Below, in pieces: positions 1 to 64,000 of a stretch of DNA of 64,000 nt. Numbering within the stretch: position 1 is the stretch's first letter; the number at the start of each line of letters is the position of its first letter. Both the position numbers and the translations under genes were made by a program. The stretch covers positions 260,091 to 324,090 of the forward strand of contig NZ_FNCN01000002.1 of the NCBI RefSeq assembly GCF_900100605.1, written 5' to 3'. This stretch comes from Sinosporangium album (GTDB taxonomy: Bacteria; Actinomycetota; Actinomycetes; Streptosporangiales; Streptosporangiaceae). The notes below the pieces were generated by a model. The model did no database searches, was not told where the DNA came from, and saw only the letters and a program-made list of their open reading frames with translations.

Positions 1-1
1 A

Positions 2-328
2 GGTGAACGGCAGCGCGTCGCCGTGGCCCGCGCCCTGGCACCGCGACCCGACCTCATCGTCTGCGATGACCCGGTGGCGGCGCTTCCCACCTCGGGCAAG
101 GCGGAGATCCTCGACCTGCTCGCCGAGACGCAGGCGGCCGACGGGACCGCGCTGATGTTCATCTCCCACGATCTGGGGGTCGTCCACCACGTCAGCGACC
201 GCGTGCTCGTCATGGACGGCGGTCGCGTCGTCGAGGAGGGGGACGTGGACGACGTTTTCTTCCTGCCCCGGCACCGGCGCACCGAGGCCCTGCTGGCCGC
301 GGCGCCCCCCGTGCTCTCCCCGAGATGA
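2..328 (+). CDS. ABC transporter ATP-binding protein, C-terminal part (oligopeptide/dipeptide type)
   Basis: The gene enters from the left edge, so only its last 108 codons are visible. The fragment opens in the ABC signature (GERQRVAVARAL), continues through Walker B and the D-loop, and has an intact H-loop (FISHDLGVV). It ends with the 'RRTEALLAAAP' tail typical of DppD/DppF/OppF ATPases, which energise peptide uptake at the membrane. Oddities: Walker B reads VCDDPVAALP where the family has CDEPVSALD. The catalytic Glu is therefore Asp and the D-loop Asp is lost, as in a degenerate second half of a fused DppDF-like ATPase. The rest of the transporter lies outside the window. Confidence 0.8.
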   Translation, partial: GERQRVAVARALAPRPDLIVCDDPVAALPTSGKAEILDLLAETQAADGTALMFISHDLGVVHHVSDRVLVMDGGRVVEEGDVDDVFFLPRHRRTEALLAAAPPVLSPR

Positions 329-330
329 AC

Positions 331-375
331 CCGTCTCCTTGAGGGGGCACCGCCCCGGCTCCCTCAAGGAGACGG
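331..375. terminator. Hairpin terminator after ABC ATPase gene
   Basis: A perfect 15-bp inverted repeat (331-345 with 361-375, around ccgtctccttgaggg) and a 15-nt loop begin 3 nt after the stop codon. There is no T-tract, as is usual for high-GC actinobacterial terminators. It sits between the end of the plus-strand ABC gene and the end of the minus-strand galK, so it may serve both. Confidence 0.7.
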
Positions 376-486
376 CCGCGAAGAGAGGAGAAAGGAGGTG
401 GTGCGAGGAGGCGATCCGGCCGAGCATCCCGCCGTGGTGCCCGCCCTCCGTGTGGGGCGGGCACCACGTGCTCACTCCACGCCCTG

Positions 487-1614
487 CTAGTCCACCTTGC
501 GGGCGCCCGCCGAGGGCACCGCCGGAAGGAAACGCGGCGTGCCCCACCCGCGTTCGTCGAACGCGGCGCCGACGGCCTGCCGTACGGTCGCCACCCGGTC
601 GTCCGGAACCAGCGCCAAGGCCGACCCGCCGAAGCCGCCGCCCAGCATGCGGGCCCCGCGCGCCCCGCCCCGGACCGCGGCCTCCACTGCGGCATCCAGC
701 TCCGGGCAGGACACCTCGAACTGGTCGCGCAGCGACAGGTGCGTGGCGTTCAGCAGCGCCCCCAGATCGGCCACCGCGCCCGCCCGCAGCAGGCCCACAG
801 CGGCCTCCACCCGGTGGTTCTCCGTCACCACGTGGCGCACGCGGGCCGCCAGGGTCGCGTTCAACGTCGCCAGAGACCCCGCCAGGTCCTCCACCTCGCG
901 CAGCGACTCCACGCCGAGCAGCCGGGCGGCGTCCTCGCACTCGGCCCTGCGCCGCGCGTAACGGCCGTCGCTCAGCTCGCGGCGGACCCCCGTGTCGATG
1001 ATCAGCAGGGTGAGGCCGTGGTCGGAGGGGCGCAGCGGAACGTTTCTGCCCCCGCCGCTCGCGCAGTCGAGGAACAGGGCGTGGCCCTCGCGGCAGAGCG
1101 TCGAGGCCGCCTGGTCGAGCATCCCGCACGGCACCCCGGCCACCTCGTTCTCGGCGGCGCGGGCCACCTCGACCAGGTCGCGATCGGCCAGGCCCAAGCC
1201 GTACAGCTCGTTGAGGGCGCACGCCACGGCCACCTCCAGGGCCGCGCTGGACCCCAGCCCGGCGCCCGCGGGCACATCGCCGTCGATCAGCAGATCGGCT
1301 CCGCCCACCTCGTGGCCCGCCGCGCGCAGCGCCCAGAACACCCCCGTGACGTAGCGCTCCCAGCCGCTGCCCTGGTCGTCGGCCCGCAGTGTGCGCGGGC
1401 CGGTCGGGACGTCCCGCTGCAGCGAACGCAGCCGCACCGTGCCGACGGCGTTGCGCGCCGCGGCCACGGTGACGCCCCAGGGCAGCGCGAACGGCAACGC
1501 CAGGCCGCCGCTGTGGTCGGTGTGCTCGCCGATCAGGTTGGCCCGGCCCGGGGCACGCCACGCCAGCTCGTGGGCGCGACCGTAGGTCGCGAGGAAGACC
1601 TCGCCAATGCTCAT
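487..1614 (-). CDS. galK: Galactokinase (GHMP kinase)
   Basis: 375 aa. Phosphorylates galactose to galactose-1-phosphate, the first committed Leloir step, in the cytoplasm. The galactokinase signature GRANLIGEHTDHSGG is near the N-terminus, the GHMP ATP loop PAGAGLGSSAALEVA is in the middle, and the C-terminal GHMP motif is GGGFGGSAL. I chose the ATG at 1614 because an AAGGAG ribosome site lies 7 nt upstream; the open frame continues to 1674 without such a site. No galT or galE adjoins it, so it is a solitary galK here, with an unrelated divergent gene 38 bp away. Confidence 0.95.
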   Translation of the reverse strand: MSIGEVFLATYGRAHELAWRAPGRANLIGEHTDHSGGLALPFALPWGVTVAAARNAVGTVRLRSLQRDVPTGPRTLRADDQGSGWERYVTGVFWALRAAGHEVGGADLLIDGDVPAGAGLGSSAALEVAVACALNELYGLGLADRDLVEVARAAENEVAGVPCGMLDQAASTLCREGHALFLDCASGGGRNVPLRPSDHGLTLLIIDTGVRRELSDGRYARRRAECEDAARLLGVESLREVEDLAGSLATLNATLAARVRHVVTENHRVEAAVGLLRAGAVADLGALLNATHLSLRDQFEVSCPELDAAVEAAVRGGARGARMLGGGFGGSALALVPDDRVATVRQAVGAAFDERGWGTPRFLPAVPSAGARKVD

Positions 1615-1652
1615 CGGAACTCCTTGGGTCGCAGGTAGGTTAGCCTGCCGGA

Positions 1653-2507
1653 GTGGAACCCCGACTGCCGTCACCCCTGATGGAGATCGAGGACCGGCGT
1701 CTTCCGGGCGTGAGGCTGCTCCTGAAGCGGGACGACCTCATCCACGCCCAGGTGACCGGCAACAAGTGGCGCAAGCTCAGCGGCAACCTGGGGCACGAAC
1801 GCGTCCTGGCCTTCGGCGGGGCGCACTCCAACCTGATCCGCGCCGTCGCCTCCGCGGGGCACCTGCTGGGGTTCGAGACGATCGGCGTGATCCGCGGGGA
1901 GGAGCACCGTCCGCTGAACCCCACCCTGGCTCACGCCGTGGCGTGCGGGATGCGGCTGACATATCTCGATCGGACGACGTATCGCCTCAAGCACACCCAG
2001 CCGGTGATCGACGCCCTCCGGGCCCGCTGGGGGCCCTTCCACCTGCTTCCCGAAGGCGCCGGCAACGCCGCCGCCGTCGTCGGCTGCGCCGCGATCGCCG
2101 AGGAGATCGGCGACCTGGCCGACGTCATCTGCTGTCCCGTCGGCACCGGGGGCACGCTCGCGGGCATCTCCGCCGGGTTGACGGGAGCGCGGCGCGCGGT
2201 CGGCTTCGCCGTACTCAAGGGGGGCGCCTTCCTGCGGGACGAGGTGGCCCGCCTGCAGCGGGAGGCGATCGGCCGCGTGAAGGACGACTGGACGATCGAG
2301 CTCGACTACCACTTCGGGGGGTATGCCCGATGTCCCGCCGAGCTTGAGGGGTTCGCCGCGGACTTCGAGGCGCGCCACGGCGTGCCGGTCGAGCGGATCT
2401 ACGTCGCCAAGATGCTGGCCGGGATCTTCGCCATGGTGCGGGAGGGGCGTTTCAGCCCGGGCACCCGCATCGCCGCGGTCGTCACCGGGGCGCCCTTCCC
2501 CAGTTGA
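1653..2507 (+). CDS. PLP-dependent ACC deaminase / D-cysteine desulfhydrase family protein
   Basis: 284 aa, fold type II PLP enzyme. The N-terminal RDDLIHAQVTGNKWRKL segment carries the family's PLP-binding lysine (NK(W)RKL), followed by AFGGAHSNLI and the phosphate-binding glycine loop PVGTGGTLAGI. Family members cleave 1-aminocyclopropane-1-carboxylate or D-cysteine to a 2-oxoacid and ammonia (plus sulfide for cysteine). Sequence alone does not settle the substrate. The start is GTG at 1653; an alternative ATG lies at 1680. No Shine-Dalgarno is evident, and TAGGTT at about 1635 could be a -10 box for a short-leader transcript divergent from galK. Confidence 0.85.
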   Translation: MEPRLPSPLMEIEDRRLPGVRLLLKRDDLIHAQVTGNKWRKLSGNLGHERVLAFGGAHSNLIRAVASAGHLLGFETIGVIRGEEHRPLNPTLAHAVACGMRLTYLDRTTYRLKHTQPVIDALRARWGPFHLLPEGAGNAAAVVGCAAIAEEIGDLADVICCPVGTGGTLAGISAGLTGARRAVGFAVLKGGAFLRDEVARLQREAIGRVKDDWTIELDYHFGGYARCPAELEGFAADFEARHGVPVERIYVAKMLAGIFAMVREGRFSPGTRIAAVVTGAPFPS

Positions 2508-2536
2508 TCCCCGGCTGATTTCCGGCTCGGGCCCCG

Positions 2537-3151
2537 CTAATCGAACAGCAGCTTGCGTCCCTCGACCAGCAGGTCGATGCCGGTGCTTAGCTTGATCGCG
2601 GTCCAGATGATGACGCCCATCGCCAGCAGGGTCACCCCGACCACGAGGATGCGCACCGCCCAGCCCTGCCGCTTGAGCCATTCCGTCCAGGCGGCGAGGG
2701 TCCTCTTGCCGAAGTCGAGCAGCTTGTGCGCCCAGTGGAACTCGGTCGCCAGCACGGCGAGCCCGGCGAAGACGATCAGCCACCCGGGACCCGGGAAGGG
2801 GACGAGGATCAGGCCGCCGATCACGAGGATCGCGCCGATCGTGCCGATCGCGATCTTGAGCGTGAGCCGCCCCGTGCGGGTGGCGCGGATGCCGTCGAGC
2901 CACCCGTGCAGGCCGGTGCGCCGCACGCCCTCGTGTTTGAGATCCTTGACGTCTCCGGTCGTGAACGTCACGCCCTGCCGCGCGGGCTCGCGATCGGGCT
3001 TCTGGCCGGGGCGCTCGCCCGGCGGGCTCACGCCGTCCGCACTCTCGGCGGTGCTCCCCGCGTCAAGGGCGGCGCCGTCGTCGCTCTGCGTGTTTCGGCC
3101 GCTGACCTCGTCGCGGCGCCCCGGGCCGTGTGCGCCCTTGGAAATGGACAC
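2537..3151 (-). CDS. PGPGW-domain (TIGR02611-like) membrane protein
   Basis: 204 aa from a GTG at 3151 with an AGGGGG site 6-7 nt upstream; the open frame extends to 3274 but that part looks non-coding. The N-terminal ~100 residues are charged and disordered. Three hydrophobic segments follow, the second holding the diagnostic PFPGPGWLIVFAGLAVLATEF motif of the PGPGW family, then a WAHKLLDFGKR amphipathic stretch and a last membrane helix. This is a conserved actinobacterial inner-membrane protein of unknown function. It ends 30 bp from the convergent desulfhydrase-like gene. Confidence 0.8.
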   Translation of the reverse strand: MSISKGAHGPGRRDEVSGRNTQSDDGAALDAGSTAESADGVSPPGERPGQKPDREPARQGVTFTTGDVKDLKHEGVRRTGLHGWLDGIRATRTGRLTLKIAIGTIGAILVIGGLILVPFPGPGWLIVFAGLAVLATEFHWAHKLLDFGKRTLAAWTEWLKRQGWAVRILVVGVTLLAMGVIIWTAIKLSTGIDLLVEGRKLLFD

Positions 3152-3344
3152 AAGCGTCCCCCTGGCTGTCGATGTGGTTTCCAGGATAGGCGGCCGGGCC
3201 GCGATCGACGCTCGACCGAAGGCGTCGGGGGTGTCTTTGCGTACGCCATCGATTCCGGCTCGGCAAGGTGACACAGCGTATTAACAAGGCAAAATTTTAA
3301 GCTCTAGTGTCACTTTCACAGTAATTCTCGGCTAATGTCCGTTC

Positions 3345-4256
3345 ATGCGTGAGCCCCTTATCCGCACGGTCGCCGGTCCCGTCCCCGCCTCCGGGATCAA
3401 CGGCACCGTCCTCCCGCACGAGCACCTGCGGGTCGACCTCCGCTGGGGAGTGCGCGTCGAGTCCGACCCCGCGCGGTGGCTCGACGAAGAACAGGCCGTC
3501 ACCGACGAGCTCCGCACGCTCCGCGACACCCAGAACCTCGGCCTGGTCGTCGAACAGACCTGCCTCGGCATGGGACGCGACGCCATCTCCCTCACCCGCG
3601 TCGCCGCGGCCTCCCACGTCGCCGTCGTCGCCGCCACCGGCCTGTTCACCGAGCCGTTCACCGGCGAGATGTGCAAGACCTCCGACATCGGAGCCCTGAC
3701 CGACCACCTTCTCACGGAGATCTTCTCCGGCCTCGACGGCACCAACGTCATCCCTGGTGTCATCGGCAAAGTCGGCACCTGGGGCGCCGAACCCACCCCC
3801 GCCGAAGAACGCGCCCTCATCGCCGCGGCCCGTGCCTCCCGCACCACCGGCCTGCCCGTCTCCGCATGTGGCGGCGGCGGCTTCACCGTCCTCGAAATCC
3901 TCCTCGGCGAAGACCTCCCCGGCCGGCGCATCGCGGTCGCCGTGACCGGCCCCGACCCCGCCGTCCTCCGCAAGATCGCCGGAACCGGCGCCTACATCAC
4001 CCTCAACACGCTCGACCTTCCCCTGGACCACGCCGTACGCATCGCCTGCACCCTCATGGACGAAGGCCACACCGACCGCCTGCTCGTCAGCACCGGCCTC
4101 TCCCGAGTGGCCCAGCTCCGCAAATACGACGGCCCCGGCTACGGCCACTGCCTGCGCGACCTCCTCCCCGCACTCCGCCGCGCCGGCGCCGACGACGCCG
4201 CCGTCCGCGCCATCACCCACACCAACCCCCTGGCCTGGCTCACCTCCGCCCAGTGA
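3345..4256 (+). CDS. Phosphotriesterase-family protein with degenerate metal site
   Basis: 303 aa, full length for the family. The fold signature is clear at the N-terminus: GTVLPHEHL supplies the first HxH pair, and IPGVIGKVGTWG fits the carbamylated-lysine (or Glu) strand. The three later ligands are absent. The THT-type histidine strand is LPVSACGGGG, the next histidine is replaced in VAVTGPDP, and the final Asp strand is LLVSTGLSRVAQL. A two-metal hydrolase reaction is therefore doubtful and the protein may bind rather than cleave. It overlaps the convergent HNH remnant by 17 bp at the 3' end. Confidence 0.75.
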   Translation: MREPLIRTVAGPVPASGINGTVLPHEHLRVDLRWGVRVESDPARWLDEEQAVTDELRTLRDTQNLGLVVEQTCLGMGRDAISLTRVAAASHVAVVAATGLFTEPFTGEMCKTSDIGALTDHLLTEIFSGLDGTNVIPGVIGKVGTWGAEPTPAEERALIAAARASRTTGLPVSACGGGGFTVLEILLGEDLPGRRIAVAVTGPDPAVLRKIAGTGAYITLNTLDLPLDHAVRIACTLMDEGHTDRLLVSTGLSRVAQLRKYDGPGYGHCLRDLLPALRRAGADDAAVRAITHTNPLAWLTSAQ

Positions 4257-4993
4257 CCCTGGTCCGCGACCCGGATCCGAGCCGAGGGTCGGCCAAGGCC
4301 TCGACGACCTCTGCACCGCGCATGATCACGCTCGCGTTGGGAAGATCACGGTAGCGCCGCATGGCGGAAAGCACGTCCGTGAAAGGCTGTTCGGCGAGGG
4401 CTAGGGCGACTTCTCCGGCTTGGGCGGCGTCACCGGACTCCACGAGACGACGCCAGTCCCGGAGCACGGAAACCGTGCGAACAAAGGCAAGGGCCCGCCC
4501 GCGTACAAGGGTCGAACGGTTGAGGCCGAACACCGCGATGGTGCACTCACCTCTCGCGGTGAGATGCTCGTAGATCCCGGTGCTCAGAACAAGTTCAAGG
4601 TGATCGTAGGGATCCTCGGCCGAGGGGTCGATGAGCAGCGGAAGGCCGTTCGGGTCCCGAGGAAACCGCTCTCGCTTGTGGTTGCTGTTGCAGTGCGAAC
4701 CTGCCAGCAGGTGGTTAGGCCAGTCGGAGGGGAACCTCTATGAGAGGTTCGAAGTGGTCGATGTCTGTGCCGAGGTTGTCGCCGCAGTACATACAGCGGC
4801 TGATGCCTGCGGCCATGCCGGAGAGAACGCCGGTCAGTTCCTTGCGAGTGGATTTCGCGGATTTCCACGAGGTACGTGCCTTGGCGGTTCCGTCCGCAGG
4901 ACATCCACTCAGGGCGGTGCGGAGTCTGTCGGTGTGGACACCGAGTCGTCGGCCAAGTCCTTCGGGGAGCACGGGTCGGCTGAGGCGGATCAC
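4240..4993 (-). pseudogene. HNH endonuclease (PtuB-like), split by a +1 frameshift
   Basis: Two reading frames join into one HNH protein of about 250 aa. The first starts at GTG 4993, overlapping the ATPase stop as GTGA, and carries RCMYCGDN and DIDHFEPLIEV before a TAA at 4715-4717. The second frame continues DWPNHLLAGSHCNSNHKRER and runs to 4240. Joined, they give the CxxC...DIDHF...N...CxxN pattern of HNH nucleases. The frames overlap only between about 4715 and 4741, where CCCC occurs (GGGG at 4729-4732 on the plus strand), so one extra base explains the break. It could be decay, assembly error or +1 slippage on CCC-C. The partner of the ATPase upstream. Confidence 0.75.
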
Positions 4994-6330
4994 GGGATAT
5001 CGGCGATCCGCGCCGTCACTTCGTCAACCCGCGCGGAGAGGGAGCTTGTGAGCTTGTCACGGAGTCCCTTGTAATCCGCCAGTTCTTCGGCGGTCGCCTG
5101 GCCTCGAAGGACGGCGCGCTCTAGGCGCGTGAGTCGGCGGCGGAGATCTTCCGCGCGGTCGGAGTACGGAGAATCCACGCCGAACAGATCGCTGAGCAAG
5201 GCGTCGTCACCGCTTCCGTACACGACCCTCTCGTAAAGGTCCTCGTCGACGACGCGGGGTGGGGTTTCCTCATCGACGCCGGGCAGCCTGATCAGGCCGC
5301 CCGGATCGGCGCTCTGGCAGATATAAGGACTGTGGGAGCTCACGATGAACTGGATGGCGGGGAAGTGCTCCTTGAGCCATCCTCCGATCTTCTTCTGCCA
5401 GCTCACGTGGAGATGAGCGTCGATCTCATCGATCAGAACCACACCCGGGGCGAAGACCCGGGCCTTGCCTTCGGTGGGCCAGTCTCCGAAGACGGAGGTG
5501 TAGGTCTCGTTGAGCTGCCGGACCAGATCCAGGACGAGAGCTGTCACGGTGCGGTAGCCGTCGCTCATCTCGCGAAGGGAAATCGTCTGCCCGTCACGAG
5601 TGACCCATAGGCCGTCGCGGTCAACGCATTCGATCTGGAAACCGTCAGGAAGCAGGCCGTCGTTGAGAAGGTCGATGACGAAGCTCAGGAGTTCGGCGGC
5701 TCCCGGCCTCCCTTCGAGTCGCCGAAGGTGCAGATCTATCAGCCACGTGACGCTTTCGGCGAGGGAGGCGTCCTCGTGGAACAGGCCGGCCAGGCGGGAT
5801 ACGGGCCCGCCGGCCAGCATGAGGCGCTGGGCATCGCTGGAGCCGCCCACCAATCTTCTGAACGGTCCGTATCCCGCGAAGAACCACCCCTGCGGATTGT
5901 CCGCCCAGGGGCCCCGGGCGGCGGTGGTCCCTTCACTGTGCAGGCTCGGATGAGGGGCGTGTCTTCCCGAGTCTTCAAAACGCTCGCGAGTCCACGTCAG
6001 ACGAGCGGGGAACGCCTTGTCCTTCGACACGCGGCCGCGGCCGGTGAACTCGTCCCACTTCCTGTCCGGCACGACGGCCGCTTCGACGAAACCTTGCTGT
6101 CTGCCGTGGGAGAGCCAGCCGTCGAACGCGGGCACCAGGCTCCGGGCGACGGAAGGCCCTGCCGCCGCCAATGCGGCGGCGCGGAGGAGCGTGCTTTTGC
6201 CTGACCCGTTGCGACCGGCGAGAACTGTCCAGCCGGCCTGGGTGCCCTCCGGTCGGGTCAGCTGGAGATCCACACTGCGTCCGCCGTAAAAGCCGCGTAC
6301 GCCCGAGATCTTGATCTCGGCGATGTACAT
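4990..6330 (-). CDS. AAA/SMC-type ATPase, Septu PtuA-like
   Basis: 446 aa. Walker A GRNGSGKST is at residues 39-47, the ABC/SMC signature LREMSDGYR at 252-260, Walker B VVLIDEIDAH at 297-306 and the H-switch SSHSP at 331-335. The region between Walker A and signature is short and globular, not a long coiled coil, as in OLD/PtuA ATPases. The C-terminal 50 residues are a predicted helical hairpin. Its stop overlaps the start of an HNH nuclease gene (GTGA), an arrangement matching Septu (PtuA-PtuB) anti-phage systems, where the ATPase gates the nuclease. ATG start with GGGAG upstream. Function in defence is inferred from the pairing. Confidence 0.8.
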   Translation of the reverse strand: MYIAEIKISGVRGFYGGRSVDLQLTRPEGTQAGWTVLAGRNGSGKSTLLRAAALAAAGPSVARSLVPAFDGWLSHGRQQGFVEAAVVPDRKWDEFTGRGRVSKDKAFPARLTWTRERFEDSGRHAPHPSLHSEGTTAARGPWADNPQGWFFAGYGPFRRLVGGSSDAQRLMLAGGPVSRLAGLFHEDASLAESVTWLIDLHLRRLEGRPGAAELLSFVIDLLNDGLLPDGFQIECVDRDGLWVTRDGQTISLREMSDGYRTVTALVLDLVRQLNETYTSVFGDWPTEGKARVFAPGVVLIDEIDAHLHVSWQKKIGGWLKEHFPAIQFIVSSHSPYICQSADPGGLIRLPGVDEETPPRVVDEDLYERVVYGSGDDALLSDLFGVDSPYSDRAEDLRRRLTRLERAVLRGQATAEELADYKGLRDKLTSSLSARVDEVTARIADIP

Positions 6331-6418
6331 CGTCGGCTCCCGTCCGTGGTCCTGCCGTTCACCTTGAACGATAGGGCCATGGCGAAGGCCCTATCGTGCT
6401 CCCTTGTTCCCGCGTTCG

Positions 6419-6904
6419 TCAGGCGTCGCAGTCGCCGCGGCAGGAGGAGGATTCGCGGGCGGCGGGGGTGAGGATGCGGCGGGGGCCGGGGCCTTCGGTG
6501 GACAAGACGTCCTGCGGGTTGGCGAGGGCGCAGCGGCTGAGGGAGAGGCAGCCGCAGCCGATGCAGTCTTCCAGGTCGTCGCGGAGTCTGAGCAGTTGGT
6601 CGATGCGTTCGTCGAGCTCGGTGCGCCAGGAGGCGGAGAGGACGGCCCAGTCTTTGCGGGTGGGCGTACGGCCCTCGGGCAAGGTGGCCAGGGCCGCTTC
6701 GATGGCTTTGAGGGGGATGCCCACCCGCTGGGACACGCGGATGAAGGCGACGCGGCGCAGGGTGTCCCGGGCGTAGCGGCGCTGGTTGCCCGCCGTACGG
6801 CGGCTGCTGATCAGGCCTTTGGCCTCGTAGAAGTGCAAGGCTGACACGGCCACGCCGCTGCGGGCGGCGAGTTCGCCGACGGTCAACTCATTGGTCTGCG
6901 GCAC
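6419..6904 (-). CDS. soxR: Redox-sensing MerR-family regulator SoxR
   Basis: 161 aa. The N-terminal MerR winged helix ([25 protein letters not shown]) is followed by a dimerisation helix and the [2Fe-2S] cluster motif [12 protein letters not shown] (C-x2-C-x-C-x5-C). SoxR senses redox-active compounds and activates transcription. The GTG at 6904 is preferred because a promoter lies directly ahead of it (see 6915-6943), giving an almost leaderless mRNA; the frame opens further up to 6943. No soxS exists in actinobacteria, so targets are direct. It is divergent from a LysR gene. Confidence 0.9.
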
Positions 6905-6914
6905 ACGGTCGACT

Positions 6915-6943
6915 CTAATGCCCAGATGACCCAAAGCGGTCAA
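6915..6943 (-). promoter_or_regulatory. Promoter of soxR (-35 TTGACC, -10 CATTAG)
   Basis: On the minus strand TTGACC (6938-6943) and CATTAG (6915-6920) are separated by exactly 17 nt. The -10 ends 10 nt before the GTG of soxR, which predicts a leader of only a few bases. Confidence 0.55.
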
Positions 6944-7048
6944 TCGATGTTGACCAAACCCGCACCTAGGAACGATCTAACCGTACTCGTTATATTTCCT
7001 GACTCAAGTGGATTGCGGCTCTCTCAACGCGAACCCTACGGTCCATTT

Positions 7049-8008
7049 ATGGATCTGGAGTTCCGCCACCTCAAGATCGTGAGCGCGGTCGCCGACGCCG
7101 GAAGCGTCAGTAAGGCGGCGACCCTGCTCGGACTTGCGCAACCGGCGCTGACCGCTCAGCTCAAGCGCATCGAGCGCACACTCGGGGGCTCCTTGTTCGA
7201 ACGGGACCGCAACGGGGCGCGGCCCACACCTTTGGGAGAACTTGTCCTGACCCGCGCGCGGGTGCTGCTGCCCGCGGCGCGGGAACTCCAGGAGGAAGCC
7301 GTACGATTCGCCAACACCGTCGGTGACATGCCGAGCTACAGACTCGGGGCCACCAACGGCCCGATCCTGGGCGGCGTCGTCGACCGCCTGGCCAATACAC
7401 ACCCCGCCACCCCGGTGCGCACCCACACGTCATGGTCCGCGGTCGACCTCACCTCCATGGTCGCCACGGGCAGGCTCGACTTCGTGCTCGTCGGCTCGTG
7501 CGGCGACAGCAGACCGCCGGCGGGGGACCCGGTGAACTGGATGAACGTCGCGGTGGACCCGGTGTTCGTCCTGCTCGGGGAGGAGCATCCGCTGGCCGAG
7601 AGAAAGGAAGTGGATCTGTCGGAGTTGGCGGACGAGCAGTGGGCCCTCACACCGGGGGACGGCTGCTTCGCCGACTGCTTCGCCGCGGCCTGCGCCCGGG
7701 CCGGTTTCACACCGCAGACCATCTACGAGACGGATGTCGCGACATGTGTTCACCTCGCCCAGGTCGGGCGCGCCGCCGTACTCTGCCAGGCGCCCTTCGC
7801 CCTCACACCCGGCCTCGTCATGCTGCCGCTCGTGGGAGCGCCGCTGCACTGGCGCCACCTCCTCGGTTACCACCCGGAGGGGCGCGCAGCGCTCGCTGCT
7901 CCTCTGATCGCCGAACACGCCAAGGCCGCCCACCACGACGCGGTACAGCGAAGTCCCCGGTACCTGGATTGGCTTGTCCGTAATCCTGAATTTGGGACAG
8001 CACCATAA
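7049..8008 (+). CDS. LysR-family transcriptional regulator
   Basis: 319 aa. The N-terminal winged helix-turn-helix (EFRHLKIVSAVADAGSVSKAA, then LAQPALTAQLKRIE) is typical of LysR, followed by a periplasmic-binding-protein-like effector domain. I took ATG 7049, which places the HTH at the very N-terminus as in the family; the frame extends upstream to 6926 over what looks like promoter DNA. It is divergent from soxR and upstream of a secreted protease in the same orientation, but the sequence does not show its targets. The regulated metabolite is unknown. Confidence 0.88.
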   Translation: MDLEFRHLKIVSAVADAGSVSKAATLLGLAQPALTAQLKRIERTLGGSLFERDRNGARPTPLGELVLTRARVLLPAARELQEEAVRFANTVGDMPSYRLGATNGPILGGVVDRLANTHPATPVRTHTSWSAVDLTSMVATGRLDFVLVGSCGDSRPPAGDPVNWMNVAVDPVFVLLGEEHPLAERKEVDLSELADEQWALTPGDGCFADCFAAACARAGFTPQTIYETDVATCVHLAQVGRAAVLCQAPFALTPGLVMLPLVGAPLHWRHLLGYHPEGRAALAAPLIAEHAKAAHHDAVQRSPRYLDWLVRNPEFGTAP

Positions 8009-8093
8009 CGCGACGATAGGGGCGAAATGATAGCTCCGCGCGTCGGGGGGCCGCCGTTACGGTGACGGCACCCCCCGATAGCGAGGAGACAGC

Positions 8094-9593
8094 ATGCTCC
8101 GCAGACGCGCCATGGTTGCGGGAATCACCACCGCGATCGCCGCCCTCGCCCTGGCGGCCACCCCCGCCGCCGCCGCACCGGCCGACCCGGCCGCCCAGGC
8201 GGACTCCCTCGCCCAGGCGGCCGCGGCCAAGCCCCCACCCGGCGTGATCAGCGCCATGCAGCGCGACCTCGGCCTCAACGCCGAGCAGGCCGCCACGCGA
8301 CTGCTCAACGAAGGACGCGCAAGCCGTACCGAGCCCACGCTCCGCAAGAAGATCAAAGGCGACTTCGCCGGATCATGGCTGACCGGCAAGACCGGCACCC
8401 TCGTCGTGGCCACCGTCGACCCCGCCGACACCGCCACCATCACCAAGGCCGGTGCGCAGGCCAAGGTCGTCCAGCGGAGCCTCCGCGACCTCACCAAGGT
8501 CAAGGAAGGTCTCGACGCCGCGGCCGAACACGCCAGCGTCGAGGCGCCCGTGTGGTACGTCGACGTCCAGAGCAACAGCGTCGTCGTCCTCGCCCAAGAC
8601 ACCGCCGCGGGCGACGCGTTCGTCGCGGCGAGCGGCGTCGACACGTCAGCCGTACGCGTCGTGAAGTCCGACGAGCAGCCGAAGGCGTACAACGACGTCC
8701 GAGGCGGGGACGCCTACTACATCGGCCCCTACCGCTGCTCCGTCGGCTTCTCCGTCACCCGCGGCAGCACGCCCGGCTTCGTGACCGCCGGCCACTGCGG
8801 CGACGTCGGCAACACCACCCAAGGCTTCAACCGGGTCGCCCAGGGCACCTTCGAAGGGTCGTCCTTCCCCGGCAACGACTACGCCTGGGTCTCCGTCAAC
8901 TCGCAGTGGACCCCGCGCGGCGTCGTGAACGGCTACAGCGCCGGAGAGATCGCCGTCGCCGGATCGCAGGAGCAGATCGAAGGCGCCTCCGTCTGCCGGT
9001 CCGGATCGACCACCCAGTGGCGCTGCGGCACCATCCAGCAGCGCAACACCAGCGTGACCTACCCCGAAGGCACCATCACCGGCGTCACCCGCACCAGCGC
9101 CTGCGCCGAAGGCGGCGACTCCGGCGGCTCCTACATCTCTGGCAACCAGGCTCAGGGCGTCACCTCCGGCGGATCCGGCAACTGCTCCGTCGGCGGCACC
9201 ACCTACTTCCAGCCGGTCAACGAGATCCTCAGCGTGTACGGCCTCACCCTGGTGACCAACACCGGCAACCCGCCGCCCCAGGGCTGCGCGAACTACCAGA
9301 ACCAGTACAACGGCTCCCTGACGGCCAACCAGAACGTCTACCAGCCGACCGGCGGCTCCTATACCACCACCGTCTCCGGCACCCACGCCGCCTGCCTCGA
9401 CGGTCCCGCCGGCGTCGACTTCGACCTCTACCTCCAGAGGCTCAACGGCAACACTTGGACCACCGTCGCCACCAGCAACAGCCCCAACCCTGACGAGACC
9501 ATCAGCTACAACGGCGCACCCGGCACATACCGCTACCGCGTCCACGCCTACAGCGGCTCCGGCACCTACACCCTGGGCATCAACCGGCCGTAA
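8094..9593 (+). CDS. Secreted S1 serine protease (alpha-lytic/streptogrisin type) with PPC domain
   Basis: 499 aa prepro-enzyme. A signal peptide (LRRRAMVAGITTAIAALAL...AAA) covers about residues 1-29, a pro-domain of the alpha-lytic protease type runs to about 198, and the protease follows. The catalytic triad is visible: His234 in TAGHCG, Asp262 in NDYAWV, Ser343 in GGDSGGS. A PPPQG linker leads to a C-terminal prepeptidase (PPC) beta-sandwich at about 415-499. The pro-domain is a folding chaperone cut off after secretion. A strong hairpin follows the stop, so the gene is monocistronic. Confidence 0.93.
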   Translation: MLRRRAMVAGITTAIAALALAATPAAAAPADPAAQADSLAQAAAAKPPPGVISAMQRDLGLNAEQAATRLLNEGRASRTEPTLRKKIKGDFAGSWLTGKTGTLVVATVDPADTATITKAGAQAKVVQRSLRDLTKVKEGLDAAAEHASVEAPVWYVDVQSNSVVVLAQDTAAGDAFVAASGVDTSAVRVVKSDEQPKAYNDVRGGDAYYIGPYRCSVGFSVTRGSTPGFVTAGHCGDVGNTTQGFNRVAQGTFEGSSFPGNDYAWVSVNSQWTPRGVVNGYSAGEIAVAGSQEQIEGASVCRSGSTTQWRCGTIQQRNTSVTYPEGTITGVTRTSACAEGGDSGGSYISGNQAQGVTSGGSGNCSVGGTTYFQPVNEILSVYGLTLVTNTGNPPPQGCANYQNQYNGSLTANQNVYQPTGGSYTTTVSGTHAACLDGPAGVDFDLYLQRLNGNTWTTVATSNSPNPDETISYNGAPGTYRYRVHAYSGSGTYTLGINRP

Positions 9594-9616
9594 GCCCCCC
9601 ACGGCCAGCCCATCCC

Positions 9617-9649
9617 GGCGCCGCCGCCCTTCATCGGGGCGGCGGCGCC
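9617..9649 (+). terminator. Hairpin terminator of the protease gene
   Basis: Perfect 13-bp arms (ggcgccgccgccc at 9617-9629 and its complement at 9637-9649) with a 7-nt loop, starting 24 nt after the stop codon. Confidence 0.75.
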
Positions 9650-9788
9650 CATCCACGCCCGGCACCCGCCGGGCTGTCGGCTGCCACGTTCAAGTGATCT
9701 ATCCTGTCGTCTACGCGCGGGACACGCCTCACGGCGACTATGCTCCCGTCATGCACGGTGACACAGCCGTGGCCCAGGCACACCCCCA

Positions 9789-9862
9789 GGGGCGGTAGCT
9801 CAGCCGGTCAGAGCAGCGGACTCATAATCCGTCGGTCGTGGGTTCAAGTCCCACCCGCCCTA
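9789..9862 (+). tRNA. tRNA with CAU anticodon (elongator Met likely)
   Basis: The full cloverleaf is readable. The acceptor stem GGGGCGG pairs with CCGCCCT with one G-U pair. The D arm is GCTCAGCCGGTCAGAGC, the anticodon stem GCGGA/TCCGT closes loop CTCATAA (anticodon CAT), and the T arm is GTGGG-TTCAAGT-CCCAC. No CCA is encoded. CAU could also be tRNA-Ile2; it is not an initiator, lacking the three G-C pairs GGG/CCC in the anticodon stem. It marks the left edge of a segment with gene remnants and an unusual operon. Confidence 0.93.
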
Positions 9863-10043
9863 CCCTGTTAGACCAGGCGATCCCTTGATCGTCGAGCAGG
9901 TCGTCCATGGCCGAGTCGTCCGATTTCAAGGTCATGGCAGACCATTGGCAGACCATTCGGTTCACTCATGCATCGCGGGACGCCCGTGGGATCAACGCGA
10001 CGGCCGCCTTCGCCGCGTGAGGTGGGGCCGCACCTCAACTCGA

Positions 10044-10193
10044 TGCCACGTCGCCATCGAGCCCCAGGCGGCGCAGCGCTTCGAGCGATACACGATCAAC
10101 GCCGACCATCGGATCATCGATGGCGCCCTGGCCGCGCAGTTCCTCGCCACCCTCGCCGGGCTGCTCGAACATCCACTGCGGATCCTGGCGTGA
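10044..10193 (+). pseudogene. Remnant of a 2-oxoacid dehydrogenase E2 (dihydrolipoamide acyltransferase) gene
   Basis: The last ~50 codons of an open frame starting at 9885 match the C-terminus of E2 enzymes: YTINADHRIIDGALAAQFL then LLEHPLRIL and a stop. It includes the catalytic DHRxxDG motif. The upstream part of the frame has no E2 character, and no lipoyl domain is present. The gene is therefore a 3' scrap, left just downstream of the tRNA, presumably by a deletion or insertion event. Confidence 0.7.
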
Positions 10194-10244
10194 CCCGGAT
10201 CGTATCGCCGCCTCAGGAAGACGACGCCGAGGTGTCGGCGTCTC

Positions 10245-10470
10245 CCCTCGGTGTCGAGTTTCCTGGTGTTCTTCACCGACGACCTGAATGCGACGCAGTC
10301 GGTGCTGTTCTGGCTGCTGGGCAGCCTGCCGGGCTCGTCCTGGCCGCAGGTCGCGCCGTCGGTGGGCGTCGTCGTCGCGTCGGCCGCGGCTCTGATGGCC
10401 GTCACTCCTGGCTGGACGCGCTCTCTGTCGGGGAGGGTCACCGCCAGGACATCGATTGCGGACGTCTCTA
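10245..10470 (+). pseudogene. Remnant of an iron-siderophore (FecCD) permease gene
   Basis: The frame from 10251 reads FTDDLNATQSVLFWLLGSL, then a membrane helix PSVGVVVASAAALMAV, closely resembling the middle of FecCD-type permeases (…QSVLFWLLGSL…). A neighbouring frame then supplies SWLDALSVGEGHRQDI, the continuation expected in that family (LDALSLGE...). So the fragment is internal, lacks both ends and contains a frameshift around 10410-10420. It is non-functional and was probably once full length. Confidence 0.65.
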
Positions 10471-10755
10471 ATCCACGTCCACGCCGTTTCACATCGGCGT
10501 ACCTTATCGATCTGGCGCGTTGGAAAACGACGGCCCTATCGGGGGCGTTGAGGACGGTCGGCGCGCCGGAGGGGGATGGGTTGCCCCGGGCGGGTTTGTA
10601 AGGCACTTCTGATGCGTGTGTGGTCGTTCATTGCTAATTGTCCATCGTCGTTCCAGGTAATAGGCTGGAAGGTAGATAACAATTGGGTGTTTCCCTGAAG
10701 TCAAGGCTTTCGGGGCTTATTGTCTGCGGCAGCGAGCGAAAGGCTGGGTGGACAA
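10471..10755. other. Intergenic, promoter region of the giant NTPase operon
   Basis: No gene seen. The stretch is markedly more AT-rich than its surroundings from about 10600. It contains TAGATA at 10673-10678 and GTAATAG at about 10658, either of which could belong to a promoter for the downstream operon, though no convincing -35 accompanies them. Confidence 0.35.
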
Positions 10756-13700
10756 ATGGCGCATCGTCGCGTGGAAAAGGGTGAATCTGGGCGTTCTGGG
10801 CCGCTGGGGCGTGTCCGCAGTCTCGGCTCGTTCCAGAAGGCGGCCCTGATCGTATCGGATGCGATATCCAGAATGACCGATGCCGACCTCATTACGGTCC
10901 GTACATATCCCTCTGAGCTGCGCAAGGTGATCTGGAGTCATATCGGGCTTTCCAACCCGCGCTCCGTGAGCGGCTCAGCGGCGACCGCACTGGCACGGGT
11001 GCTCAAAGGGAACGACAGCAAGCGCAGGGCCTCGCTCATCTGCGCGCTGAGCTCGTACTTCAAGCCCGCCTTCGAAAACCACGATGGGCTGTCCACGGAA
11101 GAGTGCATCAAGCTGTTCCACCGCGACAAGGCCCCCGGCATGCTGCCTCGAACGCATCTCCTGGCGCAGTTGCTGGTGGCCACCGCTCATGTCGACGAGG
11201 CTTTCATCGACCTCATACTGGCCGACATCTACCAGCATGACCTGGCTCTTTCTCCGCTGGCGCTCGCCCTGCTCGTCGGGTCCGCGGAACGCATGGGCCC
11301 GGAGGCCGGAGCGGCTGTGCGGGAGGGCTGGAGGGAACTGCGCGACCTGTATCCGGGCCTTCCCGAGCTGCCGGTCACGCTGCAGGAGTTGCGCGATGCC
11401 GTATTGTCGCCCCCTTCCGCACCGGACGACGACATCGTGAATGACGAACCCGCGGTGAACGCCGGCGGAGCCGATACCGGCACCGGCCGTCTTTCCATCG
11501 AGAAACTGCGCGAGGACCTCGACCGGTTACGTGCGACGCTGCCGGCGGCGGCGGAGGCGGCCGGACGCATCCGGCAGGCGCTGAAAGACGGTGAGCGACC
11601 ACTCGACCAGGATGTCGAAACCGTGTTGTGTGGAATCCGGGATTTCGACGATCTGCGGGGCCGGCTGGAATCTCGGCAGTCGATTTCCGACGTGGCAGTG
11701 GACACCGTGGTTGTGGATGCGGTGGCTGTGGATGCCGTGGCTGTGGATACGGTGACGGTGACGGCCGTGACGGTGGATGCCTTCCAGCGGGCTATCGACC
11801 GGCTTGACTTCGCCGACTCCCGGCGCCGGAAGATCCGGTCGTTGGCGCGCATCAGCGGACCTGCCTTCATTGAAGCGCTTCTCCAGGAAGTCCGTGAAGC
11901 CGCGCTCACCGAGTCACCCTCCTTGGAACCGTTGGCGGATCTCATCGAATTGGCCGACGATCCCGATGGTTTCCTGCAGATTTACGAGGCCGAGCAGCGC
12001 TTCCGCGAACTGGCACCGCAGAGGTGGCTGCCGTTGGCGACCGCCGCGCATCGGCGGCTGATCGTGATCGATGGCGAAGATGTGCCGGTGCCGGTGCGCG
12101 AGCCGAGTACGGCTGAACCCACGATGGCCGCGGTAACCGTTCCTGCCCCAGCCGACGACCCCGTCGAGCCCTCCTCGTCGGTGAACAGGCCACCAGAGCC
12201 GGCGCCTTCCCCGAAGCTGGACGACGGGCTGGCAGACCTTGACTCTTTCATCGAGCGGAGACTGCACCCGCAGCCCACGCAGGGGCAGAACACAGCACCG
12301 GCCGTTGAAGAGCCGCCGACGGCGAAGCACGCTCGCCCGGAAGAGCCCACCCCTGTGGTAAGGGGCCTTCCGGAAGACGAAGAAGACGACCCGGTCCCGG
12401 TCTCCCCGCCGGCTCCCGAATCTTCCCCCGACACCGCTGGCGACACTGCCACCGACACCGGCGGCGACACCGGCGGCGACACTGTGGGAGCTCTTGAAGC
12501 CGAGGCTTTCGCCCTTCGGAGCAGCCGCTTCGGGCTCGCGGCCTGGGTGCGCGACGCCGCCGGCGGTTCGGCCGCCGAAGTGAACGCCCGGAGATGCGCG
12601 GCCATCGCCGCTGAGATGAGCGAATTCGCCGGTCGGCTGTCGGCGGCGTTCGCGGAATCGGCCACCGGCCTGTCGATGAGGGCACTGGGCGACGACACGG
12701 CCGGGCAGCTACTGGCCTGGGCGGCCGCGCTGCGTGCGTGCTTGGTCCACCCGACGTCTGAGGCGGCCCAATTGCTCGATGAGCTGTCGCCGTTCTTCTC
12801 TTCGTATCCCGGATTGGCGGCGTACGGGGACGGCTTCGGCAAACTGGCCAAGGCGGGGGCCTATCTGATGCCTGGGTTGTCCGGCCGGATGTACGACACG
12901 TCGAAGGCGGAGAACAGGCGCCGCGAGGCGTCGGAGGCCGCCTCCAGGGTCCTCAGCGAAGGCCCCGCACAGACGATCAAATACGCGCCGGCGACCGATG
13001 TGTGGAAGAACCTGCTGCAGAACGACTCCTCCGGTCCGGGCCGGCTGTTGGCCGTTGCCGCCGCCGACGACGGCTCCCGCGTCCACGACGTACGGCAGGA
13101 GCTGGACAGACTTCGGGCGGGGAGCGTGATCGACCGCCTGGTCGACGAGGAGGCCAAGGCACGTGCGTCCAGGCGGGGAGGCAGCCGGATCCACTCCGGG
13201 GCCAGGGCGAGGTTGATCGCGAAGATCGACAAGACGCTGGATGTCGTCGCCGCGTGGGTGTCGGCCGTTCGCGAGCTGGAATCGTCCCGTGTCGATGACT
13301 CAGGCGTCGCGTGGGTGGTCAGACATCTGACCGACCTGCGTGCGACCGTCAACCAGAATCGGCGCCGGAGCGATGACGAGCTCGCGAGGCTGGCCGGCTC
13401 CACCGATCCGCTCGTCGCGGCAGCCGCCGCGTCCGCGGCGGCTTTGATCGGCGACACGCTGCGTCTCCTGGAGGGCGGACGGCCGCAGCGGGCGGAGTCG
13501 CCTAGCGCACATGTGCTCAACGGCGACCTTCTGCTGTCTTCGGTGGTCCGGCTCACGGTCGACACTCTCATCCCCGCAGTGAAGCCCTCGCTGGACGACC
13601 TGGCTCCGCTGTGCAGGCCGGACGGCAGGAACTGGCGGGACGCCTTCGAAGCGAGGGCCGTACTGGGGGACCATGAAGGCACTCGGGCTCTGCTCTCCGT

Positions 13701-16700
13701 GCTGACGTATGAGGATTCCGCGCTGGCCTCGGACCTGCGGCTCCGCCGCGACAAACTGGTGGACGCGGCCAGGCACGAGCGCAGCGACCGCGTCGAAGAC
13801 CTCCATGACCGCATCGCCGAATGGCGCAGGGACGGCGTGCTGCCGGAGGTCATGGCCACCCGCTTCGTCACCCGGCTCCAGGCGCTCGACAGCGACGACC
13901 GGGATGATTTCGATGTCATCGCGGATGGTCTGGCGGGATTGGAGAGGGAGGCTCTGAAGGTTCGCGACGGTGAAATGACGTCGGAGCTTGGTCTGCTGAC
14001 CACGTTGAGCGCCGAGAATGCGAACGTCGCCGCCGTCCAGGAGCGGATCAAGGTCTATATCGAGGCCGGCGATCTGACCACAGCACGTGAATTCATGGCC
14101 CAGGCGAAGGCGGGCAAGGAACTCCCGGAACTCTCCGACACCGTCGATCACCTGGAACGGTTCTTTCCCGCCTTCCCCCAGGCTTTCGAAGACATGTCGG
14201 CCGTGTGGAAGGGAGGTCAGCGCGGACGCGAAGGCGACGAGTGGCTGCAGAAGCTGAAGGACGCCCTCCACACCGGAAACGAGGTGTCGGATCCCGCACT
14301 CAGAGAGCTACTGCTCGGGGCGGGGCTGTCGGTTTCCGAGATCCCGCGCGGCCGTCGGGGGGTGGCCTCGCATGGTCTGCGCAACTGGAAGAGCATGGCG
14401 CAGGGGCCGAAGGCCGCGGGGAATCTCAAGAGTGCTCTCACCGCGGTCCTGCAAATGATCGGACTGGAGGGGGTCCAGGAGCCCGCCAACCCCGAACAGA
14501 TGCGCCAGTGGATCGCGCTGAACCAGGTGCAGAGAATCGGCGACTCCATCCTGCCCGCCTTCGGTTCCCGCATGAGCCCGGCGGGTGACCGGCTCCGGTT
14601 GCTGCTGGTGTGGAAGCCGCCCGGTCCGCAGCAGGTCATGGAGTGGCTGAAAGACCAGCCGGAGGACCAGACCGTCATCGTCTTCTACTTCGGAGTGCTG
14701 TCCGCCGAGCAGCGCCGCCAGCTGGCCGCGCTCGCCCGCAGACGGCCGACACCGGTCGCGGCGGTGCTCGACGACGCCGCGATCACGTACTTGGCCTGCG
14801 TGCCGGACGCCAACTGGGTGACGACGCAGAGGCTGCTGGCGCCGTTCACCGCGGCGAACCCGTATACGCCGATCGGCGAGGTCCCCGAGGAGATGTTCTA
14901 CGGGCGGCAGGACCAGTTGCGCGAGGTCACCAGCCCCACCGGGTCGTCGTTCGTGTACGGCGGGCGGCAGCTCGGCAAGTCCGCATTGCTGCGCAAGGCC
15001 GAGCGGAAGGTCCGGGAGACGGATTCCCACCGCACGGTGATCTCGGAGATCATTCAGAACATCGGCAAAGTCGCCAAGGTCACAGCGTTGTGGCCGATGC
15101 TGGCGGGGAGGCTTGTCGAGGCGGGTGTGCTGCCTACGAGCGTGGTCTCCCTATCGGATCCGGCGGACATCTGCCGCGAGGTCCGGGACTGGATCGACGG
15201 AGACCCGGCTCGCCAGCTCCTGATCCTGCTCGACGAGGCCGACGAATTCCTCAACCGTGACGCACGGGACGAGGCATTCGCCAACGTCATCACCATGCGC
15301 AACCTCATGAATGAGACGAACAATCGCGTCAAGGTCGTCTTCGCCGGCCTGCACCAGACCGTACGGTTCGAAAGCCTGTCCAACCAGCCGCTGGCCCACC
15401 TGGGCACGCCGATCGCCGTAGGCCCGCTCGACCCTCAGGACGCCTACGACCTGCTCACCGAGCCCTTGGCCGCGCTGGGGTTCCGGTTCCCCGCCCGTGT
15501 GGCCTCCCGGGTCATCGCGGAGGCGAACAACGCGCCGGCCCTCATCCAGTTGTTCGCCGCGGCGCTGCTCACGCGCCTGCGCAGGATCTCCACGCCGCAT
15601 GCGAAGCTTCCCTATGAGATCACGCGCCAAGACGTGGACGCCGTGTGGCGCGACAACAAGCTGGCCCGCGGGTTCCGCGACCGGTTCGAGTGGACCCTGA
15701 ACCTGGACAAGCGTTACAAGGTCATCGCCTACACGGTGGCCTTCCACGCACTCGACATGGGAACCGATGTCACCCTGACGGCCAAAGAGTTGCGCAGCGA
15801 ATGCCAGGAGTGGTGGCCCCGGGGGTTCGGCGACTCCACAAGCGACGGTTTCCGCAGCCTGCTCGACGAGTGTGTGAACCTCGGAGTGCTGGCGGCCGAC
15901 GGTGAGCGCTACCGCCTGCGCACGCCCCACATCCTCAACCTTCTAGGTGGGGCCGAGGAGGTTCAGACCATGCTGGACCAGGCGGACTCCTTCGAACTAC
16001 CCGACTCTTTCGACGCCCAGTCCTATCGTTACGCCTACAAGACCCACGGTGAACGCTCCCCGCTCACCGGCAGCCAGGTCACGCGGCTTCTCAGCCCGCG
16101 CAACGCGCTGCATCTGGTCGCCGGCTCGTATGCTCTGCAGATCGATCGGGTCGCCACCGCTCTGGAAGACGCGGCCGAGCAGCACAAGCAGGCGCAGACA
16201 CTCCGGGTCGGCGCGGGCGGCCTCACCATGGAAGGCGCGGTGCAACGGGCGGTTCAGAGCTCCAAGCACGATGTCCTGATCATCGACCTGGCCGGGCAGC
16301 CGTACAAGAAGGCCACCATGATGGCCAGGGCCGCCGCGAAGGCCATCTCCATGCAGACCAAGGGCACGCTATCGGTCACGCTGATCGCCTCTCCCCAGCA
16401 TGCGTCCGAGTGGCTCGCCACCGGTCGGCGCGTGGATGCCGGAGAGGTCGGAGATTGGACCAGCACGGCGGAACTGATCGAGCTGCAGCCGTTCAACAAG
16501 GCGGCCGTCCGGCAGTGGATGCACGAGGAGGAGCTCGGGTTCCAGGACGAACCAAGCCAGGAGGCCCTGCTGCGCATCACCGGTGGGTGGCCGCTGCTGA
16601 TCAGCAAGGTGATCCACGCGCTCAGAGGCGGCAACGCCGACCGGGATCACGCGCTTGAGGCGTGCCAGGCGCACGTGGACCAAGCGCCGGAGGAATTCGT

Positions 16701-17001
16701 CCGCTCGACCGGGGTGCTCACTGACACGGTGATCCGTACGGCGTGGCGCACGCTGGTCGAGACCGACGAATCCGACACGCCGGAGGGGCTTGCCGAGTGG
16801 TTGAACCTGGCCGCCGCGGGTGATGAAACGCACCCGCTGTCGCAGAGCGGACTCCACGAGGAGGGCTACACCTCGACCTCCGACCTGGTGGAAGTGCTGC
16901 GGATCCTCGGGGCGCTGCGCGTGCGGAGCGACGGAAGACTCCAGCCGGAGCCCGTGCTCATGAAGGCCACCCAGATGATGGGCCCGCTCGCCGATGACTG
17001 A
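10756..17001 (+). CDS. Giant STAND-like NTPase, 2081 aa, family not recognised
   Basis: Multi-domain cytosolic protein. Residues 1-190 are helical. The next ~430 include a Val-Asp repeat at 313-342, a Pro/acidic linker and a DTxGDT repeat at 559-577. A long helical region follows to ~1250. An NTPase module then opens with NPYTPIGEVPEEMFYGR, with Walker A GGRQLGKSAL at 1402-1411 and Walker B LLILLDEADEF at 1488-1498, followed by a winged helix near 1671-1733. A second, Walker-A-less NTPase-like module ends with ITGGWPLLISKVI at ~1941 and another winged helix. The ATG at 10756 is preferred (GGTGG upstream); an in-frame TTG lies at 10720. Its stop overlaps the next gene by 8 bp. Architecture suggests a STAND sensor or regulator of the nuclease encoded downstream; this is inference. 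Confidence 0.7.
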   Translation: MAHRRVEKGESGRSGPLGRVRSLGSFQKAALIVSDAISRMTDADLITVRTYPSELRKVIWSHIGLSNPRSVSGSAATALARVLKGNDSKRRASLICALSSYFKPAFENHDGLSTEECIKLFHRDKAPGMLPRTHLLAQLLVATAHVDEAFIDLILADIYQHDLALSPLALALLVGSAERMGPEAGAAVREGWRELRDLYPGLPELPVTLQELRDAVLSPPSAPDDDIVNDEPAVNAGGADTGTGRLSIEKLREDLDRLRATLPAAAEAAGRIRQALKDGERPLDQDVETVLCGIRDFDDLRGRLESRQSISDVAVDTVVVDAVAVDAVAVDTVTVTAVTVDAFQRAIDRLDFADSRRRKIRSLARISGPAFIEALLQEVREAALTESPSLEPLADLIELADDPDGFLQIYEAEQRFRELAPQRWLPLATAAHRRLIVIDGEDVPVPVREPSTAEPTMAAVTVPAPADDPVEPSSSVNRPPEPAPSPKLDDGLADLDSFIERRLHPQPTQGQNTAPAVEEPPTAKHARPEEPTPVVRGLPEDEEDDPVPVSPPAPESSPDTAGDTATDTGGDTGGDTVGALEAEAFALRSSRFGLAAWVRDAAGGSAAEVNARRCAAIAAEMSEFAGRLSAAFAESATGLSMRALGDDTAGQLLAWAAALRACLVHPTSEAAQLLDELSPFFSSYPGLAAYGDGFGKLAKAGAYLMPGLSGRMYDTSKAENRRREASEAASRVLSEGPAQTIKYAPATDVWKNLLQNDSSGPGRLLAVAAADDGSRVHDVRQELDRLRAGSVIDRLVDEEAKARASRRGGSRIHSGARARLIAKIDKTLDVVAAWVSAVRELESSRVDDSGVAWVVRHLTDLRATVNQNRRRSDDELARLAGSTDPLVAAAAASAAALIGDTLRLLEGGRPQRAESPSAHVLNGDLLLSSVVRLTVDTLIPAVKPSLDDLAPLCRPDGRNWRDAFEARAVLGDHEGTRALLSVLTYEDSALASDLRLRRDKLVDAARHERSDRVEDLHDRIAEWRRDGVLPEVMATRFVTRLQALDSDDRDDFDVIADGLAGLEREALKVRDGEMTSELGLLTTLSAENANVAAVQERIKVYIEAGDLTTAREFMAQAKAGKELPELSDTVDHLERFFPAFPQAFEDMSAVWKGGQRGREGDEWLQKLKDALHTGNEVSDPALRELLLGAGLSVSEIPRGRRGVASHGLRNWKSMAQGPKAAGNLKSALTAVLQMIGLEGVQEPANPEQMRQWIALNQVQRIGDSILPAFGSRMSPAGDRLRLLLVWKPPGPQQVMEWLKDQPEDQTVIVFYFGVLSAEQRRQLAALARRRPTPVAAVLDDAAITYLACVPDANWVTTQRLLAPFTAANPYTPIGEVPEEMFYGRQDQLREVTSPTGSSFVYGGRQLGKSALLRKAERKVRETDSHRTVISEIIQNIGKVAKVTALWPMLAGRLVEAGVLPTSVVSLSDPADICREVRDWIDGDPARQLLILLDEADEFLNRDARDEAFANVITMRNLMNETNNRVKVVFAGLHQTVRFESLSNQPLAHLGTPIAVGPLDPQDAYDLLTEPLAALGFRFPARVASRVIAEANNAPALIQLFAAALLTRLRRISTPHAKLPYEITRQDVDAVWRDNKLARGFRDRFEWTLNLDKRYKVIAYTVAFHALDMGTDVTLTAKELRSECQEWWPRGFGDSTSDGFRSLLDECVNLGVLAADGERYRLRTPHILNLLGGAEEVQTMLDQADSFELPDSFDAQSYRYAYKTHGERSPLTGSQVTRLLSPRNALHLVAGSYALQIDRVATALEDAAEQHKQAQTLRVGAGGLTMEGAVQRAVQSSKHDVLIIDLAGQPYKKATMMARAAAKAISMQTKGTLSVTLIASPQHASEWLATGRRVDAGEVGDWTSTAELIELQPFNKAAVRQWMHEEELGFQDEPSQEALLRITGGWPLLISKVIHALRGGNADRDHALEACQAHVDQAPEEFVRSTGVLTDTVIRTAWRTLVETDESDTPEGLAEWLNLAAAGDETHPLSQSGLHEEGYTSTSDLVEVLRILGALRVRSDGRLQPEPVLMKATQMMGPLADD
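11692..11781 (+). repeat. Val-Asp coding microrepeat inside the giant NTPase gene
   Basis: A run of gtg/gat-type codons built from a 12-bp unit (gtggatgcsgtg-like) encodes VDAVAVDAVAVDTVTV and further V-x-V-D units. The alternating valines would form a beta strand or amyloid-like patch in an otherwise helical region. Near-identical units make it prone to length change. Confidence 0.7.
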
Positions 17002-19021
17002 CCCGCTCCTCCCGATCCTCCAGGCAGCGGCGGAGGTGTTCCTCTCTCGTCCGGCGCTGGCGGGGGAGGAGCACGACAGGGACCGGTTCGTCTCGGACCG
17101 GCGCCAGATGATCCTGGATGCGGTGGCCACGCTCCCCGCGCTGCGCGACAGGATCCGGGAACGCCTGCATACACCCCGAAACCGGTCGGATGTGGAGGCC
17201 CTGGCCACGCTGATCCTCTCAACCGACGATGCCACCGTTCGTGCGGCCCTGCGGCTTGCCGAGCAACTCGACAGGGAGCGCCTCGCGCAGCACACTCTGC
17301 GCAAGCGGTACCAGAACAAGGTCCACGAGCTGCAGAGCAGGCTGGAGACGGCCAAAGGCCGCCACCAGCACGCCGCCGCGGCACTGGAGACCGCGCGCCA
17401 CGCGGTCACGGAGTTGGAAAAGCGGGTCGATGAGCTCGACACGCAGGTCTCGGCACTCCAGGACCGGCTCCGCGATCCGCGGGTCCTGGCCGCCAATCTG
17501 CTCGGACTGCTCCAGCAGCCGTCGCAGGAACACGACGAGGGTCCGGAGACAAGGGACCCGCGCAATCACGGCCAGCAGGACCGGCCCGCGCCTTTGGCCG
17601 CACTCGCCGCACATGCCGCCGGCATCGACCCCGAGCGTTTCCTCACCGCGCTTCAGACGCTCATCACGCCCAGGCCCACCCGGCCCCGGGTGACGGTCGT
17701 CCAGGAGCGGCGCCTGCGCGTTCACCCGCTGGGCGGTGCCAGTGAGATCGGTGGTTCCTGCCTGCTTGTCGAGGCGGGCGGGACCCGTCTTCTCGTCGAC
17801 GCGGGACTGCGGCCCGGAGACCCGGCACTCCCTCCGCGTGATATCGACGAGGCGCTGTCCGGACCGATACATGCCGTGGTGGTGACACACGCGCATACCG
17901 ATCACTGCGGATACGTCCCTGCGCTGGTCGACCGCTATCCGGAGTTACGCGTCATCGCCACGTCGGAGACCGCGCTGCTGATGCCGCAGATGTGGACAGA
18001 CTCGGCGAAGCTCATGGGCGAGCGGGAACGCCTCCACCGCCAGTGGGGTTCGTACGGCGAAGCGCTCTACCGGCGCGGCTCGGTCGAGGCCGCCGCGCGT
18101 CGGTGCGAGGAACTTCCCTACGGTGTGGAGTGCCTGATCGGCGATGTCACGGTGGAGCTGTTCCCCGCCGGCCACATTCTCGGCGCTGCCGGCGTGGTGG
18201 TCCGTGCGGGCAGTCAGCGGATCGTTGTGACGGGCGACATTTCGGGATTCCGTCAGGAGACCGTGGACGGCTACGCCATCCCGCGCTCGGCCCGAGAGGC
18301 CGATCTCCTCGTGATGGAGTCCACCTGCTGCGCCGAAGACCACGCCCCGAGGGAGACACGGGTCAACGACCTGGTCCGAGCGGTGGAGGAGGTCTACGCG
18401 GGCGGCGGGAGAGTGCTCATCCCGGCCTTCGCCCTGGGCCGTGCCCAGGAACTGGCCCTCATCATGCGTACGCACCTGCCGCACATCCCCGTGCTGGTCG
18501 ACGGCATGGCCGCCACGATCGCCTCGTCATTCGAGCGGATCACCGCACAGCACCCGTCACCTCTACGCATCTTCGGCGGAAACGTCAGTCGCGCTCAGGA
18601 CATGCGCAAGCCGATGCCGTTCACCTCCGGGGTGGTGATCACCACATCCGGCATGCTCACGGGAGGCCCGGTGATCCAGTGGGCGGCGGAAATCCTGCCG
18701 GAGCCGCACAGCGCTCTCTTCCTGTCGGGATACCAGGACGAGGAGTCGGCGGGCGCGAAACTCCTGCGCCTGGTCAAAGAGCAGGCATCCCACCTGACCG
18801 TGAACGATCACGGCATCGAACGGAACATCCCGCTTAACGCGCGCATCGACATGATGCGGCTGTCCGCTCACGCCGACAAACGAGGCCTGCTGGAGATCGC
18901 CGACGAGGTCGGCGCCCGCCAGGTCATGCTGGTCCACGGGCTCTCCCGTCGGCAGCGGGATTTCCACAAGATCCTTCAGATCCGCGGCCACGGCTTCGCG
19001 GCGACCGGCCCGTGGGCGTGA
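16994..19021 (+). CDS. Metallo-beta-lactamase/beta-CASP nuclease with N-terminal coiled coil
   Basis: 675 aa. Residues 1-230 are helical, with a heptad-rich coiled coil at about 75-165. The MBL core begins near 245 (LGGASEIGGSCLLVE). Motif 2 THAHTDH has its HxHxDH at 299-304. Motif 3 is in PAGHILGA and motif 4 in VVTGDISGF. The beta-CASP part has VMESTCC, VLIPAFALGRAQE and ITTSGMLTGGP, then SAHADKRGL and VMLVHG. All metal-binding motifs appear intact, so it should be an active CPSF-73/RNase J-like RNA (or DNA) nuclease. The coiled-coil N-terminus is unusual and may dock on the giant NTPase, with which it is translationally coupled. Confidence 0.88.
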   Translation: MTDPLLPILQAAAEVFLSRPALAGEEHDRDRFVSDRRQMILDAVATLPALRDRIRERLHTPRNRSDVEALATLILSTDDATVRAALRLAEQLDRERLAQHTLRKRYQNKVHELQSRLETAKGRHQHAAAALETARHAVTELEKRVDELDTQVSALQDRLRDPRVLAANLLGLLQQPSQEHDEGPETRDPRNHGQQDRPAPLAALAAHAAGIDPERFLTALQTLITPRPTRPRVTVVQERRLRVHPLGGASEIGGSCLLVEAGGTRLLVDAGLRPGDPALPPRDIDEALSGPIHAVVVTHAHTDHCGYVPALVDRYPELRVIATSETALLMPQMWTDSAKLMGERERLHRQWGSYGEALYRRGSVEAAARRCEELPYGVECLIGDVTVELFPAGHILGAAGVVVRAGSQRIVVTGDISGFRQETVDGYAIPRSAREADLLVMESTCCAEDHAPRETRVNDLVRAVEEVYAGGGRVLIPAFALGRAQELALIMRTHLPHIPVLVDGMAATIASSFERITAQHPSPLRIFGGNVSRAQDMRKPMPFTSGVVITTSGMLTGGPVIQWAAEILPEPHSALFLSGYQDEESAGAKLLRLVKEQASHLTVNDHGIERNIPLNARIDMMRLSAHADKRGLLEIADEVGARQVMLVHGLSRRQRDFHKILQIRGHGFAATGPWA

Positions 19022-19379
19022 CGAGTTCGCAGGTGGTGGCATCTCCTGCTCTGGGCCTGGGGGCAGCAGGAGTGCCGACGGGCGGCCGAGCCCGTGAAGG
19101 CAAATGGCGGCATCGGGAGAGTAAGGGTGTCAGCCATTGAAGGGGCACCTGTCGTCCAGACCTCGGGGGTTGGGGTCATGTGCCGGGTGGATCGGTTTGC
19201 GGGGGGTCGGGTTGCGCGTTCATCTGGTGGTCGCGGCGAAGCGGGCAGGGGTGCCGGTGCGGGGGGTGGTGTTCGAGGCGGCGCGGGAGGCGATCGGGCG
19301 GGCGTTTCCGGTGTCGGCCGAGAGTGACGGCGGGGGAGTAGCGGTCGGCGGCGGGGGATAGGGCGTTGTTGTCCTGGTC
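19022..19379. other. Gene-free stretch after the NTPase-nuclease operon
   Basis: About 360 bp without a supportable gene. Several short open frames exist on both strands, but none has a ribosome site, family resemblance or good codon pattern. The composition is G-rich on the plus strand, and no hairpin terminator stands out. Confidence 0.5.
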
Positions 19380-19755
19380 CAATGAGTCGGAGGGGCACGG
19401 GTTGCCGATGCTGTGCTCGGGCGGTGGCCGGGTGGCGGGGCCAGCCGGTACGGCTGTCGCTCACCGGAGGCCGCGACAGCCGTCTGCTCGCCGCGCTGCT
19501 GAACAAAGCCGGCATCCTCTTCGTGGCGGCGACCTCGGGGCACGACAACGACCCTGACGTGGTGCTCGCCGGGCGGGTCGCGGAGGCGCTCGGCGTCGAG
19601 CATCGCGGTCGGCGTGGCGCGGCTCTCGGAGTCGCGGATGGACGCCTTCTGGCACCTGTACACGGTGTCGGTGATGCTGTCGGACGCTTTTTCCACCCCC
19701 ACCGCGCCGGATCTTCCGCCTTTGCACGTCCCCACACCGGGTTCCGGCCGCTGAC
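19380..19755 (+). pseudogene. Remnant of an asparagine-synthase-like gene
   Basis: The frame around 19440-19605 reads VRLSLTGGRDSRLLAALL and TSGHDNDPDVVLAGRVAEALG. This is the PP-loop (SGGxDS) and following strand of asparagine-synthase C-terminal domains. It then shifts frame: the continuation SRMDAFWHLYTVSVMLSDAF lies in another frame and hits a stop near 19755. The N-terminal amidotransferase part and most of the synthase domain are missing. A degraded scrap, convergent with the S1-domain gene. Confidence 0.65.
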
Positions 19756-19775
19756 GGCCGGGCGGCGGCGCCCGG

Positions 19776-20300
19776 TCAGTGCCTCTGGCCGTTCACCTGG
19801 ACGAGGTCGAGTCTGACGCGTCGGTGGATGAGATTGATCTCGCGGATGCGGAACGTGAGGCTCCGGCCTTCGGCGGGCAGCCGTCCCATGGGGAAATGGG
19901 AGACGTGTATCAACCCCTCGACGCCTTCCGCCACCGCCACGAAGGCGCCGAACGGAACGACCCTCGTGACGGGCCCGGTCACGACATCGCCGAGACGGGT
20001 GCGCGCGATCTCCACCAACGGGTCGGCCTGCAGAGCTTTCAGCGACAGGGACAACCGTTCACGGTCGAGGTCGACGTCGAGGACCATGACGACGACTTCC
20101 TGGCCGACTTCGACGATTTCCGACCAGTCGTCGAAATGGCGCCATGTCAGCTCGGCCGCGTTCACCAGGCCGTCGGCGCCGCCGAGGTCCACGAACACGC
20201 CGAACCGCTCGATGGAGGTCACAACCCCTTGACGAACCTGTCCTGGTTCGAGGGTGCCCAGAAACTCAATGACTGTTTCGGACTTCCTTTTTTTAACCAT
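19776..20300 (-). CDS. Two-domain S1 RNA-binding protein, truncated RpsA paralogue
   Basis: 174 aa from ATG 20300 (MVKKRKSETVIEFL); the frame extends further but without coding character. Residues about 17-85 and 100-165 are two S1 OB-folds. The first, GQVRQGVVTSIERFGVFVDLGG, and the linker VDLDRERLSLSLKALQADP closely resemble the third and fourth S1 repeats of ribosomal protein S1. It thus looks like an excised middle of rpsA rather than the ribosomal protein, which has four or more repeats. Probably binds RNA; no Shine-Dalgarno is obvious. Confidence 0.8.
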   Translation of the reverse strand: MVKKRKSETVIEFLGTLEPGQVRQGVVTSIERFGVFVDLGGADGLVNAAELTWRHFDDWSEIVEVGQEVVVMVLDVDLDRERLSLSLKALQADPLVEIARTRLGDVVTGPVTRVVPFGAFVAVAEGVEGLIHVSHFPMGRLPAEGRSLTFRIREINLIHRRVRLDLVQVNGQRH

Positions 20301-20742
20301 CGTGCGCTTGACATTAGATGGTGGTTTCCCGTTGGGCAAGACGTCCGCGGGGTTTTCGGCGCAGGCTCCGGCGCCCGGTGGCCGACACCCCGCAACACCG
20401 CCGGGCATGCCTTCTGGGCTGCGGCGATTCGGTGTTCCTACGGCCGAACCCCCAGGCAGGGGAGGGGTTCGGTGGCTCTCGCCTGCGGTTATGTCGGGGA
20501 ATTCCAGATGAACGCCGGCAGCCCTCGTTCTTGAGGTGGAGGGCCACTTCCGCAGTCCAGGGAATTGTTTCTCGTTATCCGGCCGGAGACCGTGCGGGGT
20601 TGCCGCTAGGCTGCGGGCCATCAGTGTCGGCATGGGGCCGGTGCAGGTGGAACGTGCCGATTCGTAGAAAGGCCGTGGAAAGGCCGTCGGACAAGCCTGC
20701 CGGGTGTCCCGGGCCGGAATAGAGAAAAGGATGGGAGCCCCC
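20301..20742. other. Divergent intergenic region between S1-like and lipoprotein genes
   Basis: About 440 bp. I see no gene. It should hold the outward promoters of the S1-like gene and of the lipoprotein gene; an AT-richer patch lies at 20285-20320 next to the S1-like start. Confidence 0.4.
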
Positions 20743-21207
20743 GTGAGAGGTCTGCGCTCGGCCGTGGTCGCTGTGGTCGCCGTGGGTGCGGTGTTCGGCT
20801 TGGTGGCCTGTGGAGCCGACTCGCTCGACGGCGCCGCCGTCGTGGAGGGGTTCTCCAAGAAGGGGCTGCCGGCCACGGCGACGGTCACCTTCACGGCTGA
20901 GACCGACCCCGAGAAGCTGCTGGGGCAGTCCGGTGGTTACGAGAGCAAGGTGGCTTTCGCGGATGAGCGCGCTGCGCGGAAGGCGCTCGGGTCGAAGCAG
21001 GGTGACGTGGTGGCGGGGGGACATGTGGAGGTCTTCCCCAACGAGGACGCCGCGGGTGCCCGTCTCGACCGGCTCTTGAAGGTGGCCAAGATAACGGGCA
21101 AGGAATACGTGTTCTCGTGGGGCACCGTTGTCGTCCGTCTTTCGCCGGAGCTGACGTCGGAGCAGGCGGACAAGTACATCGCGACCCTCAAGCAGATCGT
21201 GGGATAG
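20743..21207 (+). CDS. Small secreted lipoprotein of unknown function
   Basis: 154 aa. The N-terminus VRGLRSAVVAVVAVGAVFGLVACGAD has a positively charged start, a hydrophobic core and the lipobox LVAC, so Cys is predicted to be lipid-modified after cleavage and the protein anchored outside the membrane. The rest is an alpha/beta domain with no motif I recognise. The GTG at 20743 is favoured by GGGAG 5 nt upstream; ATG 20731 is an alternative. It stands alone between regulatory regions. Confidence 0.75.
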   Translation: MRGLRSAVVAVVAVGAVFGLVACGADSLDGAAVVEGFSKKGLPATATVTFTAETDPEKLLGQSGGYESKVAFADERAARKALGSKQGDVVAGGHVEVFPNEDAAGARLDRLLKVAKITGKEYVFSWGTVVVRLSPELTSEQADKYIATLKQIVG

Positions 21208-21397
21208 GGGGTCACCCAAGGGATAACTGCGATGTGTGTGATACACCGTGATTTGACACCCCAAAACACACATCAAGGGCATGAACTTCCAGCTCTATAA
21301 CCGACGTATCCCGATTCAATAGATTTCTCTTGAGTCAAGGGAAGCGCTGTGATAATCCCGTCTGGGAAGCCGACCTGCGGCTTCTTCAGAGGGAGGC

Positions 21398-22618
21398 GTG
21401 TTGAGCCGGTGGTCGCTCGCCCCGTCATGGCTCGCGAGTGACCCCGCCGTGGGGTCCGGCGGCGTCGTGGCCGCAACCGAGCTGCGCATGGTGCGCATGC
21501 TCGCGTTCGTGCGGGCCGGAACGGCGGGTTTCGTCTATGTCCCGTTGATCAGTTGGAACAGGCTGGCGCTCCCCTGGCTCGCCCTCGCGGTGGCGATCGC
21601 CGCCAGCCTGCACTCGGCGTGGTTCGTCTGGTGGTCGCGGCGGGTGAAGACCCCGAGCGACCCGGTGCTCGTCTGGAGCGACGTGGCCGTGGCCGTCGTG
21701 TTCATGCTGGTCGGTTCGCGCGCCGCCCCCGACCTCGCGAGGAATCTGCTCATGACGCCGCTGGTGCCGTACAGCCTGGTGACGTCGGCGGTGCTGGGAT
21801 TCAGCGCGCGGCGCAGCATGGCGCCGGTCCTCGCGGTCGCGGGTCTGATGGCAACCTGGGTCATCTCGCTGTATCCGGACTACGGGCAGAAGCTTGGTTC
21901 TGACCTGCTGGGATTTGTCATGTGGTATCTCGTGGCGTTTCTCATCGGCCGCGAAATGCTGAACCTCGCGCGCCAGGCCGACATCGCCACCGCCCGCGCC
22001 GAACGCAGCCAGAAAATGCTGGCGGAACGTGCCATCCACAACAAGCTCCTGCCCATCATCGAACGTGTCGCCCAAGGGGGCGAGCTCGGTGAGAACGTCT
22101 CCAAAGCTGCACGCAAGGCGGCGATCCTGGGCAGGGCGTTCCTCGGCGACCGCAGGCACGGACCGCCGCCCACGTTCGAGGCCACGCTGAAGGACGCCGT
22201 GGAGGGCGTCGCCGCGCTCGGCCTCACCGTCAGGACACGCTTTCTCCTCGCCGCCGATCCGCCGCCGGAGATCGCCGAGGTGTTCGCCACAGCGGTCGGC
22301 GAGGCCCTCAACAACGCCCGCCGCCACGCCGGCCCGGCCGTCCTCGTGGAGGTCCAGGCCGACTCCGGCCCCGACTGGCTGGACATCACCGTCATCGACG
22401 ACGGGTACGGCTTCGACCCCGAGCAAGTCGCGCCCGGGCTCGGGTTCACCGGCGTCTACGCGGAGGTGCGCGCCCTCGGCGGTGAATGCTTCATCACCGC
22501 GTCCCCCGGCGAGGGCACCTCGGTGACTCTGCACTGGGAGCCCCGGCCTGTCCGTGACATCGGCGGCATCGGCGGCATCGGGGACGGCGCGGCGGGCGCG
22601 GCGGGTGCGGACACGTGA
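21398..22618 (+). CDS. Membrane sensor histidine kinase
   Basis: 406 aa. About five hydrophobic segments fill residues 30-190. A short dimerisation helix follows with the candidate phospho-acceptor His in ERAIHNKLLPIIE, then a HATPase_c domain: N-box EALNNARRHA, G1 box DDGYGFDP, G2 box GEGTSVTLHW. The C-terminus is a low-complexity GGIGG/GAAGAAG tail. The start is GTG 21398 or the next codon TTG 21401, close behind GAGGGAGG. Its stop overlaps the response regulator start (GTGA), so the two form a coupled two-component operon. The stimulus is unknown. Confidence 0.85.
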   Translation: MLSRWSLAPSWLASDPAVGSGGVVAATELRMVRMLAFVRAGTAGFVYVPLISWNRLALPWLALAVAIAASLHSAWFVWWSRRVKTPSDPVLVWSDVAVAVVFMLVGSRAAPDLARNLLMTPLVPYSLVTSAVLGFSARRSMAPVLAVAGLMATWVISLYPDYGQKLGSDLLGFVMWYLVAFLIGREMLNLARQADIATARAERSQKMLAERAIHNKLLPIIERVAQGGELGENVSKAARKAAILGRAFLGDRRHGPPPTFEATLKDAVEGVAALGLTVRTRFLLAADPPPEIAEVFATAVGEALNNARRHAGPAVLVEVQADSGPDWLDITVIDDGYGFDPEQVAPGLGFTGVYAEVRALGGECFITASPGEGTSVTLHWEPRPVRDIGGIGGIGDGAAGAAGADT

Positions 22619-23406
22619 ACGGCCGCATAGCCATCGTGGACGACCACCCCCTGGCCAGGGATTGGCTCATGCGCGAGCTCACCCGGGCCGGCCACACGAT
22701 CGCCGCCGTCGTCGCCAACGTGGAGCGGCTCGACCCGGGGCAGGAAGTCGACCTCGTCATCTGCGACCACTCCCTGCCCAACGGCAGGTCGGGCACGGCG
22801 GCGGTCGAATACCTCATCCGCCGCGAATACCGGGTGCTGTCGGCCTCCGGGGTCGCCAAGACCGAGGCGGTGCTCGACGCTGTCGGGGCGGGCGCCTGCG
22901 GGTTCATCAACAAGAACCAGGAGGTCGAGGACTACGCTCGCGCGGTCGCCGCCGTACTCGCCGACGGCTGCTATCTGTCGCCGCTGCTGGCGGGCTTCCT
23001 GCTGGCCGACGCCGGGCGAAGACCGCTCGACGCGGACGAGATCGGCCGGCCCGAGCGGCTGCTGCTCCGCACGATCGCGGACGGGAAGACCTCGGAGGAG
23101 GCCGTCGCCGCGCTCGGTCTCACCCGCGACGCCTACCTCGACAGGCTGCGGCTGATCTTCACGGCGGCCTGCCGGCGGCGGAGGAAGTACCGGCTGTCCC
23201 CCCGCGAGCTGCAGATCGTACGGCTGATCGCCCGCGATGACCTCAGCGCCCGCCGGATCGGGGAGGTACTCCACATCAGTACCGACACGGTCTCCGACCA
23301 CATGGAGTCGATCAAGCGGAAGTACGTCGCCCTCCATCCTGATTGTGACCTTCGCCCGCGCGCCATCGTCCTTAAGTGGGCAAGAGAGCTTGATATGTCG
23401 GACTAG
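22615..23406 (+). CDS. LuxR/NarL-type response regulator
   Basis: 263 aa. The receiver domain carries VDDHPLA acidic residues and the phosphorylatable Asp in VICDHSLPNG. The C-terminal LuxR helix-turn-helix reads LSPRELQIVRLIARDDLSAR with recognition helix ISTDTVSDHM. Between them is an extra ~60-residue helical segment with its own HTH-like look (GKTSEEAVAALGLTRDAYLDRL), making the protein longer than typical NarL. Translated from GTG 22615 overlapping the kinase stop; partner of that kinase. Confidence 0.88.
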   Translation: MNGRIAIVDDHPLARDWLMRELTRAGHTIAAVVANVERLDPGQEVDLVICDHSLPNGRSGTAAVEYLIRREYRVLSASGVAKTEAVLDAVGAGACGFINKNQEVEDYARAVAAVLADGCYLSPLLAGFLLADAGRRPLDADEIGRPERLLLRTIADGKTSEEAVAALGLTRDAYLDRLRLIFTAACRRRRKYRLSPRELQIVRLIARDDLSARRIGEVLHISTDTVSDHMESIKRKYVALHPDCDLRPRAIVLKWARELDMSD

Positions 23407-23562
23407 GCGCGTGAATTCTCCTACGTATGCTCGCATCACCCCCATTCCCCTGCCTTCCCCACAATTGGGGATAGCGCACTCCGGGAGGCTCCACGACAAT
23501 CCTGCGGCGTGCCGTCGCCGCTGCCGCGGCCAACCGGGTGGCGATGCCGTAAGAATGGATTG

Positions 23563-25410
23563 GTGAACGCAGACCAGCCCATGCCGCCTCCCTGGTGGGG
23601 GCACCTTCTCGCCGCCTTCGACCAGCCGGGCGCGCTGATGGTGGAAGACCTCGCCAAGGAACTCGGCATCGACGCCGAGAGCGTGGAGGGCGAGCTGGCC
23701 GACAGCCCGCTGTTCCACGAGACCGAGGACGGATGGGTCCACCTGCGCCATCTCGCCGAGGGTGCGGTCCTCACCCACCAGGTCACGGCGCGGGAGATCG
23801 CGGAGAACAGGCTCGACGGGGCCGACGACCTCTCGCTGTGGCTGCGCTTCGCGGTGGGGAGCGGCTGGCCGCTCGCCGTCGGCGGCATGCTCACGGCCGA
23901 CGTCCGGGGCGGCCTGCGCGGCCCGGACGGCTGGCTGTCGGGCTTCTCCGACGGCGACGTCCTCGGGCTCAGGCTCTCCCACGGGCTCTTCGAGGTGGCG
24001 CCGCTGCGCCCCGGCGGCGCGACGGCCCGCCCCGGCGCGATGGCGAGGGTCGTCGAGGAGAGCGTGGGCCAGGCGATGCTGGCCGTCGCCGTCTACGCCC
24101 ACTTCCGCGACACCGACCCCGGCGTGCGGCCCGTCGCGCCGCTCGACGGCGTGATCGCCGACATCCTGCACAACTACCCCGGCACGTTCGACCTCCCGCA
24201 CCCGCCGCTGACGGAGCTCCTCCCCGAAGGCGGGCTCGTGCTCGGAGACGGGCACGCGCACATGCGCGGAGCCCCCGAACGCGCCGCCGACGTGCAGGGC
24301 CTGAGCGAGGACGACGTCATCAGGCTCGTCAAAGTGCGCCACGCCCTGTCCATCCTCTCTCCCGACAGCGACCTCACGGGCACCCTGCGCCACATCGCGG
24401 TCTCCGACGCCGTGATCGGCCACCTCGCCGACGACGTCGCACGCCGCCCGCTCCCCGCCGACATGCTCGCAGCCCTTCTCCGGGCCGCGGCTGACGCCCG
24501 ACAGGAGGCCGCCGTCGCCTTCCTCGCCGCACGGCAGGCCGGTGAGCCCACCGAGGCCGCCACGCTCGTCGAGCATGTGCTCGAACTCGCCCCCGGGCTC
24601 GCCTCCGCCCTGCGCGACGCGGGGTTCTACGCCGCCTGCCGGGGCGACTACGCCAAGGCCGACGATCTGCTGCGGCGCGGCGGCGTGCAGTCCGACGAGG
24701 GGCTGAGGCCCGCCCTGCGTCCCCTGCTGAGCGCCCCCGCCGGGCAGACATCCCGCAACCAGCCCTGCCCGTGCGGCTCGGGCCGCAAATACAAGGCGTG
24801 CCACCAGGCCGCCGAGGCGCACGGCCTGCCGCGGCGGGCACCGCTGCTCCACCTGCTCATCCTCGAGTACGGCTCCGCGCCCGCCAACCGGGCCGCCGTC
24901 GAGGCCGCCGTGGCGCCGGGTCCCGCCGCCTCGGCGACCTTCCTCGCCGAGACGGCCGTGTTCGAGTACGGCATGGCCGCCGACTTCCTGGCCGAATACC
25001 GCGGACTGCTGAAGGCCGACGAGGCCGCGCTGGTGGAGTCGTGGCTGCCGGAGCCGCTGCGCCTGTGGGAGGTGGCCGAGGTCGACCAGGCCCACGGCAC
25101 GGTGCTGCTGCGGGCCCTTCTCGGCGCCCCGCCCGCCCCGGGCGCCTCGCCGGACGGCGCGCCCGCCGGCGGCGGGGGGCCGGTGCGGCTGAGGAAGCGC
25201 GGACTGGCTCATGCCGTACGGGCCGGGGACCTCCTGCTCGCCCGGGTGCTCGCGGACGGCGACGGGCCGAGGCTGCTGGTCGACCCGCCGGTCCTGCGCG
25301 ACCTGCCCGGGCTCCCGCCGTTCACCGACCCCGTCGACCCGCCCGCGGTGGCCGCCTTCCTCAGCCGGGCGGCGAACCCGCAGCCGCTCGAACCGGGGCT
25401 GTTCCTGTAG
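23563..25410 (+). CDS. SEC-C motif protein of unknown function
   Basis: 615 aa. The one clear motif is a zinc-binding SEC-C segment RNQPCPCGSGRKYKACH near residue 400 (CxCx8CH), the same finger found at the end of SecA and in many stand-alone actinobacterial proteins. An N-terminal winged-helix-like stretch (MVEDLAKELGIDAESVEGEL) and helical repeats surround it. GTG 23563 is chosen because TAAGAAT sits 6-8 nt ahead, fitting a leaderless transcript. Function not known; the SEC-C finger suggests binding to the translation or secretion machinery. Confidence 0.72.
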   Translation: MNADQPMPPPWWGHLLAAFDQPGALMVEDLAKELGIDAESVEGELADSPLFHETEDGWVHLRHLAEGAVLTHQVTAREIAENRLDGADDLSLWLRFAVGSGWPLAVGGMLTADVRGGLRGPDGWLSGFSDGDVLGLRLSHGLFEVAPLRPGGATARPGAMARVVEESVGQAMLAVAVYAHFRDTDPGVRPVAPLDGVIADILHNYPGTFDLPHPPLTELLPEGGLVLGDGHAHMRGAPERAADVQGLSEDDVIRLVKVRHALSILSPDSDLTGTLRHIAVSDAVIGHLADDVARRPLPADMLAALLRAAADARQEAAVAFLAARQAGEPTEAATLVEHVLELAPGLASALRDAGFYAACRGDYAKADDLLRRGGVQSDEGLRPALRPLLSAPAGQTSRNQPCPCGSGRKYKACHQAAEAHGLPRRAPLLHLLILEYGSAPANRAAVEAAVAPGPAASATFLAETAVFEYGMAADFLAEYRGLLKADEAALVESWLPEPLRLWEVAEVDQAHGTVLLRALLGAPPAPGASPDGAPAGGGGPVRLRKRGLAHAVRAGDLLLARVLADGDGPRLLVDPPVLRDLPGLPPFTDPVDPPAVAAFLSRAANPQPLEPGLFL

Positions 25411-25434
25411 GCGCCCGGCCGGCGTGCCGGGCGC
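25411..25434 (+). terminator. Hairpin terminator after SEC-C gene
   Basis: Directly after the stop: gcgcccggc (25411-25419), a 6-nt loop and the exact complement at 25426-25434. Confidence 0.75.
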
Positions 25435-25512
25435 CGCGGGGAGTGTGAGCCATGATCTATATGCCGATCCGCTATAGCGCTCCGTGACCGGGCCGGTTCG
25501 CTTTAGGCTTCC

Positions 25513-26490
25513 ATGGTGATCTTTTCCCTCCGCGCACGCGTGGCCGCCGGCGTCGTCTCTTTCGCCGCGGCCTTGGCCATCGCCCCAGCCGTTCCGGCGG
25601 CTTCGGCGGTCTCCGCCGAGCCGGTGGAGATCAGCCTTCCCGGCACCGGAGTGACGCTGTTCGAGAACTCCGCGGACCGTCTGCATGTGACGTCCTACAA
25701 CCTTTCGCGGAACAGGACATATCTCCGGGACAGAAGCCGGGACTCCTTCGCCAGGAAGGCCAACTACTCCGAATACACCGTGTCGCCGGGAGGTGGGCGC
25801 GCGGCCGGGGTGTCGACGTCTTACACCTCCGCCGGATTCGACACGCTCGTGCTCCTCGAACGTGGCACCGGCAAGAGCATGATGATCAACACGGTGCGCA
25901 AACCGCTGACCGCGTCCTATGCCTTCTGGTCGCGCGATGGAAGCAAGATCGCCTTGACCGCCGAGCGGAAGTCCGGCGGCAAGTGGCGCACCGTGGGCTA
26001 CGCGGTGGTCGACGTCGCCGCCCGTGTCAGCCGCTACATCCCCGTGCCCGATGTGGACCCGGCGGGGACGTTCCGGTGGGCCGCCGACAGCACGCATCTG
26101 ATCGTCGAGCACAAGGACGGCGTGCGCTTCCACCGCGCCGGCGACGGGCGGGTCGTCCGCCACATCGCCAAGGTGGGGCCGCCCGCGGGCGGCGAAGAGG
26201 CGCTGTCGCCGTCGGGTCGGCTGCTCACGACGTGGTGCCCGATCCGATACGCGGAGAAGGTGTGCGTGATCGACCGCGCCACCGGGCAGATCAAGAACCG
26301 GGTGCCCACCAAGGCCGAATCGCTCTGGGGCTGGTGGGACGAGTCCCACGTGATCGCCGTGGTGCCGAAGGACGGCGGCTACCAGGCGGTGGTCGGCGAC
26401 CTGCGGGGCAGGACGGTGCGGGTGCTCGCCGAGATCTCCTCCTCCGCCTACCGCACGGACAAGGTCTACCTGAGCTTTACCCGCAAATAG
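25513..26490 (+). CDS. Secreted beta-propeller-like (TolB/WD-type) protein
   Basis: 325 aa. A signal peptide occupies about residues 1-35 (hydrophobic core VAAGVVSFAAALAIAPAVPA, cleavage near ASA). The mature part repeats the pattern of TolB-like propeller blades: YTVSPGGGRAAG, AFWSRDGSKIAL, FRWAADSTHLIVE, ALSPSGRLLTTW, each followed by a short strand pair. No enzyme motif is visible, so a binding or sensing role outside the cell is the best guess. TAGGCT lies 3-8 nt before the ATG, suggesting a leaderless mRNA. Confidence 0.72.
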   Translation: MVIFSLRARVAAGVVSFAAALAIAPAVPAASAVSAEPVEISLPGTGVTLFENSADRLHVTSYNLSRNRTYLRDRSRDSFARKANYSEYTVSPGGGRAAGVSTSYTSAGFDTLVLLERGTGKSMMINTVRKPLTASYAFWSRDGSKIALTAERKSGGKWRTVGYAVVDVAARVSRYIPVPDVDPAGTFRWAADSTHLIVEHKDGVRFHRAGDGRVVRHIAKVGPPAGGEEALSPSGRLLTTWCPIRYAEKVCVIDRATGQIKNRVPTKAESLWGWWDESHVIAVVPKDGGYQAVVGDLRGRTVRVLAEISSSAYRTDKVYLSFTRK

Positions 26491-26501
26491 GTGGGTTCGT
26501 C

Positions 26502-26534
26502 CCCGCGGGATGGGCCCTGATGCCCTCCCGCGGG
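26502..26534. terminator. Hairpin between propeller protein and GroES-like gene
   Basis: 9-bp perfect arms, cccgcggga at 26502-26510 and its complement at 26526-26534, with a 15-nt loop, 12 nt after the stop. Confidence 0.6.
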
Positions 26535-26557
26535 CCGAACATCTCTTGGTTTCGACC

Positions 26558-26563
26558 TAGACT
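26558..26563 (+). promoter_or_regulatory. -10 box TAGACT of a leaderless GroES-like gene
   Basis: TAGACT ends 6 nt before the GTG start at 26570, the spacing expected when transcription begins at the start codon. The same hexamer precedes methionine aminopeptidase in this window. Confidence 0.5.
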
Positions 26564-26569
26564 GCCCAT

Positions 26570-26890
26570 GTGGCAGACGTGAAGTTCGAGATCCAGATGC
26601 TGCATGACCGCGTCATGGTCCGTGCGGAGCAGGATACCGAGGAGCGGCGCAGCACGGCGGGCATCGTCATCCCGGCGACGGTCAAGCTGGCCAACCGCCT
26701 GGTGTGGGGTGAGGTCTGCGGGGTCGGCGCCAGCGCGCGCAGCGTCAAAGTCGGCGACAAGGTGCTGTTCAACCCCGAGGAGCAATACGAGGTCGACGTG
26801 CAGGGGCAGATCTATCTCGTCATGCGCGAGCGGGATCTGCACGCGATCGCGACGACCCACACCGACCACGGCACGGGGCTCTATCTCTGA
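26570..26890 (+). CDS. GroES-like (Cpn10-fold) protein
   Basis: 106 aa. The order of strands matches GroES: MLHDRVMVRAEQDTEERRSTAGIVIP at the N-terminus (compare PLxDRVVVKxxExExxTxGGIVLP), then GEVCGVG and VKVGDKVLFNPEEQYEV. The mobile-loop hydrophobic triad is IVI. It is not next to groEL and is more divergent than the canonical cochaperonin, so it may be an accessory GroES-fold protein and not GroES itself. GTG start, apparently leaderless. Confidence 0.8.
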   Translation: MADVKFEIQMLHDRVMVRAEQDTEERRSTAGIVIPATVKLANRLVWGEVCGVGASARSVKVGDKVLFNPEEQYEVDVQGQIYLVMRERDLHAIATTHTDHGTGLYL

Positions 26891-27466
26891 CGCCGTTCCG
26901 GTGTCACGCGTGCTCTGAAACATGCTCGGGAAGCGTTCTCAAGACGTTGTGAAAACGTTTTGAAGCCGCTCTGAAGCTGCCCTGAAGCGCTCCCCGGCAC
27001 CCCGCGCGCCGCGTCGGTGCCGCGGTGATGCCGCGTCCGTGCAGCGTCCGTGCAGCGTCCGTGCAGCGTCCGTGCCGTATCCGTGCAGCGTCCGCTGCCG
27101 TCCTCGCATGGCGTTCTCGGGTCTCGCTGGGCTATGCATTCGGGCTAACGAAATATTCTTTTTGGTCATTTTGGTGGTGGTGTGAGCCACGTCTTAGGAT
27201 GGGTTCGCGGTGTTTGGTCCGGGCTAGGTGGGGCCCGGATGGGGGGACGGGTAGAGGGCAGGGAAATGCGGAGGGCTTACTGACCGGTAGTCCAGGTGGG
27301 CGTTTCTGATCGCGGCAATGCGGCCTGTCAATTCCGTCACAGTCGACACGTCATCGACAGGGGCGCTGTATATTTCCCCGGTGTTCGCGAAGATTTCTCG
27401 GAGTTTACCCGCGGGTAGGGAGCCGGGACCCGCACGCGGATTATCCAGATGCCAAAGGGGATAGGG
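26891..27466. other. Long intergenic region with a tandem repeat and AT-rich patch
   Basis: About 575 bp without a supportable gene. It holds repeated ctgaag words near 26960-26990, the 11-bp tandem array at 27033-27098, and an AT-rich patch (taacgaaatattctttttgg) at about 27146, which stands out in this GC-rich DNA and could be a promoter for an unseen transcript or the epimerase gene. Confidence 0.5.
27033..27098 (+). repeat. Six tandem copies of an 11-bp repeat (GCGTCCGTGCA)
   Basis: Copies begin at 27033, 27044, 27055, 27066, 27077 and 27088. The first three are identical, the fourth differs in one base, the fifth in two, and the sixth is degenerate. Non-coding, head to tail without spacers. 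Confidence 0.85.
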
Positions 27467-28369
27467 ATGTCGCGGTACCTGCTCTTCGGGGGCACGGGGT
27501 TCATCGGTGAACACGTGCGCGCCGGCCTGACGGCGATCCGGGATGCCGAGGTCGTCGTGGTGTCACGGGAGACGATGAGCCGTACCATGGACCTCTCGTC
27601 GGCGGGCCAGCGCCAGCTGACCGACCTGCTCTACGAGACGGCCCCCGCCGCCATCGTCAACTGCGTCGGCGCGACCACGGGCGACCCGCTGACCATGACC
27701 CAGGCCAACGTCGTGGCCGTGGGACGCCTCCTGACCGCTGTCGCCAGAGCCGCGCCCCGCTCCCGCGTCGTGCACCTCGGCTCCGCCGCCGAATACGGCG
27801 CCGTGCCCGAGGGGCTCCCCATCGACGAGACCGTGGAATGCCACCCGGTCAGCCACTACGGCATGACCAAGCTGGCGGGCACCGAGCTGGTCAGAGCCGC
27901 CGCGGGCGACGGCATGGACGCCGTGTCGCTGCGCGTCTTCAACCCCGTCGGCCCCGGCGCCACGCTCGGCACCCTCGCCGGACGGCTGGTCGCCAGGCTG
28001 AGCGAAGGCGGCGACGTTCGCATCGCCGGACTCCACCACTCCCGCGACTTCGTCGACGTCCGCGACGTGGCCGACGCCGTCGTGGCCGCCGCCACCGTCC
28101 GCGGCGGACTGCCCCCCGTGCTCAACATCGGCAGCGGCCGGGCGACAGCCGTACGCGACCTGGTGGAGAGCCTGGTCGCGATCGCGGCCCCCGACACCCG
28201 CGTCGTGGCCGACGGCGAACCCGACGCCAAGTCGGCAGCCGTCACCTGGCAGTGCGCCGACGTGACCGCCGCCGCCCATACGCTCGGCTGGAAGCCGTCC
28301 CTGGACCTGTCGACGTCCCTCGCCGACCTGTGGGCCGCCCACCTGACCGCGAACGTCACTCCCGGCTGA
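27467..28369 (+). CDS. NAD-dependent epimerase/dehydratase (extended SDR)
   Basis: 300 aa. The Rossmann motif GGTGFIGEHV (TGxxGxxG class) is at the N-terminus and the catalytic YxxxK is in HYGMTKLAG, with the upstream Ser in LGSAAEYG. A substrate-domain motif RDFVDVRDVADAV is typical of sugar-nucleotide epimerases and dehydratases. ATG 27467 follows AAAGGGG; an in-frame ATG at 27449 is less well placed. Likely acts on a nucleotide sugar; no glycosyltransferase cluster is nearby to name the product. Confidence 0.85.
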   Translation: MSRYLLFGGTGFIGEHVRAGLTAIRDAEVVVVSRETMSRTMDLSSAGQRQLTDLLYETAPAAIVNCVGATTGDPLTMTQANVVAVGRLLTAVARAAPRSRVVHLGSAAEYGAVPEGLPIDETVECHPVSHYGMTKLAGTELVRAAAGDGMDAVSLRVFNPVGPGATLGTLAGRLVARLSEGGDVRIAGLHHSRDFVDVRDVADAVVAAATVRGGLPPVLNIGSGRATAVRDLVESLVAIAAPDTRVVADGEPDAKSAAVTWQCADVTAAAHTLGWKPSLDLSTSLADLWAAHLTANVTPG

Positions 28370-28384
28370 CGCCCGAGGCGGCCC

Positions 28385-30784
28385 TCAGGCGGGGGAGCCG
28401 CGGACCTCGACGATCTCGGCCAGGGGGAATTCGAGGTAGTCGCCCGCCTCCTCGCACCACGCGTCGAGCACGGCGCCGGTGAGTTCGCCGTGGCTGACGG
28501 TGGCGGTGACACCGTCGGCCAGCGTGATGGCGGCGCGCACACCGCGGTCGACGACGAAACCGAGCAGAGACTGCTGCGCGGTGGGCAGCCGGGTGGCCAT
28601 GCGGCCGATGACGGCCCACGTGCGCCCGGTGGGGCGGGCCTCGCCGTCGCGGGCGGTGACGAGGCGGCGCGCGTGTTCGCGCGGGTCCGGCGTCGGCTCG
28701 ACCATCGAGTACGGCGGAGCCGGAAGCTCGGCGACCTGCCCGCCGGGCAGCAGGATCAGCGTGCCGCCGCGCCGCGCCTCCACCTGCGCCCGGCGGATCT
28801 GGATCTGCCCGGTGTCCTCGACGGGCATCGGCGCGTAGCCGTTCTCACGGAGAGCGGCCAGGGTGCGGTCGGCCGGGGCGGCGCTCGCGAGCACGGTGGG
28901 GGCCAGCAGGCGCAGGCCGAGCCCGGCGAGGCGCCGGTGAGCGGCGATCTCGGCGAGCAGCACCGGGTCGGCGGCCTGCACGATGCACGCGACGCTCGTG
29001 ACCGTGACCTCGCCGTGCCGCCGCGCCACGTCGCGCACGAGGTAGTCGAGCGGCTGCGGCACCGTGCCGACCTCCGACAGGTCGGACAGCAGGTCTTCGG
29101 CCGTGTGCCCGGCGTCGAGGGCGCGGCGCACGCTCGCGTGGGAGAAACGCCACACCGAGGCCGAGCCGCGCGACTCGCGATCGGCCACCCGGTCGAGGAG
29201 TTCGGCGAGTTCGGGGGCGGGCGGCCCGGTGACGACGGCGGTGAGGTCGGCCCCGAACAGCGCGCTCCGGCGCACGCTCGCCAGCGCCCGCGACGAGCAT
29301 TCGACGAGCGCGGGGTCGAGTTCGACGTCGGGCACCGACTCGTCCTGCTCGTCGCCCGCCTGCTCGCCGAGGCCGGCGAGGGCGCGGCCGAGGTCGGTGA
29401 GCGTGTCCTGGGCGATCAGGCCGAGCAGCCGCGCCTCCTCCATCACGGCCGGGGCGCAGTCGGCCAGCAGCGCGTGGTCGAGCAGCGGCGCCCGCCAGCG
29501 GGTGGAGTGGACGAGCGACGCGCGGTCGGCGACAGCCGTACCGACCGGGAGTGTGGCGAGCACGTCGAACAGCGCGTGGCGCGCCCGGGCGAGCGTCGCG
29601 CCGTCGGGGTCGTCGCCGAGCACCGTGACGTAGCGCCCGTCGACGCGGCGCAGCGACGAGCGGGACATGCGCCACCACGCGGCGAGCAGCACCCGCAGCC
29701 TGGTCGCGGCGTCCGACAGACGCCACCGGTCGAACCGCTCGGTGGGGACGAGCCCGCCGGCCTCCTGGTCGAAGGCCAGCAGCCTCGCGACGGCGCAGAT
29801 CTCCAGCGACACCCGGCTCTCGTCCTCGTCGCACCCGGTCTCCCGGGCCACCCTCCGTATTTCACGCACCCCGACCCCGCCGGTCTTCAGCAGCGGCAGC
29901 GGTGACTTCGCCGTATTGTCCAGCAGCGCCGCGGCGCGTTCGACGGCGTGCGGCGCGGCGAGCGTCATCAGATGGTCGACCGTCTCCGGGTCGACGGGAA
30001 TCGCCGCCACCTCGGGCGCGGCCGGCGTGAACGGCGCGCGGTAACCGGCCCCGCGTACGGCGAGAGCCACCTCCCGCGGCATCTCCGCCACGTCCCAGCT
30101 CGGCCGGAACAGCAGCCCGTGGTCGGCGGCCCACTTCTCCGGGGTGCCGGGCGTGACGAAAAGCCCGCCCTCCACCTCACGCGCGGGACCCTCCCAGGCG
30201 AAACGCCGCGCCAGCGTCGTCGTGCCCTCGGGGCCGTGGTCGAGCAGCCTCGCCACCCTCTCGGGGTCGGCCAGCGCCGCGGCGACCCGCGCCACCGCCA
30301 TCCGTTTCGGCCCCCGAGGCGACAGTCCGAGCCGCAGCGCCAGCTGCTTGAGCGCGTCGGCGCTCATCGTCCACGAATCGAGGTAGCGCGACAGCGGCTC
30401 CCCGAGCCCGCAGGGCGTCGGCCACGAACGGGCCATGCCGTCGGCGAGCCGGACGCGCCCCTCGTCGTCCGGCCAGGCGAGCGCGTGATCGTAGAGCACA
30501 TCCAGCCAGCGGGACACCTGCTCCGCATCGGTGCCGAGGAACTCGGCAAGGTCGGCCGGGGTCGCCCGATCGCCCACCACGAGCCGCGCCTCGACGATCT
30601 CCAGACACGGCAGCGGCAGCGCGAACATCGCCCGCGACACGGCGAAGCCGTTTCCGAGCCGCTGCGCCAACGTGTTCATGCGCCGCGGCCACGGAGGCGC
30701 GAGGGCGTCGGGTCGGTGGGCGAGGACGCGGGCGAGCCTCTCCTCGTCGAGTGTGTTCAGCCAGCCGAGCAGATGATCGTCCAT
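28385..30784 (-). CDS. Helicase-associated XPB/Ssl2 N-terminal-like protein
   Basis: 799 aa. It has the features of the actinobacterial protein usually annotated as helicase-associated or XPB N-terminal domain-containing, which lies apart from the XPB helicase gene. N-terminal helical HTH-like repeats (LAEFLGTDAEQVSRWLDVLYD) are followed by a long variable centre. A C-terminal domain contains GYAPMPVEDTGQIQIRR and PTAQQSLLGFVVDRGVRAAITLADG. There is no Walker motif, so it is not itself a helicase. ATG 30784 follows a GAGAG-type site. It is convergent with the epimerase gene, with 15 bp between them. Confidence 0.75.
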   Translation of the reverse strand: MDDHLLGWLNTLDEERLARVLAHRPDALAPPWPRRMNTLAQRLGNGFAVSRAMFALPLPCLEIVEARLVVGDRATPADLAEFLGTDAEQVSRWLDVLYDHALAWPDDEGRVRLADGMARSWPTPCGLGEPLSRYLDSWTMSADALKQLALRLGLSPRGPKRMAVARVAAALADPERVARLLDHGPEGTTTLARRFAWEGPAREVEGGLFVTPGTPEKWAADHGLLFRPSWDVAEMPREVALAVRGAGYRAPFTPAAPEVAAIPVDPETVDHLMTLAAPHAVERAAALLDNTAKSPLPLLKTGGVGVREIRRVARETGCDEDESRVSLEICAVARLLAFDQEAGGLVPTERFDRWRLSDAATRLRVLLAAWWRMSRSSLRRVDGRYVTVLGDDPDGATLARARHALFDVLATLPVGTAVADRASLVHSTRWRAPLLDHALLADCAPAVMEEARLLGLIAQDTLTDLGRALAGLGEQAGDEQDESVPDVELDPALVECSSRALASVRRSALFGADLTAVVTGPPAPELAELLDRVADRESRGSASVWRFSHASVRRALDAGHTAEDLLSDLSEVGTVPQPLDYLVRDVARRHGEVTVTSVACIVQAADPVLLAEIAAHRRLAGLGLRLLAPTVLASAAPADRTLAALRENGYAPMPVEDTGQIQIRRAQVEARRGGTLILLPGGQVAELPAPPYSMVEPTPDPREHARRLVTARDGEARPTGRTWAVIGRMATRLPTAQQSLLGFVVDRGVRAAITLADGVTATVSHGELTGAVLDAWCEEAGDYLEFPLAEIVEVRGSPA

Positions 30785-31070
30785 CTCAGCTCTCTCAAGG
30801 GGTTGCGCGGCACTCGCCGTGAGCCGTGAGCCGTGAGCATCCACCGTAATGCAGATCACACCGCCTGGTTGGAGACCTTCGCCAAAAGGCGGAACGCTTT
30901 GCGCCGCCGCGAGGTACGCCTGTGATCAGCTGATGTGCGTGTGGTCTGAGCGACCAAAGGGGGCGGGCCCCGCGCGGTGTCCGGGGGGAGGGACGACCGG
31001 AAGGGCCCGCCCGGGCGCCCGGGAGGGGAAAGGCGGCGCCCCTGGAAGAAAGCATGTGAAACCGGTCGCC

Positions 31071-31682
31071 TTAAGCGGCGAGCACGGCCCACACGATCTT
31101 GCCGTATGGCGTGAGCGGGGACCAACCCCACCGGAGGCTGAGCGACTCGACGATGTGGAGTCCGAGGCCGCCGGGGGAGAGTTCGTCGGGGAAGCGCATC
31201 ACGGGGGAGCCGGGGCCGGGGTCGATGAGGGCGCAGGTGACGAGGGGGCCGCGCCGTACGAGGGACAGGCGGATGCAGGGGGCCGTGTCGGCCGCCGGGC
31301 TTGTGCGGTGTGCGGGGCGGCTTGGTGCGCGCCCGTCGCCGGGGTCGTGGTTGAGGCCGTGCCGGAGGGCGTTGGTCGATAGTTCGGAGACGACCAGCTC
31401 CATGCTTTCCGCCAGCTCCGCCATGCCCCAGCCGGCGAGGGTGGTGGTCGTGACGTTGCGGGAGGAGTGTACGGCGTCGGCCTGCGGAGGTAGGACGAAT
31501 GTCGCGCTGGACACGTGTGACGCGGTGCCGAGCAGATCGCGGGCCGGGTCGGGCCACCAGCCGGCGGGCGGCCACCAGTCGTGCGCGCCTCGTCGCGTGT
31601 GGGAGCGCGTCGGCGAGGGGTGGGCGTGCGCGTGGGGTTTGGGACCGCGGGCGAGGGGGGTGGTGCTACAGGCAGAGTGCAC
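31071..31682 (-). CDS. RsbW-like ATP-binding protein (HATPase_c_2)
   Basis: About 203 aa if started at GTG 31682; the start is uncertain (GTG 31514 would give 147 aa, and the frame is open to 31769). The HATPase core is clear: N-box MELVVSELSTNALRHG, G1 LIDPGPGSPV, G2 GGLGLHIVESL. The GHKL fold matches anti-sigma-factor kinases. Its position divergent from an XRE/DUF5753 regulator and DUF397 protein is the standard actinobacterial triplet seen in Streptomyces developmental loci. No sigma factor or anti-anti-sigma gene lies next to it. Confidence 0.8.
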   Translation of the reverse strand: MHSACSTTPLARGPKPHAHAHPSPTRSHTRRGAHDWWPPAGWWPDPARDLLGTASHVSSATFVLPPQADAVHSSRNVTTTTLAGWGMAELAESMELVVSELSTNALRHGLNHDPGDGRAPSRPAHRTSPAADTAPCIRLSLVRRGPLVTCALIDPGPGSPVMRFPDELSPGGLGLHIVESLSLRWGWSPLTPYGKIVWAVLAA

Positions 31683-31866
31683 TAGATCATGATGATGCAA
31701 ACTCGCGTGCAGGTGCAAGGGCGGATGCACGTGCATTCGCTTCATGCAGGCGCTACGGTTACCCCCCATCGGGGCAAACTTAGACGAAAGGGGATCTTGT
31801 CCGCGCGAGGTATTTCTAGGCGCGGAATGACAGACTGTCGATCAGTCAACGACCAAGGAGCAGCAC

Positions 31867-32751
31867 GTGTCCATGGATCCGCCTGGGACAGGTTCCACAG
31901 TTCGGCGCATCATGCTCGGCGCCAGTCTGCGCCGTCTGCGTGAGGATAGAGGACTCACCCGTGAGGTGGCTGGATTTCACATCCGGGCCTCGGAGTCCAA
32001 GATCAGCCGCATGGAGCTGGGACGGGTCGGTTTCAAGACGCGTGATGTCGAAGATCTGCTCACGCTCTACGGAGTGCACGACGACGCCGAACGTCGTGGC
32101 CTGCTGGAGATGGTCAGGGAGGCCAACACCCCCGGGTGGTGGCACAAATTCGGTGACTTCCTCCCCTCATGGTTCACCACCTATGTGGGGCTTGAGGAGG
32201 CCGCCCAGATGATCCGCACCTACGAGGTGCAGTTCATCCCGGGCCTGCTGCAGACCGCCGCCTATGCGCGGACGGTTTTCCGGCTCGGATATCCCGACTC
32301 GCCCAGTGAAGAGGTCGAGCGCCGCGTGCATATGCGCATGCAGCGTCAGGAACGTTTCACCCGCAAGGACGGTCCCCGATTGTGGGCGGTCATCGATGAG
32401 GCGGCACTGCGCCGTCCCATTGGAGGGCGAGAGATCGTGCGCGAGCAGTTGGAGCACTTGCTGGAGGTCGCGACCCTCCCCAACATCACCATCCAGGTGA
32501 TGCCCTTCCGATTCGGTATGCATGCCGCGGAGGGGGGCGCGTTCAGCATTTTGCGGTTTCCTGAGTCCGATTTATCGGACGTCGTTTATGTCGAGCAGCT
32601 CTGGGGTGCCCTCTACCTGGATAAACGTGAGGATGTTGATCCATATCTCACGGCGATGGAACAGCTATGTGTGGAAAGCACCACGCCAGGAGGCACAGCG
32701 GAGCTCATCGGCGGACTTCTCAGAGAGAACTTAGATGGAGCACACCTATAA
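31867..32751 (+). CDS. XRE-family regulator with DUF5753 domain
   Basis: 294 aa. Residues about 12-70 form an XRE helix-turn-helix (LGASLRRLREDRGLTREVA, then SESKISRMELGR). The rest is the DUF5753 domain with its hallmark TYEVQFIPGLLQTAAYAR and FSILRFPESDLSDVVYVEQ. GTG 31867 has AAGGAG 6 nt upstream. Its end overlaps the DUF397 gene by 17 bp, so they are co-translated. Such pairs influence development and antibiotic production in streptomycetes; the target here is unknown. Confidence 0.93.
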   Translation: MSMDPPGTGSTVRRIMLGASLRRLREDRGLTREVAGFHIRASESKISRMELGRVGFKTRDVEDLLTLYGVHDDAERRGLLEMVREANTPGWWHKFGDFLPSWFTTYVGLEEAAQMIRTYEVQFIPGLLQTAAYARTVFRLGYPDSPSEEVERRVHMRMQRQERFTRKDGPRLWAVIDEAALRRPIGGREIVREQLEHLLEVATLPNITIQVMPFRFGMHAAEGGAFSILRFPESDLSDVVYVEQLWGALYLDKREDVDPYLTAMEQLCVESTTPGGTAELIGGLLRENLDGAHL

Positions 32752-32971
32752 CGGCATGCCCGCCAACGAACTCACCAACGTGGCGTGGCGTAAGAGCAGG
32801 CGCAGCAACTCACAGGGCAACTGCGTCGAACTCGCCGAACTGCCTGACGGCGGCGTCGCCGTACGGAACTCTCGGTTTCCGAACGGTCCCGCGCTGATCT
32901 ACACCCGCGATGAGATGCGGGCGCTGGTCCTTGGCGTCAAGGACGGCGAGTTCGACGGCCTGCTCGTCTAG
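32735..32971 (+). CDS. DUF397 protein
   Basis: 78 aa. Hallmark VAWRKSRRSNSQGNCVELAEL and VAVRNSRFPNGPALIYTRDE. DUF397 proteins are small partners encoded after XRE/DUF5753 regulators, as here. A strong hairpin closes the operon 10 nt after the stop. Confidence 0.93.
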   Translation: MEHTYNGMPANELTNVAWRKSRRSNSQGNCVELAELPDGGVAVRNSRFPNGPALIYTRDEMRALVLGVKDGEFDGLLV

Positions 32972-32980
32972 CCGTGTCAC

Positions 32981-33017
32981 CATCCGGCGCACCCGTGGTA
33001 CGGCGGTGCGCCGGATG
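32981..33017 (+). terminator. Hairpin terminator of the XRE-DUF397 operon
   Basis: 13-bp perfect arms (catccggcgcacc at 32981-32993 with 33005-33017) around an 11-nt loop. Confidence 0.75.
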
Positions 33018-33231
33018 CCCCCGGGGCCCGCTTCACGGCGTGGCGCAGCCGTACCGGCGCCTGGGGGCCCAAGTACGCGATATGCGGAGAAAGCAGCGCC
33101 TGGTTCGTGTAACACTGTTTTTACCGGCGGCGACCTGCCTTAACAGGTACGGGCCGCGCGCGTAACCAGGCAGGTCCCGTGCTCGTGCAGAGTCGGATCC
33201 GTCACCGAATCTGTGTGAGGGGGCAACCGCC

Positions 33232-33489
33232 ATGACCGTGCTCGACCAGATGATGCTCTATCCCGTCGCGGACGACGTGCTGCTCGCGCCGGGCGGCCGC
33301 GTGGTGATCCGCACGTACGGCGTGGCACACGAAAACGGCGTTACCTACCGTACGTGGGTGACAGGGGTCCGCGACCACCCCCGCTACTGGCGCTGGGTCG
33401 GCTACGAGGACGCCCGAACCGGCCACCGGCGGGTCCTGGAGTGGCTCACCGGCCGAGGCCCCCAACCGGCGTGCGCGCCTGCGGCCTGA
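33232..33489 (+). CDS. Small conserved-looking hypothetical protein
   Basis: 85 aa, not recognised. ATG 33232 has GAGGGGG about 8 nt upstream. The sequence is rich in aromatic and charged residues (RTYGVAHENGVTYRTWVTG, DHPRYWRWVGYEDART) and looks like a compact beta-rich domain, with no signal peptide or membrane helix. Codon use matches genuine genes here. It lies alone between the DUF397 operon and an SDR gene. Confidence 0.6.
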   Translation: MTVLDQMMLYPVADDVLLAPGGRVVIRTYGVAHENGVTYRTWVTGVRDHPRYWRWVGYEDARTGHRRVLEWLTGRGPQPACAPAA

Positions 33490-33564
33490 CCCACGTCCGA
33501 CCTGCGTCCGACCCGCGCCTGACCTGCGCCGGTCCCGTCCTTCCCACCACTAGTGTGGTGGCCC

Positions 33565-34248
33565 ATGAACGGGCGACCCCTAGCGTTGATCACCGGAGCG
33601 TCCAGTGGCGTGGGCGAGGCCATCGCGCGCGCACTCGCGCCGACGCACGATCTGATCCTCGGCGGACGTGACGCCGATGCCCTGTCGGCCCTCGGCGTCG
33701 AACTGCCCGGGGCGCGTCCCTGGCCGGTCGAGCTGACCGAGGTCGGCGCGCGCGACGTCGCCGGCATCGACCGCCTCGACGTGCTCGTGCACAGCGCGGG
33801 CATCGCCAGACTCGGCGCGATCGAGGGCCTGGCCGCCTCCGTCTGGCGCGAGACCTACGAGGTCAACGTCGTGGCCGTGGCCGAGCTCACCCGGCTTCTG
33901 CTCCCCGCGCTGCGCGCCGCCCAGGGGCACGTCGTGCTGATCAACTCGGGTGCGGGGCTGCGCGCCAACCCCGAGTGGGCGGCGTATGCCGCGAGCAAGT
34001 TCGCCTTGCGCGCCTTCGCCGACGCGCTCCGCCTGGAGGAGGACGAGCACGGTGTGCGCGTGACAAGCGTCTACCCCGGCCGTGTCGACACCCCCATGCA
34101 GCGCACCATCCGCGCTCAGGAAGGCGGAGGCTACAAGCCCGACCTCTATCTGCACGCCGATTCGGTCGCGGGCGCGGTGCGCCAGGCGATCATGGCACCG
34201 CCCGACGCCCACGTCACCGAGATCACCCTGAGGCCCGCCCCCCGGTAG
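33565..34248 (+). CDS. Short-chain dehydrogenase/reductase
   Basis: 227 aa classical SDR: cofactor motif TGASSGVG at the N-terminus, the structural HSAGIA (NNAG-like) motif, catalytic Ser in INSGAG and YxxxK in YAASKFA. ATG 33565 follows TAGTGT by 8 nt, which fits a leaderless transcript. Substrate unknown. The following ~70 bp are a GGGC/GAGC-rich low-complexity stretch before the convergent phosphatase gene. Confidence 0.88.
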   Translation: MNGRPLALITGASSGVGEAIARALAPTHDLILGGRDADALSALGVELPGARPWPVELTEVGARDVAGIDRLDVLVHSAGIARLGAIEGLAASVWRETYEVNVVAVAELTRLLLPALRAAQGHVVLINSGAGLRANPEWAAYAASKFALRAFADALRLEEDEHGVRVTSVYPGRVDTPMQRTIRAQEGGGYKPDLYLHADSVAGAVRQAIMAPPDAHVTEITLRPAPR

Positions 34249-34320
34249 ACCGGGGCCGCAGCGGGGCCGAACGGGAGCGGGACCGGGGCTGAACGGGAGC
34301 CGAGCGGAGCCGGAGCCGGG

Positions 34321-34902
34321 CTAGACCGGGGCGTTCCAGCGGCGGATCACCTGTTCCTCGTGCTCGAAACCGAGCACGCTGTACGTCCCGGTGTAGAGGC
34401 TGAACAGCCGCCCGTCGGCGGCCGGCAACCCCAGCCAGCGGGCCGTGAGCACACGCAGCACATGGCCGTGGGCGACCAGGACGACGTCGCCCGCCGCGCC
34501 TTTGACCCGGGCGACGACCCGTTCGACGCGGCGGCCGACCTCCTCGACGCTTTCCCCCGGATGGTCGGCGTCCCCGGGGGGCACGCCGTCACGCCACAGA
34601 TACCAGCCCGGCCGCGCCTCGCGGATCTCCGGGGTGGTCCGGCCCTCGTAGCCGCCGTAATCCCATTCCCACAGGTCCGGCGTGGTCTCGTAGTCGGTCA
34701 ACCCGGCCAGCTCCGCCGTACGGCGTGCGCGAAGCGCCGGACTCACCACGACGAGGGCCAGATCGCGACGCTTGAGCAGGGGAGCGAGGCCCAATGCCTC
34801 CTCCTCACCTCGTTCGGTGAGAGGGACGTCGGTGCGGCCCGTGTGCCGCCCCGCGCGGCTCCACTCGGTCTCACCGTGACGAAGCAATATCAACTCATCC
34901 AT
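34321..34902 (-). CDS. Histidine phosphatase family protein
   Basis: 193 aa. The phosphoglycerate-mutase-like signature LLRHGETEWS supplies the phospho-acceptor His, and the second His is in VAHGHVLRVL; Glu in WEWDYGGYEG fits the acid position. Closest in form to actinobacterial acid phosphatases/GpmB-like proteins that dephosphorylate small metabolites. ATG 34902 is the family-like start (MDELILLRHG). It is divergent from the cobalamin riboswitch operon; its product could in principle act on alpha-ribazole phosphate (CobC-like), but only neighbourhood suggests that. Confidence 0.88.
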   Translation of the reverse strand: MDELILLRHGETEWSRAGRHTGRTDVPLTERGEEEALGLAPLLKRRDLALVVVSPALRARRTAELAGLTDYETTPDLWEWDYGGYEGRTTPEIREARPGWYLWRDGVPPGDADHPGESVEEVGRRVERVVARVKGAAGDVVLVAHGHVLRVLTARWLGLPAADGRLFSLYTGTYSVLGFEHEEQVIRRWNAPV

Positions 34903-34964
34903 GCCCCGCATCATGCCCCGTGCCGCCCGCCGCATTCCGGACCCTGACCGTGCGCGCTTGAGGC

Positions 34965-35085
34965 TGATTGGTACCGTCTCAGGGTGTGCGCGGCGTGCGC
35001 GCGAAGTCCGGTGTGAATCCGGCGCTGTCCCGCAACTGTGACGGCCCCGTAGGGGCCGAAGCCAGGTCGACCGTTCGCCGCGCGG
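34965..35085 (+). ncRNA. Cobalamin (adenosylcobalamin) riboswitch
   Basis: The conserved core is readable in order: aagtccggtgtgaatccgg, then cccgcaactgtga, a variable hairpin ggccccgtaggggcc, and the B12 box agccaggtcgacc at 35060-35072. It lies 80 bp upstream of btuF on the same strand. In the presence of B12 such elements shut off the downstream transport genes, probably here by translational or terminator control; a G/C-rich cgccgcgcggcg stem follows at about 35076. Confidence 0.93.
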
Positions 35086-35163
35086 CGCTTCATCCCTCGT
35101 GGAAAAGGGTGGTCCGTCAGTGGTCTCTCGGTTCCCGACCCCCCATGCACAGAAAGGACACGC

Positions 35164-36144
35164 GTGAGACCTCTACGCAAAGCCTTCGCCGGTGTGCTGT
35201 TCGGCGCTCTCCTCCTCACCGGCTGCGGTGCCGACGGTGATACCGGCGCCCGTGCCGCCTCCCCCTCTCCGACGGCCTCCGCAGGGACCTTCCCCGTCAC
35301 CGTGTCGGCAGGCAACGGCGCCGTCACCATCCCCAAGAGGCCGGAACGCGTCGTGTCGCTGTCGCCGACGGCGACCGAAACCCTGTTCGCCATCGGCGCC
35401 GGACCGCAGGTCGTGGCGGTCGACGACCAGTCGAACCACCCGCCGCAGGCACCGAAGACCGACCTGTCGGGCTTCAAACCCAACGCCGAGGCGATCATCG
35501 CCCAGCGCCCCGACCTCGTGGTGCTCTCCGATGACATGGACAACATCGTCGCGGAGCTGACCAAGGTCAAGGTGCCGGTGCTGCTGGAGGGCTCGGCGCT
35601 GAAACTCGACGACGCCTACGACCAGATCACCGACCTCGGCGCCGCCACCGGCAACACCGCCGCCGCGGGGAAGCTCGCCGCCGACGTCAAGGGCGAGATC
35701 GAACGGCTTGCCGCTGCGGCCCCCGCGAGCACGAAGAAGCTGACCTTCTACCACGAGGTCGACAAGTCCCTCTTCTCCACGACCTCCAACACCTTTATCG
35801 GCCAGATCTACACCCTGTTCGGCCTGGAGAACATCGCCGACAAGGCGCCTGACGCCTCCGGCGGCTACCCCAAACTGTCCGCCGAGTTCATCGCGGACGC
35901 CGACCCCGACCTGATCTTCCTGGCCGACGTCAAGTGCTGCGGCCAGTCCGCCGAGACCGTCGCCAAGCGGCCGGGCTGGGGTGACCTCACGGCCGTGAAG
36001 AACGACAGCGTCATCGCGCTCGACGACGACATCGCCTCACGCTGGGGCCCGCGCATCGTCGACCTCGCCAAGACGCTCGCGGCGGCGCGCGAAGCGGCGC
36101 TCGACAAGAACGCCGACAAGGCCGGGGCGAAGGCCGGCAGCTGA
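35164..36144 (+). CDS. btuF: Cobalamin ABC transporter substrate-binding lipoprotein
   Basis: 326 aa. Signal peptide with lipobox LLTGC at residues about 17-21, so the protein is lipid-anchored outside the membrane. The mature part is a BtuF/FepB-type binding protein (PERVVSLSPTATETLFAIGAG; SGFKPNAEAIIAQRPDLVV; RPGWGDLTAVKNDSVIALDD). GTG 35164 follows AAAGGA. Assignment to B12 rather than siderophore rests on the riboswitch immediately upstream and cbiZ downstream. Confidence 0.9.
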   Translation: MRPLRKAFAGVLFGALLLTGCGADGDTGARAASPSPTASAGTFPVTVSAGNGAVTIPKRPERVVSLSPTATETLFAIGAGPQVVAVDDQSNHPPQAPKTDLSGFKPNAEAIIAQRPDLVVLSDDMDNIVAELTKVKVPVLLEGSALKLDDAYDQITDLGAATGNTAAAGKLAADVKGEIERLAAAAPASTKKLTFYHEVDKSLFSTTSNTFIGQIYTLFGLENIADKAPDASGGYPKLSAEFIADADPDLIFLADVKCCGQSAETVAKRPGWGDLTAVKNDSVIALDDDIASRWGPRIVDLAKTLAAAREAALDKNADKAGAKAGS

Positions 36145-36179
36145 GCACGATCAAGGAGGCGGGGCGGCGGCGCACCGGC

Positions 36180-37190
36180 TTGCGGCCGATCCCGCTGCTG
36201 CTCTCCCTCGTCATCCTCGCCGTCAGCATGCTCGCCGCGCTGCTCAGCGGTGCGGCGGGCATCCCCGTCGGGGCGATACTCGCCGAACTCGCCGACAAGC
36301 TGCCCCTCGTCACCGCCGACTCCGGGCTGACCCCCGTCGAACAGGGGCTCCTGCTGGAGCTCCGGCTTCCGAGAGTCGTGCTCGCCGCCCTCGTCGGCGG
36401 CCTGCTCGCCGCCGCGGGCGCGGGATACCAAGGGGTGTTCCGCAACCCGCTGGCCGACCCCTACCTCCTCGGCGCCGCGGCGGGGGCAGGGCTCGGCGCC
36501 ACCGCGGTCATCGTTCTCGCGGGCGACGCCGACGCCATCGCCATCCCCGTCGCCGCTTTCGCCGGGGCCGTCGGCGGAGTCCTGCTCGCCTACCTGCTCG
36601 GCAGCGTGGCGGGCCGCGCCGGCGGCATCGCGCCTCTGGTGCTCGCCGGGGTCGCGGTCTCCTCGTTCCTCGCGGCGGTCCAGACCTTCCTGCAGCAGCT
36701 TGAGGTCGAGGAACTGCGCCGCATCTACGGCTGGATCCTCGGCGACGTCGGCGGAGGCTGGAGCCAGGTCCTGCTGATCGCCCCTTATGCGGCGGTGTCC
36801 ATGGGGTTCCTGCTCGCGTACGGCAGGCTGCTCGACGTGCTCGCCGTCGGCGACGACGAAGCCGTCAGCCTCGGCGTCAACGCCGTCCGGGTGCGCTTCG
36901 CCGTACTTTTCGCCGCCTCTCTCGCCACCGCCTCGGCGGTGGCGGTCAGCGGGCTCATCGGGTTCGTGGGCATCGTCGTGCCGCACGTCGTACGGCGGCT
37001 GGCCGGCGGGTCCTACCGTTCGGTCCTGCCCTTGTCCCTCATCGGCGGAGGGGCCTTCCTCGTGCTGGCCGACCTCGCCGCCCGCACCGTCATGGCCCCC
37101 GCCGAACTCCCCATCGGGGTCGTCACCGCGTTCGTCGGGGCACCGTTCTTCATCGTGGTGCTGCGCCTCACCCGGAGAAGCGAGACATGA
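36180..37190 (+). CDS. btuC: Cobalamin ABC transporter permease (FecCD family)
   Basis: 336 aa with about nine to ten membrane helices. Family landmarks are LRLPRVVLAALVGGLLAAAGAGYQGVFRNPLADPYLLG near the N-terminus and GLIGFVGIVVPHVVRRLAG near the C-terminus, where the latter contacts the ATPase. Start is unclear: TTG 36180 lies 20 nt past the only good Shine-Dalgarno (AAGGAGG, 36153-36159), and the in-frame CTG at 36141 overlaps the btuF stop as CTGA. No ATG or GTG is available between. The stop overlaps btuD (ATGA). Confidence 0.9.
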   Translation: MRPIPLLLSLVILAVSMLAALLSGAAGIPVGAILAELADKLPLVTADSGLTPVEQGLLLELRLPRVVLAALVGGLLAAAGAGYQGVFRNPLADPYLLGAAAGAGLGATAVIVLAGDADAIAIPVAAFAGAVGGVLLAYLLGSVAGRAGGIAPLVLAGVAVSSFLAAVQTFLQQLEVEELRRIYGWILGDVGGGWSQVLLIAPYAAVSMGFLLAYGRLLDVLAVGDDEAVSLGVNAVRVRFAVLFAASLATASAVAVSGLIGFVGIVVPHVVRRLAGGSYRSVLPLSLIGGGAFLVLADLAARTVMAPAELPIGVVTAFVGAPFFIVVLRLTRRSET

Positions 37191-38065
37191 GCCCCCTCAC
37201 CCCCACAGACCTCACCGCCGCGAACCTCACTGCCGCAGACCTCACCGCCGCGAACCTCACCGCCGCAGACCTCACTGCCGCGAACCTCACCGCCAAGGAC
37301 CTCTCCGTCGCCCTTGACCGCGCCCCCGTCCTCACCGGCGTCGACCTCGCCGTGCCCGCCGGCAGATGGCTCGCCGTCGTCGGCCCCAACGGCGCAGGCA
37401 AATCCACCCTGCTCAGAGCCCTCGCCGGCCTCCTGCCCCACGACGGCGAGATCGCCGTCGGCGGCACCGCCGTACGGCACATGCAGCCGCGCCGCCGCGC
37501 CCGCCTCATGGCCTACGCTCCGCAGAACCCCGCCCTCCCGGCCGAGATGAGCGTGTTCGACTACACGCTGCTGGGGCGCACGCCGTACATCCCGTACCTC
37601 GGGCGGGAGAGCAGGCGAGACCGGGACATCACCGGGTCGGTGCTGGAACGGCTGGACCTCGCGTCGTTCGCGGGCCGCTCCCTCGGCCGCCTCTCCGGCG
37701 GGGAGCGGCAGCGCGTCGTCCTCGCGCGAGCCCTCGTCCAGCGGGCGCGCGTGCTGCTGCTCGACGAGCCCACCACCGCGCTCGACCTCGGCCACCAGCA
37801 GCAGGTGCTCGAACTCGTCGACCGGCTCCGCCTCGCCGACGGCCTCACCGTCGTCACCACCCTGCACGACCTCACCGTCGCCGCGAGCTACGCCGACGCC
37901 ATGCTCCTGCTGTCGGCCGGCCGCGCCGTCGCCTCCGGCACTCCCGCCGAGGTGCTGACAGAGGCCCACATCGGCACCCATTTCCACGCCCGCGTCGCCG
38001 TCACCACCGACGGCGGCGGCAGGCCCGTCGTCACACTGCTCCGCCCCTCCGGAGGAGACCGGTGA
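37187..38065 (+). CDS. btuD: Cobalamin ABC transporter ATPase with N-terminal pentapeptide-like repeat
   Basis: 292 aa. Residues 8-36 are six A(N/D)LTA units, a perfect pentapeptide-repeat pattern placed before the normal ATPase domain. Walker A GPNGAGKST is at 66-74, signature LSGGERQRVVLARAL, Walker B VLLLDEPTTALD, and H-loop TLHDLTVA, all intact. It should energise BtuC. ATG 37187 overlaps the btuC stop; the GTG of cbiZ overlaps its own stop. The repeat is encoded by near-identical 30-bp units. Confidence 0.93.
   Translation: MSPLTPTDLTAANLTAADLTAANLTAADLTAANLTAKDLSVALDRAPVLTGVDLAVPAGRWLAVVGPNGAGKSTLLRALAGLLPHDGEIAVGGTAVRHMQPRRRARLMAYAPQNPALPAEMSVFDYTLLGRTPYIPYLGRESRRDRDITGSVLERLDLASFAGRSLGRLSGGERQRVVLARALVQRARVLLLDEPTTALDLGHQQQVLELVDRLRLADGLTVVTTLHDLTVAASYADAMLLLSAGRAVASGTPAEVLTEAHIGTHFHARVAVTTDGGGRPVVTLLRPSGGDR
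37208..37297 (+). repeat. 30-bp tandem repeat in btuD, three copies
   Basis: Units start at 37208, 37238 and 37268, each coding DLTAANLTAA. They differ only at one or two third positions (acc/act), except the last codon. The unit itself is two related 15-bp halves. Confidence 0.9.
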
Positions 38066-38790
38066 AGGACGTCCCCCTCGACCTGAGCCTCAGCCACCGC
38101 ACCGAGGACGGCGCCCGCCTGGCCTCGCTCTTCTGGCGGTTCGGGCCCGGATGGCGCATGATCTCGTCGGCCATGCTGGGGGGCGGGATCGGCCCCCGGG
38201 AATGGGTGCTCAACGCCCAGGTCGTCGGCGGCTACAGCCGTATGGACCCCGTCGACCACCTCCACGAACTGGCCGCCGGCCTGGGGGCCGGGCCCGCCGG
38301 CGAACCCCCGGGCGTCGGTATGCTGACCGCCGCCTCCGTCGCGCGCTACGCCACCGGCGAGGACGGCGGCGTCCACGCTGTCGCCACCGTGGGCCTGCGC
38401 GTGCCCACCTGGGCCGCCGCGCCTGAAGGCCGTCCCGACCCCGAACTCGCCCCCATGCGGCTCGCCCCCGCCGCTTCCACGCCCGGCACCGCTTCCACGC
38501 CCGGCACCATCAACATCGTCGCCGCCGTCCCCGTCGCCATGACCGACGCCGCCCTCGTCAACGCCGTCATGACCGTCACCGAGGCCAAGACCCAGGCCCT
38601 GCTCGAAGCCGGCTTCCCCTGCACCGGCACGGCCTCCGACGCCGTCTGCGTCGCCGCCCCCGCCGGCGGCCCCGAAGAACTCTTCGGTGGCCCCCGCTCT
38701 CCCTGGGGCGCCCGCCTCGCCCGCGCTGTCCACACCGCCGTACGGCACGGCGCCCACGCCTGGGCAATCCGTACTCAGCCGGACACGTAG
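38062..38790 (+). CDS. cbiZ: Adenosylcobinamide amidohydrolase
   Basis: 242 aa. CbiZ removes the aminopropanol side chain of adenosylcobinamide or pseudo-B12 so that the corrinoid can be rebuilt as the cell's own cobamide. Family features: ISSAMLGGGIGPREWVLNAQV and YSRMDPVDHL near the N-terminus; GMLTAASV; TINIVAAVPVAMTDAALVNAVMTVTEAKTQALLEAG; and a C-terminal GTASDAVCVA. GTG 38062, with GGAGGAG upstream, overlaps the btuD stop. A short repeat STPGTASTPGT interrupts the middle. Last gene of the riboswitch operon. Confidence 0.9.
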   Translation: MKDVPLDLSLSHRTEDGARLASLFWRFGPGWRMISSAMLGGGIGPREWVLNAQVVGGYSRMDPVDHLHELAAGLGAGPAGEPPGVGMLTAASVARYATGEDGGVHAVATVGLRVPTWAAAPEGRPDPELAPMRLAPAASTPGTASTPGTINIVAAVPVAMTDAALVNAVMTVTEAKTQALLEAGFPCTGTASDAVCVAAPAGGPEELFGGPRSPWGARLARAVHTAVRHGAHAWAIRTQPDT

Positions 38791-38911
38791 TGTGGTCTTT
38801 CCCGGGAAGTGCCGCGCGGACGAGAAGGCGAATGCGGACACTGGTCGGGTGACGGCGAAGGCGACGAGCAACCCGGCGACCGCCGCCTGCGAGGCTCCGG
38901 CGGGGCTGCCA

Positions 38912-39478
38912 ATGAGACGGACACCGCTTCCCGGCAGGGCGCCCTTCACCGTTGCCGACCTCCTCAGGTTCCCTGATGACGGGAACCGCTACGAGCTCTC
39001 CAACGGATGCCTCGTGGTGAGTCCCTCTCCGACACCCCGGCACCAAGTTGTGCTCTTCCGCCTGCAGCAGGTGCTGGACGCGGTGGCGCCTGCGGGGCTG
39101 GAACCGCTGGGGAGGGTGAACCTCAAGGTCGACGAGGACGAGTTCTTCATCCCGGATGTGGTGCTGGTCGCAGCGGAGGCCGTCGTCCGCACCGAGTTGA
39201 TGTTCGACCCGAGTGACATACACCTGATCGTGGAAGTGGTGGGCCCCCACACCCGGAGCCAGGACCGCTGTTGGAAGCGCATCGCCTACGCCGACGCGGG
39301 CATCCCGGTCTACTGGCGCGTCGAGCCTTCTGAGGGGCCGAGCATCCACGTCTACGAACTGGTCGAGGGCGACTACGTGCGCACCCAGACCCACAAGGCG
39401 GGTGAGCCGGCCAAGTTCTTCGCCCCGTTCGAGATGGAGTTCGATCCGGCCGTCCTGATCGCGCGGCGATCCTCCTAG
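38912..39478 (+). CDS. Uma2-family putative nuclease
   Basis: 188 aa from ATG 38912; the frame is open further upstream but lacks family similarity there. The Uma2 (DUF820) pattern is present: RYELSNGCLVVSPSPTPRHQ, then FIPDVVLVAAEA and LIVEVVGPHTRSQDRCWKRIAYADAGIPVYW, holding the Asp/Glu and lysine of a PD-(D/E)XK fold. Such proteins are abundant in actinobacteria and cyanobacteria; their biological role is not established. Confidence 0.85.
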   Translation: MRRTPLPGRAPFTVADLLRFPDDGNRYELSNGCLVVSPSPTPRHQVVLFRLQQVLDAVAPAGLEPLGRVNLKVDEDEFFIPDVVLVAAEAVVRTELMFDPSDIHLIVEVVGPHTRSQDRCWKRIAYADAGIPVYWRVEPSEGPSIHVYELVEGDYVRTQTHKAGEPAKFFAPFEMEFDPAVLIARRSS

Positions 39479-39621
39479 AGCGTTCTCAACGCTAGCCCGT
39501 CACCCCCGTGGTGGCGGGTTCTTTGCGTGGCCGAGAGCCTGCCTGGTGCTACGTGTTGCCGTACAGCCTGGTCATATGTGAATATTTTCCTGTAATCCAC
39601 ACTGGAGACGGGAGATCTTTC

Positions 39622-41691
39622 GTGCGGGCATTTCCGAGGGTCCTGTTTGACGAGGCCCACAGCGAGTCGTGGACCATCCGGCGGGAGCTCGCCGAGACGA
39701 TGAACCCGGCGCACCCCGACGACAACAGCTACGCGCGGGCGGCCGGGCTGCTGCGCGGGCTGGGGCACACCGCCACGGCGCACGTGGAGGGCCCGATCAC
39801 GCCGGCGGTGCTGCACGGCCACGACGTGTTCGTCGTCGCGCATCCCTCGGCCGAGCGGTGGGAGCGCACCACCGGTTTCGGCAGCCCCGTCTTCCCCGTG
39901 GAGGAGCTCGACGCGATCGAGTCCTACGTAGCCGACGGCGGCGGGCTGATCGTGCTCGCCGAGTGTGAGCAGGAGAAGTACGGCAGCAACCTGGATGAGC
40001 TCCTCGCCCGCTTCGGCATCGGCGTCGAGCACACCACGGTGCAGGACCCGCGCAACGCCTACCGCGAGGTGGCGACGTGGGTGCTCGGCGTGCCTGGGGA
40101 AGACGAGGGCGTCCTGACGGGGGCCGCCCGCGCCTGCTTCTACCGCGCCGGCACCCTCACCGCGCCGGACGGCGCATCGGTGCTGTTCTCCACCTCGCCC
40201 ACCGCCGACCCGGCGGGCCGGCCGCTGGCGGTCGCCGTACGGCACGGCCTCGGCAGGGTCGTCGTCTTCGCCGACTCCGACCTGTTCGGCGATGACTCCC
40301 TCGACGATCTCGACCACCGGCGCCTGTGGGGCAACGTCGTCACCTGGGCGGCCCGCCTGCCGCAGGCCGGCGCGGGCGGCGCGGAGCGCGCCCCGGAGGC
40401 GCGCGACCTGTTCGCGAGCCTGAAGAGCGTGGTCGAGGAGCTGCGCCCGCTGCAGGCCAAGGACGGCTCCATCATCGGCGACCGCGACCGCGCGGTCGGT
40501 CTGATCTCCGCGATCGTGGAACACCTCGTACGGCTGGCGCCGTACTTCCCGCAGGACGCCGACTACCACGCGGCCGTGATCGCGGACCTCAGCAAGTGGG
40601 TCGAGCAGGGCCTCGGCGTGCCCGACTTCCTGGACTCCCTCAACGCGTTCCACCCCGACGAGCGGCGGGAGGACGGCCTGGAGCACCTGGTCGTCTTCCC
40701 GATGTACACGCAGAACGGCAACCCCGACCGCCACATCGAGGCGGTGTGGATCCGGGTGATCTGGCCGGACTGGCTGGCCGAGCTGGAACGTTCCCGCTAC
40801 GACAACCCGATGTTCGTGCCGATCGCCTTCGAGGACTTCACCGCCGGCTACGACACCAACTCCGCCGTGCTCTTCCCCGAGACGGTCGCCGTACGGCAGA
40901 CCCCGGCCAGGTTCTCCTGGGGCGGGATCTTCGCCGACCGCGAGGCCGCGCGTTTCCGCGCCGTGAGCCGGGCCGCGGCCGACACGCTCAAGCTCGACCT
41001 GCCGCCGGATGCGGCGCGCCTGCTCGCGAGCCAGGAGCTCGCCCAGGACACCTTCGTCCTGTGGGATCTGATCCACGACCGCACCCACAGCCACGGCGAC
41101 CTGCCCTTCGACCCGTTCATGATCAAGCAGCGCATGCCGTACTGGCTGTACTCGCTGGAGGAGCTGCGCTGCGACCTGACGGCGTTCGGCGAAGCGGTGA
41201 AGCTGGAGGCCGAAGGCGTGCCGCACGCGCGCTATGTGCAGATCGCGGTGCTGTTCGATCGGATGTTCCGCTTCCCGATCACGGGTGACCGGGTGCGCAA
41301 CTACGACGGCCTCGGTGGTCAGCTGCTCTTCGCCTACCTGCACAAGGTCGACATCGTCCGCTGGACCGACAACCGGCTGTCGGTCGACTGGTCGCGGCTC
41401 GCCGGCGGCGTCGCCGACCTGCGTGCCGAGGTCGAGAAGCTCTACCGCGACGGCATCGACCGTTCCAAGCTGGCCCACTGGCTCGCTGCCCACGAGCTGG
41501 TCGCCGCTTACGTCGAGCCGCACCCCGCGTCCGTGTGGAGGCAGGGCATCGGGGCGCTTCCCGTGGAAGGCTTCCCGAAGGCCGTCGTGGACGCCGTCCT
41601 GCCCGACGAGTTCCCCCTGAGCATGTTCTTCGAGGCGCTCCGTCGTAAGCTCACCGACGTGATCGACTCGACGAAGGGGATTCGCGCATGA
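39622..41691 (+). CDS. DUF6421-family protein with N-terminal glutamine-amidotransferase-like domain
   Basis: 689 aa. Residues 1-250 resemble a DUF4350/GATase-like Rossmann domain (FDEAHSESWTIRRE; HDVFVVAHPSAE; VADGGGLIVLAECE; HGLGRVVVFADSDLF). Residues about 290-689 match the conserved actinobacterial DUF6421 protein as I remember it. GTG 39622 has GGGAG upstream. The stop overlaps the SDR start (ATGA), which in turn overlaps a threonine aldolase gene. The three form one translationally coupled operon ending in a strong terminator. Role unknown, presumably shared with the two enzymes. Confidence 0.72.
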   Translation: MRAFPRVLFDEAHSESWTIRRELAETMNPAHPDDNSYARAAGLLRGLGHTATAHVEGPITPAVLHGHDVFVVAHPSAERWERTTGFGSPVFPVEELDAIESYVADGGGLIVLAECEQEKYGSNLDELLARFGIGVEHTTVQDPRNAYREVATWVLGVPGEDEGVLTGAARACFYRAGTLTAPDGASVLFSTSPTADPAGRPLAVAVRHGLGRVVVFADSDLFGDDSLDDLDHRRLWGNVVTWAARLPQAGAGGAERAPEARDLFASLKSVVEELRPLQAKDGSIIGDRDRAVGLISAIVEHLVRLAPYFPQDADYHAAVIADLSKWVEQGLGVPDFLDSLNAFHPDERREDGLEHLVVFPMYTQNGNPDRHIEAVWIRVIWPDWLAELERSRYDNPMFVPIAFEDFTAGYDTNSAVLFPETVAVRQTPARFSWGGIFADREAARFRAVSRAAADTLKLDLPPDAARLLASQELAQDTFVLWDLIHDRTHSHGDLPFDPFMIKQRMPYWLYSLEELRCDLTAFGEAVKLEAEGVPHARYVQIAVLFDRMFRFPITGDRVRNYDGLGGQLLFAYLHKVDIVRWTDNRLSVDWSRLAGGVADLRAEVEKLYRDGIDRSKLAHWLAAHELVAAYVEPHPASVWRQGIGALPVEGFPKAVVDAVLPDEFPLSMFFEALRRKLTDVIDSTKGIRA

Positions 41692-42335
41692 TCATCGTTG
41701 TTGCGGGAGCGGGCGGCCCGGCGGGCCAGGCGGCCGTGGAGCACTTCACCAAGCGCGGCGACACGGTGATCGCCCTGGACAACCGGCCCATCCCCGGCGG
41801 GCGGGTCGTCGACCTGCTCGACCAGGAGGCCGTACGCGATCTCGCCGTCGGAATCCAGGCGGAACACGGCAGGGTCGACGGCGTCTTCCACGTCGTCGGC
41901 GGTTGGCGCGGGTCCAAGACCTTCGCCGAGACCTCCCTCGACGACTGGAGACTCCTGTCCGACCTGCTGATCCGCACCCTCCAGCACGTCACCCTGGCCT
42001 TCGAGCCCGCCCTGCGGGCCTCCGGCAGCGGGCGTTTCGCCATCGTCTCCGCCAAGGCCGCGGAGTCGCCCACGCAGGGCAACGCGGCGTACGGCGCGGC
42101 CAAGGCCGCCGCCGAGGCCTGGACCCTGTCCTTCGCCGACGCCCTCAAGGGCAGCGGCTCGGCCGCCGCCATCCTGGTCGTCAAAGCCCTGGTGCACGAG
42201 GCGATGCGCGCCGAGAAGCCCGAGGCGAAGTTCGCCGGCTTCACCGACGTGCATACGCTGGCAGAAGCGTATGCGAGCCTGTTCAACCGGCCCGCCGACG
42301 ACATCAACGGACAGAGATTGGACCTCACCCAGTGA
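41688..42335 (+). CDS. SDR-family oxidoreductase
   Basis: 215 aa. Rossmann motif VVAGAGGPAGQAAV at the N-terminus (GxxGxxG variant), Ser in IVSAKAAES, and YxxxK in YGAAKAA. It overlaps both neighbours by 4 bp. Compact SDR without an obvious substrate clue other than its operon partners. Confidence 0.85.
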   Translation: MIIVVAGAGGPAGQAAVEHFTKRGDTVIALDNRPIPGGRVVDLLDQEAVRDLAVGIQAEHGRVDGVFHVVGGWRGSKTFAETSLDDWRLLSDLLIRTLQHVTLAFEPALRASGSGRFAIVSAKAAESPTQGNAAYGAAKAAAEAWTLSFADALKGSGSAAAILVVKALVHEAMRAEKPEAKFAGFTDVHTLAEAYASLFNRPADDINGQRLDLTQ

Positions 42336-43393
42336 CCGACGCCCTCCGCCGGCACGACCCCGCGCTCAAAGGCTTCGCCAGCGACAACTACGCGGGAGTC
42401 CACCCGGAGATCCTTGAGGCGATCGTCCTCGCCAACGAGGGGCACCAGGTCGCCTACGGCGACGACGTCTACACCGAGGCGCTGCGCGAGATCTTCGCGC
42501 GGCACTTCGGGCCGTCCGCCCAGGTGTGGCCGGTGTTCAACGGCACCGGCGCCAACGTCGTGTCCCTGCGCTCCATGTGCGCGTCCTGGGAGGCGGTGAT
42601 CTGCCCGGAGACCGCCCACATCAACGTGGACGAGGGCGGCGCCCCCGAGGTCACGGGAGGCCTCAAGCTCCACACCGTCGCCACCCCCGACGGCAAGCTC
42701 ACCCCCGACCTGATCGACCGCCAGGCGTGGGGCTTCGGCGACCCGCACCGGGCCCAGCCCCGGGTGGTGTCGATCTCCAACACCACCGAGCTTGGAACGC
42801 TCTACACCGTCGACGAGGTCGCCGCCCTCTGCGCCCACGCCCACGACCTGGGCCTCCTCGTCCACATGGACGGCGCGCGCATCACCAACGCCGCCGCCGC
42901 CCTCGGCGTCCCCCTCGCCGCCCTCACCACCGACGCCGGCGTCGACGTGCTGTCCTTCGGCGGCACCAAGGCCGGCCTGCTGTACGGCGAAGCCGTCGTC
43001 GCCCTCAACCCCACCGCCGTCCGCGGCGTCGAGTACATCCGCAAGACCTCCATGCAGCTGTCCTCCAAGATGAGGTTCGTCTCCGCCCAGTTCGAAGCCC
43101 TCCTCGGCGGCGACCTGTGGCTGCGCAACGCCCGCCAGGCCAACCGCATGGCAGCGCTGCTCGCCGAGCGCGTCCGCGCCGTCCCCGGCGTCGAGATCCC
43201 CCGGCCGGTCCAGGCCAACGCGGTCTTCGCCGTACTCCCCAAGGGGGTCACCGCCCGGCTGCAGAAGCGGTTCCGGTTCTACACGTGGAACGAGGCCACC
43301 GGCGAGGTGCGCTGGATGTGCGCCTTCGACACCACCGAGGCCGACGTCGACGCCTTCGCCGCCGCCGTCGCCGAGGAGATGGCCGTCGGCTGA
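42332..43393 (+). CDS. Low-specificity L-threonine aldolase (beta-eliminating lyase)
   Basis: 353 aa PLP enzyme of fold type I. FASDNYAGVHPEIL at the start, the aromatic stacking region NGTGANVVSL, Asp in VHMDGARITNAAAALG, and the PLP lysine in SFGGTKAGLLYGE. It would cleave L-threonine or allo-threonine to glycine and acetaldehyde, or a related beta-hydroxy amino acid. GTG 42332 overlaps the SDR stop. The operon with DUF6421 and an SDR suggests a dedicated pathway rather than housekeeping. Confidence 0.9.
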   Translation: MTDALRRHDPALKGFASDNYAGVHPEILEAIVLANEGHQVAYGDDVYTEALREIFARHFGPSAQVWPVFNGTGANVVSLRSMCASWEAVICPETAHINVDEGGAPEVTGGLKLHTVATPDGKLTPDLIDRQAWGFGDPHRAQPRVVSISNTTELGTLYTVDEVAALCAHAHDLGLLVHMDGARITNAAAALGVPLAALTTDAGVDVLSFGGTKAGLLYGEAVVALNPTAVRGVEYIRKTSMQLSSKMRFVSAQFEALLGGDLWLRNARQANRMAALLAERVRAVPGVEIPRPVQANAVFAVLPKGVTARLQKRFRFYTWNEATGEVRWMCAFDTTEADVDAFAAAVAEEMAVG

Positions 43394-43408
43394 CCCCGGC
43401 CTGCGCCA

Positions 43409-43443
43409 GGGCGGCCCGCCTTCCACGGCGGGCCGCCCTTTTT
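43409..43443 (+). terminator. Rho-independent terminator with T-tract
   Basis: 12-bp perfect stem (gggcggcccgcc at 43409-43420 with 43427-43438), 6-nt loop, then TTTTT. It is the most canonical terminator in the window and closes the DUF6421-SDR-aldolase operon. Confidence 0.95.
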
Positions 43444-43530
43444 CTTTCCCGAAGTTTCCCGAACGTGGGAACCGCTCGCCGCCGACGTGGCAACAACAGG
43501 TGTGATGATTCGAAGCCGAGAGGCCACATT

Positions 43531-44115
43531 ATGAGCGGAGCCGATGATGCGTCCGTCATCGCACGGTCAAAGCGCGATCCGGAGGCATTCGCCGAGCTCT
43601 TCCGGCGCCACGCCCCCGACCTCACCCGCTACGTCACCCGCAAACTGGGGCAGGACGCGGCCGACGATGTCGTGGCCGAGACGTTCCTCGCGGCGTTCCG
43701 GCAGCGTGGCGGCTACGACGCGGCGCGGCCCAACGCCCGGCCATGGCTGTACGGCATCGCCACCCACCTGATGAGCCGGCACGTGCGCACCGAGGTGCGG
43801 CACCTGCGTGCCGTCGAGCGTACGGGCGTCGACCCCGTGACCGAGCCGTTCACCGAACGCAGCGACGAACGGCTCAGCGCCGAGGCCGCCCGCCGCCGCC
43901 TCGCCGGCGCGCTCGCGGCGCTTCCCGCGGGGCACCGCGACGCGCTGCTGCTGGTGGCGTGGGCGGGGCTGAGCTATCCCGAGGTCGCGGAGGCGCTGGG
44001 CGTGCGCCTCGGCACCGTACGTTCGCGCGTCAACCGTGCCCGCCGCAAACTCCGCCGGGAACTCGGCGAGATCAATCCGATGGCCACCGTAGGAGAGGAG
44101 CCCGTCCATGAGTGA
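43531..44115 (+). CDS. ECF-type RNA polymerase sigma factor
   Basis: 194 aa. Region 2 is at about 15-80 (FAELFRRHAPDLTRYVTRKL; DDVVAETFLAAF; RPWLYGIATHL) and region 4 at 125-180 (LPAGHRDALLLVAWAGLSYPEVAEALGVRLGTVRSRVNRAR). The next gene starts 8 bp before its stop and encodes a CU044_5270-type membrane protein, a common pairing that suggests the partner acts as an anti-sigma-like regulator. No zinc-finger anti-sigma factor is present. Confidence 0.92.
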   Translation: MSGADDASVIARSKRDPEAFAELFRRHAPDLTRYVTRKLGQDAADDVVAETFLAAFRQRGGYDAARPNARPWLYGIATHLMSRHVRTEVRHLRAVERTGVDPVTEPFTERSDERLSAEAARRRLAGALAALPAGHRDALLLVAWAGLSYPEVAEALGVRLGTVRSRVNRARRKLRRELGEINPMATVGEEPVHE

Positions 44116-45154
44116 GATGATCAGGCTTGAGCGGTTCCGCGAGGAGGTTCCGCGTCCCGACTCGGACGCTCTGCGCGGCCAGGAGGAGCGGTTGCTGTCG
44201 GCCATCGCGGCCGAGGCGCCCCTTCCCGAGGGGAACGGTCGCCCGCGTCGCCGCTTCGCCGTCCACCTGCGCGTCGGCCTCGCCGCCGGTCTGGCCGCCG
44301 CCGCGCTGACCGCAGGCGGCGTGGTGTTCCTGCTCGACGCCGAGCAGAAGCCCGCCGCGGTCATCCACACCATGCCCATGAACGCGGAGAAGACCCTCAC
44401 CCGAGCCGCCGAGAAGGCGGACGAGTTCCCGGAGTTGCGCCCTAGGCCCGGCCAATACCTGGTTTTCGAATCACAGACCATGGAGCCCGTCGAAGCGAAC
44501 GACGCCGACGGCCACCACCGCTACCTGGTGCGTGGGCGGAGCAAGGTGTGGATGCCTTTCGAAGGCGACTCGACTCACGGGTTCAGTGAGGGAGTGACCT
44601 TGAAGCCCCGGCCGTACCCGGGCTGGCCCATCCCGCCAGGGGCCTGGGAAGGGGTCGGCGTGCGGACCGGACCTGAGAAGGCGGCCGACTTCGATCAAAG
44701 GGCCGAGTATCTGCGCACCGACTACGCCTACGTGAGCCGCCTCCCCACCGATCCCGCGAAGATGTATCAGCACCTCTACACGGGTTTGAAGCCCGGCCCC
44801 GAAGCCGACCTCGAAGCCTGGAACCGGGTCGGTGGCCTGCTCGCCGGTGCCTATCTTCCCGCGGCGCAGCGGGCCGCGCTGTTCCGCGCGGCGGCGGCCA
44901 TCCCCGGAGTGGTCGGCGTTGGGAAGGCCGTCGACGCGGCGGGCCGCACCGGCATCGCGGCGGCGAGGGTCGATCCGTGGCTCGGCGTCCGCGAGGAGTA
45001 CATCTTCGACAGCAAGACCTACGGTTTCCTCGGCAACCGGAGGACCGTCGTTGACGCCAGGCTCGCCGAAGCACCGGTGGGAAGTGTCCTGACCTCCAAC
45101 GCGCTTGTGAAGGTCTCACTTGTCGACCGGGCTCCCGTGGTGAAAGGCGATTGA
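44108..45154 (+). CDS. CU044_5270-family membrane protein, partner of the ECF sigma factor
   Basis: 348 aa. The N-terminal ~45 residues are cytoplasmic (RLERFREEVPRPDSDALRGQEERLLSAI), one membrane helix follows (VGLAAGLAAAALTAGGVVFLLD), and a ~280-residue extracytoplasmic domain contains PRPGQYLVFESQTMEP and YEHL-like repeats. That topology is common for proteins encoded after actinobacterial ECF sigma factors, where the N-terminal segment may hold the sigma factor. Overlaps the sigma gene by 8 bp. Confidence 0.82.
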   Translation: MSEMIRLERFREEVPRPDSDALRGQEERLLSAIAAEAPLPEGNGRPRRRFAVHLRVGLAAGLAAAALTAGGVVFLLDAEQKPAAVIHTMPMNAEKTLTRAAEKADEFPELRPRPGQYLVFESQTMEPVEANDADGHHRYLVRGRSKVWMPFEGDSTHGFSEGVTLKPRPYPGWPIPPGAWEGVGVRTGPEKAADFDQRAEYLRTDYAYVSRLPTDPAKMYQHLYTGLKPGPEADLEAWNRVGGLLAGAYLPAAQRAALFRAAAAIPGVVGVGKAVDAAGRTGIAAARVDPWLGVREEYIFDSKTYGFLGNRRTVVDARLAEAPVGSVLTSNALVKVSLVDRAPVVKGD

Positions 45155-45283
45155 CCGTGTGGCCTTTCACGGCCTGTTAACCCGCAATGTCCTCCCCGCC
45201 CTCTGACCCGCGCGTGGCGGGCTACGAAACCCAGCCGACCCTCTCAACCTCATACGATTCCCTGATAAAAGATCAAGTCGAGA

Positions 45284-45297
45284 TATAGCCTGCTATA
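45284..45297. promoter_or_regulatory. Palindrome TATAGC-CT-GCTATA upstream of the first kinase
   Basis: A perfect 6-bp inverted repeat lies 58 bp before the kinase ATG. The 15-mer ATAGCCTGCTATACC (45285-45299) recurs with one change (ATAGCCTGCTGTACC) at 46806-46820, 50 bp before the second kinase. Conserved position and sequence suggest an operator or promoter element shared by the paralogues. Confidence 0.55.
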
Positions 45298-45355
45298 CCG
45301 TTGCGCGCCGCATGCTCCAACCGTGGGGCGTCCGGTTCTCAGTCGTGGAGTGTGT

Positions 45356-46648
45356 ATGGCGGTCGACGATCGCGGGACCCGTCGGCGCCCGGCCGTGCGC
45401 TCGGACGTCTACGCCCGTGGCCGCGCCACGCTTGACGCGCTCGAACGCCTCGTCGGCGGGTGCGGTACGGGGATCGTCGCCATGATCGCGCTTCTGCTGC
45501 TGGCCGCCACCGCGCTGCTGTGCCTGATAGGCGTAGGCCTGCTGCTGGTACCCGCCGCACTGCGCGAGCTGCGGGCGGTCGCCGACCGCGAACGCGCCCG
45601 GCTCTCGCGCTGGGGCCCGGGGCTCGTCGGCCCGGGCACGACCCCGTCCCGGCTGCGCGACGCGGTCGCCGACCGCGCGGTCCGCCGCGAGCTGGGCTGG
45701 CTGGTGATCCACGCCGGGTCCACGGCCCTGCTCGGAGCGCTCGCCCTCGTGCTGCCCGTTGAGGCCCTGACCAGCGCCGCTTTCTCGCTGGGGTGGTGGC
45801 TGCTGGAGGAAGAGGCCGCGACCAAGGCCTTGGGACTGTGGGCCATGGAGGACGTGCCCAGCGCTCTCGGCATCACCCTGCTGATCTTGGTGTGGATCGC
45901 CATCACCGTGATCATCGCACCCGTCCTGGCACGACTGCAGGCGTGGCCCGGGCTGCGGCTGCTGCGCCACGACCCAGACCCCGGCATCGGCCCCGACATC
46001 GACGTGGATCTGGCCTTGCGGGCGGCGGACCCGACCGCGATCCGAGCCGCGGCCCTCGACGCGCACGCCACCGAGTTGCGGCGGATCGAGCGGTCGCTGC
46101 ACGACGGGACGCAGAATCGGCTCGTCGCGGTCAACATGCTGCTCGGGGCGGCCCGTCGTGCGCTGGAACGCGATCCTTCCACCGTCAGGGAGCCCCTCAT
46201 GCGGGCACAGTACGCCGTCGAGCAGGCGCACGCCGAGCTTCGGAAAGTCGTACGAAGCATCCTGCCGCCCGTACTGAGCGACCTGAGCCTCGCCGACGCG
46301 CTGAGCGGCCTTGCCGCGACCAGCCCGGTGCCCTGCACCATGGATGCGGATATTCCGGCCAAGGCTGCCGCGTCCGTCGAGGCCGCCGTGTACTTCCTGG
46401 TGGCCGAGGCACTCACCAATATCGCCAAGCACGGCCATGCGCGGCACATCGCCATCAAGGTCCGCTGCGTCGGTGACCGGCTTCATGTCCAGATCGTCGA
46501 CGATGGCCGGGGCGGGGCGGACGAACACAACGGCTCCGGGCTTCGCGGTATCCGCAGCCGAGTCGAAGCGCACGTCGGGACGTTCGCCCTGGACAGCCCT
46601 CGTGGCGGACCCACCGTTCTGACCGTGAGCCTGCCCTGCGGGCCGTGA
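45356..46648 (+). CDS. Sensor histidine kinase (HisKA_3/LHDxxQ type), first of a tandem pair
   Basis: 430 aa. Three to four membrane helices lie in residues 35-205 with no large extracellular domain. The dimerisation helix carries the phospho-acceptor in RSLHDGTQNRLVAVNML. The HATPase domain has N-box EALTNIAKHGHA, G1 VDDGRGGADEHNGSGLRGI and G2 GGPTVLTV. ATG 45356 follows GTGGAG. The next gene is a paralogue of the same layout. Neither has a response regulator nearby. Confidence 0.88.
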   Translation: MAVDDRGTRRRPAVRSDVYARGRATLDALERLVGGCGTGIVAMIALLLLAATALLCLIGVGLLLVPAALRELRAVADRERARLSRWGPGLVGPGTTPSRLRDAVADRAVRRELGWLVIHAGSTALLGALALVLPVEALTSAAFSLGWWLLEEEAATKALGLWAMEDVPSALGITLLILVWIAITVIIAPVLARLQAWPGLRLLRHDPDPGIGPDIDVDLALRAADPTAIRAAALDAHATELRRIERSLHDGTQNRLVAVNMLLGAARRALERDPSTVREPLMRAQYAVEQAHAELRKVVRSILPPVLSDLSLADALSGLAATSPVPCTMDADIPAKAAASVEAAVYFLVAEALTNIAKHGHARHIAIKVRCVGDRLHVQIVDDGRGGADEHNGSGLRGIRSRVEAHVGTFALDSPRGGPTVLTVSLPCGP

Positions 46649-46805
46649 CGCCGGCGGCGTGATTCCTCTGATCACAGAGGAAACCTGAGCTTCTCCGCCA
46701 CCGCGCCTGGTCAGCGGTACGGCCCGGCCGCGCACGGCGATGGCCTCTGGCATGGGCTTGAAATGTCCCTTATGACAATAACTCCGACACGGTGATAGGT
46801 CGGCC

Positions 46806-46820
46806 ATAGCCTGCTGTACC
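46806..46820. promoter_or_regulatory. Second copy of the shared kinase-promoter element
   Basis: ATAGCCTGCTGTACC, one base different from the element at 45285-45299 and at nearly the same distance (50 bp) from the ATG of the second kinase. Confidence 0.5.
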
Positions 46821-46870
46821 TCCGGTGCTGATCATCGAACGGCTTGTGAGTGGCCGAGGAGGTACGTTCC

Positions 46871-48295
46871 ATGGCGGTCGGTGAGAGCCGGACCCTGCGG
46901 CAGCCGCGCCTGCGGTGGCGGCCGGGACGGTGGGACTTGTTCGCCCGTGGCCGTGTCACTCTGGACGCGCTCGAACACCTCGTCAGCGGCATGGGCACGG
47001 GAATCCTGGCGCTGGTCGCGCTCCTCTCGATGACCGTCACCGCCCTGGCGTGCCTGATCGGTGCGGGGTTGTCGCTGGTGCCGGTCGCGCTGCGCGGGCT
47101 ACGCGCGGTGGCCAACCGGGAGCGGACCCGGCTCTCACGCTGGGGCACACAGGAGATCATCGCCGCGCCCCCGCCGCCGACCGCGCTGCGCGCCGCCCTC
47201 GCCGATACGACGGTGTGGCGCGAGCTGGCCTGGGCGGTCGTGCACGCATCCGTCGGCCTTCTCCTGGGCCTGCTCGCCCTCACCCTCCCGGTTCACGTGC
47301 TCCAGGACGCGACCTTCGCGTTGTGGTGGTGGCTGTTGCCTCCGGAGGAGGCCACGTCCGCGACCTACGGGATGTGGGAGGTCAAGGACTTCCCCAGTGC
47401 GGTCGCTGTCGCCGGGCTGGTCCCGATCGAGATCGCACTCACCATGATCCTCACACCCCGCATGGCCCGGCTGCAGGCATGGTTCGGCCGGCGTCTCCTG
47501 CGGCCCGGTCCCGACGTCGACCTGAGCCTGCGCGTAGCGCAGCTCACCGCGACCCGCGCTGCCGCACTCGACGCGCACGTCGCCGAACTGCGCCGGATCG
47601 AGCGGTCACTGCACGATGGGACGCAGAACCGGCTCGTCGCCGTCGACATGCTGGTCGAGGCGGCGCTGCGGGCGCTGGAGCGCGATCCGGCCACCGCCAT
47701 GGCGTCACTTGAACGGGCACAGACCACTGCCGAGCAGGCGCTCGGTGAGCTCCGGGACGTGGTGCGCGCCATCCTGCCGCCCGTCCTGACCGACAAAAGC
47801 CTCGCCGACGCGCTCGCCGACCTGGCCGCGGCCTGCCCGGTGCCCTGCACCGTAGACGCCGGCCCTCCGGCCAGGGCCGCCGCCTCCGTCGAGGCCACCG
47901 CCTACTTCGTGGTGGCCGAGGCGCTCGCCAACATCGCCAAGCACAGCCGGGCCCGGTACGCCGTCGTCAGCGTCCGCCACATGGACGACCGGCTGTGGCT
48001 TCGGGTGGTGGACGACGGACGGGGCGGGGCGAACGAGAGCGGCTCCGGGCTCGTCGGCATCCGCCGGCGGGTCGAGGCGCACGACGGGTTGTTCACGCTG
48101 AACAGCCCTGTCGGCGGGCCGACCATCCTCACCGTGACCTTGGGGGCGGACAAGTTCCCTTCTCTACCGCATTCTCGACGCGACCGGTGTGAGGCGGACG
48201 GAGAGAGCGCGGACGAAGTCGCCGTGCGGATGCCCGTCGCGGGCGGTCGGACGGTCCCCGACACAGCCCCGACACAGGCGGCGGGTGGAGAGTGA
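46871..48295 (+). CDS. Sensor histidine kinase, second of a tandem pair
   Basis: 474 aa, co-linear with the preceding kinase: matching DLFARGRVTLDALEHLVSGMGTGI opening, membrane helices, RSLHDGTQNRLVAVDML phospho-acceptor helix, EALANIAKHSRA N-box and VDDGRGGANESGSGLVGI G1. A ~40-residue polar tail after the kinase core is absent from the first copy. ATG 46871 has GAGGAGG 8 nt upstream. The similarity along the whole length points to tandem duplication; with no regulator gene adjacent, the two may act as a heterodimer or on a distant partner. Confidence 0.88.
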   Translation: MAVGESRTLRQPRLRWRPGRWDLFARGRVTLDALEHLVSGMGTGILALVALLSMTVTALACLIGAGLSLVPVALRGLRAVANRERTRLSRWGTQEIIAAPPPPTALRAALADTTVWRELAWAVVHASVGLLLGLLALTLPVHVLQDATFALWWWLLPPEEATSATYGMWEVKDFPSAVAVAGLVPIEIALTMILTPRMARLQAWFGRRLLRPGPDVDLSLRVAQLTATRAAALDAHVAELRRIERSLHDGTQNRLVAVDMLVEAALRALERDPATAMASLERAQTTAEQALGELRDVVRAILPPVLTDKSLADALADLAAACPVPCTVDAGPPARAAASVEATAYFVVAEALANIAKHSRARYAVVSVRHMDDRLWLRVVDDGRGGANESGSGLVGIRRRVEAHDGLFTLNSPVGGPTILTVTLGADKFPSLPHSRRDRCEADGESADEVAVRMPVAGGRTVPDTAPTQAAGGE

Positions 48296-48486
48296 ACGTG
48301 AGTCTGGCCATATGGGGGAGGAAAGGGGATGAAGGGGCGGCGTACGGTCGTAGCCATGACCGTGACGTGGGAGGGCGCGATGCTTCCAGGGTGTGGACAG
48401 TGTGACTGCTACCTCGACGATCGGGTGTTCTTCCGGCCGCCGGGGGAGGAGTGAGGTAGGCGTCGATAAGGAAGTCGATAAGGGAA

Positions 48487-48510
48487 GAGCCCGGCCGGAT
48501 GGCCGGGCTC
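48487..48510. terminator. Bidirectional hairpin terminator
   Basis: 10-bp perfect stem gagcccggcc (48487-48496) with 48501-48510 and a GGAT tetraloop, between the second kinase and the convergent DUF3467 gene. Confidence 0.75.
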
Positions 48511-48556
48511 GTCGCGCGCGGGGGGCGGTGCCGTACGGCATGGCGTGGGAAAGGGG

Positions 48557-48853
48557 TCAGACCTTGCGGCCGGTCTCTTTCTCGTAGGCGGTGAGCTGCT
48601 GTTCCAGCGCTTTCATCAGTTCGAACACCTGGTTGGGGGGGAGCCGGATGCGGCTGACGATGCGGGTGGGCACGCTGACGAAGTTCTGGCCCGACGCCGG
48701 GTCGCTGGCGAGTTGCGGCGGGCGGGTGATCACCGCGAAGTCCAGAACGAACCCATCCTCGGTATGCCACACAGAAGCGAAGTTCGCGTATTGCCCAGCT
48801 TCTACTTCCGCGGAGATGCTCAGCTCAAGCCGGCTCTCCGGCGAGTCGTTCAC
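48557..48853 (-). CDS. DUF3467 protein
   Basis: 98 aa. The family pattern is visible: AGQYANFASVWHTEDGFVLDFA, then VSRIRLPPNQVFELMKALEQQLTAYEKETG. GTG 48853 has GAGGGGG upstream. Small cytosolic protein widespread in bacteria; function unknown. Confidence 0.88.
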   Translation of the reverse strand: MNDSPESRLELSISAEVEAGQYANFASVWHTEDGFVLDFAVITRPPQLASDPASGQNFVSVPTRIVSRIRLPPNQVFELMKALEQQLTAYEKETGRKV

Positions 48854-48936
48854 GGTTTCCCCCTCTGGTCAGGCTGCTTCTCCCATGCTGCCGCTCACCT
48901 GTCCAACGGGCCAAACCGGACGCGTTCTCACCTGGT

Positions 48937-49608
48937 TCAGGAGCCGGTCGGCAGGGGTTGCGCCCCGCGTTTCGCCAACATGTCAGTCATCAGCTTGATT
49001 TCGCCGGTCTGACTGTTGACGATGTGGCGGGCCGTGCCGGTGACCTGGGTGTCGTCGGAGAGTTTGAGGGCCGCTTCGGCCATCTCGACGCCGCCCTCAT
49101 GGTGGCGGATCATGAGCTGCAGATAGAGGATCTCCGCGTCCTTGGCTTTGGCGTCCGCCAGCCGCTTCATATCCGCGTCGGAGAGCATGCCGGGCATCAA
49201 CGTCTGCCCGGAGGCCTCGGCGGTGCCCGGTGAGGTGGTCTGCTGCCCGTGGCCGTGTCCGGCCATCCACGCCATACGGGGTTGGATCGAGCCCTGATCG
49301 AGCCCCCACTGCTGGAGCCAGCCCATGAACATGCCGCGCTGGGTCGCCTGACCTGTGAGGATGTCGCCGGCGAGGTCTCTGACGTCTTCGGCCGTGGTGG
49401 CGTCGCGTACGGTGAACGACATTTCCACCGCCTGCGCATGGTGGGTCGCCATGTCGCGTGCGAAGCCCGCCTCGGCCGACGAATCGGACGGGGCGCCGAC
49501 CCTGCCGGTGATCCAAAGGACGGCGAAGGCGACTGCCACGGCAGCGAAGATGAGTGCCGGTGTCAGGCGGCGAAATGTGGTTCGTGCGCCTGTAACGGGG
49601 GTTTCCAT
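48937..49608 (-). CDS. DUF305 protein (membrane-anchored, His/Met-rich)
   Basis: 223 aa. One N-terminal membrane helix (LIFAAVAVAFAVLWITG) anchors a periplasmic-side helical bundle. The DUF305 repeats are clear: FARDMATHHAQAVEMS and LMIRHHEGGVEMAEAAL, each with paired His/Met that could bind copper or iron. A GHGHGQQ segment and Met-rich stretches add metal-binding potential. Divergent from a DUF3105 gene, a frequent neighbour in actinobacteria. Confidence 0.88.
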   Translation of the reverse strand: METPVTGARTTFRRLTPALIFAAVAVAFAVLWITGRVGAPSDSSAEAGFARDMATHHAQAVEMSFTVRDATTAEDVRDLAGDILTGQATQRGMFMGWLQQWGLDQGSIQPRMAWMAGHGHGQQTTSPGTAEASGQTLMPGMLSDADMKRLADAKAKDAEILYLQLMIRHHEGGVEMAEAALKLSDDTQVTGTARHIVNSQTGEIKLMTDMLAKRGAQPLPTGS

Positions 49609-49730
49609 CGTTGGTCCAGAGTACCCGTGATCGTCATGCTCGGGGACAGAGTGCGGCTTCAGTTCCTTATTCTCGGCATAGGGGGGGAGGGCATAGGGTT
49701 AGCCGAGATTGCGGCGCTGATGGAGGAATG

Positions 49731-50351
49731 ATGACGAAGGAGAAGACCCAGGCGAGGCGTGAGCAGCTCGCCCGGCTGCGGGCCGAGCAAAAGCGCAAGG
49801 ACCGCCGGGGCGCCCTCCTCATGTGGGGAGTCGGCGGTCTCGTCATCGCCGTCGTGGTCGGACTTGTGGGGTACTACCTCGTCGTCGAACGCTCCGCTTC
49901 CTCTCTGGACGCGGTGCAGAAGTTCAAGTACCTCGGAGCCGACCACACCTCCGAAAAGGTCACTTATAAGGAGAACCCGCCGGTCGGCGGCCCGCACCGT
50001 CCGCCAGGCGAGTGGCAGAACTGCGGTATCTACGACAAGCCCATCGGCAACGAGAACGCCGTGCATTCACTTGAGCACGGTGCGGTGTGGATCACCTACC
50101 AGCCGAACCTGCCGGCCGCCGAGGTGGATAAACTGCGCGGCATTGTGAAGGCGCAGGGCGACTACATGCTGCTCAGCCCCTACGAGGGCCTCCCGGCCAA
50201 GGTGGTGGCATCGACGTGGGGCAACCAGCTCAAGCTTGATGGCGCCGACGACGCGCGCCTGCCGAGGTTCATCGCGAAGTACAAGAACGGGCCGGACACG
50301 CCTGAGCCGGGTGCGCTCTGCTCGCAGGGTGTGGGCACGCCCGTCTCCTGA
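49731..50351 (+). CDS. DUF3105 membrane-anchored protein
   Basis: 206 aa. A charged N-terminus (KEKTQARREQLARLRAEQKRKDRR), one membrane helix, then the DUF3105 domain with its hallmark NPPVGGPHRPPGEWQNCGIYD and NENAVHSLEHGAVWITYQP, including conserved His residues that may bind metal. ATG 49731 follows GGAGG. Shares a divergent promoter region with DUF305, so the two may function together at the membrane. Confidence 0.88.
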   Translation: MTKEKTQARREQLARLRAEQKRKDRRGALLMWGVGGLVIAVVVGLVGYYLVVERSASSLDAVQKFKYLGADHTSEKVTYKENPPVGGPHRPPGEWQNCGIYDKPIGNENAVHSLEHGAVWITYQPNLPAAEVDKLRGIVKAQGDYMLLSPYEGLPAKVVASTWGNQLKLDGADDARLPRFIAKYKNGPDTPEPGALCSQGVGTPVS

Positions 50352-50403
50352 CCGGCGACGACCCGAGAGGACCCGCCAGGGTCTGTGAGACAGCGGCTGG
50401 GTG

Positions 50404-50432
50404 ACAGGGGCAGGACGACGTCCTGCCCCTGT
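50404..50432. terminator. Bidirectional hairpin terminator
   Basis: 13-bp perfect stem acaggggcaggac (50404-50416) with 50420-50432 and a 3-nt loop, between convergent DUF3105 and ald genes. Confidence 0.85.
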
Positions 50433-50458
50433 TTCGCGCGTACGGCGGGCGCGGTCGG

Positions 50459-51577
50459 TCAATCCCGCAAGATGCGTGCCACGGCCGTCGCCGTCAGGCC
50501 ATGTGCCTCGGCCACGGCCTCGTTCGTCAAATGTCCCTCATGGGTGTTAAGTCCCAGCGCCAGCGAGGGATCCTCGCCCAACGCCTCCCGCCATCCGCGA
50601 CCGGCGATCGCGATCACATAGGGGAGCGTGACGTTGGTCAGCGCGTAGGTCGAGGTGTGAGGTACGGCACCGGGCATATTGGCCACGCAGTAGAAGAGCG
50701 AGTCGTGCACCTGATAGGTCGGGTCGGCGTGCGTGGTCGGACGCGAGTCTTCGAAGCAGCCGCCCTGGTCGATCGAGATGTCGACCAGCACCGACCCCGG
50801 TTTCATCCGGGACACCAGCTCGTTGCTCACCAGCTTGGGGGCTCTTGCCCCCGGCACCAGCACCGCGCCGATGACGAGATCGGCTTGGAGAACCGCCAGC
50901 TCGATCTCCAGCGCGTTGGAGGCGATGGTCTGGCAGTGCCCCTGGTAGATGAGGTCGGCCTGGCGCAACCGGTCGATGTTCCTGTCGAGAAGCAGCACTT
51001 CGGCCTGCATGCCCAGAGCGATCGCCGCGGCGTTCATGCCCGACACGCCCGCCCCGATCACCACGGTCTTGGCCGCGTGGACTCCGGACACGCCGCCCAT
51101 CAGCACGCCTCGGCCTCCGCCCTGGCGCATCAGGTGGTAGGCCCCGACCTGGGGGGCCAACCGCCCCGCGACCTCCGACATGGGGGCCAGCAGGGGGAGC
51201 GCTCCAGAGGGCGACTGCACTGTCTCATAGGCGATGCCGGTGATGCCGGACTGGAGCATGGCGTGGGTGCAGTCGCCGGAAGCCGCCAAATGGAGGTAGG
51301 TGAAGAGGACCTGGCCCTTGCGCATCCGGTGGTATTCCTCGGGCACCGGCTCCTTGACCTTGAGGATCAGGTCGGCCTCGGCCCAGACGTCGTCCGCGGT
51401 GGGAAGGATTTCCGCGCCCGCCGCCTCGAAATAGGAGTCGGGGATGGCCGATCCGGCACCGGCTCCGTGCTCGACCACGACATGATGGCCGAGGCGGACC
51501 AGCTCGTGGGCGCCGGCGGGTGTGAGGGCCACCCGGTATTCATGGGTTTTGACTTCTCGGGGCACTCCGATTCTCAC
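50459..51577 (-). CDS. ald: Alanine dehydrogenase
   Basis: 372 aa. Interconverts L-alanine and pyruvate with [25 protein letters not shown] at the N-terminus, the catalytic Lys in LILKVKEP and His in [11 protein letters not shown] loop [13 protein letters not shown], and the C-terminal [18 protein letters not shown] signature. GTG 51577 is preferred because AAGGAGG lies 5-6 nt upstream; the frame stays open to 51625. Full length for the family. Confidence 0.95.
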
Positions 51578-52045
51578 GGCTCCTCCTTGAGCTTGAGCAT
51601 CAGGCCGCTTCTCCAGTGCCTCCATCCTGCCGAAGCCGCGTCGGCGGAATGGCGATCGTCACAGTGGCGGGTTCTTCACGGCTTCTTCGCCTTGTGAACG
51701 CGGGCGGCTCTTTATGCTGCTCCGAGACGCGAGGCGCGACGCTGGTGCGGCTCGGTATGGGGGCACCGGACGGAGAAAAAGGCTCGTCTCCACTGTTGGC
51801 CGCGCCGCGGCGGCACGCTATGGGCAATCTGTAAGAGATCGGAGAGCGTTCCTGACGATTTGGTGTGCACGGTCGGCGGCCGGTCGGACCCGACAAGGTC
51901 TTTACCGGGCCTTTCTTATGTGGTCGGCTTGAGCGATCCGCTTCCCGACCGGATGCGATGGGGGGTGCCGGTGGATGTTCTCCCGGGCCGTCCCACGCCC
52001 TCGGTAAGCTCGCGCGAGCGACGTCGGTGATATTGGGGTCACGAG
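51578..52045. other. Gene-free region upstream of ald
   Basis: About 470 bp. Short open frames on the plus strand (for example 51616-51834) lack ribosome sites and family resemblance, so I do not call them. It should hold the ald promoter and that of the Excalibur protein gene. Confidence 0.45.
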
Positions 52046-53290
52046 ATGGAGAAGAATTCCGGTCCGGCCGAGTCGCCGGGGCCACTTCCCGGCAAGGCCG
52101 CCTCAACGGTCGCCGAGGGGAGCACGCCTGCGAAACGTGGAAGACGAGCCGAACGCACGGACGAGCGGGCGGGGAAGCGGGCGGGGAAGCGGGCTGAGAA
52201 GGGCGGCGGCCCGGCCAAAGGAGCCGGGGAAGCCGCTGGAGCCGCCGGAGCCGGGCAGCAGGGACAGCCGGGCCGCGAGTCCTCTGTGCCCCCTGCGCCC
52301 TCAGAGCCCTCTGTGCCCCGCGCCAGCCGGGCCACCACGGTCATCCTGATCGTCGCTCTGGTTCTCGTCGTCGTGAGCGCCGGAGTTCTCGGCACCATCG
52401 CGGTCCTCATGACGCGCAACCCCGATCTGCCGCTCGGGGGGAGACCGCCTGCCCCTCTCGCGCTCCCCATCCACTTCGCCCCCGTGACCGCCGTGCAGCG
52501 CGCACCCTGCCCGGGGGCGCAGGCCGTACTCGACGAGGCGGGCCAGAACTGCTATCTGATCGAAAAGGGGGTGGACGTCACCGCCGTTCACCGCATCGAG
52601 GCAGTGGCCGAAAAGGACGGCACCTACGCGGTCCGGATCGCGGTCGGCCCCACCTCCCGCAGTCGGCTCGCCGACCTGACCCGGGACACGATGGACCAGC
52701 AGATCGTGATCGTCGTCGCCCAGAAGGTCATCTCCGCGCCCAAGGTCACCCAGGCGATCACCGAGGACAGCCTGACCATCGACGGCTCCTTCACCAAGGA
52801 GCAGGCCGACGCCCTGGTCGCCAAGCTGAAAGGCGAGCCCGCGCCGGCCGGACAGCAACCGGCCGCCCCGGGTCAGCCTGCGCCCGGGCAACCCGCGCCT
52901 GGTCAGCCTGCGTCTGGTCAGCCTGCGCCTGGTCAGCCTGCGCCTGGTCAGCCTGCGCCCGGGCAACCCGCGCCTGACCAGCCCGCGCCCGGGCAACCCG
53001 CGCCCGGTCAGTCGAACTCGCCTTCAGGAGCGGGAACCGGCACCGGTACGGCCGATGGCGCGGGAGGCGGCACCGGTACGGGGAGCACCCCCGGGGCGAG
53101 GACTCCCCGAACCGTGCCCACCACGCGGGGGGCCGGCCGCGGGCGTGCGCCCGACAAACGGTTCGGGTCGTGCAAGGAGGCGATCGCCGCCGGGTACGGG
53201 CCGTATCACAAGGGCGTCCACCCCGAATACCAGTTCTACAGGGACGTCGACGGCGACGGCGTGGTCTGCGAGCCGTCCGAGTCACGCTGA
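52046..53290 (+). CDS. Membrane-anchored protein with SecD-head-like domain, PGQPA repeats and Excalibur domain
   Basis: 414 aa. Residues 1-95 are a charged, Ala/Gly-rich cytosolic tail; one membrane helix (VILIVALVLVVVSAGVLGTIAVLM) follows. Residues about 145-265 resemble the P1/head region of SecD (CYLIEKGVDVTAVHRIEAV; VIVVAQKVISAPKV; IDGSFTKEQADALVAKL). Then come 15-bp-encoded PGQPA repeats and a Gly/Thr-rich linker. The C-terminal ~45 residues are an Excalibur calcium-binding domain (FGSCKEAIAAGYGPYHKG; YRDVDGDGVVCE). Likely surface exposed across the wall. The combination is unusual. Confidence 0.78.
   Translation: MEKNSGPAESPGPLPGKAASTVAEGSTPAKRGRRAERTDERAGKRAGKRAEKGGGPAKGAGEAAGAAGAGQQGQPGRESSVPPAPSEPSVPRASRATTVILIVALVLVVVSAGVLGTIAVLMTRNPDLPLGGRPPAPLALPIHFAPVTAVQRAPCPGAQAVLDEAGQNCYLIEKGVDVTAVHRIEAVAEKDGTYAVRIAVGPTSRSRLADLTRDTMDQQIVIVVAQKVISAPKVTQAITEDSLTIDGSFTKEQADALVAKLKGEPAPAGQQPAAPGQPAPGQPAPGQPASGQPAPGQPAPGQPAPGQPAPDQPAPGQPAPGQSNSPSGAGTGTGTADGAGGGTGTGSTPGARTPRTVPTTRGAGRGRAPDKRFGSCKEAIAAGYGPYHKGVHPEYQFYRDVDGDGVVCEPSESR
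52868..53011 (+). repeat. 15-bp tandem repeat coding PGQPA
   Basis: Nine full units plus a partial tenth, in frame: three PGQPA, SGQPA, three PGQPA, PDQPA, PGQPA, then PGQ. Third-position changes alternate between cct-ggt-cag-cct-gcg and ccc-ggg-caa-ccc-gcg versions, so units were copied in blocks. A proline-rich wall-spanning spacer is likely. Confidence 0.9.
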
Positions 53291-54034
53291 CGAACCCCTA
53301 ACGCACGGACCTAACGCACGGCCCTAACGTTACGGCGCGCGGCGCCCCGTGGGTGGGGGGCAGAAGCGGCACGGGCCGCGCCGCCGGTCGCCGCCGGGAA
53401 AGCGGCGGCGCCGGCGGCGGGCGCGCGTGAGCTTTGGCGTCCGTCAAGGGGACGAGGCTCACGAAGACGTCTGCCACCCCAGAGGGATACAGAGGGTGTC
53501 GGTCACGACTGGCGCCTCGACGAGGCGCGAAACGACGGGGTGGTGACCGATGGGAGAGTCGACGAGCGCGCTACGGGTTCGGCGGCGCCTTTGCAGGTGC
53601 GCCGACCGATCCGCACGCGGCTCGTTTCACCGCTGCTGCTCGGTGCCGGCATGTGCGCCGGTCTGACCTTGCGCAGTCCGCTCTACGCCCACCCCGACCG
53701 TGGCGCGGTCGTGGAACACGTGGGCCGAACGAATGCCTGCCTGTTGTGACGGGGTCCCGTATCGCGTCCGCCGAGCGAGCGGTATTCGGCGGACCGGAAC
53801 CAGGCGTCGGCGATAACCGAGTCGGTCGTATTCTCGCGCGGGGCGAGAATCAGCAGCACGCGATGATGTCGAGCTTCTTAAAGGGAGACGAACCGGCTCC
53901 CACGGTCGTAGCATTGCTTCCTGCGGTCACAGAGGCCGCGAACAAGAAGGCCAGTGCAGACAGGGCAAGACGTCGGCGCATTGGGAACTCCCATCGCTGG
54001 ATCGATTGTCGGACTACATCTTCGAGGGGTGCCG
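53291..54034. other. Long intergenic region before the HTH-TPR regulator
   Basis: About 740 bp. I find no supportable gene; a 69-codon frame at 53540-53749 has a hydrophobic segment but no ribosome site or family match. A perfect 8-bp inverted repeat (attctcgc at 53830-53837 with 53843-53850) resembles an operator and lies about 185 bp ahead of the regulator. Confidence 0.45.
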
Positions 54035-55318
54035 GTGACCGGTCAAGAACTTGTGGGCCAGCGAATCAAGGCGATCCGCCGCCAGCGTGGGCTCTCCCAG
54101 GCCCAACTAGCCCACCCCGAACTGTCGGACAGTTATGTCTCGCTCATCGAAAGCGGCAAGCGGACCCCCACCCCCGCGGTTCTCGAACTGCTCGCGCAGA
54201 AACTCGACTGCTCCCTCACCTACCTGGTGAACGGCGTCACCGCGGAGCAGATGCAGGAGATCGAGCTCGGCCTCGGTTATGCCCGGCTCGCGCTGGAGAA
54301 CGGCGAGGTCGTCGAGGCCCGCAACAGGTTCGCCGAGCTCCTTTCCGGCGGGGCGCTCGCCGGGCTGGCGAGGCTCCGCCAGGACGCGGAATACGGTCTG
54401 GCCCTTGCGATCGAGGCGTGCGGCGACCAGGCCGGGTCCATCGCGGTGCTGGAGCGGCTCCGGGCCGACGACCTGCCGCCGGAGCGCCACGTGGGCGTGG
54501 CCATCGCCCTCTCCCGCTGCCACCGAGACCGGGGCGATCTGGCCGCGGCGGTCGAGGTGGGTGAGCGCATCCTCACCGGGGCGGTGCGCCCCTCGTGGAC
54601 CGACGAACTGGTCGAGCTCGGCGCCACCCTGCTGTCGGTCTACCTCGCCCGCGGCGATCTGCTGCGCGCCCGGCAGTTCTCCGCCGAGCTGCTCTCCGCC
54701 GCCGAGACCCTGGGCAGCCCGCGGGCCGTCGTGGCGGCGAGCTGGAACTCCGCCCTGGTGGCCGAGGCCGTGGGACGGGCCGAGGACTCGCTGGCGCTGG
54801 CCGAGCGGGCTCTTGCCGTACAGTCCGAGAACGGCGAGCCGCGCAACCTCGCGCGGATGCGCCTCGCCTTCGCCTCGCTCCAGGCCCGCATCCCCTCGCA
54901 GAACGTGGAGGATGTGCGCGGTCTGATGCTTCGCGCCGAGCGCGAGCTGGCGCAGACGTCGGCCAGCACGGTCGACCGGGCCCGGTGCGCCCTTGAGCTG
55001 GCCTCGGTGGAGCTGCGGCTCGGGCAGGCGGACCGGGCGGCGGACTACGCGAAGTCGGCGCAGCACATGCTGACCGAGGCGAATCGCAGCCTCGGGGCCG
55101 ACTCGCACCTGCTGCTCGGCCGGGCCTACAGCGCGCTGGGCCGGGGCGACGAGGCGGCGGGCGAGCTGCGCGGGGTGCGGGATCTGCTGACGCAGCTTCC
55201 GCTGTCCCGCAGGACGGCCCAGACGTGGTATGCCGCGGCGGAGACCATGGAGTCGTTCGGCGATCATGAGGGCAGCGTCGACGCCTACCGGCGGGCGCTG
55301 GCCTGCGCGGGGCTCTAG
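54035..55318 (+). CDS. Helix-turn-helix regulator with TPR-like domain
   Basis: 427 aa. The XRE HTH occupies residues about 8-65 (VGQRIKAIRRQRGLSQAQLA; SDSYVSLIESGKRTPTPAVLELLAQKLDC). The remaining ~350 residues are helical repeats of TPR type (ARLALENGEVVEARNRFAELL; AVGRAEDSLALAERALAV; LLLGRAYSALGRGDEAAGEL). This resembles peptide-responsive Rgg/PlcR-like or actinobacterial HTH-TPR regulators. GTG 54035 follows GAGGGG. No signalling peptide gene is visible next to it. Confidence 0.87.
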   Translation: MTGQELVGQRIKAIRRQRGLSQAQLAHPELSDSYVSLIESGKRTPTPAVLELLAQKLDCSLTYLVNGVTAEQMQEIELGLGYARLALENGEVVEARNRFAELLSGGALAGLARLRQDAEYGLALAIEACGDQAGSIAVLERLRADDLPPERHVGVAIALSRCHRDRGDLAAAVEVGERILTGAVRPSWTDELVELGATLLSVYLARGDLLRARQFSAELLSAAETLGSPRAVVAASWNSALVAEAVGRAEDSLALAERALAVQSENGEPRNLARMRLAFASLQARIPSQNVEDVRGLMLRAERELAQTSASTVDRARCALELASVELRLGQADRAADYAKSAQHMLTEANRSLGADSHLLLGRAYSALGRGDEAAGELRGVRDLLTQLPLSRRTAQTWYAAAETMESFGDHEGSVDAYRRALACAGL

Positions 55319-55399
55319 CCGTACGGCATCGCATGCCGGTTCGGCGGCACCTTCGCGGGTGTCGCCGGCCGGTTCGCGGCCTCGCCGGACGGAAGGCCG

Positions 55400-55463
55400 A
55401 ACCGCTGGAAGGCCGAAGCGCTGGAAGATCGAACCGCTGGAAGATCGAAGCGCGGGAGGGGCT
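55400..55463 (+). repeat. 16-bp tandem repeat, about four copies
   Basis: Units (aaccgctggaaggccg-like) start at 55400, 55416, 55432 and 55448, the last degenerate; a partial copy precedes them. They alternate aacc/aagc and ggccg/gatcg. Intergenic, between the HTH-TPR gene and copC. Confidence 0.8.
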
Positions 55464-55558
55464 CGGAAGATCCGCTCGGACGGGCGGGGGATCCGAACCG
55501 TAAGGACGGCGGCAGCGAAGTCAGGACCGCGTGTTGACGTCGGTAGCCTGGGAGAGCC

Positions 55559-56149
55559 ATGAAGACTTCCCCGCGCGCGTTCGCCGCCGCGCTTCTCGCC
55601 GCCTTCCTCCTCGTCGCGGCCCTCGCCCAGCCCGCGCTCGCCCACGATCGGCTCAAGAGCAGCGATCCCGCCAAGGATTCCGTGGTGTCGGGTGTGGAGA
55701 AGGTCACGCTTGAGTTCACCGCGACGACGTCGCACCAGGTCGTCATCGTACGCGCCGCCGACGGCACCGCATACCAGCAGGGGAAGCCCAAGGCCGACGG
55801 CGACACGGTGGTGCAGGGGCTCAACGGCGCGCTGCCGCCCGGCGACTACACGATCGCCTTCCGCGTGGTCTCCTCCGACGGTCACCCCATCGAGGGTGAG
55901 ATCCCGTTCAAGGTGAAGGGCGAGCCCGGCCCGGCCGCCGCCGCCCCGGAGGCCGCCGCCACGCCGCAGGCCTCCGAGTCCGCGGTGGCCGCGCCGGCGC
56001 CGGAGACCCCGGCGGCCTCGGTCGCGCCGTCGCCCGCCGCGGCCGACGGCGACACCGGGGGCATCCCCGCATGGTCGTGGATCGTCGTGGGCGGCCTCGC
56101 GGGCATCGGCATCGGTCTGCTGTTCAGCATGCGGAACAAGAAGAAGTGA
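55559..56149 (+). CDS. copC: CopC-domain copper-binding protein
   Basis: 196 aa. Signal peptide ending QPALA, so the mature protein begins with His in AHDRLKSSDPAKDS, the usual copper-ligand N-terminus. The CopC beta-sandwich continues to DGHPIEGEIPF, holding the second His. A Pro/Ala-rich spacer leads to a C-terminal membrane helix (WSWIVVGGLAGIGIGLLFSM). Start ATG 55559. The CopD-CtaG gene follows with a 4-bp overlap, so both are co-translated for copper handling at the membrane. Confidence 0.92.
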   Translation: MKTSPRAFAAALLAAFLLVAALAQPALAHDRLKSSDPAKDSVVSGVEKVTLEFTATTSHQVVIVRAADGTAYQQGKPKADGDTVVQGLNGALPPGDYTIAFRVVSSDGHPIEGEIPFKVKGEPGPAAAAPEAAATPQASESAVAAPAPETPAASVAPSPAAADGDTGGIPAWSWIVVGGLAGIGIGLLFSMRNKKK

Positions 56150-58137
56150 CGAGAGCCGCGCGTTTCGCGCTCGCGGGAGCGGTGGCGGCCGTCCTGGCCC
56201 TGGTGATCGCCATGATCGCCGGAGGGGCCGCGTTCCCGCGCATCATCCCCGGGCTGCCCGACGAAGGCGCCCTCACGCGGTGGGCGCTGCCGCTGTCCAA
56301 ACTGGCGATGGACACCGCGGGCCTGGTCACGGTCGGACTCCTGCTGACCGCGACCGCGTTCCTCCCCGGGGACAAGGGCCTTCTCGGCAAGACCGCCCTC
56401 CGCTACGTGCAGGCGGCGTCCTGGGCGGCGCTGATCTGGGCCGGCGCGGCGGCCTCGACCATGGTCTTCTCCCTGTCGGAGACGCTCGGCATGCCGGTGG
56501 TCGAGATCTTCGGCGGCAACGAGCTCACGAGCTACGCGAGCCAGGACTCCCGAGGCGTCGGTCTGACCCTGGTGGTCCTGTTCGCCGTGGCGATCGCGCT
56601 GTTCTCGCGCGGAGCCATCACCGCGGGCGCGTCGGGCGGCCTGCTGCTGCTCGGCCTCGTCACTCTGCTGCCGCCCGCCCTCACCGGCCACACCAGTTCC
56701 TCGCCGAACCACGACCTCGCCACCAGCAGCGTCGCCATCCACGTGATCTCGATGGCGCTGTGGGTGGGCGGCCTTGCCGTACTCACCGTTCACGTGATGC
56801 GGAAGCAGCCGCAGATCGAGGCCGCCGTCGCGCGGTTCTCGGACATGGCGCTGTGGTGCTTCATCGCCCTCGGGCTGTCCGGGCTGTTCGCGGCGCTGGC
56901 CCGGTTGACGTCGATCGGTGATGTCTTCACGTCGTCGTACGGCCTGCTCATGGTGGCGAAAGCCGTACTCTTCGCCGGGCTCGGCGCGATCGGCTGGTGG
57001 CACCGCAAACGCACGGTTCCCATGGTCGAGCAGGGGCGACCCGGAGGGTTCCTGCGTCTCGCCGTCGGCGAGGTCATGATCATGCTGGCGGCCGTCGGCC
57101 TGGCCGTGGCCCTCGCGCGCACCGAGCCGCCACCGGTGTCCCTCCCGCCCGACCGGGCCTTCGAGCTGCTCGGCTACCCGATGCCTCCGCCGATGACGCT
57201 GGCGAGCCTCGCCACCCTGTGGCGGTTCGACCTGTTCTTCGCGCTCGTCGCCGCCCTTCTCGGCGGCCTGTACGCCGCAGGCGTGATCAGGTTGCGCCGT
57301 AGAGGGGACACCTGGCCGCTCGGACGCATCCTCGCGTGGTTCACGGGCGTGGGCATCCTCGTGCTGGCCACCCAGAGCGGCGTGGCGCGCTACGCCCAGG
57401 TGCTGTTCAGCGTGCACATGGTCGAGCACATGACCCTGTCGATGCTCGTGCCGATCTTCCTCGTGCTCGGCGGGCCCGTCACTCTGGCCCTGCGGTCGCT
57501 CAAACCCGCCAAAAGGCGCGGTGACCGGGGCCCGCGCGAATGGCTCACGGTCATCCTGCACAGCCGGGTGGTCAAGTTCCTCGGCCACCCGCTCGTCGCG
57601 ACCGCGATCTTCATCGTCTCGACCTACGCCCTGTACTTCACACCGCTGTTCGCCGCCGCCATGGAAGAGCATCTCGGGCACATCGCCATGACGATCCACT
57701 TCCTGGCCAGCGGCTGCCTGTTCTTCTGGGTGGTCATCGGCATCGACCCGGCGCCTTACAAGCTTCCCTACATCGGCAGGCTGCTCGTCCTGTTCGTCAC
57801 CATGCCGTTCCACGCCTTCTTCGGCATCGCCCTGATGTCGATGGGCACCGCCCTCGCCCCGGACTGGTATGACCAGCTCGGCCGCACCTGGGGTGACTCC
57901 TCCATCGTCGACCAGCAGGCCGGCGGGGCCATCGCCTGGGGCTTCGGCGAGATCCCCACGCTGATCGTGCTGATCGCCCTCGCCATCCAGTGGTGGCAGG
58001 ACGACGAGCGCAAGGCCCGCCGGGCCGACCGCCGCGCCGACGCGGCCGCCGCCCGCACCGGCGGCACGGGGGACGCCGAGCTCGACGCCTACAACGATTA
58101 CCTCAACCGGTTGAACAAACAGCAGGCCAAGGACTAA
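56146..58137 (+). CDS. CopD-CtaG fusion, copper import / cytochrome oxidase assembly membrane protein
   Basis: 663 aa with roughly 14-16 membrane helices. The N-terminal half is CopD-like (ATSSVAIHVISMALWVGGLAVL with its conserved His). The C-terminal half is the CtaG/caa3-assembly domain (FSVHMVEHMTLSMLVPIFLVLGGPVTLALR; MTIHFLASGCLFFWVVIGIDP), rich in conserved His. GTG 56146 overlaps the copC stop. The fusion and the copC neighbour indicate copper delivery, probably to cytochrome c oxidase. Confidence 0.9.
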   Translation: MTRAARFALAGAVAAVLALVIAMIAGGAAFPRIIPGLPDEGALTRWALPLSKLAMDTAGLVTVGLLLTATAFLPGDKGLLGKTALRYVQAASWAALIWAGAAASTMVFSLSETLGMPVVEIFGGNELTSYASQDSRGVGLTLVVLFAVAIALFSRGAITAGASGGLLLLGLVTLLPPALTGHTSSSPNHDLATSSVAIHVISMALWVGGLAVLTVHVMRKQPQIEAAVARFSDMALWCFIALGLSGLFAALARLTSIGDVFTSSYGLLMVAKAVLFAGLGAIGWWHRKRTVPMVEQGRPGGFLRLAVGEVMIMLAAVGLAVALARTEPPPVSLPPDRAFELLGYPMPPPMTLASLATLWRFDLFFALVAALLGGLYAAGVIRLRRRGDTWPLGRILAWFTGVGILVLATQSGVARYAQVLFSVHMVEHMTLSMLVPIFLVLGGPVTLALRSLKPAKRRGDRGPREWLTVILHSRVVKFLGHPLVATAIFIVSTYALYFTPLFAAAMEEHLGHIAMTIHFLASGCLFFWVVIGIDPAPYKLPYIGRLLVLFVTMPFHAFFGIALMSMGTALAPDWYDQLGRTWGDSSIVDQQAGGAIAWGFGEIPTLIVLIALAIQWWQDDERKARRADRRADAAAARTGGTGDAELDAYNDYLNRLNKQQAKD

Positions 58138-58361
58138 ATGCCCCGTTTAGCAAATATCTGGTCAAGGGAGCATTCGCTGCTGGGATAGGTTCTCGCATCC
58201 TCCAGCCGCCTCGGCAAACACATCGCTAGCCTGGAACAAGGGGAACATCGGGCGCGGACCTCCCATCGCACGCCTCCCGAGACGTTCTCACAGCGTCCGG
58301 GTCCCCGCCTGCGATCGCGGAGCGGCACGCGCCCACACAAGGGCACCTGGAAGGCCGGGAT
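58138..58361. other. Intergenic, 224 bp
   Basis: No gene or strong hairpin seen between the CopD-CtaG gene and the solitary ATPase-domain gene. Confidence 0.4.
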
Positions 58362-58766
58362 GTGTTCGAGGACATACGCATGCGCTGGGACGCGAGCCTC
58401 GCCGAGGCTCTGGACGACCGACTGACCGAGTGGTCGGGCAGCACGGGGATCAGCGTCGAGACCTGGGCGCTGCCCGACCGCCCCGTGCCGTCGCCCCTCG
58501 CCGACGCCGTGCTCGCCGTCTTCGACGAGGCCCTCGCCAACGTCGAACGGCACAGCCACGCCCTCATCGTCTCCGTCGCCGTGACCTACGGCGACCGCGG
58601 TCTGCGCCTCACCATCAGCGACAACGGCATCGGCTTCGACGCCACCCTCCCGGGCCCCGGCGTTCTCGGCATGAGGCGCCGCTTCACCGACCTCGGCGGC
58701 TCCCTCACCGTCAACAGCGTGCCCGGCGAAGGCACCACCATCAGCGCCTCCGCCCCCCGCCGCTGA
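58362..58766 (+). CDS. Solitary histidine-kinase ATPase domain protein
   Basis: 134 aa. Only the HATPase_c domain is present: N-box DEALANVERHSHA, G1 SDNGIGFDATLPGPGVLGM, G2 VPGEGTTISA. There is no dimerisation helix with a phospho-acceptor His, no membrane segment and no receiver partner. It may be a truncated kinase, a kinase domain used in trans, or an RsbW-like protein. GTG 58362 begins the frame; an upstream AAGG is poorly spaced. Confidence 0.75.
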   Translation: MFEDIRMRWDASLAEALDDRLTEWSGSTGISVETWALPDRPVPSPLADAVLAVFDEALANVERHSHALIVSVAVTYGDRGLRLTISDNGIGFDATLPGPGVLGMRRRFTDLGGSLTVNSVPGEGTTISASAPRR

Positions 58767-58793
58767 CCGCCGCTCGGCCCTCGTCGCCTTCAG

Positions 58794-59642
58794 CTAGGGA
58801 AGGGTCAGGGTCTCGCTGCCGGTCTCGGTGACCAGGATGGTGTGTTCGAACTGGGCCGTGCGCTTGCGGTCCTTGGTCACGGCGGTCCACTTGTCCGGCC
58901 AGATCTCGTAGTCGATCGTGCCGAGCGTCAGCATCGGCTCGATCGTGAACGTCATGCCCGGCACCAGCAGCACCGACAACGACGGGTCGTCGTAGTGCGG
59001 CACCATCAGACCGGAGTGGAACGTCGTCCCGATCCCGTGGCCGGTGAAGTCGCGCACCACGCCGTAGCCGAAGCGCTTCGCGTACGCCTCGATCACCCGG
59101 CCCACCACGTTGAGCTGCCGCCCCGGGGCCACCGCCTTGATGGCCCGGTCGAGCGCCTCCCGGGTGCGGTCCACCAGCAGGCGCGACTCCTCGTCCACCT
59201 CGCCGACCAGGTATGTCGCGTCCGTGTCGCCGTGCACGCCGCCGATGTAGGCGGTGATGTCCACGTTCACGATGTCGCCGTCGCGGAGCACCGTGTCATC
59301 GGGGATGCCGTGGCAGATGACCTCGTTGATCGAGGTGCACAGCGACTTCGGGTAACCCCGGTAGCCGAGTGTGCTCGGGTAGGCCCCGTGGTCGATCAGG
59401 AACTCGTGCCCGATCCGGTCGAGTTCGTCGGTCGTGACGCCCGGGGCGATGTGCTTGGCGACCTCCACCAGCGCCTGCGCGGCGATGCGCCCGGCCACCC
59501 GCATGCGCTCGATGATCTCAGGGCTCTTGACGTCGGACTCGCCTGTGCGCGGCGTTTTCTTCCCGACGTACTCCGGCCGCTCGATGCGGCTGGGAACCTT
59601 GCGCATGGGCGAGATCCGCCCGGGCTGGAGCAGTGTCGTCAT
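58794..59642 (-). CDS. map: Methionine aminopeptidase
   Basis: 282 aa type I enzyme with an N-terminal extension ([16 protein letters not shown]) seen in actinobacterial MetAP paralogues. Metal-binding residues are visible: Asp in [19 protein letters not shown], His in GHGIGTTFH, Glu in FTIEPMLT and in [10 protein letters not shown]. Removes the start methionine of nascent proteins. The ATG at 59642 lies 6 nt after TAGACT on the minus strand, so the mRNA is probably leaderless. Not in the ribosomal operon, hence a second or stand-alone map. Confidence 0.95.
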
Positions 59643-59648
59643 GTCGCC

Positions 59649-59654
59649 AGTCTA
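59649..59654 (-). promoter_or_regulatory. -10 box TAGACT of leaderless map
   Basis: TAGACT on the minus strand ends 6 nt before the map ATG. Confidence 0.5.
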
Positions 59655-59685
59655 GTTGCGTGGGTCACTGGGCAAGATTCCCGAT

Positions 59686-59868
59686 ATGACTGATGAATGG
59701 TGGTTCTGTCTCAAGCACATGCGGGTCGAGCCCGAGAAAGGCTGCCCCAATAAGGACCGTATGGGTCCCTACACCTCCGCGGACGAGGCCCGCGGGGCCC
59801 TCAAGCGGTCCGCTGAGCGCAACCGCGAGTGGGAGAAGGCCGACCGGGACTGGAACGACGACGACTGA
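59686..59868 (+). CDS. Small acidic/basic conserved protein
   Basis: 60 aa, DEWWFCLKHMRVEPEKGCPN at the start and a highly charged C-terminal helix (ALKRSAERNREWEKADRDW). The CxxH...C arrangement could bind a metal. It shares the divergent promoter region with map and is the sort of short protein commonly conserved in actinobacteria. I do not know a function. Two hairpins follow the stop (arms at 59880-59887/59900-59907 and 59921-59927/59937-59943). Confidence 0.7.
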   Translation: MTDEWWFCLKHMRVEPEKGCPNKDRMGPYTSADEARGALKRSAERNREWEKADRDWNDDD

Positions 59869-59948
59869 CGCGCGACTGACGGCGGGCTCCTGCCGTACGG
59901 CCCGCCGAATGGGCGACTGAGAGGGCCACCTTGCGGGGCCCTCATTGG

Positions 59949-60611
59949 TCAGGGGGCTACGACGGCGTAGGCCCGGACGGGGAAGGTGCCGAGGCCGGTG
60001 ATGAGGGGCGGGGCGGCGTGGAAGCGGAAGCCGGTCTCGGGGAGAGCGCCGAGGCCGGTGAGGTGTTCGACGATCGGGATGCCCGCGGCGAGGAGGACGC
60101 TGTGGGCGGGGCGGTCGCCCATGGGCGGGGTGGCGTCGATGTTGAGGGAGTCGATGCCGACGAGCGCCGCGCCGTGGTCGACGAGCCAGGTGGCGGCGTC
60201 GGGGGCGAGGTAGGGGTGCCCGCTGAAGTACCGGTCGGTTCCGAAGTGGCGGTCCCATCCGGTGTGGAGGAGTACGGCACGGCCTCGGACATCCCGTCCC
60301 TCGATGTGGCCGAGGTCGACGACGGGGGAGTCCCCCGCCCGGACGACGAGTCCGGGGAGGTCGGCGAGGCGTTCCAGGGGCAGGCCGGACAGGTCGGCCC
60401 CGTCGGGGTAGCGGTGGTAGGGGCTGTCGAGGTAGGTGCCGGTGTTGGCGGCGAGGGTGATCGTGCCGATGTGGAACTCGGTGCCGGGGGCGTAGTGCTC
60501 GCGGGACTCCTCGCGGCTGAGGTGCACGCTGAGGACGGGCCCGGGGATGCCGGGGTAGGTGGTCATGCCTTCGACGATGGGGTGGCTCAGCTCCACCAGA
60601 TGCCTGCTCAA
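59949..60611 (-). CDS. Cyclase-family (kynurenine-formamidase-like) protein with altered metal motif
   Basis: 220 aa. The fold is that of the cyclase/kynurenine formamidase family (HLVELSHPIVEGMTTYPG; GLPLERLADLPG; LLHTGWDRHFGTDRYF; VGIDSLNID). The metal-binding signature HxGTHxDxPxH is changed to NTGTYLDSPYH, so two of the His ligands are Asn and Tyr. It starts at TTG 60611, overlapping the stop of the small membrane protein gene as TTGA, so they are one operon. Enzyme activity uncertain. Confidence 0.8.
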   Translation of the reverse strand: MSRHLVELSHPIVEGMTTYPGIPGPVLSVHLSREESREHYAPGTEFHIGTITLAANTGTYLDSPYHRYPDGADLSGLPLERLADLPGLVVRAGDSPVVDLGHIEGRDVRGRAVLLHTGWDRHFGTDRYFSGHPYLAPDAATWLVDHGAALVGIDSLNIDATPPMGDRPAHSVLLAAGIPIVEHLTGLGALPETGFRFHAAPPLITGLGTFPVRAYAVVAP

Positions 60612-60868
60612 ATGTGCTCCGGTCTCTTGCGTGCGCCGACGAGTCTGCTGACGGTGGCGATGCCGATGCCCATCCAGACGAGGTTGAGGATGGCGGACGG
60701 CCAGGCCGACAGGTAAGCGGTATTGATCATCAGGGCGATGGCACCGACGAGGTTCATTGTCTGGTAGGTGAGGCCGTCGCCGGGCAGTTTGGACGCGGAC
60801 ACCAGCCCGTAGGCGGTGAGCATGAGGGCCGCGCCGCCCCATCCGACGATGTTGATCAGCAGGTTCAT
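60608..60868 (-). CDS. Small membrane protein, CBU_0592-like
   Basis: 86 aa with three membrane helices (LLINIVGWGGAALMLTAYGLV; MNLVGAIALMINTAYL; AILNLVWMGIGIATVS). The pattern fits the small CBU_0592-type membrane protein family of unknown function. ATG 60868 chosen as the helix 1 start; the frame is open to 60937. Upstream partner of the cyclase-family gene, divergent from a LysR regulator that may control both. Confidence 0.78.
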   Translation of the reverse strand: MNLLINIVGWGGAALMLTAYGLVSASKLPGDGLTYQTMNLVGAIALMINTAYLSAWPSAILNLVWMGIGIATVSRLVGARKRPEHI

Positions 60869-60973
60869 CGGCCTCGGGCTTCCAGGTGGGACAAATGCAT
60901 AGATCCCATGATTCAGAATCACATCACTTGAGCACAATTAAGGATCTCTGAAGGTCTTAGTAAGCTCTGCTAC

Positions 60974-61906
60974 ATGGATATCGACCCCCGGCGACTGCGT
61001 GTGCTCCATGAGGTCGCGCGCCGGGGCGGGGTGATGCGCGCGGCCGAGGCGCTGCACCTGACGGCGTCGGCGGTGTCCCAGCAGCTCGCCCAGCTTGAGC
61101 GCGAGGTGGGGCTGGCGCTGATCGACCGGTCGCAGCGCCGGGTGTCGCTCACCCCGGCGGGCCGGGTGCTCGCCGGCTACGCCGAGCGGGTGGAGGCGGA
61201 GCTGGCGGAGGCGAAACAGGAGCTGACGGGGTTCACCGAGCGCCTGGCCGGGCCGGTGACGATCGCGGCGTTCCCCACGGTGATCCGCCATCTCCTGGTG
61301 CCGGCGCTGCGGATCCTCGCCGAGCGCCACCCGAAGATCGTCCCGTCCATCCGGGAGCTGTACGGCACGGCGGCGCAGCGCGAGCTGCGGCTCGGCGGGG
61401 TGGACGTGATGCTCACCGAGCAGGACATGAGCCGACCCGTCATCCCTCAGCAGAGCATGACGACACACCCGCTGTACCTCGACGAATACCGCATCGTCAC
61501 ACCTCCGGACCGGCCGGACCCGCCGCGCGACGTGGCGGCGCTGGCGGCGGCGCCGTGGGTGGCGGGGCTGCCGGACCAGGCGTGCGGTCAGGCGCTGGAA
61601 CGGCTGGCGGCGGCACACGGCTTCACCCCCCGGAGGGTTCACGTCATCGAGGAGTTCCCCGCCGTACTGGACCTGGTGTCGGCGGGCCACGGGGTGGCGA
61701 TCGTGCCGACGCTCGCCTTGCTGCATGTCCCGCCGGGCGAGGTGACGGTCACCGGGATCACCGGGGTGGGGGCGAGGCGGCTCGCCGCGGTGACGCGCGT
61801 CAGCCGTACGCGCTCGGGGGAGCCCGACCCGGTGCAGGCGGTGGTGATCGACGCGCTGCGGGCCGCCGCCGACGGCGTGGCCGAGCAGGTGGGACGCCGC
61901 ATGTGA
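60974..61906 (+). CDS. LysR-family transcriptional regulator
   Basis: 310 aa. N-terminal HTH RRLRVLHEVARRGGVMRAAEAL and TASAVSQQLAQLEREVG, then the effector domain (GPVTIAAFPTVIRHLLVPAL; EEFPAVLDLVSAGHGVAIVPTLAL). It is divergent from the cyclase/small-membrane-protein operon across 105 bp, the classic arrangement for a LysR protein and its target, so it probably regulates that pair. Confidence 0.92.
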   Translation: MDIDPRRLRVLHEVARRGGVMRAAEALHLTASAVSQQLAQLEREVGLALIDRSQRRVSLTPAGRVLAGYAERVEAELAEAKQELTGFTERLAGPVTIAAFPTVIRHLLVPALRILAERHPKIVPSIRELYGTAAQRELRLGGVDVMLTEQDMSRPVIPQQSMTTHPLYLDEYRIVTPPDRPDPPRDVAALAAAPWVAGLPDQACGQALERLAAAHGFTPRRVHVIEEFPAVLDLVSAGHGVAIVPTLALLHVPPGEVTVTGITGVGARRLAAVTRVSRTRSGEPDPVQAVVIDALRAAADGVAEQVGRRM

Positions 61907-62038
61907 GGGCGCGGGGCGTGGCCGGGGCGGCGCGCGGCCCGGTGATAGCGTGAACACGATCACGGCCGTGTCGGCTGCTGTCGCGGGCGAGAGCATGCCG
62001 GAGATGGTGCGAGTGCGTCCGGATGGGAGTCCCGCCTG

Positions 62039-63688
62039 ATGGCCGTCCACGAGTCCGCCTGGGCGCCGTTGAAGCTGCCGGTCTTCCGGGCGCTGTGGAT
62101 CGCCCAGCTCGTCTCGAACCTCGGCAGTTGGATGCAGATGGTCGGCGCGCAGTGGCTGCTCGTCGACGCGGGGCCGACGGTGCTGTCGCTGGTGCAGACG
62201 GCGACGATGCTGCCGGTCATGCTGCTGGCGCTGCCCGCGGGGGTGCTCGCCGACCTTTCGGACCGCAGAAGACTGCTGATCGCGACGCAGGTGGCCCTGC
62301 TGGTGGTGGCGACGGTGCTGGCGGGGCTCACGCTGGCCGGGCTGATGAACCCGCCGCTGCTGCTGGCGCTGACGTTCCTGATCGGCTGCGGCAGCGCCGT
62401 CATGGGCCCGGCCTGGCAGGCGATCCAGCCCGAGCTGGTGCCGCGAGACCAGCTGTCCTCGGCGGCGGCGCTCGGCGGCGTCAACATGAACTCCGCCCGC
62501 GCGATCGGCCCGGCGGTGGGCGGGCTGCTGGTGGCGTGGGCGGGGCCGGGCTGGGTGTTCGCGCTCAACGCGCTGTCGTTCCTCGCCGTGACGCTGGCGC
62601 TGGTCCGGTGGGATCGGCCCGCCGACGAGCGGCCGGACGAGTCCGAGCGGGAGCGGGCCATCGCCGCTTTCCACGCCGGGACCAGATATGTACGGCATGC
62701 CCCGGGCGTCATCCGCATTCTGCTGCGGGTCGTGCTGTTCATCCCCGCGGCGACGGCGCTGATGGCGCTGCTGCCGATCGTCGCCGGGCGGTATCTGGGG
62801 ATGGGGGCGAACGGCTACGGCGTCCTGCTCGGCGCGATCGGCGTCGGCGCGGTGGTGGGAGCGTTCACCCTGCCGAAGGCGCGGGGGTGGATCGGCCGCA
62901 GCGGCCTGCTGGCGGCCGGCGGCGTGGCCGCCGCCGCGGGGGTGCTGGTGACGGCCGCGGTCAGGCAACCGGTCCTGGTCATGGTGGGGCTTCTTCTGTA
63001 CGGCATGGCCTGGATAGCCGTGCTCTCAACGCTCAACGCGGCGCTGCAGATGCTGCTGCCGTCGTGGGTGCGCTCGCGTGGGCTCGCGGTCTACCTGGTC
63101 GTCTTCCAGGGCGGTTCGGCCGTCTCCGCGCCGCTGTGGGGGCTGGCGGCCGATGCGTGGGGTGTGCCGCTCGCGCTGGCGGGCTCCGCCGTACTCCTGC
63201 TGGTGGGCGCGCTGTCGGTGCAGCGGTGGCCGCTGCCGGGGCACGAGTACGACCGGACGGTGTCGACCGCGTGGCCTCAGCCGCATCTGGTGCTGGAGCC
63301 GCCGACGGACCGGCCGGTGCTGGTGACGTTGGAATACCGGGTGCCGGAGGGCAACGGTCCGGAGTTCATGGCGGCGATGCGCCACGTGGAGAAGTCGCGG
63401 CGGCGCACGGGCGCGTATGCGTGGGGCCTGTTCGTCGACGGGGCCGACCCGAGCAGGTATATCGAGGTGTTCCAGGTCAGGTCGTGGTCGGAGCACATGG
63501 CGCAGCACAATGTGCGCATGACGGCGGCCGATCAGGCGTGGCAGGACCAGGCGTGGTCGTTCGCCGAGGGCGCGCCGGTGGTGACCCACGCGATCGCCGT
63601 CCCGCAGAGCCCCGGCCCGCCGCTGACGCCGCCACCGCCGTCGCCTCCGCCGTCACCTCCCTCGCCCCCGGGGCCCGCGCCTACGTGA
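62039..63688 (+). CDS. MFS exporter with C-terminal antibiotic-monooxygenase-like domain
   Basis: 549 aa. Twelve membrane helices in residues 15-400 match the MFS_3/EntS type (LGSWMQMVGAQWLLVD; LPAGVLADLSDRRRLL; IGPAVGGLLVAWAG). A soluble ~100-residue domain follows (VTLEYRVPEGNGPEFMAAMRHVEKSRRRTGA; GLFVDGADPSRYIEVFQVRSWSEHM), of the dimeric alpha/beta ferredoxin-like (ABM/NIPSNAP) fold common in this MFS family. The C-terminus is a Pro-rich tail. Likely a drug or siderophore exporter; substrate unknown. Confidence 0.88.
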   Translation: MAVHESAWAPLKLPVFRALWIAQLVSNLGSWMQMVGAQWLLVDAGPTVLSLVQTATMLPVMLLALPAGVLADLSDRRRLLIATQVALLVVATVLAGLTLAGLMNPPLLLALTFLIGCGSAVMGPAWQAIQPELVPRDQLSSAAALGGVNMNSARAIGPAVGGLLVAWAGPGWVFALNALSFLAVTLALVRWDRPADERPDESERERAIAAFHAGTRYVRHAPGVIRILLRVVLFIPAATALMALLPIVAGRYLGMGANGYGVLLGAIGVGAVVGAFTLPKARGWIGRSGLLAAGGVAAAAGVLVTAAVRQPVLVMVGLLLYGMAWIAVLSTLNAALQMLLPSWVRSRGLAVYLVVFQGGSAVSAPLWGLAADAWGVPLALAGSAVLLLVGALSVQRWPLPGHEYDRTVSTAWPQPHLVLEPPTDRPVLVTLEYRVPEGNGPEFMAAMRHVEKSRRRTGAYAWGLFVDGADPSRYIEVFQVRSWSEHMAQHNVRMTAADQAWQDQAWSFAEGAPVVTHAIAVPQSPGPPLTPPPPSPPPSPPSPPGPAPT

Positions 63689-63757
63689 GCCGCGCCCATG
63701 TGGGCCGCCGGGGGTTCGTGGCGGTGGCCGTACGGCACGGCGCGAGGGGGCCGGGCC

Positions 63758-64000
63758 TCAGTCCGCGACGCGCGGCCCGCTGACGAGGTCGAGGAGGCGC
63801 GCGAGGCGGTCGCGCAGGCCGTGGCGGCCCGGCAGTTCGCCGGCGGCGCTGCTGACGAGGTGCTGGGCGCCGTCGAAGGACAGCAGGCCGTCCGGCGGCA
63901 GGACCAGCGAGTCGTGGGCGAGCCCGGTCAGCTCGGGGTCGCCCCCGTCGAGCGCGAGGATCGTGGTGCCGGTGCGCCGGGCGTCGTCGAGCCGTTCGAG
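63758..64000 (-). CDS. C-terminal part of a gene running off the right edge
   Basis: The last 80 codons of a minus-strand gene with good codon use: LERLDDARRTGTTILALDGG at the edge, GLLSFDGAQHLVSSAAGELP in the middle and a basic helix RDRLARLLDLVSGPR before the TGA at 63758. The strand-loop pattern resembles a Rossmann/SIS-type domain but I cannot name the family. The start lies outside the window. Confidence 0.6.
   Translation of the reverse strand, partial: LERLDDARRTGTTILALDGGDPELTGLAHDSLVLPPDGLLSFDGAQHLVSSAAGELPGRHGLRDRLARLLDLVSGPRVAD

Follow-up and report, generated by a model that had tools for sequence, protein, structure and literature searches.

A giant STAND/ORC-class ATPase paired with a beta-CASP nuclease, a probable immune-type module in Sinosporangium album

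The analyzed stretch of 64,000 nucleotides from Sinosporangium album (the window) carries a two-gene operon for a giant ATPase (P0001) and a beta-CASP nuclease (P0002). It is fairly probable that the pair forms a two-gene immune-type module, in which a STAND-type switch gates a predicted RNase, probably in defense against phages. The exchange of nuclease partners between branches of the giant's family and its occasional place in anti-virus clusters suggest that this is probably a little-known modular defense system. The combination of giant and beta-CASP nuclease was not found in the literature searched (titles and abstract openings, with few subscription papers covered). The following features were identified.

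9789..9864, + strand: tRNA-Met, left edge of a variable site (tRNA found; comparison with genome G001)
10756..17001, + strand: giant STAND/ORC-class ATPase P0001, 2081 aa (ORF; family alignment of 88 giants)
10756..12510, + strand: variable N-terminal region of the giant, aa 1-585 (conservation profile)
12508..14460, + strand: helical region of the giant, aa 585-1235 (AF2 model; fold searches)
14818..15555, + strand: P-loop NTPase domain of the giant, STAND/ORC fold, aa 1355-1600 (Pfam, model, fold match)
14959..14982, + strand: Walker A GGRQLGKS, giant aa 1402-1409 (sequence and alignment)
15217..15237, + strand: Walker B LLILLDE, giant aa 1488-1494 (sequence and alignment)
15703..15960, + strand: winged-helix-like region, giant aa 1650-1735 (model secondary structure; fold alignment to aa ~1746)
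16024..16626, + strand: alpha/beta module without P-loop, giant aa 1757-1957 (model; hhalign)
16994..19021, + strand: coiled-coil beta-CASP nuclease P0002, 675 aa (ORF; domain searches)
16994..17698, + strand: helical/coiled-coil N-terminus of P0002, aa 1-235 (coiled-coil matches; conservation)
17711..18979, + strand: MBL, beta-CASP and RMMBL domains of P0002, aa 240-662, CPSF73/TTHA0252 type (profile and structure-relative searches)
17888..17905, + strand: motif 2 HAHTDH of P0002, aa 299-304, metal site (H, H, D and H in 35/35)

Operon structure and domains of the giant

Both ORFs described in the initial annotation are present, and their overlap of 8 bp was read in the DNA, with the P0002 ATG at 16994 and the P0001 stop codon TGA at 16999-17001. 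The length of 2081 aa is counted from the ATG, whereas the ORF tool begins at an earlier TTG (10720; 2093 aa). Predicted promoter and terminator signals were no more common than in shuffled sequences.

The NTPase domain matches Pfam AAA_22 with an E-value of 1.3e-5 and 26 bits, against a cut-off of 27. In the alignment of the giants, the three glycines and the lysine of Walker A and the aspartate of Walker B are invariant (88/88), the residue after this lysine is S or T in 88/88 and E1494 is found in 87/88, in line with the intact NTPase module noted earlier. The winged helix proposed with it could also be recovered: a model of high confidence (pLDDT 91.7) shows a winged-helix-like region following the NTPase.

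The modelled residues 1355-1746 match 2qen (Z 20.0), ORC2 (Z 19.5), the NRC4 resistosome (Z 17.9) and CED-4 (Z 17.0). The nucleotide-binding, helical and winged-helix fold of NB-ARC/CED-4 proteins is thus present, with Z-scores of 17-20 to NLR, CED-4, ORC and archaeal ATPase chains. This supports the description of the giant as STAND-like at the level of the STAND/ORC class; since ORC and NLR chains rank alike, the fold match fixes this class and not the sub-family. ORC/Cdc6, TnsC and MuB are also among the fold matches, and they favor an alternative that appears unlikely overall, namely a DNA-directed arm in which the giant, as an ATPase similar to ORC or TnsC, would work on the DNA of an invader or on R-loops and recruit the beta-CASP protein to act on DNA or nascent RNA, as a DISARM-type accessory.

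With the STAND immune sensors (Avs, bNACHT, plant NLR/Apaf-1-like) the giant shares the P-loop NTPase and winged helix, a modelled fold near NLR, CED-4 and ORC, a large variable extra region and a nuclease output. It differs from them in that its NTPase sits behind ~1350 residues and its effector is a separate gene which varies between branches, and in a PADLOC search P0001 matched none of the models.

Among the giants of the pair, aa 1-585 is the least conserved part and a candidate sensor. The helical N-terminal region, which had been estimated at more than 1,200 residues, could be confirmed for aa 585-1235, the extent of the AF2 model (pLDDT 88.8); fold searches with this helical half gave no significant match (best E 0.69, best Z 7.0). 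Regarding the second NTPase-like module of the initial annotation (aa ~1757-1957), the strand order of the model fits a P-loop-less NTPase, and a hhalign profile comparison with the giant's own first NTPase found no similarity. According to the model, this module is possibly a degenerate NTPase.

The beta-CASP nuclease

P0002 carries the Lactamase_B, Beta-Casp and RMMBL domains (Pfam), and motifs 1-4, A, B and C are kept in 35/35 nuclease sequences with a histidine at motif C, which agrees with its description as an MBL/beta-CASP nuclease with all metal motifs. The less conserved aa 1-235 are a candidate docking part; the sequence pairs in this conservation comparison are not independent.

The nearest solved relatives are archaeal CPSF, TTHA0252, CPSF73 and INTS11, and the catalytic domains of aCPSF1/FttA, TTHA0252, CPSF73 and INTS11 align over P0002 aa ~240-660. 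These proteins function in RNA processing or termination, and we know of no pairing of any of them with a STAND giant. Their proximity is an argument for a role outside immunity, in RNA surveillance or in stress-induced decay of mRNA, where the giant would regulate the beta-CASP RNase in an ATP-dependent manner; we consider this reading quite improbable in view of the distribution and partner exchange described below. A histidine at motif C has been linked to RNA substrates in the available text of PMC3095777, and P0002 is accordingly predicted to be a beta-CASP nuclease of the RNA type, which also speaks against the DNA-directed arm.

Against the NCBIfam Cas14 model, P0002 scored 189.5 bits (E 8.9e-56), below the equivalog cut-off of 800, and 196.5 against the aCPSF1 model (cut-off 580.2); PADLOC returned weak JetC/LmuB cross-matches alone. 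In the available part of PMC10910872, Cas14 of type VII CRISPR-Cas is a beta-CASP defense effector cutting RNA. P0002 differs from Cas14 in having a coiled-coil N-terminus instead of a Cas10-like C-terminal adaptor and a STAND-type giant as partner, with no Cas5/Cas7 recognized beside the pair; a Pfam scan of the nine flanking ORFs found no Cas proteins.

A STAND NTPase together with an MBL-fold nuclease gene is also found in AVAST type 1, to which the initial annotation had pointed. Avs1a is described in the accessible text of PMC12799240 as a pro-nuclease of the MBL type whose activation depends on a trypsin-like protease, whereas P0002 is a CPSF73-type beta-CASP protein with RMMBL and the window operon contains no protease. 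Given these differences and the missing PADLOC match of P0001, membership in AVAST type 1 was rejected. Near the pair a single protease gene was noticed, at 8094-9593 and with an alpha-lytic type prodomain. It is separated from the operon by the tRNA, and G001, a genome without the pair, has it as well.

Pairing, distribution and genomic setting

The genome scan for giants used the best 80 of 563 relatives and resulted in 79 loci. The nuclease was found directly downstream of the giant in 34 of these (33 by tblastn, plus L070), a count that reflects this selection and is not a frequency. L070 had been considered an exception to the pairing, which was rejected because an intact in-frame nuclease gene is present. 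Among these relatives, giants paired with the beta-CASP nuclease form a single clade (SH-aLRT 100, 36 rows). The tree was calculated with a quick method and rooted for drawing only; it omits L059, in which the reading frame of the giant is either disrupted or wrongly read (989 aa in the longest ORF), and L099 (ORF of 750 aa). The giants of L054 and L062 end at contig edges, and genes in unannotated loci were called with a simple caller. For 33 of the 34 pair loci from the best 80 of 563 relatives, an in-frame nuclease start overlapping the giant's stop codon by 4 bp was found, taking the start nearest that point.

In the class sample the nuclease occurred in 10 of 394 genomes and the giant lay on the same contig in all ten; six of these carriers, the window's genome among them, overlap with the family sample. 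In the latter, 35 of 297 genomes carry the nuclease and 32 of the 35 also the giant, with both on one contig in 30. The three carriers without a giant comprise two remnants (G257, G295) and one distinct DISARM-linked form (G128), so the notion of a beta-CASP protein usually free of the giant was rejected. The proposed operon is therefore upheld as a stable one, and its occurrence is patchy rather than universal at a conserved site. Presence in just 35 of 297 family genomes, two of them with remnants, argues against an RNA surveillance role.

The tight overlap and stable pairing, together with 27 plasmid records matching the giant, would also suit a toxin-control pair that secures its own maintenance or that of its replicon, in which the giant restrains a toxic RNase. 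This appears highly improbable, since it leaves the DISARM and pPIWI-RE contexts described below unexplained; to our knowledge, a 2081-aa ATPase would also be unusual as an antitoxin. No giant was found among 50,697 phage records.

In the window, the tRNA-Met beside the operon is present and the adjoining chromosomal site is variable. Of the decayed genes supposed to flank the operon, those on the left could be verified as fragments of 2-oxoacid_dh (spanning the last 39 profile positions but one) and FecCD, whereas the supposed asparagine synthase fragment on the right has no Pfam match. Neither a duplicated tRNA end or att repeat (9000-22000) nor an integrase or mobility domain (Pfam scan of nine flanking ORFs) was detected. 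Among the best 80 of 563 relatives, an upstream gene is common to five Streptosporangiaceae loci and a downstream gene to six Actinomadura loci, which suggests vertical inheritance at a fixed site for part of the distribution. The designation as a mobile defense locus is thus unproven.

Defense neighbors, proposed mechanism and partner exchange

DrmA adjoins the pair in five of the 34 pair loci from the best 80 of 563 relatives (L063, L064, L065, L068 and L069), together with DrmE-type genes and, where read, DrmB, PLD and methylase genes; of the genes expected in a DISARM operon (DrmA, DrmB and methylase), all or some were found at these five loci. In G128, the related nuclease lies without a giant upstream of DrmE-DrmA genes, and Wadjet JetABC adjoins L067. 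The DISARM parts listed in the available text of PMC9142583 are methylase, DrmA, DrmB, the PLD nuclease DrmC and auxiliary DrmD/DrmE; neither the giant nor the beta-CASP protein is among those described there, and the nuclease step is termed a mystery. The window pair stands alone, since queries for DrmA/B/E, PLD and methylase gave no match at E<=1e-15, and the DISARM-like cluster of this genome is on another contig.

Partners related to DNA or R-loops (DISARM, DinG-helicase, pPIWI-RE) and the beta-CASP form with DrmE-DrmA in G128 are in favor of the DNA-directed arm. Against it, no DrmA was seen in the flanking DNA covered, part of it ending at contig edges, of 29 of the 34 pair loci (best 80 of 563 relatives), and the HEPN-type partners of another branch suggest RNA as the target.

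PADLOC enrichment around non-DISARM pair loci was not convincing (110 proteins drawn from 178 eligible ones at 27 of 29 loci, with L042 and L044 dropped; control, 110 of 132 proteins from 20 arbitrary stretches). The most common families matched 5 of 110 neighbors and 3 of 110 controls, and families in total numbered 69 and 42, respectively, mostly PD-T4-6/C3a189 kinase-type models. The defense role proposed at the outset is therefore supported by the five DISARM-adjoining loci but not convincingly by the other neighborhoods sampled. These ordinary-looking neighbors, as well as the common flanking genes of some loci, would fit RNA surveillance; the five DISARM loci and the variation of the partner nuclease by branch do not.

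For the favored immune-type module, the giant would be a STAND-type switch driven by ATP, whose long helical N-terminal region evolves fast, and the beta-CASP protein would be its dedicated effector, a zinc-dependent endoribonuclease presumably held via its coiled-coil N-terminus. The giant may sense a product or nucleic-acid structure of an invader; upon ATP binding it would rearrange or oligomerize and thereby release or recruit the RNase, which could then cut RNA and halt the infection in the window's host. In some actinomycetes, the same pair within DISARM operons may act as an additional effector arm.

The nuclease partner of the giant family changes from branch to branch. A HEPN-type RNxxxH motif was found in 14 of 14 partners of giant group B (among the best 80 of 563 relatives), and other branches have a PLD-SNF2 helicase, a DEDDh exonuclease-DinG-helicase gene or a pPIWI-RE island. 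The chances appear even to us that STAND-type ATPases of ~2000 aa are an undescribed common immune switch with exchangeable unrelated nucleases (beta-CASP, HEPN, PLD-SNF2, DinG, pPIWI-RE) that can be plugged into DISARM, the output in the window being RNA cleavage by a relative of 3'-end-processing nucleases. If this is correct, bacterial immunity gains a widespread ATPase family that the searched PADLOC release lacks, with nuclease outputs varying by branch, and a CPSF73-type ribonuclease with a STAND switch is placed beside DISARM. Partner exchange also allows one to ask which region of the giant is unchanged when the nuclease differs, and whether a giant can drive the nuclease of another branch. 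The family ranges over actinomycetes, cyanobacteria, proteobacteria, Acidobacteriota, Salinibacter and Latescibacterota.

Domain structure of the two proteins

The two-gene operon proposed in the initial annotation was recovered in the high-GC window DNA, whose relatives are actinomycetes, with an overlap of 8 bp between the open reading frames:
10756-17001, 2081-aa ATPase (the giant)
16994-19021, 675-aa coiled-coil MBL/beta-CASP protein (the nuclease)

The sole recognisable Pfam domain of the giant is AAA_22 (E 1.3e-5; 26 bits, cut-off 27). No PADLOC or NCBIfam matches were found at E ≤ 0.1, and no sequence relatives in the PDB at E ≤ 1. The model of residues 1196-2081, built from 67 sequences (pLDDT 91.7, pTM 0.88), begins with an alpha/beta domain; the NTPase comes next, together with a winged-helix-like region, and the C-terminal part is an alpha/beta module that also contains helices. 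The fold neighbours of residues 1355-1746 (Foldseek and VIA-align; Z up to 20.0) were the archaeal ATPases 2qen and 2fna, ORC/Cdc6, plant resistosomes, CED-4 and Apaf-1, which places this region in the STAND/ORC class, as the assumed STAND-like NTPase had implied. For the C-terminal module, described earlier as a second NTPase-like module, NTPase identity is a guess from strand order, since the Walker A lysine is absent and hhalign found no relation to the giant's NTPase.

The helical nature of the N-terminal region holds for residues 585-1235 (pLDDT 88.8, pTM 0.68), for which fold searches gave no significant match. Among giants followed by the beta-CASP nuclease, conservation in 60-residue blocks was 0.23-0.48 over residues 1-600 compared to 0.59-0.76 over residues 1261-1800. 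The low values of the first 600 residues would fit a fast-evolving sensing part.

The nuclease carries the Pfam domains Lactamase_B, Beta-Casp and RMMBL, and the nearest solved structures include archaeal CPSF, TTHA0252, INTS11, CPSF73 and type VII Cas14. In all 35 nuclease sequences, motifs 1-4, A, B and C have kept their metal and catalytic residues, and a His is present at motif C. In the account of the MTH1203 authors, a His at motif C goes with RNA substrates and a Val with DNA substrates (PMC3095777). Conservation was 0.70 in the catalytic part and 0.41-0.48 in the N-terminal 235 residues.

Pairing and distribution

GTDB genomes were scanned with an alignment of 12 giants, and the best 80 of 563 relatives resulted in 79 loci. 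In 34 of these, the next gene after the giant encodes a close beta-CASP relative (33 identified by tblastn, and L070, which tblastn missed and where the gene is present in frame). In 33 of the 34, there is a 4-bp overlap between the stop of the giant and an in-frame start codon, when the start codon nearest to the expected place is chosen. The paired giants form a single clade (SH-aLRT 100; quick-method tree from 88 rows of the core region), and sequence identity in the giant core correlates with that in the nuclease (r 0.93 over 561 non-independent pairs).

The nuclease does not usually occur without the NTPase, nor is the pair present in every related genome. In the class sample, the nuclease (E ≤ 1e-60) was found in 10 of 394 genomes, always with the giant on the same contig, and the giant (E ≤ 1e-20) in 15; six of the ten, the window's genome included, also belong to the family sample. 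There, 35 of 297 genomes (13 of 68 genera) contain the nuclease and 40 (17 genera) the giant. Both genes occur in 32 of the 35, on one contig in 30 and on different contigs in two. In the remaining three, a short giant piece adjoins a partial nuclease gene (G257), the end of the nuclease gene is all that is left (G295), or a 41% identical nuclease belongs to another operon (G128). The distribution is patchy even within genera: G001, from the window's genus, lacks the pair, and in genus g5 one genome (G005) lacks it and three (G180, G230 and G245) have it. G162 has two pairs, and 27 plasmid records match the giant.

Partner exchange in the giant family

Group B comprises 14 loci, 11 of them among the 79, in which the giant is followed by a protein of 380-500 aa. 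The C-terminus of all 14 proteins contains RNxxxH, a HEPN pattern, which reads RNxLAH in 11. Of three proteins scanned, two had weak Pfam HEPN matches, both sub-threshold, and a HEPN RNase below Pfam thresholds is likely. These partners form a cross-phylum family of about 400 aa with a conserved start near LPGP (L005 15024-16157, L017 12156-13310 and 12 further loci). Group B is scattered on the giants' core tree (five changes needed) and is not one clade. Given the enzyme class of the nuclease and these HEPN-type partners, RNA would be the target in the pair.

Group C (27 of the 79 loci and two plasmids) has a protein of about 700-800 aa upstream of the giant (548-1035 aa by a simple gene caller). 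This family, found immediately before the giant at L102 5748-8183 and in 28 other loci, gave no Pfam or PADLOC match for the one member scanned. In 21 of the 29 loci a protein of about 2000 aa lies further upstream; the one scanned contains a DEDDh exonuclease and DinG-like and DpdF-like helicase parts. In group D, cyanobacterial (two of the 79 loci and one plasmid), the neighbour is a PLD-SNF2 helicase. The remaining five of the 79 loci are unassigned, and some of them end at contig edges.

On one Azospirillum plasmid (L006 658-16607) the giant lies beside a pPIWI-RE three-gene island, of the type described in PMC3702460. The island is immediately upstream, and residues 47-106 of this giant match the end of the RNaseH_pPIWI_RE profile, as if the domain were split over two genes. 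On a Euzebya plasmid, the gene after the giant (L018 11301-13988) encodes a protein of 896 aa whose only match is a weak one to TPR.

Chromosomal site and defence neighbours

The site beside the tRNA-Met is variable. The two flanks of the window site are found on a single contig of G001, where they are separated by 32.8 kb compared to 11.3 kb in the window, with other genes between them; this shows rearrangement and not a clean insertion. The fragments flanking the pair are:
9885-10601, between tRNA and giant, 2-oxoacid dehydrogenase acyltransferase (2-oxoacid_dh) and FecCD permease fragments (Pfam, FecCD below cut-off)
19382-19816, fragment read as asparagine synthase (no Pfam match there)

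Of the suggested mobile locus beside a tRNA and between decayed genes, the tRNA-Met and the left-flank fragments were found; a repeat of the tRNA end near the pair was not, nor an integrase domain in the nine flanking ORFs scanned. An asparagine synthase gene sits between the same flanks in G001 (L200 8359-10200).

DrmA follows the pair in L063, L064 and L065 (Nocardia), L068 (Kutzneria) and L069, with PADLOC E-values of 9e-103 and 1e-97 in the two loci scanned. DrmB is next in L068 (2e-39); a DrmB search gave matches in seven of ten genomes with the pair. In the five loci above the match is next to the DrmA of the pair, and for L066 and L067 it is located elsewhere in the genome. DrmE_C was detected in a 790-aa gene of L063 and a divergent 797-aa gene of L068, with relatives in L064, L065 and L069. 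In the L065 genome the row continues from DrmA with a DrmB-type gene, a PLD protein and a DNA methylase. Since the Nocardia DrmA proteins share only 31-33% identity with the L068 protein and the gene order differs, the pair appears to have joined DISARM genes more than once. In L067 a Wadjet JetABC set is immediately upstream.

For non-DISARM pair loci, PADLOC enrichment over arbitrary stretches was not convincing (commonest family in 5/110 neighbour proteins compared to 3/110 control proteins, families 69 compared to 42); this and the flanking genes common to some relatives count against the defence link. The stable pairing, the patchiness, the decay, the variety of unrelated nucleases that accompany one ATPase family and the DISARM or pPIWI-RE company are more in keeping with a switch-plus-effector module than with a housekeeping role in RNA processing. 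The pair would act like a STAND immune switch, whose trigger, docking and outcome for the cell we infer. Type VII CRISPR, as presented in PMC10910872, is a precedent for a beta-CASP nuclease as RNA-cutting defence effector. The literature searches made did not bring up the combination of giant and beta-CASP nuclease; an earlier description elsewhere is possible. Membership of the pair in AVAST type 1 was rejected, as was a DISARM identity of the window copy.

In G128 (L172, G128:C16:36500-56000) a related beta-CASP gene (885 aa) stands ahead of genes for DrmE_C and DrmA; an Mrr-type gene is close by, and the giant is absent. Another contig of the window's genome (L202, G000:C50:384000-403900) carries a DISARM-like cluster with a DrmA-type helicase (E 1e-41), beside which genes of about 640 aa and 250 aa and large genes were read as putative DrmB, DrmC and methylase types.
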